Shown piece after piece: positions 1 through 43,514 of a stretch of DNA of 43,514 nt. Both the position numbers and the translations under genes were made by a program. The stretch covers positions 1 to 43,514 of the forward strand of contig CANHWU010000006.1 in assembly GCA_947464415.1 (NCBI GenBank), in the 5' to 3' direction. The stretch is from Flavobacteriales bacterium. Lineage in GTDB: Bacteria; Bacteroidota; Bacteroidia; Flavobacteriales_D; Sanyastnellaceae. The notes below the pieces were generated by a model. The model made no database searches, was not told where the DNA came from, and saw nothing but the letters and a program-made list of their open reading frames with translations. How positions within the stretch are numbered: position 1 is the stretch's first letter; each line of letters starts with the position of its first letter.

Positions 1-3000
1 CACAGATGCATCCATACCATCTTGTACGTTTTCTTGACTTTTACTAAAGCTATCAATGAGAATTTCTCTTGTTTTTTCCAATAGCTTTCCAGGAATCCTT
101 TCTTGAAATTCTAAAACAGATCTGGAAAGCGCATTATGGCATAAGACACTAACCATAGCTCCTGGCACACCGTGCCCCGTGCAATCACAGACACCAAAGA
201 AAATCTTCTCGTCCATTTCCTCCACCCAAAAAAAATCTCCAGCAACGATATCTTTGGGAAGATAAAAAACAAAAGCATCGCCCAGCAATTGGCGCACCAT
301 GGACTCATCTGGCATGATGGCTAACTGAATCCTTCTAGCATATTCGATGGAGGAGAGTATTTCGTAGTTTTTAGTTTTTACCAAGTCTCGTTGCTTTTCA
401 ACTTCTATTTTTTCTTGTAAAATTTCTTCAGTGGCCACATCCACTTGTTGCTGTAACGCTCTGGCTTTTTTCACGAGTCGTTCGGAGTTCCACCGAATGG
501 TAACAAAGTAAATACCGATTAAAATCAAGCAATAGATAGTGTATGCGTAATTTGTTTTCCACCATGGAGGTAGAATATTAAAATGATATTGTAGTATTTC
601 ACTTTCTTCACCAGTATTAAATCGGGATTGAATAGATAGAGTGTATTTTCCAATTGAAATATTTCTGTAGTCTGCAAAATTGTCTTTACTCCATTGGCTC
701 CATTCTTCTTCTATCTCTTCTATCTTGTATCGATACTCTGTTTGATGGGGGGAGCTCCAATGAGGAGAGATGAAATGGAAGGTTAAGTGATTGAGTGAGT
801 GGATGGATTGTAATGAACGGGGAAAATTTTCAAATGGGATAAAGTCTTTATTGATTTTTCTGATATGGTTATAAAAGTCAATGGGTTTTTGATTGACTTC
901 AATTTGTGTCATCATTAACTGGGGTTTCTGTTTTTTTTGTAAAAAAGTGGAGGCCTGTGCAAAGATTAAACTTTGTCCACTTCCCCACCATCCACAATTT
1001 TGGCGATCGATGCAACAACTGTTTCGGTAAAAGTTGACATATTTTAATCCATCTTGTTTTGATTGGAACGTGGAAATTTGTATGTCTTTTTGAGATATCA
1101 AGTCTTTTGATGGGTCGAAGTGGATAATGTTTATGCCATTTTCTGTTGTAACCCAAATTTGATTTTCATTATCTTGGCTTATTGATCGAATGTCATTATT
1201 GCTCAAACCACAACCCTGATTAATTTTTAAAATGGATTGATCGGATTGGATGACGTTAATTCCTCCTTTGTTGGTACCAATCCAAATATTGCCTTTTCTG
1301 TCTTCAAATAAACTGAAGATATCATTAGAGCTCAGTCCTTCTTGAGTAGTTATGTAACGGGCCGTGTCTCCCACAATATGACAGATGCCGCCACCAGCGG
1401 TACCTATCCAAAAGTTACCTTTTTGATCTTGTAAAAGTGACCGAATAACATTGTGATTTAGTCCGTTATCTTCATTCAGATATATTATTTGATCATTTTC
1501 AATGATATTGATTCCCCCACCGTAAGTTCCAATCCACATTCTATTTTTTTTATCTCTGAGGATTGTACTGATGATGTTGGATGATAAACCCTGTTCGGTG
1601 GCTATGTATTGTGTTTGATTCCCTCGAAGAATAGTGATGCCATTTGAATAGCTTCCTATCCAAATTTGCTGTTTATCATCTTCACAAATTGACCAAATTA
1701 TATTGCTACTTAGGCCATTTTTTTCTTGAATTTGAATGATTTTATTGTTCTCCAAGACATTCACGCCTTTATCATCTGTGCCAATCCAAATACGGTTTTT
1801 TGTATCTTCAAAAATGGTTCTTACGATGGAGGAAGAGAGTCCAGATTTTTCTGTCAGGTGATAGAAAGACTGCGCGTTGATTTTATTGATACCACCACCA
1901 TCAGTGCCGCACCACACTCCCCCTTCGCCGTCAGTGGTTATACATTTTATAACTCGATGACTTAAACCATCCTCTTCTGAAAATCTGATGGCCGAGGCTG
2001 TAAGAGGGTTTTCTTTTTCATTGAATTGGAACTCAACTAATCCTGTTTCTGTTCCCAACCAAACGCTGTTAGCGGTACTCAATATGGACCAAACGCACTG
2101 AAATGAAGGAAATAGCTGGAGTTGCGGCTGAAATAACGTCCCATCTACTATTACCATCACACCACTTTCCTCTGTGCCAATCCAAATGCGTTGTTGCTGA
2201 TCAATATGAATAGATAAAACCCGTTCTTTTTCTACCCCTATATCTGGTTGTGTGATTTTTGATTGTTTGTAATCAAGACAACAGATTCCTCCTCCTTCTG
2301 TTCCTATCCAAATCTTATTAGAATTATCCTCGGTGAGACAGCGTATATGGTTGGACGTGAGACCATGCTCTTCAGAGAAACAGTATAAATCTTGTTGATT
2401 TATACAGCATACACCTCCCCCACCCGTCCCCATCCAAATATTTCCTGCCGCATCTTCAAGAATACAATGTATGTTATTACTCGGTAAACCTTGCTCTTGC
2501 GTATAATGATAAAAGGTGGTTCCATCATATTTGGTAACACCACCATTGGTGGTTCCTATCCATAAGTTGCCCAATCGGTCTTCTATCATACATTCAATTT
2601 GGTTGTCGGATAATCCTGATTCTTTATCGAAATGAAGAAGGGATTTTCCGTTGTATCTGGCTATACCAGAATTGTGTGAACCTATCCAAAAATTGCTCTT
2701 AGAATCTTTTAAAAGTGCATTTACAAAAGGGGATTTTAAACCTTCAAATATTCCGAAATGTTGGATGTTCATCTCTGCATTTTCCTTCATTTGAAATTGT
2801 CCACAGGGTATTTGAAAGTGGTTTTTTAATGATGTTTTTTTAGGTTTTATTGTTGTTTTTATGGGTGTATGGTGAGTTGTGGGGTTAATTTTTTTAGCCG
2901 GATCTTCCCATGAAAATTCAAAACTTTTGATAGGATAGAAATGGATTTTTTTAGGTTGGTTTTGCTTTTCAAGTATGACAAGATCTTCTAAACGGCCTTT

Positions 3001-3267
3001 TCTTGGAGGCTGAAGAAAATCTATTTTATTAGAAAATGTGGAAAGAGCTTTTTTTTGTTTGGAGGGGATGGCCAAACCCTTGCTATTGATAGCGATATCC
3101 ACGGCTTCTCTTTGTTTTGCTGTATCTACAGAACTGCCTGAATAGTCTTTAGTAGAAATAGTGGGGTTGCTACACGCGGTAAGTAGTAGAATAAAGCTGA
3201 AAAATAACAGTGGTGAGATGATGTTTTTAATCAATGTTTGGTTTTTTGATGAATAATTCTTGGTCAT
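1..3267 (-). CDS. SpoIIE/PP2C-family phosphatase with N-terminal lipobox, Reg_prop beta-propeller repeats, Y_Y_Y-like domain, TM and coiled coil (C-terminus truncated at the window edge)
   Basis: Reverse-strand reading from ATG at 3267 is open to base 1 (MTKNYSSKNQTLIKNIISPLLFFSFILLLTACSNP...). About 13 'xWIGTxxGG' repeats with 'GLSSNxI' motifs, TM 'YAYTIYCLILIGIYFVTIRW', then 'IQLAIMPDESMVRQLLGDAFVFYLPKDIVAGDFFWVEEMDEKIFFGVCDCTGHGVPGAMVSVLCHNAL', typical of SpoIIE phosphatases. Absent from the ORF track because there is no stop in the window. Confidence 0.93.
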   Translation of the reverse strand, partial: MTKNYSSKNQTLIKNIISPLLFFSFILLLTACSNPTISTKDYSGSSVDTAKQREAVDIAINSKGLAIPSKQKKALSTFSNKIDFLQPPRKGRLEDLVILEKQNQPKKIHFYPIKSFEFSWEDPAKKINPTTHHTPIKTTIKPKKTSLKNHFQIPCGQFQMKENAEMNIQHFGIFEGLKSPFVNALLKDSKSNFWIGSHNSGIARYNGKSLLHFDKESGLSDNQIECMIEDRLGNLWIGTTNGGVTKYDGTTFYHYTQEQGLPSNNIHCILEDAAGNIWMGTGGGGVCCINQQDLYCFSEEHGLTSNHIRCLTEDNSNKIWIGTEGGGICCLDYKQSKITQPDIGVEKERVLSIHIDQQQRIWIGTEESGVMVIVDGTLFQPQLQLFPSFQCVWSILSTANSVWLGTETGLVEFQFNEKENPLTASAIRFSEEDGLSHRVIKCITTDGEGGVWCGTDGGGINKINAQSFYHLTEKSGLSSSIVRTIFEDTKNRIWIGTDDKGVNVLENNKIIQIQEKNGLSSNIIWSICEDDKQQIWIGSYSNGITILRGNQTQYIATEQGLSSNIISTILRDKKNRMWIGTYGGGINIIENDQIIYLNEDNGLNHNVIRSLLQDQKGNFWIGTAGGGICHIVGDTARYITTQEGLSSNDIFSLFEDRKGNIWIGTNKGGINVIQSDQSILKINQGCGLSNNDIRSISQDNENQIWVTTENGINIIHFDPSKDLISQKDIQISTFQSKQDGLKYVNFYRNSCCIDRQNCGWWGSGQSLIFAQASTFLQKKQKPQLMMTQIEVNQKPIDFYNHIRKINKDFIPFENFPRSLQSIHSLNHLTFHFISPHWSSPHQTEYRYKIEEIEEEWSQWSKDNFADYRNISIGKYTLSIQSRFNTGEESEILQYHFNILPPWWKTNYAYTIYCLILIGIYFVTIRWNSERLVKKARALQQQVDVATEEILQEKIEVEKQRDLVKTKNYEILSSIEYARRIQLAIMPDESMVRQLLGDAFVFYLPKDIVAGDFFWVEEMDEKIFFGVCDCTGHGVPGAMVSVLCHNALSRSVLEFQERIPGKLLEKTREILIDSFSKSQENVQDGMDASV

Positions 3268-3440
3268 AAAAATACAAAAACGCGATGATGCTTTTTGCTC
3301 AAATGGTAGCAACATGAATTATTGACCTTGAGAAGAACAATAGAATGAGCATCGTACATAATATTCAAATAATTTATAGGAATTATCGCATAAGGTTTTT
3401 GTGAGGGAGGACTAAAAATTTGCACCATAAACTTAAAATT

Positions 3441-4055
3441 ATGAATGCAAAAATTTTCTTTTTCTCTCTTCTCATCGCCGGATGCACCCCCGGTGATCCT
3501 GTCATCGCAGACTACCGAGGCCAAGTATTGGAGTATGGCACTGAAGATGTCATTGAAGGCGCACAGGTCAAATTATTGAATCCCGTGTTTTCAGGTCCCA
3601 CCGGCGCGGGATCCTATCAGGCGGTTTGGCAAGGAACCACTGATCATCAGGGTGTATTTTCTGCAACATGGACGGATGAAATGCAACTTGTTTATTGTGT
3701 GGGAGACTCTACTTTTTTTGATCTAGGTCAGCACCAAGCGGCTTGGATGGAGAGGGAGGAGCCGCTTCAAAAATTGTATCTAATGGGTAAAAGCCCTTTG
3801 GTGTTGAATATTCAAGATACGGGTCAAGCCCAGACCATCTCCCACTTGGAGCTTTTTCCATTCAGTCCATCAACGAATGAGGTGATCAATGTTCCGCATC
3901 ATTCTTTTCCTTTTTTTTCTGAGGTATTTGCCAATTACCCTTTGTCTCTTTCTTATCGTGTTCATTTTCTGAATGGTCAAACCAGCGAAATTTTAACGCG
4001 CTCATTTCTTACAGGTTCTCGCGGCGATACCTCACACATCGTATTGCCTTACTAA
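3441..4055 (+). CDS. Hypothetical lipoprotein with a carboxypeptidase-regulatory-like N-terminal domain
   Basis: ORF in track begins at a TTG (3420); in-frame ATG at 3441 gives MNAKIFFFSLLIAGCTPGDPV with lipobox LIAGC. 'YRGQVLEYGTEDVIEGAQVKLLNP' resembles CarboxypepD_reg-like domains. Confidence 0.75.
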   Translation: MNAKIFFFSLLIAGCTPGDPVIADYRGQVLEYGTEDVIEGAQVKLLNPVFSGPTGAGSYQAVWQGTTDHQGVFSATWTDEMQLVYCVGDSTFFDLGQHQAAWMEREEPLQKLYLMGKSPLVLNIQDTGQAQTISHLELFPFSPSTNEVINVPHHSFPFFSEVFANYPLSLSYRVHFLNGQTSEILTRSFLTGSRGDTSHIVLPY

Positions 4056-4079
4056 AATTTTAACCCATACATCTATATT

Positions 4080-7000
4080 ATGAAAACTCATTTTTTGAGC
4101 AGCTTAGGCTGTTTATGGTTCTCTTTTTTTGCTCTTCCTTCTTGGGCTCAAAACATTACCACACAATCTCCCTCTCCCATTGCTTTGAAAACCTTACCGG
4201 AAAGCGAGCCTCCCATAGAGCAGGTATTTCAAGTGGAGGAGGCTTGGCAATGGAGAAAAAACCTCATGTTGGGACAAAGAGATTCTTTGGCCAACACCTC
4301 TATTGCTAAATTCAGATCTTTTTTCGAGCCCGCTGCCATTTCCACTATTGAGGTTTATCCCGTAGGTCAGGTATTTGACTATGTAGGAATGCAAGACCAA
4401 CTAATTCATATTCGTACGGACACCACCTTTTTTTGTAATTTAAGTCAATCAAAATTAGTGGACCAGCATGTTCGATTTCACTTCCCCTCCGAAGGGGATT
4501 GGTGGCAGGGAAACTGGTCTTTACAAGAAGTTGATTTTGACGATGGACAGGGTTGGAGAACGATCAATGCAGATCTTATAGAGGTGGATTATTGGGATAT
4601 TTATACCGACAAGCATATTGTATTCAAAGCCACTTTTGAGGGAGTACATTTTTATTGTACCATGATCCTCAAAGGAGCCAATTGTCAAAGCGTGTTTTCT
4701 TCGCCTAATCTTCCTTTATGGGTCGCCGAGAACCCGGAATTTCCATGGAGGTTGTCGGTAAATACGGAGGTGGGTTTGTTGAGCGCTAATGCCTATACTT
4801 TGCACAGTGAGGATGGTGTTTTTGATCAACCCTTCATTTTTGTGGAGGGAATTGATTTTGGGTATGAGCAATATCCTTATCAAAACGGAACTTTTGGGTG
4901 GTGTCAATTTACAGGAGGGGATTATTCTGGAGATTATTCTATGATGAGTGAATCTCCCGTTTTTTTGAATGAACTGAGAGAAAGAGGGTATGATATCATT
5001 TTGTTGGATTTTGTAGACGGTGCCGCGGATATTCGGGCCAATGCAGAGATTTTGATAAAGTTGATACAATTGTGTAACAATTTTAAGGAGGGAAATGACC
5101 ATCTAGTGGTAGCGGGAGCGAGCATGGGTGGACAAGTGGCGAGATGTGCGTTAGGTAAAATGGAACAAATGGGAGAGCCGCATTGCGTGGGTGTGTATAT
5201 CTCATTGGATAGCCCCCATGAAGGTGCCAACATTCCATTAGGTTTACAAGCGCTGTTGTCTTTTATGTCTACTTACAACGCAAATGCGGACTCTTTTGTA
5301 CATGATGCGCTTACACGCACGGCAGCCCAGCAACTCTTGATCTATCAATGGTTGGATTCCGAGGGTTGGATCAGCGCACCTTGGAAAAGAGCGGAATATC
5401 AAAACTATTTGCAGAGTCTTCCCTTTCCTTCTCATTGTTTTTCGATGGCCATAGCCAATGGGAATTTTCAGCAGCAGGGCCTGGATTGCAGCCCGTTTTT
5501 AATAGAAGAAAATTGCGATGCTAGCGTCATTATTCCCGGAAACGAGTTGGAGTTGAGAGCCTTTACCCTTCCGGGAGATTTAACGAATATCAATAATACA
5601 GAAAGCGCAAATGTCATTGCGGATTTGACCTTTACCCAGATCGACTGGAATGGAATCATCCCAGATGTAACACAAGACCATCAATTGCTTTATGTTCCCA
5701 ACAACCTCTTGGCATTGGATTGCCGAGCAGGCGGTTATAGAGCTTCTATGGTTCAGTTAGTAAACGCTCTGAATGAAAGCCCTGATTTTTCTAATCAATG
5801 TGGAAGCATTTCGTCCAATCAATACTTGGCGCAACACTGTTTTGTTCCGAGCCCTTCCTCATGGGCAATCCCTTTATCGGTGGATAATGTGGCAGAGGCG
5901 ATGGAGCAAAGTCCATTTGACTTTGTATATGCGCCGTTTGCGTCCAATGAATCTCACAGTGCATTGACATCATCCAATGCGGGTTGGCTTTTGTATCATT
6001 TGGATGTTATCATGAATAGTACAATGGAGTTGACTTCTAATGCAACGGATATATACAATTTTGGCACGATGGAGGATTGGATATTTCCTCATATAGACAT
6101 GCAAGACCATGATGTCATTAGTATTCAAAAGCAACAAGGTCTGCACGATGGTAGTTTGCCCTTTCCTACCATTGGCTCACATCATGTGATGAAAACAAAA
6201 ACGGGTTGTATGGGAGCTGAGATTTATTTGCACGGTAAAGCCCGATTAGAGATCGGTGATGAGGAAGGACTTTCTACCGCTTCTTTGATTGTTCGCGGGG
6301 GTACCGTTTTAAGAATAGAGGAAAAAGGCACCTGTTGGATCTTTCCGGGAAGTGAGTTGATCATCGAAGATGGTGGAAAAGTCATCATCGATGCAGAGGG
6401 AGGTTTGAGAAACGCAGGAGGTAAAATTGTCGTTAAGGAAGGAGGTGAATTGATTTACAAAAAGGGTTATTGTTCGTTGGAAAAAGAAAGCGCCCGTTTG
6501 CATCTAAAAGGAGGGCTGGTCCACTTGATGCCAAGCGCTCAGTTGAATTGGACTCCCATACTTGGACAAACGGGAGCCATGGAAGTTTTTCCGAATGATT
6601 TTTCCGAGTTCTATCTCGAACAGAACGCCACTATGAGAGCGGCAGGGAATCATACACAAGACACCCTGTTGATATTACACGATGGAGCACATTGCGATCA
6701 AATCTCTTATTTTGAAAGCCAAGTGGTGATGACCAATGGAAAAATAGTTGTGGAAAAGGAGGCTAGGATGAAATGGCGGGCGGACTTGGTGTTAAAAAAG
6801 CTTGTGATGCAAGGTTTACCCTGCAATGATCCTGAAGGAAATTTTATTACAGAAAAAAATCATGTGGTGGCATACTACTCGGACATAAAAGAGATTTTTT
6901 GGAATTCTACTTCTTTATCTGTGGAACTGTTCAATGTCTCGAGTACAGGAAGTCAAGATTGGAATGTATCCCACGGGCAGTGGCATTGGCAGTCAGGACA

Positions 7001-7799
7001 AATCCAAGGACATGGCATTTTTTTCTTTGATATGTTGGGAGAGGCTGTTTTTGGAAATGTAGTGATGACAGGAGAGGGCAGTGCTTTTGGTCTGCAGCAT
7101 CATGGATCCACAGCTTTGATTTTTAATGAAGGGCAGATCAGTGACTATTATCATGGCATTATCAAAGGGCAGGGAAAGCTGGGGTTGCGTTGTTCAGCGC
7201 TCAGCCAGTTGACAACCGCGGTACAACTGCATGATCAAGCTTTGTTGATGATCAATGAGGGTTTTGGTAGAAACCAATGGGTAGAAAATGATATCCATTT
7301 GAGCTTTCAGCAAGCGCTTTCGCCTATGATCCAAGGGGGAGGAAACTATTTTTCTGAAAGCGAGTCTAATCCGAGCGTTGAGGGAGCAATACAGAGTACT
7401 GTTGGGGAGATGAATTGGTCGGGCAATGAATGGGAAAATGAGAGTTTTATCAATGAATGCGTGATGTATAATGCCAATAATGAGCTGGTGGAGATGGTAA
7501 TAACCCCCATGCAGGGCTATCAAGGTTGCGGAAATGAGGAGATGTATGATTTTAAAAACGCCAGTGTTAATCCTCAGGGGTTATCATTATTTCCCAATCC
7601 CGCTCGTATCGGTCAAGATGTTCGGTGGAATGGAGGGGTCCCCGATAAAATAATAGATGCCTCAGGGCGCGATGTACTTTCCAAAGTGCTGATGCACGGC
7701 GACGGAGTATTTATTTCCATGCATTCCTCACAATTAAGCCCGGGAGTATATTGGGTGATTCAAAAAGAAGGAGTGTTTCCTTGGGTGCTGCTGCCGTGA
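4080..7799 (+). CDS. Secreted alpha/beta-hydrolase (lipase-like) with beta-helix-like region and T9SS type A sorting domain
   Basis: Signal peptide 'FLSSLGCLWFSFFALPSWAQ'; nucleophile elbow 'VVAGASMGGQVARCALG' (GxSxG); Gly/Val-rich repetitive 'GSELIIEDGGKVIIDAEGGLRNAGGKIVVKEGGELI'; C-terminal 'LSLFPNPARIGQDVRWNG...LSPGVYWVIQKEG' matches T9SS type A CTD style. Confidence 0.85.
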   Translation: MKTHFLSSLGCLWFSFFALPSWAQNITTQSPSPIALKTLPESEPPIEQVFQVEEAWQWRKNLMLGQRDSLANTSIAKFRSFFEPAAISTIEVYPVGQVFDYVGMQDQLIHIRTDTTFFCNLSQSKLVDQHVRFHFPSEGDWWQGNWSLQEVDFDDGQGWRTINADLIEVDYWDIYTDKHIVFKATFEGVHFYCTMILKGANCQSVFSSPNLPLWVAENPEFPWRLSVNTEVGLLSANAYTLHSEDGVFDQPFIFVEGIDFGYEQYPYQNGTFGWCQFTGGDYSGDYSMMSESPVFLNELRERGYDIILLDFVDGAADIRANAEILIKLIQLCNNFKEGNDHLVVAGASMGGQVARCALGKMEQMGEPHCVGVYISLDSPHEGANIPLGLQALLSFMSTYNANADSFVHDALTRTAAQQLLIYQWLDSEGWISAPWKRAEYQNYLQSLPFPSHCFSMAIANGNFQQQGLDCSPFLIEENCDASVIIPGNELELRAFTLPGDLTNINNTESANVIADLTFTQIDWNGIIPDVTQDHQLLYVPNNLLALDCRAGGYRASMVQLVNALNESPDFSNQCGSISSNQYLAQHCFVPSPSSWAIPLSVDNVAEAMEQSPFDFVYAPFASNESHSALTSSNAGWLLYHLDVIMNSTMELTSNATDIYNFGTMEDWIFPHIDMQDHDVISIQKQQGLHDGSLPFPTIGSHHVMKTKTGCMGAEIYLHGKARLEIGDEEGLSTASLIVRGGTVLRIEEKGTCWIFPGSELIIEDGGKVIIDAEGGLRNAGGKIVVKEGGELIYKKGYCSLEKESARLHLKGGLVHLMPSAQLNWTPILGQTGAMEVFPNDFSEFYLEQNATMRAAGNHTQDTLLILHDGAHCDQISYFESQVVMTNGKIVVEKEARMKWRADLVLKKLVMQGLPCNDPEGNFITEKNHVVAYYSDIKEIFWNSTSLSVELFNVSSTGSQDWNVSHGQWHWQSGQIQGHGIFFFDMLGEAVFGNVVMTGEGSAFGLQHHGSTALIFNEGQISDYYHGIIKGQGKLGLRCSALSQLTTAVQLHDQALLMINEGFGRNQWVENDIHLSFQQALSPMIQGGGNYFSESESNPSVEGAIQSTVGEMNWSGNEWENESFINECVMYNANNELVEMVITPMQGYQGCGNEEMYDFKNASVNPQGLSLFPNPARIGQDVRWNGGVPDKIIDASGRDVLSKVLMHGDGVFISMHSSQLSPGVYWVIQKEGVFPWVLLP

Positions 7800-7860
7800 T
7801 GGGTGTTAAAACCCGTTAAGGATAGGTTCCAAGCACAAACAAGTTGTATTTTTCGCCCAC

Positions 7861-9189
7861 ATGAAAAAGGGGTTAGCAACACTTTTAGTTTGGCTTGGAG
7901 CCTTTTCTTTATTGGCTTTGGTGGCGCTCCAGGTCTATTGGGTGCACAATACTTACTTGTTAAAAGAACAATCTTTCGCTGATCACATTCAAAAAGCATT
8001 GCATCAAACCATCGATGAGCTCGAAAATTGGGATGCGGTAAAGCGACAAAGTGAAAATTTGATTATGACCTCAGACAGCGTTCAAACGGCTCAGTGGGCG
8101 GATGATTTTGGATCGTGGATAGAAGTAGATATTTTCCCCTCAGTAGAGGAGAGGATTGATACCGCGCTCGTGGATTCTTTGCTTCAAAAGAATATTTGGA
8201 AAGAGGGGGTGAAAACCCCCTTCTATTATGCTATTGTGAGAGAAGATGGGATGGTTTTTTGGAAAAATCAAGATATGGAAAGTGAGGAAAGTCATTCTTA
8301 TCAGGCCAAGCTCTTTCCCAACGACCCCGTTTCCAAGACGTTTTTTTTGCGTTTGATTTTTCCAGAAACCTCCAAGTATCTCATTGGCTCTATGTGGAAA
8401 ATGCTGATAATCAGCGGCTTGTTGTTAACGGGGTTGATGTGGCTGTTTTTCTACTCTTTTCTCACCATTCACCGACAACGTAAATTGAGTGAGCTGAAAA
8501 GCGATTTTATTAATAACATGACCCATGAATTAAAGACCCCCATTGCAACCATTTCACTGGCATGTGAGGTCTTACAAGACAAAGACGTACAAAAGTCGGA
8601 AAACAGCAGAGAACGATACATCAAAATGATTACCGAAGAGAATACAAGATTGGGTATGTTGGTGGAAAACGTGCTACGCACCTCTTTGTTTGAGCAAGGA
8701 CAGATGAAGATGAAGGTTCAGGTGATATCCCTTCATGAGGTAGTTCAGTCGGTGTTGCGAAGTTTTGATTTACAAGTTAAAAATAGAAGAGCGGTTGTCA
8801 TAGAAGATTACCTCGCTAAGAATGATCAATTAGAGGGGGATGTTCTGCACATTACCAACCTAGTGTTCAATCTTTTTGATAATGCTTTGAAGTATAGTTT
8901 AGAGATGCCCGAGATTCAAATTACCACCAAAGAAGAAGAGGGTTTTGTGGTGTTAGAAGTTGCCGATAATGGAATTGGAATCAGCAAAGAGAATCAGAAA
9001 AGAATATTTGAGAAATTGTATCGTGTACCAACAGGAAATATCCATAATGTCAAAGGTTATGGTTTGGGTTTGAGTTATGTAATGGGGGTGGTATTGAAAC
9101 ACAAGGGACAAATACAAGTAGAGAGTGAATTGAAAAAAGGAACCAAGTTTATTGTAAAACTGCCAAGAAAATATGAAGCGGTCAATTAG
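7861..9189 (+). CDS. Sensor histidine kinase (RprX-like)
   Basis: Two TMs, 'DFINNMTHELKTPIATISLACEVL' H-box, 'NLVFNLFDNALKYS' N-box, 'DNGIGISKENQKRIFEKLYRV', 'GYGLGLSYV'. Confidence 0.93.
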   Translation: MKKGLATLLVWLGAFSLLALVALQVYWVHNTYLLKEQSFADHIQKALHQTIDELENWDAVKRQSENLIMTSDSVQTAQWADDFGSWIEVDIFPSVEERIDTALVDSLLQKNIWKEGVKTPFYYAIVREDGMVFWKNQDMESEESHSYQAKLFPNDPVSKTFFLRLIFPETSKYLIGSMWKMLIISGLLLTGLMWLFFYSFLTIHRQRKLSELKSDFINNMTHELKTPIATISLACEVLQDKDVQKSENSRERYIKMITEENTRLGMLVENVLRTSLFEQGQMKMKVQVISLHEVVQSVLRSFDLQVKNRRAVVIEDYLAKNDQLEGDVLHITNLVFNLFDNALKYSLEMPEIQITTKEEEGFVVLEVADNGIGISKENQKRIFEKLYRVPTGNIHNVKGYGLGLSYVMGVVLKHKGQIQVESELKKGTKFIVKLPRKYEAVN

Positions 9190-9868
9190 TATATTATTGT
9201 GTGAGGATGATCCCAATTTAGGCTCATTGCTCACGGAGTATCTCAATGCTAAAGGGTACAAAACCGATTTGGCTATTGATGGTCAAGAGGGTATGAAGAT
9301 GTTTAAAAGGGGCAATTATAATTTTGTCATTTTAGATGTGATGATGCCCATCAAGGATGGTTTTACAGTGGCCAAAGAGATTCGTCAAGACGATAAGCAC
9401 ACTCCTATCTTATTTTTAACTGCCAAGAGCTTGAAGGAAGATACTTTGGCGGGATTTGAGGCTGGAGGGGATGATTATTTGACAAAGCCCTTCAGCATGG
9501 AGGAGCTCTTGGCTCGTGTGAATGCGATTTTAAAGCGCACCAACCCCCTGATTTCAGCAGAATCCAGCGATGAGGAGTTGGAAATTGGAAACTTGCACTT
9601 CCAGTACAACAAACAAAAACTAGTGGTTCAAGGAGAGGAGGTGAAGCTCACGACCAAAGAAAATGAGTTGTTGTATTTATTAACGAAGAATAAAAACGGC
9701 ATCCTGGAAAGAAGTTATGCGTTAAAGACCATTTGGGGAGATGACAATTATTTCAATGGAAGAAGTATGGACGTTTATATCGCCAAGCTCAGAAAGCATT
9801 TAAGGTCTGATGAGCGTTTGGAAATCATCAACGTTCATGGAAAGGGCTTCAAGCTGATTGTTCCGTAA
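9173..9868 (+). CDS. OmpR-family response regulator (RprY-like), overlaps the kinase gene by 17 nt
   Basis: 'SILLCEDDPNLGSLLTEYLNAKGY', 'FVILDVMMPIKDGF', 'PILFLTAKS', C-terminal winged helix 'YALKTIWGDDNYFNGRSMDVYIAKLRKHLR'. Confidence 0.94.
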   Translation: MKRSISILLCEDDPNLGSLLTEYLNAKGYKTDLAIDGQEGMKMFKRGNYNFVILDVMMPIKDGFTVAKEIRQDDKHTPILFLTAKSLKEDTLAGFEAGGDDYLTKPFSMEELLARVNAILKRTNPLISAESSDEELEIGNLHFQYNKQKLVVQGEEVKLTTKENELLYLLTKNKNGILERSYALKTIWGDDNYFNGRSMDVYIAKLRKHLRSDERLEIINVHGKGFKLIVP

Positions 9869-10703
9869 GCGCAATATTGTCTATCAATCTTATTTCACCA
9901 AGGAATACGGCGATCATGGCCATGGGCAATGAGCTATCTGACCATTCTGCCAATGGAGCAAAGGTGTTACCGTCTATGATTTCAAAGTAGTCCAATCGAA
10001 AAAGGGGTCGTTCTAAAAATACAGAACGAATCCAAATTTCCATTTCTGCGGGACTTTGGGTGTCGACTTGCGCTTTTGCTGCTTGCAAAACTTCAAAAAT
10101 AAAAGGGGCTTCTTTGCGCATTTCTGGCGATAGTCGCTGATTTCTAGAACTCATGGCCAAACCGTCACTTTCCCGAATCGTAGGACAAGGGATGATTAAT
10201 TCACTTCTTTTTTCTAATATCACCCAGCTTTTGATCACGGCCAGTTGTTGGAAGTCTTTTTCTCCAAAATATACCCGATGTGCTCTTACTGAATTGAATA
10301 GTTTTCGAATGATGGTGATCACACCGTCGAAATGTCCAGGACGCAATTTTGCTTCCAAAGTAGATGTCAGTAACCCAGAATGGAATTGCTCTTTTTCGGG
10401 AGAAGGATACATTTCTGAAGTAGCGGGTAAGAAAATGACCAAACGGGCGTAATCTTTTAACATTTCCAAATCCCCTTCGTTATTTTTAGGATAATGAAGA
10501 AAGTCATTGCTATCATTGAACTGGGTGGGATTGACAAATATGGACACCACCACCGCGTCATTTTCTTCCAAAGCCCTCTCTATCAAACTTATATGGCCGA
10601 GATGAAGGGCTCCCATAGTAGGAACAAATCCAATAGATGAGGTGGGCATTGTCAGGCTTTGTCGCCATTCGATGAGTTCGTGCTGGGTATAAATGATTTT
10701 CAA
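9849..10703 (-). CDS. panC: Pantothenate synthetase (pantoate--beta-alanine ligase)
   Basis: 'GFVPTMGALHLGHISLIERA', 'VVSIFVNPTQFNDSNDFLHYPKN', 'RPGHFDGVITIIRKLFN', 'VYFGEKDFQQLAVIK', 'IRESDGLAMSSRNQRLSPEMR'. Confidence 0.97.
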   Translation of the reverse strand: MKIIYTQHELIEWRQSLTMPTSSIGFVPTMGALHLGHISLIERALEENDAVVVSIFVNPTQFNDSNDFLHYPKNNEGDLEMLKDYARLVIFLPATSEMYPSPEKEQFHSGLLTSTLEAKLRPGHFDGVITIIRKLFNSVRAHRVYFGEKDFQQLAVIKSWVILEKRSELIIPCPTIRESDGLAMSSRNQRLSPEMRKEAPFIFEVLQAAKAQVDTQSPAEMEIWIRSVFLERPLFRLDYFEIIDGNTFAPLAEWSDSSLPMAMIAVFLGEIRLIDNIALTEQSA

Positions 10704-10744
10704 GAATCTAAATTTGGTGCAATTTTAAAATAATCGAGGGATTG

Positions 10745-10780
10745 TTTGCATAAATCAAAAAAGTTTTTTATTTACCTTTG
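10745..10780 (+). promoter_or_regulatory. Candidate Bacteroidota-type promoter upstream of the GT5-like gene
   Basis: TTTG (10745-10748) and TACCTTTG (10773-10780, matches -7 TAnnTTTG). The 24-nt spacer is longer than the usual ~19-21, so the -33 assignment is weak. Confidence 0.4.
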
Positions 10781-10807
10781 TATTTCTTATTAGAATAAGT
10801 AATCTGC

Positions 10808-11632
10808 ATGAGTAAACCAAAAATCTTATTTGTTAGCCAAGAAATCCTTCCTTTTTCTCCTGAATCACACATTGCGCAAACCTGTAGGCAGATGCCCCAG
10901 GCCGTGCATGAGCGAGGTAAGGAGACACGCATTTTTATGCCAAGGTTTGGAAAAATAAATGAAAGAAGACATCAATTGCATGAAGTCATTCGCCTATCAG
11001 GAATGAACCTAATCATTGATGATTCTGATCATCCGTTGATTATCAAGGTGGCGAGCATTCCTCAAATTCGTCTTCAAGTGTATTTCATCGATAATGAGGA
11101 ATACTTCCATCGCAAGGCTTTCATGCATGATGATGAAGGTAATTTGTTTGAGGATAATGATATGCGCATGATATTCTTTACGAAAGGAGTATTGGAGACT
11201 GTCAAAAAGTTAGGGTGGGCTCCCGATATTATCCATTGTCATGGTTGGTTTAGCAGTTTGATGCCTTTGTATGTGAAGAAATTGTATGGTCAGGATCCTC
11301 ACTTCTCTGAGAGTAAAATTGTGGTATCTGCGTACGGAAATGAGTTTGACGGAGTGATGTCAAAGGATATTCAAAAGAAAGTGGCTTTCGATGGTTTTGA
11401 ATCTGAAGATATTGCTTTTCTGAAAAAGCCTAGTCATGTGAATTTGCTCAAATCCGCGCTGCAGTTTGCGGATGGTTTGATTTTGGGGGATGATCAGGTT
11501 TCCCCTGAATTGAGACAGTATGCCGAGAGCTTGGAAATACCTGTTATGCAACAGTACACGGAAACCGATTACTTGGCGGCAACGGATGAGTTTTTTGATC
11601 AAGTGTTGGTGGCAAAACCAGAGTTGGCATAA
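10808..11632 (+). CDS. Glycogen/starch synthase-like protein, N-terminal GT5 domain only
   Basis: 'KPKILFVSQEILPFSPESHIAQTCRQMPQAVHERGKETRIFMPRFGKINERRHQLHEVIR', 'PDIIHCHGWFSSLMPLYVKKLY'. Only 274 aa, no C-terminal GT-B Rossmann domain. Follows panC, as is common in Bacteroidota. Confidence 0.82.
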   Translation: MSKPKILFVSQEILPFSPESHIAQTCRQMPQAVHERGKETRIFMPRFGKINERRHQLHEVIRLSGMNLIIDDSDHPLIIKVASIPQIRLQVYFIDNEEYFHRKAFMHDDEGNLFEDNDMRMIFFTKGVLETVKKLGWAPDIIHCHGWFSSLMPLYVKKLYGQDPHFSESKIVVSAYGNEFDGVMSKDIQKKVAFDGFESEDIAFLKKPSHVNLLKSALQFADGLILGDDQVSPELRQYAESLEIPVMQQYTETDYLAATDEFFDQVLVAKPELA

Positions 11633-11636
11633 TTCA

Positions 11637-12929
11637 ATGAGGTTATTTTTCTGGTTTTGGATTGTTGTCTTTATTGGATTAGAATCTTGTAAAAAACCAT
11701 CTCCTACAGATGGTGGGGAGTTGTTTCCCGGCTCTGACGGGCTCTCCTATTTGCAAACGGATACCTTTAATATCATCGCTACCACAATGCTGGAGGATAG
11801 CATTTATACAGATGATCTTTCCTTGGCTTTGGTAGGTACTTTGGATAATGATGTTTTTGGGACAACGCAATGCATTACTTACACTCAGTTTAGGTTGTCT
11901 GCATTAGATCCAGAAATTTCTTCTGCTTTTGTTGTGGATTCAGTGGTGCTTTCCATGGCATATAATACAACGGTCTACGGAAAGCCCAAAGAACAGCGTT
12001 TTGTAGTGAGGCGATTGATAAGCCCGATGTACAAGGATAGCATTTATTCTGCGCGTCAAACACTACCCACTTTTCCAGATAACTTGATCATGGAGGGTAA
12101 TGAGGAGCAGGCGGTGCATTATCTGGCGCCCACTGTTTTAGGAGAGGACACTCTTTCGCCACAATTGCGATTGCCCCTGGACAAGGAATTGGGTTATCTT
12201 TTGTTACAACCGCAGGATCCGGCTGTATTGCAAAGCCAAGATGTATTTCAACAATATTTTACTGGATTGAGCATTTCATCTAATGCATGGAATGATGCGG
12301 TGGTCCGTTATGATTTAATTGACCCTGCCTCGGGCATAACGGTTTATTACAGAGATCAAAATGGAGGAGTGGAAGACACCCTTTCTTATCAGTTTGTGGT
12401 GACTACCGATTGTGCCAGATATAATGAATTTCGTCATTTTTATTCAGGTTCGGAGTTGAGTGATTTTACTCCTGGAACTGAAAAGCAAGGAGAAGAACAT
12501 TTTTTTATTCAAACCGGCGCGGGACTAAAAGCAAAACTATTGTTCCCCACGATATTGAATTTAAATGCTTATCAAGATCAGGTAGTGAATCGGGCAGAAT
12601 TGATTATTCCTATTGAAGTGAATAGTGAGTATACAGAGTATGATCAGTTGTATTTGCGTTATTTGGGGGATGATGGAAAATGGAAGGCGCTTCCAGATGA
12701 AAATGTTCAAGTGATAGGAGGTAATTACAATAGCACTTACAGGCAATATACTTTTAATATTTCGAGGTACATACAGAGTGTTTTGACAGGAGAGTTGGCC
12801 AACAAGCCATTGTATGTTTTAGGCGGAACGAGTGGGGTTTCTGTCAAGGGAATCAAAGCGCATGGACCTAAATATAATATAGTAAACCCATCTGAAAATA
12901 CACGATTGGTGGTTACCTTCGCTCATTAA
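11637..12929 (+). CDS. DUF4270-family lipoprotein
   Basis: The track start (11520) overlaps the upstream gene; in-frame ATG at 11637 gives MRLFFWFWIVVFIGLESCKKPSPTDGG with a lipobox. Content 'DSIYTDDLSLALVGTLDNDVFGTTQCITYTQFRLSA', 'VVDSVVLSMAY' is DUF4270-like. Confidence 0.82.
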   Translation: MRLFFWFWIVVFIGLESCKKPSPTDGGELFPGSDGLSYLQTDTFNIIATTMLEDSIYTDDLSLALVGTLDNDVFGTTQCITYTQFRLSALDPEISSAFVVDSVVLSMAYNTTVYGKPKEQRFVVRRLISPMYKDSIYSARQTLPTFPDNLIMEGNEEQAVHYLAPTVLGEDTLSPQLRLPLDKELGYLLLQPQDPAVLQSQDVFQQYFTGLSISSNAWNDAVVRYDLIDPASGITVYYRDQNGGVEDTLSYQFVVTTDCARYNEFRHFYSGSELSDFTPGTEKQGEEHFFIQTGAGLKAKLLFPTILNLNAYQDQVVNRAELIIPIEVNSEYTEYDQLYLRYLGDDGKWKALPDENVQVIGGNYNSTYRQYTFNISRYIQSVLTGELANKPLYVLGGTSGVSVKGIKAHGPKYNIVNPSENTRLVVTFAH

Positions 12930-12944
12930 CTAAAAGATAGCATT

Positions 12945-14789
12945 ATGTGTGGAATTGTTGGATATCTCGGAGATCGTCAGGCTTATGAGATTCTTATTAA
13001 AGGGTTAAAAAGATTAGAATATCGCGGTTATGATAGTGCTGGGGTGGCCATGATCAGGAATGGCAACTTTAGCTTATTTAAGTGCAAAGGAAAGGTTTCT
13101 GATTTAGAGGAAACTGTGGGAATGAGCGATCACTCTGGAAATATTGGCATGGGTCATACAAGATGGGCTACTCACGGTCCCCCCAATGATATCAATGCTC
13201 ATCCTCATTTGTCCAATGATGGGTCTTTGGTTTTGATTCATAATGGCATTATTGAGAACTATGCTCCCTTAAAGGCGGAATTAATCAACCGCGGGCATGA
13301 GTTCAAAAGTGATACAGATACTGAGGTGTTAGTGCATTTCATCGAAGATATTCGAGATAAAACAGGGGCCAATTTGTTTGAGGCTGTCAGAATTGCCTTA
13401 TCTGAGGTAATTGGGGCTTATGCCATTGTGGTGATGGATAAAAGCAATCCACAGCAGCTGATTGCAGCTCGAAAATCTAGCCCATTGGTAATTGGCGTGG
13501 GAAAGGATAATGAGTTTTTTGTTGCAAGCGATGCCACCCCTATCATTGAGTATACACGGAATGTAGTCTATTTAGAAGATGAGGAGATTGCGAAGTTGGA
13601 TAGGACCGAGGGAATGAAGATTGTTACGATTTCTAACCAACATAAAACGCCATATATCCAGGAACTAGAGATGAAATTGGAGGCGATTGAAAAGGGTGGG
13701 TATGATTCATTTATGTTAAAGGAAATTCATGAACAACCGCGGTCCATCATGGATTCTATCCGTGGTCGAATGAATGTGGGAACGGGTTCTGTAAGAATGA
13801 GCGGAGTAGATGATCATGCAGATCGTTGGAGGAACGCGTCTAGAATTTTGATTGTAGCATGTGGTACCAGTTGGCATGCCGGATTGGTGGCGGAGTATTT
13901 ATTGGAGGAATTTGCAAGAATTCCGGTAGAGGTGGAATATGCTTCTGAGTTTAGATACCGAAATCCGGTGATTATGCCCTCTGATGTTGTGATTGCCATT
14001 TCTCAAAGTGGAGAGACAGCAGATACTTTGGCGGCAATTGAATTGGCTAAGGATAAGGGTGCATTCATCTTTGGTGTTTGTAACGTGGTGGGCTCTAGTA
14101 TTGCGCGCGCCACACACAGCGGAGCATATACACATGCAGGGCCGGAAATTGGTGTAGCTTCTACCAAGGCATTCACCGCCCAAGTTTCAGTTTTGTATTT
14201 GTTGGCCTTGTCTGTGGCAGTTCATCGCGGTGTCATGAAAGGAGAGCGATTGAACCGGTTGATGGTTGAGATGAATTCAATACCGGATAAAATTGCGGAG
14301 GTACTGAAAACCAATGACGCGGTCAAGGCCATCGCTGAACAATATAAAGACTCTACGAATGCCTTGTATCTCGGAAGAGGTTATACCTTCCCGGTGGCTT
14401 TGGAAGGGGCGCTTAAATTGAAAGAAATTTCATACATCCATGCGGAGGGCTACCCCGCGGCAGAGATGAAGCACGGCCCTATTGCCTTGATTGATGAGGC
14501 GATGCCCGTTTTTGTCATCGCAACCCATGGAGCGAGCTATGAAAAAGTGGTGAGCAATATTCAAGAAGTGAAAGCGCGCAAAGGGAAAATTATTTCTATT
14601 GTAACAGAAGGAGATAAAATTGTCAAAGAATTGTCTGACTACGCGATTGAAATTCCGAAGTGTGATGACAGCTTAGTTCCATTGATTGCTGTAGTGCCGT
14701 TACAACTTTTATCTTATCACGTGGCAGTGATGAGAGGTTGTAATGTGGATCAGCCAAGAAATTTGGCCAAGTCGGTAACGGTGGAATAG
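12945..14789 (+). CDS. glmS: Glutamine--fructose-6-phosphate aminotransferase (isomerizing)
   Basis: 'MCGIVGYLGDRQAYEILIKGLKRLEYRGYDSAGVA', two SIS domains 'ILIVACGTSWHAGLVAEYLLEE', C-terminus 'DQPRNLAKSVTVE'. Confidence 0.98.
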   Translation: MCGIVGYLGDRQAYEILIKGLKRLEYRGYDSAGVAMIRNGNFSLFKCKGKVSDLEETVGMSDHSGNIGMGHTRWATHGPPNDINAHPHLSNDGSLVLIHNGIIENYAPLKAELINRGHEFKSDTDTEVLVHFIEDIRDKTGANLFEAVRIALSEVIGAYAIVVMDKSNPQQLIAARKSSPLVIGVGKDNEFFVASDATPIIEYTRNVVYLEDEEIAKLDRTEGMKIVTISNQHKTPYIQELEMKLEAIEKGGYDSFMLKEIHEQPRSIMDSIRGRMNVGTGSVRMSGVDDHADRWRNASRILIVACGTSWHAGLVAEYLLEEFARIPVEVEYASEFRYRNPVIMPSDVVIAISQSGETADTLAAIELAKDKGAFIFGVCNVVGSSIARATHSGAYTHAGPEIGVASTKAFTAQVSVLYLLALSVAVHRGVMKGERLNRLMVEMNSIPDKIAEVLKTNDAVKAIAEQYKDSTNALYLGRGYTFPVALEGALKLKEISYIHAEGYPAAEMKHGPIALIDEAMPVFVIATHGASYEKVVSNIQEVKARKGKIISIVTEGDKIVKELSDYAIEIPKCDDSLVPLIAVVPLQLLSYHVAVMRGCNVDQPRNLAKSVTVE

Positions 14790-14792
14790 TAG

Positions 14793-15749
14793 TTATTCGA
14801 GACAGCGTCTTTGAAATTCTTTTGCCTCTTTTTCAAATACGTGGACGGTGTGTTGCTCCACCAGATAGAAGTATTTTTTGGCTTCTGATTTTTTTCCTAG
14901 GCTGAAAAGGGTTTGTCCCTTGAAATAAAGCGCGTTTACATCATCTGGGTAATGAGATAGAATGATGTCTAGCATGTTCAGTGTTAGCGACCATTCTTCG
15001 TTATTGAAGTGGTTGAGTGCTTTCTCTAAGTAGCTCAAATAGCTAGTGGATTTTAGCTTTTCTTGGTTTTTTACTTGTTCATTTTGATTTTCAAAGGCAG
15101 CGCTGACATGCGCACTTTCCCAGTACGTAGTATTTTCTGTACTTGATCTTTCTTTGTAGGGATATACTTTTTGATCCGAGAGGACAATTGTTTTGACCAA
15201 TGGCTTCAATGAAGAGCTCACCGTAGATAATCGAGAGGTGGCTTCTTTAGACGGGATCATGACACTCATTTCGACGGAGGAAGGGTCAAGCTGAATTAAA
15301 TCTACAGGAGCTTGATCGTGGTTTTCTGTGGATATTTTATTTGAAGTTTCTTCTCTCTCTTCTTTTTGAGACTCGGATGCAGGGGACTGCAAAACAGCCT
15401 GTTTTTCTTCTGGAATCAATACACTTTCCTCTTGGTTTGTCAGGTTTTTAATGGTGTTTTCAGCGCTATTATGAAAGATGAAAACAGCAATCACCACCCC
15501 TATAAAAAGGCCTATCCCCCATCCCAAGAAGTGCTTTTTGAAAGTTCTATTTTGAAAACTAATTTCTTTTTGAGCGGGGAGATGCTGGAAGTTTTGATCC
15601 CAACAAGCGCCTTCAAATGCCGCCGCAATAAAAGGATCATTTTCCAGAAGAAAAGAAATTTGATTTTTCCTTTCTCCTTCTGGAAAATGGCCGGTGTTCC
15701 AGAGGATGATTTCCTCTTTGTTGGGTAAAGGATAGTTATGGTTTTCCAT
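14793..15749 (-). CDS. Single-TM protein with cytosolic anti-sigma-like N-terminus and C-terminal TPR region
   Basis: In-frame ATG at 15749 (MENHNYPLPNKEEIILWNTGHFPEGERKNQISFLLENDPFIAAAFEGA) chosen over the track start at 15788, giving a 14-nt overlap with the sigma-factor gene. TM 'LGWGIGLFIGVVIAVFIF'; C-terminal TPR-like 'LEKALNHFNNEEWSLTLNMLDIILSHYPDDVNALYFKGQTLFSLGKKSEAKKYF'. Confidence 0.72.
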   Translation of the reverse strand: MENHNYPLPNKEEIILWNTGHFPEGERKNQISFLLENDPFIAAAFEGACWDQNFQHLPAQKEISFQNRTFKKHFLGWGIGLFIGVVIAVFIFHNSAENTIKNLTNQEESVLIPEEKQAVLQSPASESQKEEREETSNKISTENHDQAPVDLIQLDPSSVEMSVMIPSKEATSRLSTVSSSLKPLVKTIVLSDQKVYPYKERSSTENTTYWESAHVSAAFENQNEQVKNQEKLKSTSYLSYLEKALNHFNNEEWSLTLNMLDIILSHYPDDVNALYFKGQTLFSLGKKSEAKKYFYLVEQHTVHVFEKEAKEFQRRCLE

Positions 15750-16281
15750 GGTGTTGTTCGATCCAAATCCGCATATTGCGTTTTCCATTTTGTAAATGAG
15801 ACTTAACGGTGGTCATATTTATTCCTTGTTGATCAGCAATTTCCTCGTAAGAAAGTCCTTTCCAATAGAATAACTGTATACAATGTTTTTGTTCGGGTTT
15901 TAATTCCTCAGCGGCTTGCTCTATGGCATTCCACCAAGGTTCGCGTTCAAGGCTACTTTCTAAATCTTCCCACGGGTCTTGGGATAAATTTTGGTATTTT
16001 GCTTTACGCGCTCTTATTTGCATCAAGCAGTGAAATTTGGTCACAGTATATAACCAAGATTTCCAAAAGTGTACATTCTGTTGAGGTATCTCATGCCAAA
16101 GTTTTTCAAAAATATCCGTCACTGCGTCTTTGGCATCTTCTATGTTTTGGAGGTATTTCAGCGATACTCCATATACCAAATGACTCCATTCTTGATAGAT
16201 CCTTTGAAATGAAGCCGCGTCTTGTTTTTTTTTAAACAAGACAAAGCTTTCTTCACTGGGGTATTTTGAGGGGAGTTTCAA
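15736..16281 (-). CDS. RNA polymerase sigma-70/ECF-family sigma factor
   Basis: 'FQRIYQEWSHLVYGVSLKYLQNIEDAKDAVTDIFEKLWHEIP', region 4 'AIEQAAEELKPEQKHCIQLFYWKGLSYEEIADQQGINMTTVKSHLQNGKRNMRIWIE'. Confidence 0.92.
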   Translation of the reverse strand: MKLPSKYPSEESFVLFKKKQDAASFQRIYQEWSHLVYGVSLKYLQNIEDAKDAVTDIFEKLWHEIPQQNVHFWKSWLYTVTKFHCLMQIRARKAKYQNLSQDPWEDLESSLEREPWWNAIEQAAEELKPEQKHCIQLFYWKGLSYEEIADQQGINMTTVKSHLQNGKRNMRIWIEQHHGKP

Positions 16282-16284
16282 CGG

Positions 16285-17028
16285 CTATTTCTTTTTTTTG
16301 GCGTTGAGTTTTTGGTAGTATTCTTGGGTAAAACTTTTGGTATTGATTACCACCACACCGCCCGTCGTATCTCCATATGTGGCGGGCATTCCTCCTGTAT
16401 ATACAGAAATACTAGAAATTCCGGAAGACGGGATGTTGGGAACATTTTCACGGATTTTTACACCATCTATGAAGTACAGCACACTGCCCGCTCTGCTTCC
16501 CCTGAAGTAAAGTTCTTCCCCATTGGGACTTGCCTTGACATCGGAGAGCATTCCGATGACCATTCTTTTGATATCTCCTCCATGAGCACTGGACAGGTGT
16601 GTCATTTCTTTAGCGGTTAGCGTTGTAAAAGTACCACCATCTGGATCAATTAATGGGATGGCATAATCTTCAATTTCTAATGTGGCACCCAACAAGGAAG
16701 AGTCTTGCAAGACTACATTGAGAATAGTGATTTTGTCGGGGTTGATCATCACCCCTCTTTTCATTAATTCTGATTTTCCTTGCATCTTGAACCGAACATC
16801 ATAAGATCCGGCAGTGATAGCATTGATTCGATAACGGCCATCGGGATCTGTTGCGCCGCCAAACATCGCATGACCATCTCCTGTTTCTACGGTTACCATC
16901 ACCCCTGGTATCGATGATTCAGTAGTTCCTTGAACATGCCCGTATAATGTTCCGAAGGATTGGCCATGAACGTTTATAAGGGTGAGGAATAAAATGCCGA
17001 AGCACCCGAGCATTGGATAGTTTTTCAT
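16285..17028 (-). CDS. Secreted carboxypeptidase-regulatory-like plus TonB-receptor plug domain protein without a beta-barrel
   Basis: Signal peptide 'MKNYPMLGCFGILFLTLINVHGQS', 'GTLYGHVQGTTESSIPGVMVTVETGDGHAMFGGATDPDGRYRINAITAGSYDVRF', plug-like 'LYFRGSRAGSVLYFIDGVKIRENVPNIPSSGISSISVYTGGMPATYGDTTGGVVVINTKS', ending in a Lys-rich tail. Confidence 0.82.
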   Translation of the reverse strand: MKNYPMLGCFGILFLTLINVHGQSFGTLYGHVQGTTESSIPGVMVTVETGDGHAMFGGATDPDGRYRINAITAGSYDVRFKMQGKSELMKRGVMINPDKITILNVVLQDSSLLGATLEIEDYAIPLIDPDGGTFTTLTAKEMTHLSSAHGGDIKRMVIGMLSDVKASPNGEELYFRGSRAGSVLYFIDGVKIRENVPNIPSSGISSISVYTGGMPATYGDTTGGVVVINTKSFTQEYYQKLNAKKKK

Positions 17029-17100
17029 TTCTTTTGTTTTCTTTGAGATGCCAAGGGTGGATTAATTCCACAAAAAAAATCAAAAGAAGTTTTTAAATAC

Positions 17101-17108
17101 TATCTTTG
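17101..17108 (+). promoter_or_regulatory. Candidate -7 element (TANNTTTG) upstream of the purF-like gene
   Basis: TATCTTTG at 17101-17108, 17 nt before the ATG at 17126. No clear TTTG -33 element at the expected spacing. Confidence 0.35.
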
Positions 17109-17125
17109 GGCGCAAATTACACTCA

Positions 17126-19027
17126 ATGAGTGATGCCATCAAGCATGAGTGCGGCATTGCACTCCTCCGATTGAAGCAACCCCTTCAATTTTACACCGAA
17201 AAATACGGAACCGCCTTTTACGGCCTCAATAAAATGTATTTGCTCATGCAAAAGCAGCATCATCGAGGACAGGATGGAGCTGGTTTGGCCAATATAAAAT
17301 TGGATGTAGATCCAGGTAAGAAATATATCAGCAGAATCAGAAGCAATGATGCCCAGCCTATAAGAGATGTTTTTTCGAAAGTAATGTCTCGTTTTGCTGA
17401 TTTAGAGAAACATCATCCCGAGAAGTTAAAGGATGTAGATTTTTTAAAAGATCAGTTTGCGTTTACTGGAGAGTTGTTTTTGGGGCATTTGCGGTATGGC
17501 ACATTTGGTGGAAATAGTGTGGAGAATTGTCATCCTTTTTTGCGTCAAAATAATTGGATGACAAGGAATTTGGTGTTAGCAGGCAATTTTAATTTAACCA
17601 ATGTAGATGAGCTCTTTGGTTTATTGGTGGAGCTTGGGCAACATCCCAAAGAAAAGGCCGACACCGTCACTGCTATGGAAAAGATTGGCCATTTTTTGGA
17701 TGAGGAAAACCAGTTGTTATTTGAGCGCTTTAAATCACAGGGTTATAATAATCAACAGATTTCAGGTTTGATAGCCAAGCATTTGGATGTTCAAAGGGTG
17801 TTATCTAGAGCATCTAGAGAATGGGATGGAGGTTATGCGATGGCGGGTATGTTTGGCCATGGAGACGCCTTTGTGGTAAGAGACCCTAATGGAATACGCC
17901 CTGCTTTTTTTTATGAAGATGATGAGGTGGTAGTGGTGGCCAGCGAACGCACCCCTATCCAAAGCGCATTGGTGATTGAAACGGACAAAATCCAAGAGAT
18001 TCCTGCTGGATATGGCTTGATCATCAAGAAAGATGGTCAGACGGCATTGAAAGAAATTAGACCCCCACAAGAAAAGAAACCTTGCAGCTTTGAGCGAATT
18101 TATTTTTCAAAGGGCAATGATGAGGATATTTATCAAGAGCGGCAGCAGTTGGGTAGAAATGTAGTGCCCGCTATCATGGAGACCATTGATCATCGAATTG
18201 ATCAGACGGTGTTTTCATTTATTCCTAACACAGCGGAGACCGCTTTTTATGGAATGATCAAGGAGTTGGAGGATGTAATGAATCGAAAGAAGATTCAGCA
18301 GCTCGCTCAGTTGGGGAAGGAGATTACACAAGAGGATATACAAAACATCATTCTTACTCGCACACGCATTGAGAAAATTGCGTTGAAAGATGTGAAGCTT
18401 CGTACCTTCATCACCCAAGATTCTGCACGAGATGAGATGGTATCTTCTGTGTATGATATTACCTACGGAGCGGTTGTGCCTCATCAAGACCATTTGGTGG
18501 TGATTGATGATTCCATCGTTAGAGGAACCACATTGAAGAAGTCAATATTAAAAATATTGGATCGACTAAGTCCCAAAACCATTATCATTGTTTCTTCAGC
18601 TCCACAGATTCGTTATCCAGATTGTTATGGCATTGATATGGCCAAATTGGGAGATTTTATTGCTTTTCAAGCTTGTGTAGCATTGCATAAGGAAAAAGGT
18701 AGTATGCATGTTTTAGATGTGGTGTATAGAAAATGCAAAGACCAAATAAGTCTTCCTAAGGAGCAAGTAAAAAATTATGTAAAAGAGGTGTATGAGCCAT
18801 TTACTGCGGAACAAATCAGTGATAAAATTGCTCAGTTGCTCACTCCTGTTGATTTAAAAGCCAAAGTTAAAATTATCTTCCAGACCATAGAGGGCTTGCA
18901 TCAAGCATGCCCTCATCACAATGGGGATTGGTATTTCACAGGTAATTATCCCACTCCGGGGGGCAACAAGGTAGTGAATCAGGCCTTTATCAATTTCATG
19001 GAAGGAAGGAATCAAAGAGCGTATTGA
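17126..19027 (+). CDS. Amidophosphoribosyltransferase-like protein (PurF family, long Bacteroidota form)
   Basis: N-terminal class II glutaminase 'KHECGIALLRLKQPL...QKQHHRGQDGAGLANIK', 'RYGTFGGNSVENCHPF', C-terminal PRTase 'HLVVIDDSIVRGTTLKKSI', 'RYPDCYGIDM'. Confidence 0.9.
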   Translation: MSDAIKHECGIALLRLKQPLQFYTEKYGTAFYGLNKMYLLMQKQHHRGQDGAGLANIKLDVDPGKKYISRIRSNDAQPIRDVFSKVMSRFADLEKHHPEKLKDVDFLKDQFAFTGELFLGHLRYGTFGGNSVENCHPFLRQNNWMTRNLVLAGNFNLTNVDELFGLLVELGQHPKEKADTVTAMEKIGHFLDEENQLLFERFKSQGYNNQQISGLIAKHLDVQRVLSRASREWDGGYAMAGMFGHGDAFVVRDPNGIRPAFFYEDDEVVVVASERTPIQSALVIETDKIQEIPAGYGLIIKKDGQTALKEIRPPQEKKPCSFERIYFSKGNDEDIYQERQQLGRNVVPAIMETIDHRIDQTVFSFIPNTAETAFYGMIKELEDVMNRKKIQQLAQLGKEITQEDIQNIILTRTRIEKIALKDVKLRTFITQDSARDEMVSSVYDITYGAVVPHQDHLVVIDDSIVRGTTLKKSILKILDRLSPKTIIIVSSAPQIRYPDCYGIDMAKLGDFIAFQACVALHKEKGSMHVLDVVYRKCKDQISLPKEQVKNYVKEVYEPFTAEQISDKIAQLLTPVDLKAKVKIIFQTIEGLHQACPHHNGDWYFTGNYPTPGGNKVVNQAFINFMEGRNQRAY

Positions 19028-19054
19028 TTATCTTCGTTCACTTTCTTAGATTAT

Positions 19055-20497
19055 ATGAAAAAATTGACACTTACCCATTGGATTTTTATTGCCTTATTGT
19101 TGGGGATTGTGGCGGGTGCTATATTGAATTTTCAATTTCCTTCTTCACCCGCTCCTACTTCAGAAGAGGCCATTCAGAAGCTTCGGAACATTGTTGAGCA
19201 GCAAGGCAATAATGATGATTGGAAGCGCAATGTAAAAGCCTTGTTGTCAGACAGTACAACGAGTGCCGATCAAAAGTATCAATCCATAGCAAAGGATTTA
19301 GCACAGGTAAAACCCTCTGGTGATGTACTGGAAAACGCCAAGAAGGCGATGATGCGGGAGAGTAAGATAGATAGAACGCTTGATAAAATTCTAGAGTTTT
19401 TGAGCATATTTACTGAAGTGTTTTTAAGATTGATCAAGATGATCATTGCTCCATTGGTATTTGCTACTTTAGTGGCAGGAGTGGCCAAGTTAGGGGATTT
19501 AAAGGCCGTCGGAAGAATTGGAGGAAAGACATTATTGTGGTTTATCACCGCGTCATTGGTTTCATTGTTATTAGGAGCTATTCTGGTGAATGTTTTTCAA
19601 CCAGGACATTTATTGCAATTGGAAATGCCGAGCGCCTTGTCTTCTGCGGGAGTGGATCATTCAGCGATAACCTTGAAGGGTTTCATTACCCATATTTTTC
19701 CATCGAGTGTTATTGAGGCAATGGCTAAAAATGAGATTTTGCAAATTGTCATTTTTGCTTTGTTGTTTGGTGTAGCTGCTGCGGCGATGGAAGAGAAGGC
19801 TCACGGATTGATCAAGGCAATGGATGCGCTAGGGCATGTGATGTTGAAGATTACTTCTATGGTGATGTATGTGGCACCGTTTGCTGTCTTTTCTGCTATT
19901 ACCGCAATCATTGCTAAAAAGGGAGTGGGTATTTTAGCTACGTATGCCACTTTTATTGGAGAGTTTTATTTGGGATTGATTTTATTGTGGCTGATATTAA
20001 TTTTTGTGGGGTGGCTCTTGATAGGCGCTCGAGTAAGGACACTGTTGAGTCACATCAAGCAACCTTTATTATTGGCTTTTTCTACCGCCTCCAGTGAAGC
20101 AGCCTATCCAAAGATGCTGGAGCAATTGGAGAGGTTTGGTTGTCGAAATCGCATTGTGAGTTTTGTATTGCCGTTGGGATATTCTTTCAATTTAGATGGC
20201 AGTATGATGTATATGACATTTGCCAGTTTATTCATTGCGCAAGCTTATGGTGTAGAACTTTCTTTCGGAGATCAGGTGGTGATGTTGTTGACTTTAATGA
20301 TAACGAGCAAGGGAATTGCTGGGGTGCCAAGAGCGTCGCTCGTGGTGATTGCAGGAACAATTGCGAGCTTTGGAATCCCTGAGGCGGGGTTGGTCTTGTT
20401 GTTAGGCGTTGATCATGTTTTGGATATGGGAAGATCTGCTACCAATGTAGTAGGAAATGCTGTGGCTGCTGTGGCCATCAATAAGTGGGAAAAATAA
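19055..20497 (+). CDS. Dicarboxylate/amino acid:cation symporter (DAACS/SDF family)
   Basis: 'LRLIKMIIAPLVFATLVAGVAKLGD', 'LLAFSTASSEAAYPKMLEQLERFG', 'FVLPLGYSFNLDGSMMYMTFASLFIAQAYG', 'GKGIAGVPRASLVV', 'DMGRSATNVVGNAVAAVAI'. Confidence 0.95.
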   Translation: MKKLTLTHWIFIALLLGIVAGAILNFQFPSSPAPTSEEAIQKLRNIVEQQGNNDDWKRNVKALLSDSTTSADQKYQSIAKDLAQVKPSGDVLENAKKAMMRESKIDRTLDKILEFLSIFTEVFLRLIKMIIAPLVFATLVAGVAKLGDLKAVGRIGGKTLLWFITASLVSLLLGAILVNVFQPGHLLQLEMPSALSSAGVDHSAITLKGFITHIFPSSVIEAMAKNEILQIVIFALLFGVAAAAMEEKAHGLIKAMDALGHVMLKITSMVMYVAPFAVFSAITAIIAKKGVGILATYATFIGEFYLGLILLWLILIFVGWLLIGARVRTLLSHIKQPLLLAFSTASSEAAYPKMLEQLERFGCRNRIVSFVLPLGYSFNLDGSMMYMTFASLFIAQAYGVELSFGDQVVMLLTLMITSKGIAGVPRASLVVIAGTIASFGIPEAGLVLLLGVDHVLDMGRSATNVVGNAVAAVAINKWEK

Positions 20498-20558
20498 AAA
20501 TTGGTAATTTCGAAAAAATTTATATACATTCGTTGTTGTAACCGAAAACAAAACTAGA

Positions 20559-20942
20559 ATGGCACAAAAATTTAATGAAAAAGCGTATTTGGCTTCTATT
20601 GGAGCGGGAATACGCGCTCTTCGAATGAAGAAAAAGATGACATTAGAGACATTTGGTGATGTGGTAGGATTGGATAAGTCCAATGCTTATCGCATTGAGA
20701 GTGGTCGAAACATCACGTTATTGACTTTGGAAAAAATTGCTCAGGTGTTCAACATTTCTGCATCGAAATTATTGGACAGTGCGATTGATGTGAAGGATTT
20801 GCCGAAGAAACCTAAGAAGGTTAAAAAGGCGAAATCTGCTCCTAGTAAAAAGGCCAAACCGGTGAAGAAAGAGGTAAAGAAGGTGGCTAAAAAAGCAGTG
20901 AAAAAGGTGAGTAAGAAATCTGCCAAGAAAGGCAAGAAGTAA
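20559..20942 (+). CDS. XRE-family HTH protein with Lys/Ala/Val-rich histone-H1-like C-terminal tail
   Basis: HTH 'IRALRMKKKMTLETFGDVVGLDKSNAYRIESGRNITLLTLEKIAQVFNISASKLL' followed by 'KKPKKVKKAKSAPSKKAKPVKKEVKKVAKKAVKKVSKKSAKKGKK'. Confidence 0.9.
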   Translation: MAQKFNEKAYLASIGAGIRALRMKKKMTLETFGDVVGLDKSNAYRIESGRNITLLTLEKIAQVFNISASKLLDSAIDVKDLPKKPKKVKKAKSAPSKKAKPVKKEVKKVAKKAVKKVSKKSAKKGKK

Positions 20943-20960
20943 TGCGTATTGTATTTAAAC

Positions 20961-20988
20961 AAAGAGGGGGATTCGTCCCCCTTTTTTT
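20961..20988. terminator. Intrinsic, probably bidirectional terminator between convergent genes
   Basis: GGGGGA-TTCG-TCCCCC perfect stem with TTCG tetraloop (20966-20981), flanked by an A-rich left side and a T7 tract on the right; lies between the XRE stop (20942) and the TauE/SafE stop (20987). Confidence 0.85.
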
Positions 20989-21430
20989 ATGGTTGACCTT
21001 GAACCTCCCGATTAGATTTTTCTTGTTTCCATTTTTGTTGCCCTTCAAAGATCATTTTGATGGACATGATGAGCATCAAGCAGCCAAAGAATAGCTTCAC
21101 TTGGTGAACGCTAATACTGAGGGCTATTTTGCTTCCGAAATAGGCGCCAAAGACAAATCCTAATCCAATACAAAGAGCGGCGGGAATTTGAATCTGTCCC
21201 GCTTTGTAATAATGCATTACCGCCATGATGCCAACGGGCAGTAACAAAACAGCCAGGCTTGTACCTTGAGCTTGGAGTTGATTATATTGAAGAAAGTAGA
21301 TAAGAGCTGGAACGATGATGAGTCCTCCTCCTACCCCAACAAAGCCGCTGAGCATGCCCGCCAGCAATCCTAAAATGATCAGTATAACGATGGTAGTCAG
21401 TGTCATAGGCTTTTCATTAAAATTTTCCAT
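20987..21430 (-). CDS. TSUP/TauE-SafE family sulfite exporter-like permease (half-size)
   Basis: 'VILIILGLLAGMLSGFVGVGGGLIIVPALIYFLQYNQLQAQGTSLAVLLLPVGIMAVMHYYKAG'. In-frame Met at 21430 preferred over the track start at 21487. Confidence 0.88.
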   Translation of the reverse strand: MENFNEKPMTLTTIVILIILGLLAGMLSGFVGVGGGLIIVPALIYFLQYNQLQAQGTSLAVLLLPVGIMAVMHYYKAGQIQIPAALCIGLGFVFGAYFGSKIALSISVHQVKLFFGCLMLIMSIKMIFEGQQKWKQEKSNREVQGQP

Positions 21431-21496
21431 GATTTTAGTTATGTCTCCTGTTTTTTTCGAAGATAATGTTCTATTTTTACAACTCAAATAAAGAAT

Positions 21497-21871
21497 ATGG
21501 AATTTCCTTCAGAATTAAAGTATACCCGAGATCACGAGTGGGTTCGTGTAGAGGGTGATGTTGCCTTCATTGGAATCACTGCGTTTGCTCAAGGTGAATT
21601 AGGGGATATTGTTTTTGTTGAAATTGAAACGCAAGGAGAGGCCTTGGATGCGCATGCTGTTTTTGGTACAGTAGAGGCGGTGAAGACCGTTTCTGATCTT
21701 TTTATGCCTATCAAAGGCACCATTTTGGAGGTGAATCCTGCCCTAGAGGGCAATCCCGCCTTGGTGAATGAAGATCCTTATGGTCAAGGATGGATGATCA
21801 AGGTGCAGATTGCAGCAGATGCAGATTTGACCTCATTGATGTCCGCAGGTGAGTACGAGCAATCCTTGTAG
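21497..21871 (+). CDS. gcvH: Glycine cleavage system H protein
   Basis: '[36 protein letters not shown]', lipoyl site '[25 protein letters not shown]'. Confidence 0.97.
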
Positions 21872-21890
21872 AAATATTCTGTATCGTTAT

Positions 21891-22295
21891 ATGCGTCGTT
21901 GGCTAGCCCCGACGCTCACCATCTTTATTATTTATCTTCATATTGCCTACATAGCGGTTCCAAAAGAATGGACCTTCCTTGATAGTTTCAGTGTGGATAA
22001 ATGGATCCACGCTCTGATGTTTTTTTCTTTAGCGTTCAGTTGGAGAATACATTTGCTTTGGTTTCAGTTGAATAAATGGATGTGGCTCATTGGATTGTTA
22101 ATGTTTGGTTTCACAATGGAAGTTATGCAAGCCTTGCTTACTACTTATCGAAGCAGAGAGTGGGCCGATGTTATAGCGGATGCTTTTGGGGTGCTCTTGG
22201 CTTTCTGGTTTTTTACCACCACATTATTTACGAGATTGGGATTTTCCCATGATTATGGTAAATACAATGTAGGTTCCAAAGACCACCATGGATAG
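21891..22295 (+). CDS. VanZ-like membrane protein
   Basis: 'DKWIHALMFFSLAFSW', 'LMFGFTMEVMQALLTTYRSREWADVIADAFGVLLAFWF' is a VanZ-like signature. Start placed at in-frame ATG 21891 (track start 21849 would overlap gcvH). Confidence 0.82.
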   Translation: MRRWLAPTLTIFIIYLHIAYIAVPKEWTFLDSFSVDKWIHALMFFSLAFSWRIHLLWFQLNKWMWLIGLLMFGFTMEVMQALLTTYRSREWADVIADAFGVLLAFWFFTTTLFTRLGFSHDYGKYNVGSKDHHG

Positions 22296-22583
22296 AGCGA
22301 TTTTTTCTTTGGATTCCCAAGTTGATTGATGAGTATAAAGGACCACTGTCAAAAAGATCAATGCGCTAAATAATTTTACAACTATGGTGCCCATGAAATT
22401 TCGGACAAAGGAAGATTCGGATGAAGGGGATACTGATAATCTTTGCATAAGCACCATTAGAGCGGTGAAGATTAAAACAAATAAAGTGGATGGTAACAAG
22501 GTGTCGGCGGGTAACCAATGCGCCCAAAATGCAATCATGATGATACTGAGTAGGCTGGATCCGGTTAATAGGGTGTTTTTCAT
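22224..22583 (-). CDS. Hypothetical ~4-TM membrane protein downstream of atpZ-like gene
   Basis: 'SSLLSIIMIAFWAHWLPADTLLPSTLFVLIFTALMVLMQRL', 'GTIVVKLFSALIFLTVVLY', 'IALSMVVFGTYIVFTIIMG'; overlaps the AtpZ gene by 4 nt and the VanZ gene tail-to-tail by 72 nt. Confidence 0.75.
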   Translation of the reverse strand: MKNTLLTGSSLLSIIMIAFWAHWLPADTLLPSTLFVLIFTALMVLMQRLSVSPSSESSFVRNFMGTIVVKLFSALIFLTVVLYTHQSTWESKEKIALSMVVFGTYIVFTIIMGKSQSRK

Positions 22584-22786
22584 TTTTTTTGAAGTGATTT
22601 AACCATCCAATAAAAGGAAAGTGATACTCCCAGCAATGATCCTAAAAGTGTATACATTACTCCTTCTTGATGGTCTAATTTTCTTCCGATAAAAATAAAC
22701 AAGCCAATAACGATGGCCATTTGTGAAGCCATGCTGGTGTATTTTAGAAAAGCGTTATTAGACGGCTTTGGCTTCTGCTGGAGCAT
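22580..22786 (-). CDS. AtpZ/AtpI family protein
   Basis: 68 aa, 'YTSMASQMAIVIGLFIFIGRKLDHQEGVMYTLLGSLLGVSLSFYWMVKSLQKK'. Confidence 0.85.
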   Translation of the reverse strand: MLQQKPKPSNNAFLKYTSMASQMAIVIGLFIFIGRKLDHQEGVMYTLLGSLLGVSLSFYWMVKSLQKK

Positions 22787-23150
22787 CTATTTTGATGTCC
22801 TTAATTTTGGTTCCCATGCTACAAGACCCTGAGAAATTGGCACCTGGTTCGATGGCCAATTTGTCTGTAATTACCTCCCCTTCCACTTTGGCAGTGGATT
22901 TAAGAGTTAAAAGTTGCTGAACTTGGATCTTGCCTTTCATTTGACCTTCTAATTCAGCATTTTGGCAAATGACAGTACCTTCCAATTTGCCGTTAGGGCC
23001 CACCACTAACCTACCTTTTGTGATCAGATCACCAACAAAGATTCCATCGATACGGATGTTACTTTCACAACGGATATCACCTTTGATAGAGGTTCCTTCC
23101 ACTACTCTATTGATGGAAGTGTCTACTGGATTGTCTGGAATACGTGCCAT
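22758..23150 (-). CDS. Bactofilin (polymer-forming cytoskeletal protein)
   Basis: In-frame ATG at 23150: MARIPDNPVDTSINRVVEGTSIKGDIRCESNIRIDGIFVGDLITKGRLVVGPNGKLEGTVICQNAELEGQMKGKIQVQQLLTLKSTAKVEGEVITDKLAIEPGANFSGSC. Confidence 0.93.
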   Translation of the reverse strand: MARIPDNPVDTSINRVVEGTSIKGDIRCESNIRIDGIFVGDLITKGRLVVGPNGKLEGTVICQNAELEGQMKGKIQVQQLLTLKSTAKVEGEVITDKLAIEPGANFSGSCSMGTKIKDIKIDAPAEAKAV

Positions 23151-23169
23151 AAGCGGTTTTTGTAAAGAA

Positions 23170-25854
23170 TTATCGGTAGTTTTCTTTGTAAAAAGTTTTA
23201 TATTTTTCAAGGTCTTTAGCTCTAAACAACTGAACGTAATTGGATTTGGAAATGAGAAAAACAAAAAAACCTTTTTCGTTTAACCCTTGCAAATCATCCA
23301 CGTCACTCACAAAAATAGTCATAAAATCTTTAGCATCAGCCAAATTCTTAAATGTTTTGGTCATCAAAAGCTGGGTTTGGGTATCCAGCATATTTCCCGT
23401 CACCGTCAATTTAGCAGAGGCGTAGTTCTTCTGAACATAATCGCTCACCAATATTTTGTAGCTATTGATGTTGGGGGTGGTCAATGGGATTTCAACCGCT
23501 AAATAATGCTCGACATCTTCATTGAATTGATATATTGCTTCTGCAGCGGGGGGAGTTACTTCAGATTTGGGAGGGTTGGTTTCTTGGGTGGGGGGAGGCA
23601 AAAATGCGTTGAGCATGGCTTGTGCTTGAGTAGCTTCTTCCGTTCCAGGGCAGTCTTTCAATACGCTTTCAAGTGCGGCTTTATACATCTCATTCAATCC
23701 TGACATCGACTCTACATAACCTACACATATGGCATTTAAAATTTTGTATTTACACAACAAGTGATTGGAGGTGTCTTGACGGATAACGCTGTTGCAGGCG
23801 GTCATTGCTTCGGGATACTGCCGTCTGGCATACAGTTGGTACACTTGTTCATAAGCGAGAATTTCATCTTGCTTCTTTTTTTCTTTTTCGTCCTTGGCAT
23901 TGGGATCATCTACAAAACGCGCCCATTCTGAGTTGGGATAACGCTTTTTTATTTCATCTCCCCAATACTTCGACCCACAAGTGACACAACTTTTCACTTT
24001 ATTTTCGGATAGTTGCTCAATGCTCCACCAAGTTCTGTAAATCTGATAATAAGCCAGAGGGGTGTACTCATTTTCAGGTAAGTTTTGAACGAGTTTTTCC
24101 CAGATTTGAATGGCGGCGGAATTGTCATTTAGATCCTCTTTGTAGATTAATCCCGCTTTGTAATAACCCTCTTCTTTCCCAGATTTGAGTTTATTCATTT
24201 TATCTTGGTCTTTGCACGGAAGAGATTGTAACAAATCATCCACCGATGCTACAGATTTTTCCACGCTGTTTTCATCTGGCCCAGTTTCTTCAGTGCTGGT
24301 TTGATCTGGACGCTCATCTTTAACGGATGCCATTTGGGAAAGCTTAGCGTTTAATCTCCAATTGTCTTTCAGCGGCCTATCCTCCCAATAGATTAAAAAT
24401 TCTTTGTAACCTTTATCTCTTTGTTCTTTGTTGTAGCACCAAAAAGCGCCATCTTTTGCATTTTCTAGCGCGGCGGCTTGCCTTTCAGCGGCCAACCTTG
24501 CTTCCTCTTCTCTTTTTGCAATCTCCATCTCAATGAGCTTTTCACGAGTTTTTTCCATGGCTTTGAACTGCTCCGTTGGGGAGAGGGCACAAATTTTAGA
24601 GAGGCTGTCTGAAGAAGAAATTTGATCGAGGTATTTTACCAGTTCGGTAAGACTTTTTGCTCGCCCTTTGATTTCATCCATTCTGGGATGGGTAGGACTT
24701 ATGATTTTTTGAGCGCTGTCGTACGCCGCTTGAGCGGAAACATATTGTTTTGCTTCAAAATTGATATCGGCCAGTAATAGATAAGACTTCCCCTTTTGTT
24801 TTCTATTTTTTTTCCCTTCTTTAATGGAGCGTTGTAGCAGTTGTTTTGCGTCATCATGTTCCGCTTGTTCTTCGGCCATAAAAGCTAGAGTATATAAAAT
24901 CTGGTCTTTGTATTCACTGTATTTTACATCTTCCAGCATTTTGAGTAATTCTGCACGTGCAATCAATACGCTTGATCCATTTCTAAGAGCGTTGATGGCT
25001 TTTTTCATTTTTGATTGAAAACTCAATTCATTGGAGGGCTTGGATAGCAGCACTTTTTCATAATTCATCTGAGCCGAGGAGTATTCATTCAATTCTTCAT
25101 GAATTTGCCCAAGAATAAAGAAAAGTCTGGCTTGGTCTTTCTTCTTTTTGGTGTCAACAATGGCTTTATTGATTTCCTCTTTTGCTTTTTCCCACTTTTT
25201 GGTATCTATATAAATTTGGCCCAAAACTTCATGATAAAAAGCGCTATTAGCGGGTTTTAATCCACTGGTAGAAAACCCCTCCTTATTGAGCAGAGCTAAT
25301 GCTTTTCCTTGTTCTTCTTGGGCAACGAGTGTAAGACCATACCAGGCATTTCCCATGGCTTCCGCATTGGGTTCGTGGTACTTTTTGGCTACATATTGAA
25401 AAAGTTTTTCGGCTACTTGATAATTTTTCTTGTAAAAATGAGCACGACCTACCAAAATATAGTTTTCATCAATCCAGCGATTATACTCGGGCCACTTCAC
25501 TTTTGTTTTTTGCTCTCCTGTGATGGTGTGTTTTTTGATGACCTTCTCACTTTTCTCTATGACCCTTTCTAAATCTTCGAATGCCGGTTTGATGGTTTCA
25601 ATGTCACCGAAGATGAAGAGAGGGAGAATGGAGTCATAGTTTTCTTGATACTGAGTTTTAATTTTTTCCTCGGCACTGATCATGGCTTGCTCTGCGTTGA
25701 AATGACCGTTATAATGTGCGGTGGTATTGTGGAAAATTCGGTAAGCTACGCCATCTTTTTTATTGGTGCATGAAAAAGTGGCCACACTCATGAGGAGGAG
25801 GAAAAAGAAGACTAAACGGCGCTGCTGGTGCATTTTCAAAATCCTATTAACCAC
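23170..25854 (-). CDS. T9SS periplasmic TPR lipoprotein, PorW/SprE-like
   Basis: Lipobox 'LLLMSVATFSCTNKKDG'; 'AYRIFHNTTAHYNGHFNAEQAMISAEEKIKTQYQENYDSILPLF', extended TPRs; gene order porW/sprE-like, bactofilin, AtpZ is characteristic of Bacteroidota. Start may be 25833 (MHQQRRLV). Confidence 0.86.
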   Translation of the reverse strand: MVNRILKMHQQRRLVFFFLLLMSVATFSCTNKKDGVAYRIFHNTTAHYNGHFNAEQAMISAEEKIKTQYQENYDSILPLFIFGDIETIKPAFEDLERVIEKSEKVIKKHTITGEQKTKVKWPEYNRWIDENYILVGRAHFYKKNYQVAEKLFQYVAKKYHEPNAEAMGNAWYGLTLVAQEEQGKALALLNKEGFSTSGLKPANSAFYHEVLGQIYIDTKKWEKAKEEINKAIVDTKKKKDQARLFFILGQIHEELNEYSSAQMNYEKVLLSKPSNELSFQSKMKKAINALRNGSSVLIARAELLKMLEDVKYSEYKDQILYTLAFMAEEQAEHDDAKQLLQRSIKEGKKNRKQKGKSYLLLADINFEAKQYVSAQAAYDSAQKIISPTHPRMDEIKGRAKSLTELVKYLDQISSSDSLSKICALSPTEQFKAMEKTREKLIEMEIAKREEEARLAAERQAAALENAKDGAFWCYNKEQRDKGYKEFLIYWEDRPLKDNWRLNAKLSQMASVKDERPDQTSTEETGPDENSVEKSVASVDDLLQSLPCKDQDKMNKLKSGKEEGYYKAGLIYKEDLNDNSAAIQIWEKLVQNLPENEYTPLAYYQIYRTWWSIEQLSENKVKSCVTCGSKYWGDEIKKRYPNSEWARFVDDPNAKDEKEKKKQDEILAYEQVYQLYARRQYPEAMTACNSVIRQDTSNHLLCKYKILNAICVGYVESMSGLNEMYKAALESVLKDCPGTEEATQAQAMLNAFLPPPTQETNPPKSEVTPPAAEAIYQFNEDVEHYLAVEIPLTTPNINSYKILVSDYVQKNYASAKLTVTGNMLDTQTQLLMTKTFKNLADAKDFMTIFVSDVDDLQGLNEKGFFVFLISKSNYVQLFRAKDLEKYKTFYKENYR

Positions 25855-25913
25855 AAAAGTCCAAATTTATTCTATTTTCCTGCTTTAATTTGTAGTTTAG
25901 AGAAAATATTAGA

Positions 25914-26762
25914 ATGAAGAGGGAAAAGAAGCCAAGGAAAAAAAAGTTGATGAAGCGTTTAAAGTCTAAGTTCCGACTTACGATTTTAAACGAAAGTACT
26001 TTTGAAGAGCGCTTCAGTTATTCATTAACGCCAATGAATGTAATAGTGATGTTCGGTGGATTGTTTTTCGTTTTTGGTTTGATCATTTATTTATTGGTAG
26101 CATTTACTCCTTTAAAAGTGTATTTAGTTCCTGGTTATGTGGATGTAGAATATCGTGAAGAGGCAAGAATTGCCCGCATGAAGGTGGATTCAATTCATAA
26201 TGTATTGGCGCAACAACAGACTTATTTAAATAGTGTGATTACTATTTTTAACGGAAAGCATGTGGAACAAGAGGTAGATACTACTCAATCCCAAAAACAA
26301 AGATTGATGATGTCTGAGACAGACTCCCTTTTTGATATGGAAATGAAGAAAAAGAAACGGGATAGAAAGGCGCAGGAGGCCTTGTTGAGTGGAGATGCCA
26401 TATTTGACATTCCACAAAGTGGCTCTATTTTAAGTGTGTACAGTGCCTCACATACCGGCGTAGATATTCAATCATTGGATGGAGCCCCCGCAGTGGCTGC
26501 AGAAAATGGGGTAGTAGTTTTTGTAGGCCCTTCAATTCAGGGAGGATTAGAGGTGCATATCCAGCATCCAGGTCAATTTATTTCGGTTTACAAGAATTTG
26601 GAAATTTCATACAAGCGAACGGGAGAATTGGTGGCACGGGGTGATGCGATTGGTCAATCAGGCAATAAATTCGAGGAGTCATTGGGCAGACATTTACATT
26701 TTGAGTTGTGGAAATCAGGGTTTTCTGTGGATCCGACTCGATATATCGTTTTTGGACAATGA
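25914..26762 (+). CDS. M23-family peptidase (LytM-like)
   Basis: N-terminal TM 'NVIVMFGGLFFVFGLIIYLLVAFTPLKVYLVPGY', C-terminal 'HTGVDIQSLDGAPAVAAENGVVVFVGPSIQGGLEVHIQHPGQFISVYKNLEISYKRTGELVARGDAIGQSGNKFEESLGRHLHFELWKSG'. Confidence 0.93.
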   Translation: MKREKKPRKKKLMKRLKSKFRLTILNESTFEERFSYSLTPMNVIVMFGGLFFVFGLIIYLLVAFTPLKVYLVPGYVDVEYREEARIARMKVDSIHNVLAQQQTYLNSVITIFNGKHVEQEVDTTQSQKQRLMMSETDSLFDMEMKKKKRDRKAQEALLSGDAIFDIPQSGSILSVYSASHTGVDIQSLDGAPAVAAENGVVVFVGPSIQGGLEVHIQHPGQFISVYKNLEISYKRTGELVARGDAIGQSGNKFEESLGRHLHFELWKSGFSVDPTRYIVFGQ

Positions 26763-27541
26763 TTCTTCAATACAATCATCACGGTAAAAATTGGAGGGCC
26801 CACTTGGATCATCCCGAGGATTTGTCAATTCCCATGAGTGCAGAGGGTCCTCGAGCATGGTATGTTCCACCGCCACAAATTACACCTGTCATGGACAATG
26901 GCTTTGTGGGTAGTATTTCTGGGGGAGGAAAAGTAAATTTTTTCAATGTGCAATTCAATCCACATGGAAACGGAACGCACACAGAGACTTTGGGACATAT
27001 TGATCCCGATCACTTTCCCATTTCAGAATGGAAGGGACCTTTTATCGCGCACGCTCTTTTGATATCGGTAAAACCTGCTATTATTGAAAAAGAGGGTGAA
27101 CACGACAAGGTGATTTTATGGGATCAAATAAAAGATGATGTCGAAAAATTTAAGCCAGCAGCTCTTATTATCAGAACACTCCCGAATCGAAAAGATAAGT
27201 TGAATTGTGATTATTCAAATTCACATATCCCGTATTTAGATTATAGAATAGGAGAGAACTTGAATCGTTTAGGTGTGTTGCATTTGTTGGTGGATTTGCC
27301 GAGTGTCGATAGAGAGCAAGATGGCGGTTTGTTGCAGTGTCACCATGCCTTTTGGGGATTTCCAGAAGACCCCCGTTATGATGCTACCATCACTGAATTA
27401 ATTTTTGTGAAAGATGAAGTGAAAGATGGATTGTATTGTCTTTTCTTACAACCTCCAAGTTTTCAAAATGATGCTGCTCCCAGCAGGCCTCTTATCTATC
27501 GTACTATTCCTTCGGAAGGGGATATTGAAGAATCATTCTAG
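26759..27541 (+). CDS. Cyclase-family (kynurenine formamidase-like) metal-dependent hydrolase
   Basis: In-frame ATG at 26759 gives an ATGA overlap with the M23 stop. 'MILQYNHHGKNWRAHLDHPEDLSIPM', 'FNPHGNGTHTETLGHI' resembles HxGTHxDxPxH. Confidence 0.85.
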   Translation: MILQYNHHGKNWRAHLDHPEDLSIPMSAEGPRAWYVPPPQITPVMDNGFVGSISGGGKVNFFNVQFNPHGNGTHTETLGHIDPDHFPISEWKGPFIAHALLISVKPAIIEKEGEHDKVILWDQIKDDVEKFKPAALIIRTLPNRKDKLNCDYSNSHIPYLDYRIGENLNRLGVLHLLVDLPSVDREQDGGLLQCHHAFWGFPEDPRYDATITELIFVKDEVKDGLYCLFLQPPSFQNDAAPSRPLIYRTIPSEGDIEESF

Positions 27542-28958
27542 TGCCTACCCCCACCTTACTTTTACATTTTATTTTCCCCCCTGACCATTCCACTAAAGTT
27601 TTTACTGTGGCTAAACCAAGCCCTGTTCCATTGCTTTTAGTGGTGAATCGAGGTTGAAATAGTTTGGCCATTATTTCAGTGTCAATACCTACTCCGTTGT
27701 CTTTTACAACAATATAAGTATTTTTTTTGAAATCTCTTATTTGGATATCAATTACACATGAAAGCAAATCATTTTGTGCTTGAATAGCATTCGTTATGAG
27801 ATTAGTGAAAATTCTTTCGATGTCAATAGGGTCTGTAAGGACGCCGTGTTTTAATTTTTGAGATTGAAAAAGAATTTGACAGTTGTCCGATCTAAATAAG
27901 TTCGCTACACCTTGAATTTTCTGGACTAAATCTACCCAGGTGAGTTGGTTTTTTTCTGTTTTTGAGAATTGAGCAAAGGCGGTGGCAATATTGGCTAATG
28001 AGTCAACTTGCTCTGTCATGGTTTGAATAAAGGCCTGCAAATGAGCTTTGAATTCTTCAGGTTTATTTTGGTCATATTGTCTTGACAAATGCTGAACGCG
28101 CAATCTCATGGGGGTGAGAGGATTTTTGATATCATGTGCGATCTGCTGCGCCATTTCTCTCCACGCACCTTCTCTTTCTCTTTCAGCTAATTGGTCTGCA
28201 CTGGTTTTGAGCGCCGAGAGCATTTTGTTGTATTCAAATACCAATTGTCCGATTTCGTCATTTCCTTCCCATTGAAGCTCTGTAAAGGATTGATTGAGAT
28301 CTGTTTTTTTAATTTTTTCGGCAATGGTTTTTAATGATTTAGTAATATATCGGGAAAGTAAGAAGGCGATGGAAGCACCTACGAGAAATAGTACGATATA
28401 GCTGCCAATGATCCCGATGAGAAAATCCTGAATATCCTTTGGGTCCTCCTCTAAATTAGAGTAGTCCATTGCGATGATTGCGATGGGTTGGTCATCCAAA
28501 TCTTTGAATAGCCAATAAGCCAGTGTGTAATTATTCAAAGGGTTTTGCTCCCAAACGCATTTTTTGCTACTACCCGATTGGATTTTTTGGAGAATATTTT
28601 TGGGAACTGATCCGGGGATTTTTAAGGAATCAAGGTAAGCACTGTTGTTACTGATAAGGTAGTTTCCTTGTAAGTCAAATAATCCGATGAACATATCATG
28701 CACGTCGGCTAGTTCACATATTTTATCACCGAATTTATAGGAAACACTGTCAGGATCCATGTGCCCACCTTCATGTTTTAGAAAGTAATCTAGGGATGCT
28801 CTAACAGACTTCTCTTTTCTTTCCAATCGCTGTTGATTGAAAATTTGATTTTGTTCGATGTCATTATAAATAGCGATGACGCCCGTTACAATAAAAGACA
28901 ACAGTAGAATGGCTAAAAGTGATAAGTAAATTCTGGTGCGCAGGCTAAACCGGTACAT
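27504..28958 (-). CDS. Sensor histidine kinase with HAMP domain (NtrY-like)
   Basis: TM 'IYLSLLAILLLSFIVTGVIAIYND', TM plus HAMP, 'WREMAQQIAHDIKNPLTPMRLRVQHL', 'NLITNAIQAQ', 'DNGVGIDTEIMAKLFQPRFTTKSNGTGLGLATVKTLVEWSGG'. Confidence 0.94.
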   Translation of the reverse strand: MYRFSLRTRIYLSLLAILLLSFIVTGVIAIYNDIEQNQIFNQQRLERKEKSVRASLDYFLKHEGGHMDPDSVSYKFGDKICELADVHDMFIGLFDLQGNYLISNNSAYLDSLKIPGSVPKNILQKIQSGSSKKCVWEQNPLNNYTLAYWLFKDLDDQPIAIIAMDYSNLEEDPKDIQDFLIGIIGSYIVLFLVGASIAFLLSRYITKSLKTIAEKIKKTDLNQSFTELQWEGNDEIGQLVFEYNKMLSALKTSADQLAEREREGAWREMAQQIAHDIKNPLTPMRLRVQHLSRQYDQNKPEEFKAHLQAFIQTMTEQVDSLANIATAFAQFSKTEKNQLTWVDLVQKIQGVANLFRSDNCQILFQSQKLKHGVLTDPIDIERIFTNLITNAIQAQNDLLSCVIDIQIRDFKKNTYIVVKDNGVGIDTEIMAKLFQPRFTTKSNGTGLGLATVKTLVEWSGGKIKCKSKVGVGTRMILQYPLPKE

Positions 28959-28978
28959 TTTGTAAAGTTAATGATTCC

Positions 28979-31510
28979 TCAATTACCTTCAGTAACCATG
29001 AATTTCAAGCCCTTTTGCGAATAATCTTTGCCCTGCACGCTGAGTATGTATTGAGCAGGATTAAGCGTGAGTCCGTCAATGGAAATTTGGTGGTTTCCCA
29101 TCACAAAGGTCAATTCTTTTTGAAAAGCGATTTGACCACTGGCAGTATAGATGTATAGTTGAATTTTCTCAGTCGATTGAGCGTGTACATTCAGCACAAG
29201 GCGTTCGCTTTTTTGTAGTGATGACATTTCAATCCAATTGGCCCCTGTTGTATTTAAATTATTTACCCCTACTAATGCATTGGAGTATAAACCGGTTTCC
29301 CAAATTCCTCTACCAAAGGTTCCTGCTCTCAACTTTCTTGAGGAGTATTGAATTTCTAGATCGGAAATGGCGGTGTTGGGTATTCCCGATCCAAAGTAAT
29401 TCCAATTCCCAATGGTGTCATTATATACAAAAACACCGAGGTCTGTTCCAATGTAGAGATCTCTTAACTCACTTTCCTCATCTATAATAGCGCAGCTCAC
29501 AGGGGTGTTCGGAAGGTTTTGGGTGAAGTTGGAAAATGTTGTACCATAATTGCTACTATAACGCACTTTGTTCCCGGATTGATAGCCGTTTATCGTCACC
29601 CAAATCTTGGAAGGTTGATCTGGGTGAACCACAATGGAAGTAATATTTCCACTGTTAGGACCTTGCAGATAGGCATTATGACTTTCCCATGTATTACCTC
29701 CATCGAGAGTGGTGTACACTTTGTTTTTGAATGAGGCATAAATAATATTAGGGTCGGATGGAGCAATGGCAATGGCGGTTATTTTATTTTCTGGAGCGCC
29801 TGTGAGATTGTTTGAAATTTGTGTCCATGTATTGCCGCGATTGTGAGAAATGAAAACATCTTCATATCCTGCCACAATCGTTGAGGGTTCATAAGGATCG
29901 AGTACATAGGGTGTTACCCATCCACCCCCCGATGTTTGAGAGGGGGTAATTTCTTGATAAGTGTGGTTGTTCCATTGATCATCGCTCCTGTAAAGTGTCC
30001 CATAGGTGTAGGTGGTGTAGATGGTTTGGCCATCTTGAGGATCGATGGCCACTTCCATTGCATCACCTCCATTGGTGGCCGCCCACTGATTCGGAGCGAT
30101 TCTTTTTCTACCACCATTGTCTTGCGTTCCCCCCGTCATAAATGTCTCGTCATTTTGAGAAACGGCAATTCGGTAGAATTGGGTGATGACAAGTCCATTG
30201 GAGAGATCTAACCATTGGTCGTTGGTTTCATTGTATTTGTATAAACCACCGTCATTGCAGAAAAAGATTTCATGGGTAATAGGATGATGGGCGATAAATC
30301 TTTGGTCGGCATGCACAGTTGGATATTCTGCTACATCATACCACATAGATTGTTGGTTCCAATCCTCACCACCATTGATAGATTGGTAAGCATTGATGCC
30401 ACCGCAATATATTTTTTGAGCATCGTTGGGGGAGCAATACAATACCCAATCTTCAGGAACTTCAGAGAGTAATTGCCAATTAAAAAGTGAATCTTGTGAA
30501 AGGTGAAATTGTCCAATGCCATTAACACGATGTATCAATGCGATTTGCTCGGGATTGGCCGGGGTAACCGCTATAATATTGGAGGCATATGGCTCATTGA
30601 AATCCGTGATTTGCTGCCATGAAATACCGTTGTCATAAGATACAAAAACTTCAGAACTTCCCCAATAATCGTCTCTACAAGTATATACAACATGACTGTT
30701 GTGTTTTATGACAATGTCATTATGATAACCAGAATGAGCCAATGTCCAGGTTTCTCCACCATCCTCAGATTTATATAGACCATTGCTTTGCGCACTCCAA
30801 ATTCTTTGTGGTTGGAGTGGATCCATCACTAGTTTAAGAAAAGCGTCTTGGTTGGTAAAATCGGTGGATTGTGCAGTGGGGTTCCAGGTGATCCCTCCAT
30901 CGGTGGAGAGATAAATTCCGAGTCCGTAATTCCACCAACCTTGATGGTCGCCAATGGTAATGAAAATAGAATCTGGATGATGTGGGTGAATGGCGATGTT
31001 GCCGACGCTGACATAAGGTAAAGAATCTCCAAGGGCAGCCCAAGTGCTTCCTCCATCTGTGGTTTTCCAAATTCCCCCGATAGGAGCCCCAACATAAAAA
31101 GTGTTGATGTCTGTGGGATGGAAGGCAACGGAAGTTAATCTTCCCATACCGTTGTATCCACCATCTGCAACTGTTTGGCTGATGTTGGTCCAAACCTGAT
31201 TGAGATTCTGTGATCTTGTTTGAAATTGAAGAGACTTGTAGATCTGATTTTGTTCAATCAAATCCGGAAAATCCCCTATCTCTGTAATGCGTCCTTGCCA
31301 ATACCATTGCCATCTATTGAATCTTTTGATTTCTTTGTCAATACGCGAGGTATCTCTTTGGTCTTTATCATTTTGAAAATATTGTTGTGACAGGTCAACG
31401 ATTTGTTGGTATCGCAGAGGATAAGACTCTTTGAGTTCCCATCTTTTGTTTTGTGCAAAAATATTTTGAGTAAAAATGAGACACAAGTAAGCTAGCACCG
31501 ATGATTTCAT
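28979..31510 (-). CDS. Secreted BNR/sortilin (VPS10)-like beta-propeller protein with T9SS type A C-terminal domain
   Basis: Repeated 'TDGGxTWxxxxxxLPYVSVGNIAIHPHHPDSIFITIGD', 'LYKSEDGGETWTLAHSG', 'VFISHNRGNTWTQISNN', 'TTLDGGNTWESHN'; signal 'SVLAYLCLIFTQNIFAQ'; C-terminal 'VLNVHAQSTEKIQLYIYTASGQIAFQKELTFVMGNHQISIDGLTLNPAQYILSVQ'. Confidence 0.9.
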   Translation of the reverse strand: MKSSVLAYLCLIFTQNIFAQNKRWELKESYPLRYQQIVDLSQQYFQNDKDQRDTSRIDKEIKRFNRWQWYWQGRITEIGDFPDLIEQNQIYKSLQFQTRSQNLNQVWTNISQTVADGGYNGMGRLTSVAFHPTDINTFYVGAPIGGIWKTTDGGSTWAALGDSLPYVSVGNIAIHPHHPDSIFITIGDHQGWWNYGLGIYLSTDGGITWNPTAQSTDFTNQDAFLKLVMDPLQPQRIWSAQSNGLYKSEDGGETWTLAHSGYHNDIVIKHNSHVVYTCRDDYWGSSEVFVSYDNGISWQQITDFNEPYASNIIAVTPANPEQIALIHRVNGIGQFHLSQDSLFNWQLLSEVPEDWVLYCSPNDAQKIYCGGINAYQSINGGEDWNQQSMWYDVAEYPTVHADQRFIAHHPITHEIFFCNDGGLYKYNETNDQWLDLSNGLVITQFYRIAVSQNDETFMTGGTQDNGGRKRIAPNQWAATNGGDAMEVAIDPQDGQTIYTTYTYGTLYRSDDQWNNHTYQEITPSQTSGGGWVTPYVLDPYEPSTIVAGYEDVFISHNRGNTWTQISNNLTGAPENKITAIAIAPSDPNIIYASFKNKVYTTLDGGNTWESHNAYLQGPNSGNITSIVVHPDQPSKIWVTINGYQSGNKVRYSSNYGTTFSNFTQNLPNTPVSCAIIDEESELRDLYIGTDLGVFVYNDTIGNWNYFGSGIPNTAISDLEIQYSSRKLRAGTFGRGIWETGLYSNALVGVNNLNTTGANWIEMSSLQKSERLVLNVHAQSTEKIQLYIYTASGQIAFQKELTFVMGNHQISIDGLTLNPAQYILSVQGKDYSQKGLKFMVTEGN

Positions 31511-31543
31511 CAGGCTAAGATACGTTGAGATTCAATGAACGAA

Positions 31544-33067
31544 TTATCCCGCCCAATTTTCTCTATCTAAGGAGCGGTATTGAATGGCCTCAGAAATGTG
31601 TTGTACTTGGATGTCAACTGATTTTTCGATGTCGGCGATGGTTCGGGCGACACGGATGATTCTATCGAATGAACGAGCGGATAGTTTGAGTTTTTCCATG
31701 GCCATTTTTAGTATTTGTTGCGATGAGTGGTTGAGTGGAGCGTGTTTTTTGAGTTGGGCGGAAGAGAGTGTTGCATTGAGAGAGTTTGCCCTGTGCATTT
31801 GGATTTTTCTAGCTTCGAGTACTTGTTGTCTTATATCACTACTGCTTTCTGTGGTTTGGTGGGAGGACAATTCTTCAAATGCTACAGGGGTAACTTCCAC
31901 ATGTAGATCGATTCTATCCAGCAAGGGACCGCTGATTTTGTTCAGGTATTTCTGCACAGTTCCAGGTCCACACACGCATGATTTAGTAGGGTGGTTATAA
32001 TATCCACACGGACATGGATTCATAGAAGCCACGAGAATGAAGCTAGCTGGAAAGTCAATGGAGAAGCGACTCCTTGAAATGGTTACTACACGATCTTCTA
32101 AAGGTTGTCGCAGCACTTCGAGCACGACTCTTTTGAATTCAGGTAGTTCGTCTAAAAAAAGAACTCCATGATGAGCGAGAGATATTTCGCCTGGTTGAGG
32201 AAAGCTTCCCCCGCCGACGAGAGCGACGTCGCTGATAGTGTGATGCGGGCCTCTGAAGGGCCGTTCAACAATCAATCCATTACGAGTACGCAGCTTACCG
32301 GCGACGCTGTGAATCTTGGTAGTCTCCAAAGCTTCTTGCACAGTCAGCGGAGGAAGAATTCCGGGGAGGCGCTTGGCTAGCATGGTCTTTCCTGCGCCTG
32401 GTGGGCCCACGAGGATAATATTGTGTCCTCCTGCGGCCGCTATGAGGAAAGCCCTTTTGGTGTGTATTTGTCCTTTGACATCCGCAAAGTCATTGCTGTT
32501 TTCAGCATTGAAGGCGGCAATTTTTTGTTCTAAAGAACAACGAAGGGGTTGTAATTTTTCAAGTCCTAAGAAGTGATTGACAATATTTTTGAGGTGTTCC
32601 ACAGGCAGCACTTCAATACCTTCAACAATGGCGGCTTCTTCGGCATTTTCAGCAGGAAGAATAATACCTTTCTTTTTTTCTTTTTTGGCTTGCAGCGCCA
32701 TGGCCAATGCGCCCTTGATAGGTCGGATAGTGCCATCCAGCGATAATTCACCCATGATGATGTAGTCCTCTATGGGAGTGGAGGGAATTTGCTCCGTCCC
32801 TGCTAGAAGAGCCAACGCCACGGGTAAGTCATAGGCGGCTCCTTCCTTTTTGACATCTGCAGGAGCCATATTGATCGTGATATTTCGTACTACATTTTTA
32901 AGTCCGGCACTGGCTATAGCGGCGCGAATTCTTTGCATAGATTCTTTTACTGCAGTGTCAGGAAGTCCTACCATCATGAGTTGGGCGCCTCTATCCACAT
33001 GAACTTCTATGGTAATGGTGTTGGCATCAATTCCAAAAACCGCGCTTCCAAAAGTTTTTACTAACAT
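31544..33067 (-). CDS. YifB/ComM-family Mg-chelatase-like AAA+ ATPase
   Basis: 'MLVKTFGSAVFGIDANTITIEVHVDRGAQLMMVGLPDTAVKESMQRIRAAI', Walker A 'LVGPPGAGKTMLAKRLPGILPP', 'LVASMNPCPCGYYNHPTKSCVCGPGTVQKYLNKISGPLLDRIDLHVEV'. Confidence 0.97.
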   Translation of the reverse strand: MLVKTFGSAVFGIDANTITIEVHVDRGAQLMMVGLPDTAVKESMQRIRAAIASAGLKNVVRNITINMAPADVKKEGAAYDLPVALALLAGTEQIPSTPIEDYIIMGELSLDGTIRPIKGALAMALQAKKEKKKGIILPAENAEEAAIVEGIEVLPVEHLKNIVNHFLGLEKLQPLRCSLEQKIAAFNAENSNDFADVKGQIHTKRAFLIAAAGGHNIILVGPPGAGKTMLAKRLPGILPPLTVQEALETTKIHSVAGKLRTRNGLIVERPFRGPHHTISDVALVGGGSFPQPGEISLAHHGVLFLDELPEFKRVVLEVLRQPLEDRVVTISRSRFSIDFPASFILVASMNPCPCGYYNHPTKSCVCGPGTVQKYLNKISGPLLDRIDLHVEVTPVAFEELSSHQTTESSSDIRQQVLEARKIQMHRANSLNATLSSAQLKKHAPLNHSSQQILKMAMEKLKLSARSFDRIIRVARTIADIEKSVDIQVQHISEAIQYRSLDRENWAG

Positions 33068-33167
33068 GCCGCAAAGGGAGTGATCTTTGCTTTTAGTTAC
33101 AAGAAAAGGTTATGCGCATAATCACTAGACTTCCAATGTTACGCGAGAAAAAGTCCTATAACAAAAA

Positions 33168-33773
33168 TTAATCTACACCCAATTTCATGAGTAAATCCAC
33201 CATGTTGTGGGCTTTGAATTTTTTGAGCATGTTTTGGCGATGCGATTTGATGGTGAGTTCTGATAGGATGAGAGTTTCTGCAATCTCTCTTGTGGTCTTT
33301 CCTTTTTTAATTAGCTCTAAAATCTCTTTTTCTCTTTTTGTCAGTAAAATTTTATTAGGGATTTCATTTGTTTTTTCCCATTGAATGTTAGGATCGAAGT
33401 ATTTTTTGTTAAAGCAAATATCTTTGACCGCTTGCAGAATAACTCGGCTTCCACTGTTTTTCAAAACATAGCTTTCAAATGGGAAATCATTATATGAAAT
33501 CTGAATTTCCCAAGGTTGAAACATACTGAGAAGTATGATTCCTGTTGTGTGATGATCTTTTTTGTATTGTAATAAATAAGGAAGGCTAATATCCTCTCCG
33601 ATTTTAATATCAGCAATGATAATGTCAACGGGTTGGTGATAAATGTAATGAATGAAATCAGAAATGTTTTTGAAATGAGCTGAAATTTCAATTTTGGAGT
33701 TGTCTTTTAAAATATTAAGAACACCATCTGTAAAAAGTGGGTGATCTTCCAGTACAACAATTTTCTTTTTCAT
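33168..33773 (-). CDS. LuxR/NarL-family response regulator
   Basis: 'KKKIVVLEDHPLFTDGVLNIL', 'DIIIADIKIGEDISLPYLLQYKK', HTH 'LLTKREKEILELIKKGKTTREIAETLILSELTIKSHRQNMLKKFKAHNMVDLLMKLG'. In-frame ATG at 33773 or 33782. Confidence 0.92.
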   Translation of the reverse strand: MKKKIVVLEDHPLFTDGVLNILKDNSKIEISAHFKNISDFIHYIYHQPVDIIIADIKIGEDISLPYLLQYKKDHHTTGIILLSMFQPWEIQISYNDFPFESYVLKNSGSRVILQAVKDICFNKKYFDPNIQWEKTNEIPNKILLTKREKEILELIKKGKTTREIAETLILSELTIKSHRQNMLKKFKAHNMVDLLMKLGVD

Positions 33774-33774
33774 G

Positions 33775-35640
33775 TTAGTCATTAGGTATTTGAATATTTA
33801 CAGTTGTTCCTTCATGGATAACAGATTGTATAATGAGATTTCCGCCAGATAGTTGAATGATTTTTTGAAGTTGATTCAGCCCCAAGCCCAGTGTAGTATT
33901 TTGAACATCAAATCCTTTTCCATCATCCTCTACAACCAGCTCAATTTGATTGTTGTCATGAAGAAATAATTGAAGAATGATGTTTTTTGATGCGGAATGT
34001 TTGATGCTGTTCTGTGTCAGCTCATGGATGATTTGGAGAATAATGATAGATTTTTTAAGTTGTATCAAATGACAATTTCCTTCGTGATCAAATTGAATAT
34101 ACATTTTTCCGGAGTCATTTATGTCCATTACATAATGCTCTATACTTTGTATGAGACCAAATTGTTGAATCATTGTGGGCGATAATTGATGAGATGTTCT
34201 TCTTATATCATCGGCTATTTTCCCGGTTCTTTCTACAATTTTTTGCCATTCATCTTTGTTGTCTGATGCAGTTTGCTGATCCGTAAGTTTTTCGATATGC
34301 AGTCGTAAAGCGGATATTTCTGCTCCAATGTTATCATGCAGAAATTGGCTGATTCTAGATAGATCACTTTCTTTCATTTCTGTGATTTTATCAGCAAGCT
34401 CCTTGTCTTTATTTTGCATTTCAATAAGTAAAGCATTGGATCTTCCTTGGAATTGAATGAATTTTTGAGCTACCACGGCTCCCATGAGCATACAGTCTAT
34501 GGCATAGCAAATAGGCAAGAAATGAACCCAGTACATGCGGTCAGGAAGAAATCCAATGTGATGTAAATGATTGACAATGTGAGTCAGAATAAATATAAAA
34601 AGTGAAACAGTAAATATTCCACTAAACTCTACGCGTTTATAAAAGGCAAATCCGCTCATTATAAAAAGGAGACTGATGGTAATGATCTGATTGAAATATG
34701 CGATGCTAAGGATGGTATATTTTATATTGGAGAACATGATAATTTGGTAAAAAGGAGCGATGGCAACAATGAAAAGGATGCTGTAGAGATTAAAGTATTG
34801 AGCAATTTTAAAAAGCCATGGAATGAATTTTTTTATGTTCATGATTTGAATAAAAAACAGCATGTAAAGCGGGGCAGTACAAGCCATGGCAATGGGTCGA
34901 AAGGCATCAGTTTTGTAGGCCGTTTTAAACGAAAGTAATGGTTGAAGCATACCAAAGTCGGCCACGATATAAACCAAAACGAAAAACAAGAATAGACTGT
35001 AGTAAACATACATACTCTCTTTAACTTGAATGGCAAGTAACAAGTTGATGAGGAATATAGCGCCGACAATTCCGAGTATCCACCCAAAAAGTTGATTGTA
35101 TTGTTGTGTCCAAGATTGCATTTCTTGATTAGAAATTAGATGAACTGTGGCGAGGAGCTGTTCATTTCGTTTGTCGACGAGAAGCACCAAAAATACGGAG
35201 TCAGTGTTGAATGGTGGGGTTGAAAAGAAATATTGAGGATACATGAAATCTCTTTGATTGAAGGCAAAATCATCGCCTGTGATATTTGAGGAATCCAAAC
35301 AATTGAAATGCTGATCAAACCACCAGCATCGAACTCGATTGATGTGCGGATTGGGTAATGCAATGAAATCACCTGCATGAATCGCTTGGGACGAGAATGG
35401 AATTTTAACCCAATATTGAAAGGGTTGGTTGTCCAATGTATCGGGAAGTTGAGATTGAAACCGTGTCCAGATATGTTGAATAAGATGAGAAGAGGTGTAG
35501 TAGTGAGAGGAGTCTTCGAAAAATTGAGAGCCCAATGGAAAAATTTGTTTTTGAAAATGGGAGTAAAATTGAAGCTGATGCTTTTCCGTCCTTCCCAACA
35601 AAGAAATGATACAAAGAGATATGACGAGCCATTGTTTGAT
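33775..35640 (-). CDS. 7TMR-DISM-type sensor histidine kinase (HisKA_3-like plus HATPase); canonical start codon missing
   Basis: 'YWVKIPFSSQAIHAGDFIALPNPHINRVRCWWFDQ' (7TMR-DISMED2-like), seven hydrophobic segments, 'SRISQFLHDNIGAEISALRLHIEKL', 'ELTQNSIKHSASKNIILQL', 'VEDDGKGFDVQNTTLGLGLNQLQKI'. The track starts at TTG 35601, but in-frame upstream codons encode a signal-peptide-like IKQWLVISLCIISLLGR beginning at ATC 35640, with no ATG/GTG/TTG before the in-frame TAG at 35652. Confidence 0.85.
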   Translation of the reverse strand: MKQWLVISLCIISLLGRTEKHQLQFYSHFQKQIFPLGSQFFEDSSHYYTSSHLIQHIWTRFQSQLPDTLDNQPFQYWVKIPFSSQAIHAGDFIALPNPHINRVRCWWFDQHFNCLDSSNITGDDFAFNQRDFMYPQYFFSTPPFNTDSVFLVLLVDKRNEQLLATVHLISNQEMQSWTQQYNQLFGWILGIVGAIFLINLLLAIQVKESMYVYYSLFLFFVLVYIVADFGMLQPLLSFKTAYKTDAFRPIAMACTAPLYMLFFIQIMNIKKFIPWLFKIAQYFNLYSILFIVAIAPFYQIIMFSNIKYTILSIAYFNQIITISLLFIMSGFAFYKRVEFSGIFTVSLFIFILTHIVNHLHHIGFLPDRMYWVHFLPICYAIDCMLMGAVVAQKFIQFQGRSNALLIEMQNKDKELADKITEMKESDLSRISQFLHDNIGAEISALRLHIEKLTDQQTASDNKDEWQKIVERTGKIADDIRRTSHQLSPTMIQQFGLIQSIEHYVMDINDSGKMYIQFDHEGNCHLIQLKKSIIILQIIHELTQNSIKHSASKNIILQLFLHDNNQIELVVEDDGKGFDVQNTTLGLGLNQLQKIIQLSGGNLIIQSVIHEGTTVNIQIPND

Positions 35641-35684
35641 GAAGCAAAGCTATTGAATGTCCTGAATGGGTGATGGATTTATCC

Positions 35685-35757
35685 TACTCCAAAAGGAGTA
35701 ATTTTTCACCGTGAAAAATCATAGTATATCCACATAAAAATTACTCCTTTAGGAGTA
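35685..35757. repeat. Nested palindromic, REPIN-like element (two inverted hairpin arms)
   Basis: Left arm TACTCCAAAAGGAGTAATTTTT (35685-35706) and right arm AAAAATTACTCCTTTAGGAGTA (35736-35757) are reverse complements with one mismatch in 22. Each arm is itself a hairpin (TACTCC-AAAA-GGAGTA; TACTCC-TTTA-GGAGTA). A further 9-bp palindrome ATTTTTCAC-C-GTGAAAAAT sits at 35701-35719. Confidence 0.85.
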
Positions 35758-35802
35758 TTGCGTAGCGAATTTTCAAACAATAAGTTTACAAAAAAAATTA
35801 AT

Positions 35803-36936
35803 ATGAGAATTTCATCGATTTCAAAAGTATTAGCATGGGTGGTTGGTATGATCACCACCATGAGTGTTCAGGCCACCGTTTGGACCGTGAGCAACGATCC
35901 TAACCGTCCTGCGCAGTATTCCACTCTTCAAGCAGCCGTTGACGCCGCCTCACCTAATGATACCTTATTGGTGACTGGTTCTGGAACCAGTTATTATCCC
36001 GGAGCAACAATTGTAAAGCCTTTGGTTATTTTTGGAGAGGGGATAGAATCTGGTGGGGCCTTTCCAATGACGGATTTATATGCTATCACTTTCGGAAGAT
36101 TTAACAACTCATTGTCTGCGAGTGGATCGAGAATTTATGGTTGCAAGATATATTATTTCAATATCACTTCAACCTTTTCTGGATCAAGCAATACTCAACA
36201 AACCAATAATGATTTTATTTTAGAACGATGTTTTTTCAATTATGTCACTCTAACTGCGAATTGGAATCTGAGTAATGTGACGTTTAGAAACTGTTTATTC
36301 AAAGAGCAGGGAAATCTTACACTTAGCGGATATTCATGGACGGGTTACTCGGACCCTGTATTAGGACCTTTTTCTAATATTATCGTGACCAATTGTTTAT
36401 TCAGCGGTTCTTATGCAGGAATAACAGGATCAGGATCTTTGGATTTTAATGGAAACTTGGTTGTAAGAAACTGTGTATTCATGAATAATCCCTACTATTC
36501 TTTGAATTCATTGCAAGAGGCTGTTTTTGAAAATAATATTTGGTATAAGTCTGAATTGAAGGAAGCAGGACAGAATAATGTAATCAACTGCACATTTAAT
36601 AATAATCTCTCCTATTTGTGTAATGTGAATACCCTGCCACCAACGGGCAACATCGGGAGTGGTAATATTGTGAACCAAAATCCATTGTTTAATTCCTACC
36701 CAGCGTTGGGTGCAGATTTTGCGTGGTCCCAGAATTACGGGCTTTCACCAGGATCCCCTGCCCTCGGCACAGGAACCAACGGAACGGACATCGGCATCAA
36801 CAGTGGAAACTCCCCTGTTACGCAGTTATATAAATACGCAAAAATCCCGGCAGTGACGTCATTGACTATCCCTGTTTCCTCTGTCCCTGTGGGGGGTACT
36901 TTGCAAATTAATATCCAGGCGGTAAGCCGGGATTAA
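35803..36936 (+). CDS. Secreted right-handed parallel beta-helix repeat protein
   Basis: In-frame ATG at 35803: MRISSISKVLAWVVGMITTMSVQATVWTVSNDPNRPAQYSTLQAAVDAASPNDTLLVTGS; repeated 'FILERCFFNYVTL', 'NVTFRNCLFKE', 'IIVTNCLFSG', 'NLVVRNCVFMNN' rungs. Confidence 0.87.
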   Translation: MRISSISKVLAWVVGMITTMSVQATVWTVSNDPNRPAQYSTLQAAVDAASPNDTLLVTGSGTSYYPGATIVKPLVIFGEGIESGGAFPMTDLYAITFGRFNNSLSASGSRIYGCKIYYFNITSTFSGSSNTQQTNNDFILERCFFNYVTLTANWNLSNVTFRNCLFKEQGNLTLSGYSWTGYSDPVLGPFSNIIVTNCLFSGSYAGITGSGSLDFNGNLVVRNCVFMNNPYYSLNSLQEAVFENNIWYKSELKEAGQNNVINCTFNNNLSYLCNVNTLPPTGNIGSGNIVNQNPLFNSYPALGADFAWSQNYGLSPGSPALGTGTNGTDIGINSGNSPVTQLYKYAKIPAVTSLTIPVSSVPVGGTLQINIQAVSRD

Positions 36937-36955
36937 TTTTTGATTCTGTAAAAAA

Positions 36956-39900
36956 ATGTCCCAACGCATTGCGCATTGGACCTTGTGGATTTGCATCCTG
37001 TTATCGGGTAATGCTGCCGCACAACTTCTCACCAAGGGAGAGTATTTCTTTGACAATGACCCAGGTGAAGGTTTCGGTACATTGATTTATGTGAATCCAC
37101 AGAGCTCCAATCCTAATATCACATTCAATGCTCCCGCTTCTGGTTTAGCGCCTGGTTTTCATTTTTTTTCCATGCGCTTTCAGGATGAATACGGCCATTG
37201 GGGGATTACGGGGACACACAAAATCTATATTAATCAGCCCTTCTTTCCTTTCCCAGCTCAAGTGTTGAGTATGCCTATCGTGGAGGCGGAGTATTTTTGG
37301 GATACCGATCCTGGATGCGGCAACGCCACTCCATTTTACATGCCGGCAGGCAATAATATCACTACTACTTTTTCAGCCATTGCCCCTGCCACAGCGGGAC
37401 AACACATTTTAAGTGTTCGAGCGCAGGATTTGGATGGCCGTTGGGGGATCACGCGTTCCCAACCCATTCAGGTTTGGCCGGTGAACGCCAATGTGGCCGA
37501 TGTGGATTTTACGCTCAACCCTAATCCTGCTGCACTGAATCAAAACATTGTGATGACTTCACAAGTTACCGGTGCTTTGCTCGGTGCTATTTATGAATGG
37601 GATTTTAATTCAGACGGAGCAACGGATGCGACATCCACCAATACCAATCATGCCTACAACACAGCAGGTTACAAACACGTTTCTTTGACCGTTTGTAATC
37701 CTCCATCCACCCTGGCGCAAGCTGCAGATATGCGGTTTTATTTCACTAACGGATCGCTGGCGGATGCTGGTGGATTGATGTCCAATTTGACAGGAACAAC
37801 TCAATGGCAGTATGGAAGACAAGGAGATTTAAGCGGCGCACCTTTGCACCCATTGAACCCCCTCTCAGCCACTAGTAATACGAGCCAAGTCCAAGATAAC
37901 TACACTCTTTCCTATTGGATGAAGGCGTCTAGTTTTCCATCCAATCTTTTGCAATTGGGTTCACCTTCTAATCAATATCAGGGTATTGATAACAACGGTT
38001 ACCATCGTTGGTCCAATGGCAATACCATTTATTCGAATGCATGGACACCTGGAGTCAATGGCTTGTACAACAATCAATGGCATCACATTGCCATCACGGT
38101 ATCTGGAGCGAATGTCAAAAGTTACGTGGATGGCGTGATGGTTCAATCTCAGACTTGGGGTGGATCTGCGATCAATCCGTCCTCTTTTCAACTGGCGTCC
38201 AGTGTTAATTTGATTGATGACGTTTTGTTTTATAGTACAACATTGTCTGATGCGCAGATTCAATCTTTATGGCAAGAGATGTACGCCAGTACCAAAGTGC
38301 ATGAGATTCCTGTAGGGCCGGTTTTTAATCTTCAATTAACTGCCAATGGGCCACTGAATTTTTGTTCTGGATCTAATGTCATACTCACAGCGCCTTCTGC
38401 AAACTCCTACTATTGGAATACAGGAGAGACCACTCAAAGCATTATTGTGACTGAAACAGGCTCTTACCAATGCGTGATGAATTTCGGAACGTACAGCATA
38501 GCTTCTGTTCAGAAAGATGTATTGGTTCGTCCTACTCCTAATGTTAATTCTATTGTGTATCAACCTACCAACGGTGTGTCCAATGGCAGTATTTATTTGA
38601 ATGTGAGTGGAGGTTCTTTTCCTGTGTATTCTTACGCTTGGGGCAACGGCAATATCACACCGGGTCATACGCAATTGTCAGGGGGAAATTACTCTGTAGT
38701 TGTATCTGACGGGTATTGCCCTCAGACGCTTAATTATTCATTGGTGAATCAGGCGGTGAATCCACCTGTTGGTTTTGTTGAGGCGGAATTTTTTTACGGT
38801 TCTAGTGATCCTGGTCCGGGCAATGCTATTGGCTTTTCCATTCCCATGCTAACGCCCAATACGGGAGGAGCATTTGATATTCCTACCACTGGATTGCCTA
38901 TTGGGTTTCATCTTTTATCGGTAAGAACAAAGTATTCTGATGGGTCATGGTCCACTACCAAAACACAGTGGATACATATTAAACCTGATTACTCCAACCC
39001 AGTCAATTATGACACCTTAGATATTGTTCAAGGAGAGTTGTTTTTTGACAATGTGGACCCGGGTGTGGGAAATGGTGTTCCCATCAGTTTTACTGCCAAT
39101 ACTGAATTGAATTTCACGGCGAGCAATATTTCATTGGCAGGATTAACTCCCGGGTATCACAAGGTTTCAGTTAGGATGCGGGATGTCAATGGAGATTGGG
39201 GAATTACCCGTACCACGGTATTTTTGATAGACTATGTACTTCCTCCTACACTTTCTCCGTTGCAATCTCCTATGATAGCCGCAGAGTATTTTTATGGTGA
39301 TGTTGATCCGGGACAGGGTAATGCGATAGCCATTTCTATTCCGACGGATTCTAGTTTGAATGTAAACCGCATAATCAATACAACGGGGTTGGCAGAAGGC
39401 AATCATCGATTGAATGTACGTGTGAAAGATCTGTCGGGTGTTTGGAGCACAACCAAAACTTCTATTATCACCATTACCGCTCCTTGCAGTTTACCTCAGG
39501 CCAATTTCACAGCGGCAGAAAACAGCTTGAATCAATTGACTTTGACTTCCACCTCCACCGGAACCACCGGCAGTACGTCTTATTCATGGGATATCGATGC
39601 GAATGGAACCGTAGATTACTCGACAAGCACAGCCACACATGATTTTCCCGCCTCAGGATGGTATGATGTGATTTTGATAGTGAGCAATGGAAGCAATTGT
39701 CAAACGAGTGTCTTGCAAAATTTCCAAGTGGGTGTTGTATTAGATAACAACATTACTGCAGATGGTCCTACAACATTTTGTGAGGGATCGCAGGTGGTTT
39801 TGTATGCTCCGGAGGGTAGTGGTTTTATATGGAGTGATTTCAGTCAATTGGATTACCTGGTGGTAACCAATTCTGGCAGCTATCAATGCGCCTATACGGA

Positions 39901-42900
39901 TATAAATGGGGACTATGTAATGTCTTCTGTAATCCATGTTGAAGTAATTCCTGGCTTGGATGTGGTGACTACCACTTCCCAAGCTACCAATGGAAATGGC
40001 AACGGCAGTGCTTTGGTCCAGGTTTCGGGTGGAAGTAATAATCTTTATTCTTATTCTTGGAGTAATGGATCCAATACTCCAGGTATCGCCTCTGTGATGG
40101 CGGGCAATTATACCGTTACCGTTACGGATGGTATTTGTCCCCAAACGCTATCCATCGAAATCGGAAATACGATTATCCAACCACTCACGGGCATCATTGC
40201 TGCCGAGTATTATTTTGATGCAGATCCAGGCGTAGGTAATGGATTTCCATTGGCGATTACGCAGGGCTCGCCTATCAATGCATTGGCCAATGTTCCTATC
40301 AACTTAGCACCTGGCTATCATACTTTGTTTGTAAGGACAATGGATGCGCAATTTGAGTGGGGATTTTCTCGACCTACCCCCATCATGGTTTGGGATCCGA
40401 CTGCAACCTCTCAAAATACCCCCGCGGACAATATCATCAGAGGAGAGTATTTCTTTGATAACAACGATCCTGGAGGCGGCAATGCTACTGCCTTTACCAT
40501 CACTAATCCGGGCACCAATGTTTTAGAAAGTATCACGGTGAACACTACCGGTTTGAGTTCTGGAGCGCATTACGTTTATGTGCGATTGCAGGATGCCGAT
40601 GGCAGATGGGGAATGATCAGCCGTAGCATGTTCATTATTGAATTTGATTTGCCTCCCATCCTTCCGGATTTCCAATTCCCCATCGTGGCCATGGAGTATT
40701 TCTTTGACAGTGAGGATCCGGGAGTGGGCAATGCCATTCCTTCAGCTATACCCATTGGGACAACAGTCAATACCTCAGCATCTATTGATATGTCAGGACT
40801 ATCAGTGGGTAATCACAAGGTGTCCATTCGCGTTAAGGACCAATGGGGGCTTTGGTCGCAAACAAGAACCACCACCATCCAAGTGGTGACACCCACTTGT
40901 CCGGTGCCTGAAGTTTCTTTTGATTTGACAGGCACTGCTTTGAATGCTAATATTCAAGTGGCAAGCACTTCCACCAATACTCTATTGAGTTCCGTTTATT
41001 CTTGGGATTGGAATGGTGATGGAAACTACGATGCAGCTGGAGAATCGGTGAGCCATAATTTCAACACTCCGGGTAATTACTTGGTTGTATTACAAGTCAA
41101 CAATGGAAATGCCAGCTGCACGTCAACGGCATCTCAATTGATAACGGTGGGAGTGAATCCCAATGCGGTATTGACCATCAATGGTGGACTAGAAATTTGT
41201 GAGGGAAATACAACACAATTGACGGCTCCCGCGGGAACTAATTATATCTGGAGCAATGCTGAAGTAGGAGCCTCCATTTCCGTGACAGAAACGGGAACTT
41301 ATAGCTGCACATTTCAATCGCCTAACGGAGTTTGGTTGCAATCCAATGACGTCTTTGTTTTGGTGCGACCAGCGCTCAACTTGAATCCGGTGATCAGTCC
41401 TTCCACCAATGGGTTGAGCAATGGAAGCGCAGGTGTTATTGTTACTGGAGGATCAACCCCCGCGTATGATTATACTTGGTCCAATGGAGCAACTACGCCG
41501 ATTATCGCTTCGGTATTAGCCGGTAATTATACCGTAACTGCAACGGATGGATATTGTCCTGCGACATTGAGTGTTTTGGTGAACAATATTACTGTTTCAA
41601 CTGGATTGGTGAGAGGAGAATATTTCTGGGGAACAATCGATCCAGGTCCGGGAAATGGAACGGATATTTTGGTTACGCAGGGATCTCCGATCAGTTCATT
41701 TGCTAACATCGCCACCACAGGATTGTCCGCTGGCTATCATATTCTGTCGGTAAGAATGATTGATTTTGACGGTCAATGGGGAATCACCAGGACCACTCCC
41801 GTGTACATCAGTCCAGTTCAATTACCGGTGGTATCCGAGTTGCTTAATATTACGGAGTTAGAATATTTCTTCGACAATACAGATCCCGGAGTAACCAATG
41901 CGGTCTCCTTACCTTTGACAGCCAGTGACACATTGATTACAGAGTCCTATGCCATCAGCTGTGCGGCATTAGGCCCCGGCAATCACAAAATTTCCATGCG
42001 GGTCAAAGATTCTTTTGGTAAATGGAGTGTTACCAAGACGGCGTCATTTAACACCTGTTATCCGCCTCCTGCACCACCGCTTACATTGGATGCACTGGGA
42101 GACACTATCAATGCTGGGCAAGCTTGTTTAGGAAGCAGTTTTAATTTTGTTGCGCAAAATAATGTCAATAGTTTAAGGTGGACTGCTCCTGATGGGATTC
42201 AAACTCATGTTGGAACAAATTGGAACAAAACAAATTTAACCATTCAAGACAGTGGATATTATTGGGTGCAGGCTTTGGGGAATGAGCCAGGGTGCTACAG
42301 CGAGCCCTCTTTGTATCATTTGACCATTTTAGAATCGCCGGTGATCACTGAAAATTTATCAGGAGAACAAATAGTCTGTCCTTATGATGGTCCTGAGGCG
42401 TATTTTATAAATCCAGTTGAGAATGCGGTTTTCTACACTTGGAACATGCCCACGGGTGCGGCTTTGTTGACAGGGAACAACACCAACAACGCATCTATTA
42501 CTTTTGAAAATGTCATTGCATCGTCAGGAGGATTATCGTTGACAGCAGCTAATCAATGCGGATCTTCTACCTCGGCTATTTTAGCTTTGAATTTCCCTTG
42601 CGTGGAAGAGGATTATGACGCGGATGGAACCATCAATCTGTTGGATAATTGCTATTTGATAGCCAATGCTAACCAATTGGACAGTGATACTGATGGTATT
42701 GGCGATGTTTGTGATAATTGTCCATTCTATGCGAATCCTGATCAGTCGTTGGCTGTTTTATACCAAGATGCGGACGGTGATGGATACGGAAATTCTGCTA
42801 TCACTGTGTTGGGTTGTCCAGGTGCCACGGGTACGTCTTCAGTTGGAGGAGATTGCAATGATTCCAATTCGTTGATGCATGAGTTATTTAATTTTTATTC

Positions 42901-43514
42901 AGATACGGATGGGGATGGATATGGCGCAGGAACAGTCTTAACACCTGTTTGTGCTCAGTCTTCTTTGTTAGCACCAGCTGGGTTCTCCATTTTTAATAAT
43001 GATTGTGCTGCTGCTAATTCATTGATTAATCCTGGTGCGATGGAGTTGTGTGGAAATACAACGGACGATGATTGCGATAATGCTATCAATGAGGGTTGTT
43101 TAAACACAGTTCCGGGTGATGATCCATCTAGTTCAATAAGTGTGCTCAATATTCCCGCCTTTGCTTACGGTGTTCAAAATAATATTTCAGTGAATCTCGC
43201 CCAAGGCAGCAACAGCATTGAAAGCCCCGGCGCTGGCAACGATGTATGGTATAGCTTCGTCGCCACGGGCAACGCAGCTCGTATTGCTCTGACAGGCTCC
43301 TCCACAGTGGCGGATGATAATGCGATTGAGTTGTATTCTTCGGTGGCAGCTCCTGGCACAATATGGGTTCCCTTGTCCACGGAAGACGATGTTCATCCAG
43401 GCAGCTTAGGCACCTTGTCTCCCGCTCCCGATGGAGGAAGTGAGATCTTGTATTATGGTAACTTGGTTCCCAATCAAACTTATTATCTCTGCTTGCGCAA
43501 TGTGAACAACCTAG
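36956..43514 (+). CDS. Giant modular secreted surface protein / adhesin (EYFFD-DPG repeats, PKD, LamG-like, Ig-like, SprB repeats, TSP3/MopE-like repeats); C-terminus beyond the window
   Basis: Continuous open frame from ATG 36956 to the window end with no stop (MSQRIAHWTLWICILLSGNAAAQLLTKGEYFFDNDPGEGFG...), so not in the track. It starts 19 nt after the beta-helix stop. Domains were read directly from the translation. Confidence 0.93.
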   Translation, partial: MSQRIAHWTLWICILLSGNAAAQLLTKGEYFFDNDPGEGFGTLIYVNPQSSNPNITFNAPASGLAPGFHFFSMRFQDEYGHWGITGTHKIYINQPFFPFPAQVLSMPIVEAEYFWDTDPGCGNATPFYMPAGNNITTTFSAIAPATAGQHILSVRAQDLDGRWGITRSQPIQVWPVNANVADVDFTLNPNPAALNQNIVMTSQVTGALLGAIYEWDFNSDGATDATSTNTNHAYNTAGYKHVSLTVCNPPSTLAQAADMRFYFTNGSLADAGGLMSNLTGTTQWQYGRQGDLSGAPLHPLNPLSATSNTSQVQDNYTLSYWMKASSFPSNLLQLGSPSNQYQGIDNNGYHRWSNGNTIYSNAWTPGVNGLYNNQWHHIAITVSGANVKSYVDGVMVQSQTWGGSAINPSSFQLASSVNLIDDVLFYSTTLSDAQIQSLWQEMYASTKVHEIPVGPVFNLQLTANGPLNFCSGSNVILTAPSANSYYWNTGETTQSIIVTETGSYQCVMNFGTYSIASVQKDVLVRPTPNVNSIVYQPTNGVSNGSIYLNVSGGSFPVYSYAWGNGNITPGHTQLSGGNYSVVVSDGYCPQTLNYSLVNQAVNPPVGFVEAEFFYGSSDPGPGNAIGFSIPMLTPNTGGAFDIPTTGLPIGFHLLSVRTKYSDGSWSTTKTQWIHIKPDYSNPVNYDTLDIVQGELFFDNVDPGVGNGVPISFTANTELNFTASNISLAGLTPGYHKVSVRMRDVNGDWGITRTTVFLIDYVLPPTLSPLQSPMIAAEYFYGDVDPGQGNAIAISIPTDSSLNVNRIINTTGLAEGNHRLNVRVKDLSGVWSTTKTSIITITAPCSLPQANFTAAENSLNQLTLTSTSTGTTGSTSYSWDIDANGTVDYSTSTATHDFPASGWYDVILIVSNGSNCQTSVLQNFQVGVVLDNNITADGPTTFCEGSQVVLYAPEGSGFIWSDFSQLDYLVVTNSGSYQCAYTDINGDYVMSSVIHVEVIPGLDVVTTTSQATNGNGNGSALVQVSGGSNNLYSYSWSNGSNTPGIASVMAGNYTVTVTDGICPQTLSIEIGNTIIQPLTGIIAAEYYFDADPGVGNGFPLAITQGSPINALANVPINLAPGYHTLFVRTMDAQFEWGFSRPTPIMVWDPTATSQNTPADNIIRGEYFFDNNDPGGGNATAFTITNPGTNVLESITVNTTGLSSGAHYVYVRLQDADGRWGMISRSMFIIEFDLPPILPDFQFPIVAMEYFFDSEDPGVGNAIPSAIPIGTTVNTSASIDMSGLSVGNHKVSIRVKDQWGLWSQTRTTTIQVVTPTCPVPEVSFDLTGTALNANIQVASTSTNTLLSSVYSWDWNGDGNYDAAGESVSHNFNTPGNYLVVLQVNNGNASCTSTASQLITVGVNPNAVLTINGGLEICEGNTTQLTAPAGTNYIWSNAEVGASISVTETGTYSCTFQSPNGVWLQSNDVFVLVRPALNLNPVISPSTNGLSNGSAGVIVTGGSTPAYDYTWSNGATTPIIASVLAGNYTVTATDGYCPATLSVLVNNITVSTGLVRGEYFWGTIDPGPGNGTDILVTQGSPISSFANIATTGLSAGYHILSVRMIDFDGQWGITRTTPVYISPVQLPVVSELLNITELEYFFDNTDPGVTNAVSLPLTASDTLITESYAISCAALGPGNHKISMRVKDSFGKWSVTKTASFNTCYPPPAPPLTLDALGDTINAGQACLGSSFNFVAQNNVNSLRWTAPDGIQTHVGTNWNKTNLTIQDSGYYWVQALGNEPGCYSEPSLYHLTILESPVITENLSGEQIVCPYDGPEAYFINPVENAVFYTWNMPTGAALLTGNNTNNASITFENVIASSGGLSLTAANQCGSSTSAILALNFPCVEEDYDADGTINLLDNCYLIANANQLDSDTDGIGDVCDNCPFYANPDQSLAVLYQDADGDGYGNSAITVLGCPGATGTSSVGGDCNDSNSLMHELFNFYSDTDGDGYGAGTVLTPVCAQSSLLAPAGFSIFNNDCAAANSLINPGAMELCGNTTDDDCDNAINEGCLNTVPGDDPSSSISVLNIPAFAYGVQNNISVNLAQGSNSIESPGAGNDVWYSFVATGNAARIALTGSSTVADDNAIELYSSVAAPGTIWVPLSTEDDVHPGSLGTLSPAPDGGSEILYYGNLVPNQTYYLCLRNVNNL
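37037..42058 (+). repeat. Ten dispersed ~65-aa protein modules '(A/G)EYFFDxxDPGxGNxxxx...GLxxGxHxxxVRxxDxxGxWxxT'
   Basis: Approximate copies: 37037-37231, 37280-37477, 38777-38983, 39026-39232, 39275-39478, 40196-40392, 40436-40642, 40685-40888, 41609-41813, 41858-42058. Aligned by eye from the translation. Confidence 0.9.
38542..41570 (+). repeat. Three SprB-type repeats
   Basis: 38542-38730 'PTNGVSNGSIYLNVSGGSFPVYSYAWGNGNITPGHTQLSGGNYSVVVSDGYCPQTL'; 39958-40150 'ATNGNGNGSALVQVSGGSNNLYSYSWSNGSNTPGIASVMAGNYTVTVTDGICPQTL'; 41378-41570 'STNGLSNGSAGVIVTGGSTPAYDYTWSNGATTPIIASVLAGNYTVTATDGYCPATL'. Matches the SprB repeat style. Confidence 0.85.
42605..43100 (+). repeat. Thrombospondin type 3 / MopE-like Asp-rich putative Ca-binding repeats
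   Basis: 'EEDYDADGTINLLDNCYLIANANQLDSDTDGIGDVCDNCPFYANPDQ', 'YQDADGDGYGNS...GDCNDSN', 'YSDTDGDGYGAG...NNDCAAANSLINPGAMELCGNTTDDDCDNAINEGC'. Confidence 0.85.

Follow-up and report, generated by a model that had tools for sequence, protein, structure and literature searches.

The closest described systems to the locus analysed here are the FecI/FecR/FecA (FecIRA)-type signalling systems and the STN-bearing SusC systems of Bacteroides, which combine an ECF sigma factor, a single-transmembrane (TM) anti-sigma factor, and a protein with the N-terminal region of a TonB receptor, and in which the receptor-like gene is autoregulated. Contact between the receptor N-terminus and the anti-sigma factor is a feature of FecIRA-type signalling (PMC11637429). 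The Dma/Das dual membrane-spanning anti-sigma systems of Bacteroides, which are found only in Bacteroidota, possess an N-terminal anti-sigma domain (ASD), a TM helix, and a long disordered tether, are encoded in a small sigma operon, and end, in Dma, in an outer-membrane beta-barrel (PMC13088901). A separate plug is also known from the T9SS translocon of Bacteroidota, whose Plug (Fjoh_1759; structure with SprA, 6H3J) is located on the periplasmic side of the outer membrane and acts as a stopper protein that seals SprA and prevents leakage (PMC9127263, PMC10994853). In SusC/RagA receptors, a CarboxypepD_reg domain (NTE) followed by a TonB plug precedes a 22-strand barrel.

The window, which is the whole 43,514-nt stretch that was analysed (GCA_947464415.1, contig CANHWU010000006.1, a Flavobacteriales bacterium), carries on its minus strand a trio of genes at 14793-17028 that encode a plug protein, a sigma factor, and a TM/TPR protein. 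The trio shares the three kinds of component and the autoregulated receptor-like gene with FecIRA-type systems, but it has no barrel, STN, or FecR domain, possesses a TPR sensor end instead, and its plug is kept where the sigma and anti-sigma factors have been lost. The first-pass annotation had proposed a non-FecR type of anti-sigma factor, and the FecR periplasmic domain PF04773 gave 0 matches in the window's genome, with control genomes positive. In its ASD and TM helix, in the long tether predicted to be disordered, and in the small size of the sigma operon and its restriction to Bacteroidota, the trio recalls the Dma/Das systems; however, its anti-sigma factor ends in TPRs, and it includes a gene for a free-standing plug. 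The likeness to the T9SS Plug is one of function only, since profile searches gave no match between them and the window protein corresponds to the NTE and plug of a TonB receptor with its own sigma switch. In a PDB profile search, the plug profile spanned the whole NTE-plug region of SusC-type receptors of known structure, whereas the protein stops where their barrel begins. The trio fits none of FecIRA, Dma, and T9SS Plug, and no description of a plug/sigma/anti-sigma trio was found in the literature searched. The locus is probably an envelope switch that is built from an ECF sigma factor and its anti-sigma factor, regulates its own expression, and has a plug protein without a barrel as its main conserved output. 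As far as the literature searched shows, this is a previously undescribed kind of output for such a switch.

The first gene (16285-17028, minus strand, as are all features below) encodes a free plug protein of 247 aa, which is composed of a signal peptide, a CarboxypepD_reg (NTE-like) domain at residues 27-108 (16705-16950; PF13620, E 1.6e-13), a TonB-dependent receptor plug domain at residues 133-225 (16354-16632; PF07715, E 1.7e-09), and a C-terminal helix. Pfam detected neither a beta-barrel nor an STN domain in this protein, the C-terminus of which lies approximately 22 residues past the plug domain, and the earlier reading of a barrel-less plug with a carboxypeptidase-regulatory-like domain is upheld. 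PF07715 is present in 32 of 32 free plug members, all aligned free plugs end shortly beyond the plug domain, and Q23, located just after the signal peptide, is invariant in all relatives. The second gene (15736-16281), which starts with TTG 3 nt downstream of the plug gene, encodes an ECF sigma factor of 181 aa with sigma regions 2 and 4 only (Sigma70_r2, 7e-09; Sigma70_r4_2, 6e-14), in keeping with the approximately 180-aa length of this class. The third gene (14793-15749), which overlaps the sigma gene by 14 nt, encodes the TM/TPR protein of 318 aa. The ORF calls agree with the first-pass annotation in the coordinates, the gap, and the overlap, and the HMM searches it had suggested recovered the plug and sigma domains and, in the TM/TPR protein, only a weak TPR match. 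The last gene of the trio ends 3 nt from the end of a convergent glmS-like gene (14789-14793); the trio is located between purF-like and glmS-like genes in several relatives and at other sites in others.

The TM/TPR protein has the Class I/zf-HC2 layout, namely a helical N-terminal ASD encoded beside the cognate sigma factor and followed by a TM helix. In the AF2 model, a confident helical N-domain, with the ASD helices at pLDDT >90, leads into a single extended TM helix at residues 71-105, which is followed by a tether predicted to be disordered (approximately residues 107-220, pLDDT mostly below 60) and then by TPR helices. The ASD occupies approximately residues 10-56 (15582-15722; consensus ExxxYxxGxLxxxExxxxExxxxxDPFLxDAxEG), the predicted TM helix residues 73-92 (15474-15533), and the C-terminal TPR helices, assigned from AF2 and the weak Pfam match, residues 237-317 (14799-15041). 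Downstream of a sigma factor of the trio's sigma family, two genomes from a different family within the order (G040 and G051) encode a membrane protein with the N-terminus HLLSCDxCxEAxEGYE, to which xxxxDPFLxDAxEGf corresponds at the matching position in the window type. A window-type ASD profile built without the G040 and G051 sequences matched their anti-sigma factors at E 2.8e-15 and 4.9e-13 (2-sequence database), and one of these two (L316) reaches the Pfam zf-HC2 cut-off. Because of these matches, the window ASD is assigned by sequence homology to the zf-HC2 type with the zinc ligands lost, the CxxC being absent (DPFIAAAFEG, versus SCDxCxEAxEG in relatives), and the TM/TPR protein is a predicted anti-sigma factor, as its anti-sigma-like N-terminus had led the first-pass annotation to suggest. 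Profile-profile comparison of the N-domain with FecR gave a probability of 62% with a poor alignment, and the zf-HC2 match was preferred; a PDB search with the ASD alone gave no match. Classical anti-sigma domains adjoin only 6% of Bacteroidetes ECF sigma factors in one survey (PMC7406223). Degeneration of the zf-HC2 domain is one reason that such anti-sigma partners can be missed.

Anti-sigma-like proteins whose periplasmic part ends in TonB_C, often together with CarboxypepD_reg, were observed at L107, L109-L113, L117, L315, and L316. Such TonB_C-ending proteins, in which TonB_C replaces the TPRs, occur with the same sigma family upstream in G040, G051, and other Bacteroidia families, and they appear from their domain content to be fusions of a sigma inhibitor and TonB, of which no description was found in the literature searched.

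The trio is kept across many genera of the window's family and order. A short free plug of approximately 235-265 aa is present in some 34 of 60 relative genomes, and the order plug, sigma, TPR protein is found in nearly all plug-bearing relatives where the contig allows, with differing neighbours. A GTDB scan recovered the same trio in MAGs named Flavobacteriales, Cryomorphaceae, and other Bacteroidota, and in a few under other names such as GWF2_35_48; in a phylum-wide sample, full-length anti-sigma TPR proteins and free plugs were confined to the window's order. The plug co-occurs with the TPR protein (Fisher test, 8e-13; no correction was made for kinship). A point against the proposed switch is a genome of the same genus (G005, 96% complete) in which all three trio genes are absent but the fourth gene described below is kept with a near-motif. 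All three genes show dN/dS of approximately 0.08-0.17 in unsaturated pairs, and the plug is the most conserved among same-genus orthologues, with an identity of approximately 60% compared with 41% for the sigma factor and 28% for the TPR protein. The three-gene arrangement and its conservation are not due to chance. In a maximum-likelihood tree of 127 plug regions, the free plugs form one group apart from the barrel-bearing plugs, and the sole exception (L209) is a fragment running off its contig; therefore, the free plug is an old and stable protein and not the product of recurrent truncation. A tandem duplicate of free plugs (L092:4862-5572 and 5752-6450), with other genes inserted before the sigma and TPR genes, was also observed.

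A strict promoter motif ahead of the plug, which is new here, was found de novo by counting spaced 4-mers in the regions upstream of orthologous plugs. The commonest 4+4 dyad occurred in 20 of 30 operon upstream regions, compared with at most 4 in shuffled sequence, and the resulting consensus, TATGGAAT-N13-GCATC, lies upstream of the plug in nearly all trios, in most cases 12-72 nt from the plug ATG. In the window, a predicted autoregulatory ECF promoter (17047-17072) is composed of the -35 element TGTGGAAT (17065-17072), a 13-nt spacer, and the -10 element GCATC (17047-17051), and is located 18 nt upstream of the plug start codon; it is the only match in the window at up to 2 mismatches. The motif is present at 37 of 41 GTDB trio loci but at 0 of 15 barrel-containing paralogues, a count made partly on loci used for its discovery, so that the fourth-gene test given below is cleaner. 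The exact motif occurs 45 times in the 60 genomes and the reversed pattern 3 times, and most exact copies lie 8-60 nt 5' of start codons, largely those of secreted proteins. The trio sigma factor is predicted to recognise the TATGGAAT-N13-GCATC promoter.

The window's genome contains 3 exact matches, of which the trio promoter is one. The second (G000 C32, L325) lies 15 nt before a D-Ala-D-Ala ligase-like ddl gene, which is followed by the gene for a 1253-aa receptor, the receptor closest to the free plug; this operon was rejected as a conserved target, the exact motif being present there in the window genome only and without conservation in the genus. The third (C117) is antisense within a permease gene and was taken as chance.

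Some operons carry a fourth gene of approximately 412-418 aa, in which CarboxypepD_reg is joined to an uncharacterised part of approximately 300 residues. The members of this family (410-450 aa; L191:6466-7719, L199, L216, L235, L300, L305, L311, L319, and L402) are either operon-linked or unlinked and preceded by the motif (the unlinked target being approximately 445 aa), and no Pfam or PDB match was found for them beyond the CarboxypepD_reg domain. A profile of mostly operon-linked fourth genes matched unlinked, motif-preceded genes at 1e-36 to 1e-52. Among 30 homologues found by homology, 25 have the motif immediately 5' of the start codon, with no more than 3 mismatches, where about 0.5 would be expected, and the proportion is 19 of 24 when six homologues are left out that are relatives of loci first detected by means of the motif. 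The homologue in the window genome (C160) has a weaker copy with 2 mismatches. CarboxypepD_reg proteins, a TPR protein, and a member of the OmpA family are among the further motif-preceded targets, as judged from their sequences. In G045, an exact motif lies upstream of a gene for a 1593-aa alpha-2-macroglobulin-type protein (L424:280-5058), which itself contains CarboxypepD_reg and a barrel-less TonB plug domain.

The plug is not always linked to its sigma factor. In Fluviicola and a Crocinitomicaceae MAG, it is located away from the sigma/anti-sigma genes and has kept the motif, and the TPR anti-sigma factor is encoded elsewhere in these genomes, as is the trio sigma factor in F. chungangensis. 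Because the sigma-type promoter is kept even in this unlinked state, the plug is probably chiefly the conserved output of the sigma factor. In the L173-L180 clade, which is near the window's genus, the plug remains beside the same purF-type gene, but the sigma factor, anti-sigma factor, and motif are gone, and no trio-type sigma factor scored above background ECF sigma factors. These plugs are nested among trio-bearing lineages in the plug tree, and within L174-L180 they show dN/dS of 0.03-0.07, which corresponds to strong purifying selection. Another genome (G016), in which a shortened, divergent sigma gene adjoins the plug and the TPR gene is absent, looks like an intermediate in this loss. 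Since the plug stays under selection after the sigma factor, anti-sigma factor, and promoter have been lost, it does something besides signalling and must have a function of its own, which would normally be under sigma control.

A probable mechanism is proposed for the switch. At rest, the anti-sigma factor, which crosses the membrane once, would hold the sigma factor through its zinc-less zf-HC2-type N-terminal domain, while its tether and TPRs extend into the periplasm. When a cue from the envelope acts on the TPR end, the sigma factor would be freed and would transcribe the trio operon from its motif promoter. As the operon would be co-transcribed from one promoter, plug, sigma factor, and anti-sigma factor would rise together and provide positive as well as negative feedback. 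Transcription by the sigma factor would extend to the unlinked CarboxypepD_reg gene and, in certain species, to genes for further secreted proteins of the envelope. After export to the periplasm, the plug would serve as an effector, probably one that occupies or modulates a partner with which receptor plugs usually interact, such as a barrel, TonB, or the receptor of approximately 1250 aa, and it may in addition feed information back to the TPRs of the anti-sigma factor.

Several roles can be considered for the plug within this scheme. It may be a periplasmic signal carrier, equivalent to a detached FecA-like N-terminus, that docks on the anti-sigma factor at its TPR end and thereby controls sigma release, with its own gene as a target. 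The operon order and the co-conservation of the trio are consistent with this possible, though doubtful, role. TonB_C docks on the TonB boxes of receptors. The TonB_C and/or CarboxypepD_reg domains in the periplasmic parts of same-family anti-sigma factors elsewhere, the latter being the domain fused to the plug in the window protein, thus place TonB- and receptor-interface parts beside the same sigma family, which is suggestive of a plug/anti-sigma contact but not proof of it. Against this role stand the absence of an STN domain and the unlinked plug of Fluviicola, and the plug cannot be only a signal carrier because it is retained under purifying selection in genomes without the trio sigma or anti-sigma factor.

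Alternatively, the plug could work much as the T9SS Plug does, as a stand-alone stopper for an outer-membrane barrel, or could assist in barrel assembly, and be made by the switch when open pores or misassembled barrels accumulate. The receptor plug fold without a barrel of its own and the prominence of envelope proteins in the regulon (OmpA family, CarboxypepD_reg, alpha-2-macroglobulin) would suit such a factor; however, no barrel gene is co-located with the plug, and the T9SS Plug was absent both from the PDB profile matches (to E 1) and from the best 50 fold matches, a list dominated by the CarboxypepD_reg domain, and this role is somewhat unlikely. It is less likely still that the barrel-free plug combines both roles as a diffusible periplasmic messenger and effector, docking on the anti-sigma TPR end and on barrels or TonB; if true, such a plug would set sigma activity and change envelope traffic, which would amount to cell-surface signalling without a surface receptor. 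Finally, the first-pass annotation had made its reading depend on a conserved trio and on a plug that is not a truncated pseudogene, and it is highly improbable that the plug is a truncated receptor remnant that chances to precede a sigma/anti-sigma pair: although its nearest relatives are the N-termini of barrel receptors of approximately 1250 aa, the free plugs form a single group of constant length, usually 232-265 aa, with a conserved C-terminal tail, and the plug is not a broken receptor because the trio is conserved in synteny across genera, in relatives and GTDB genomes alike, under purifying selection.

The promoter motif opens the regulon, and with it the inducing stress, to direct testing in Fluviicola, which can be cultured. 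The usual teaching treats the plug domain as one part of a barrel. That a free plug has been conserved under a sigma switch of its own indicates that, in this widespread group of aquatic bacteria, the plug does something in the envelope for which it needs no barrel.
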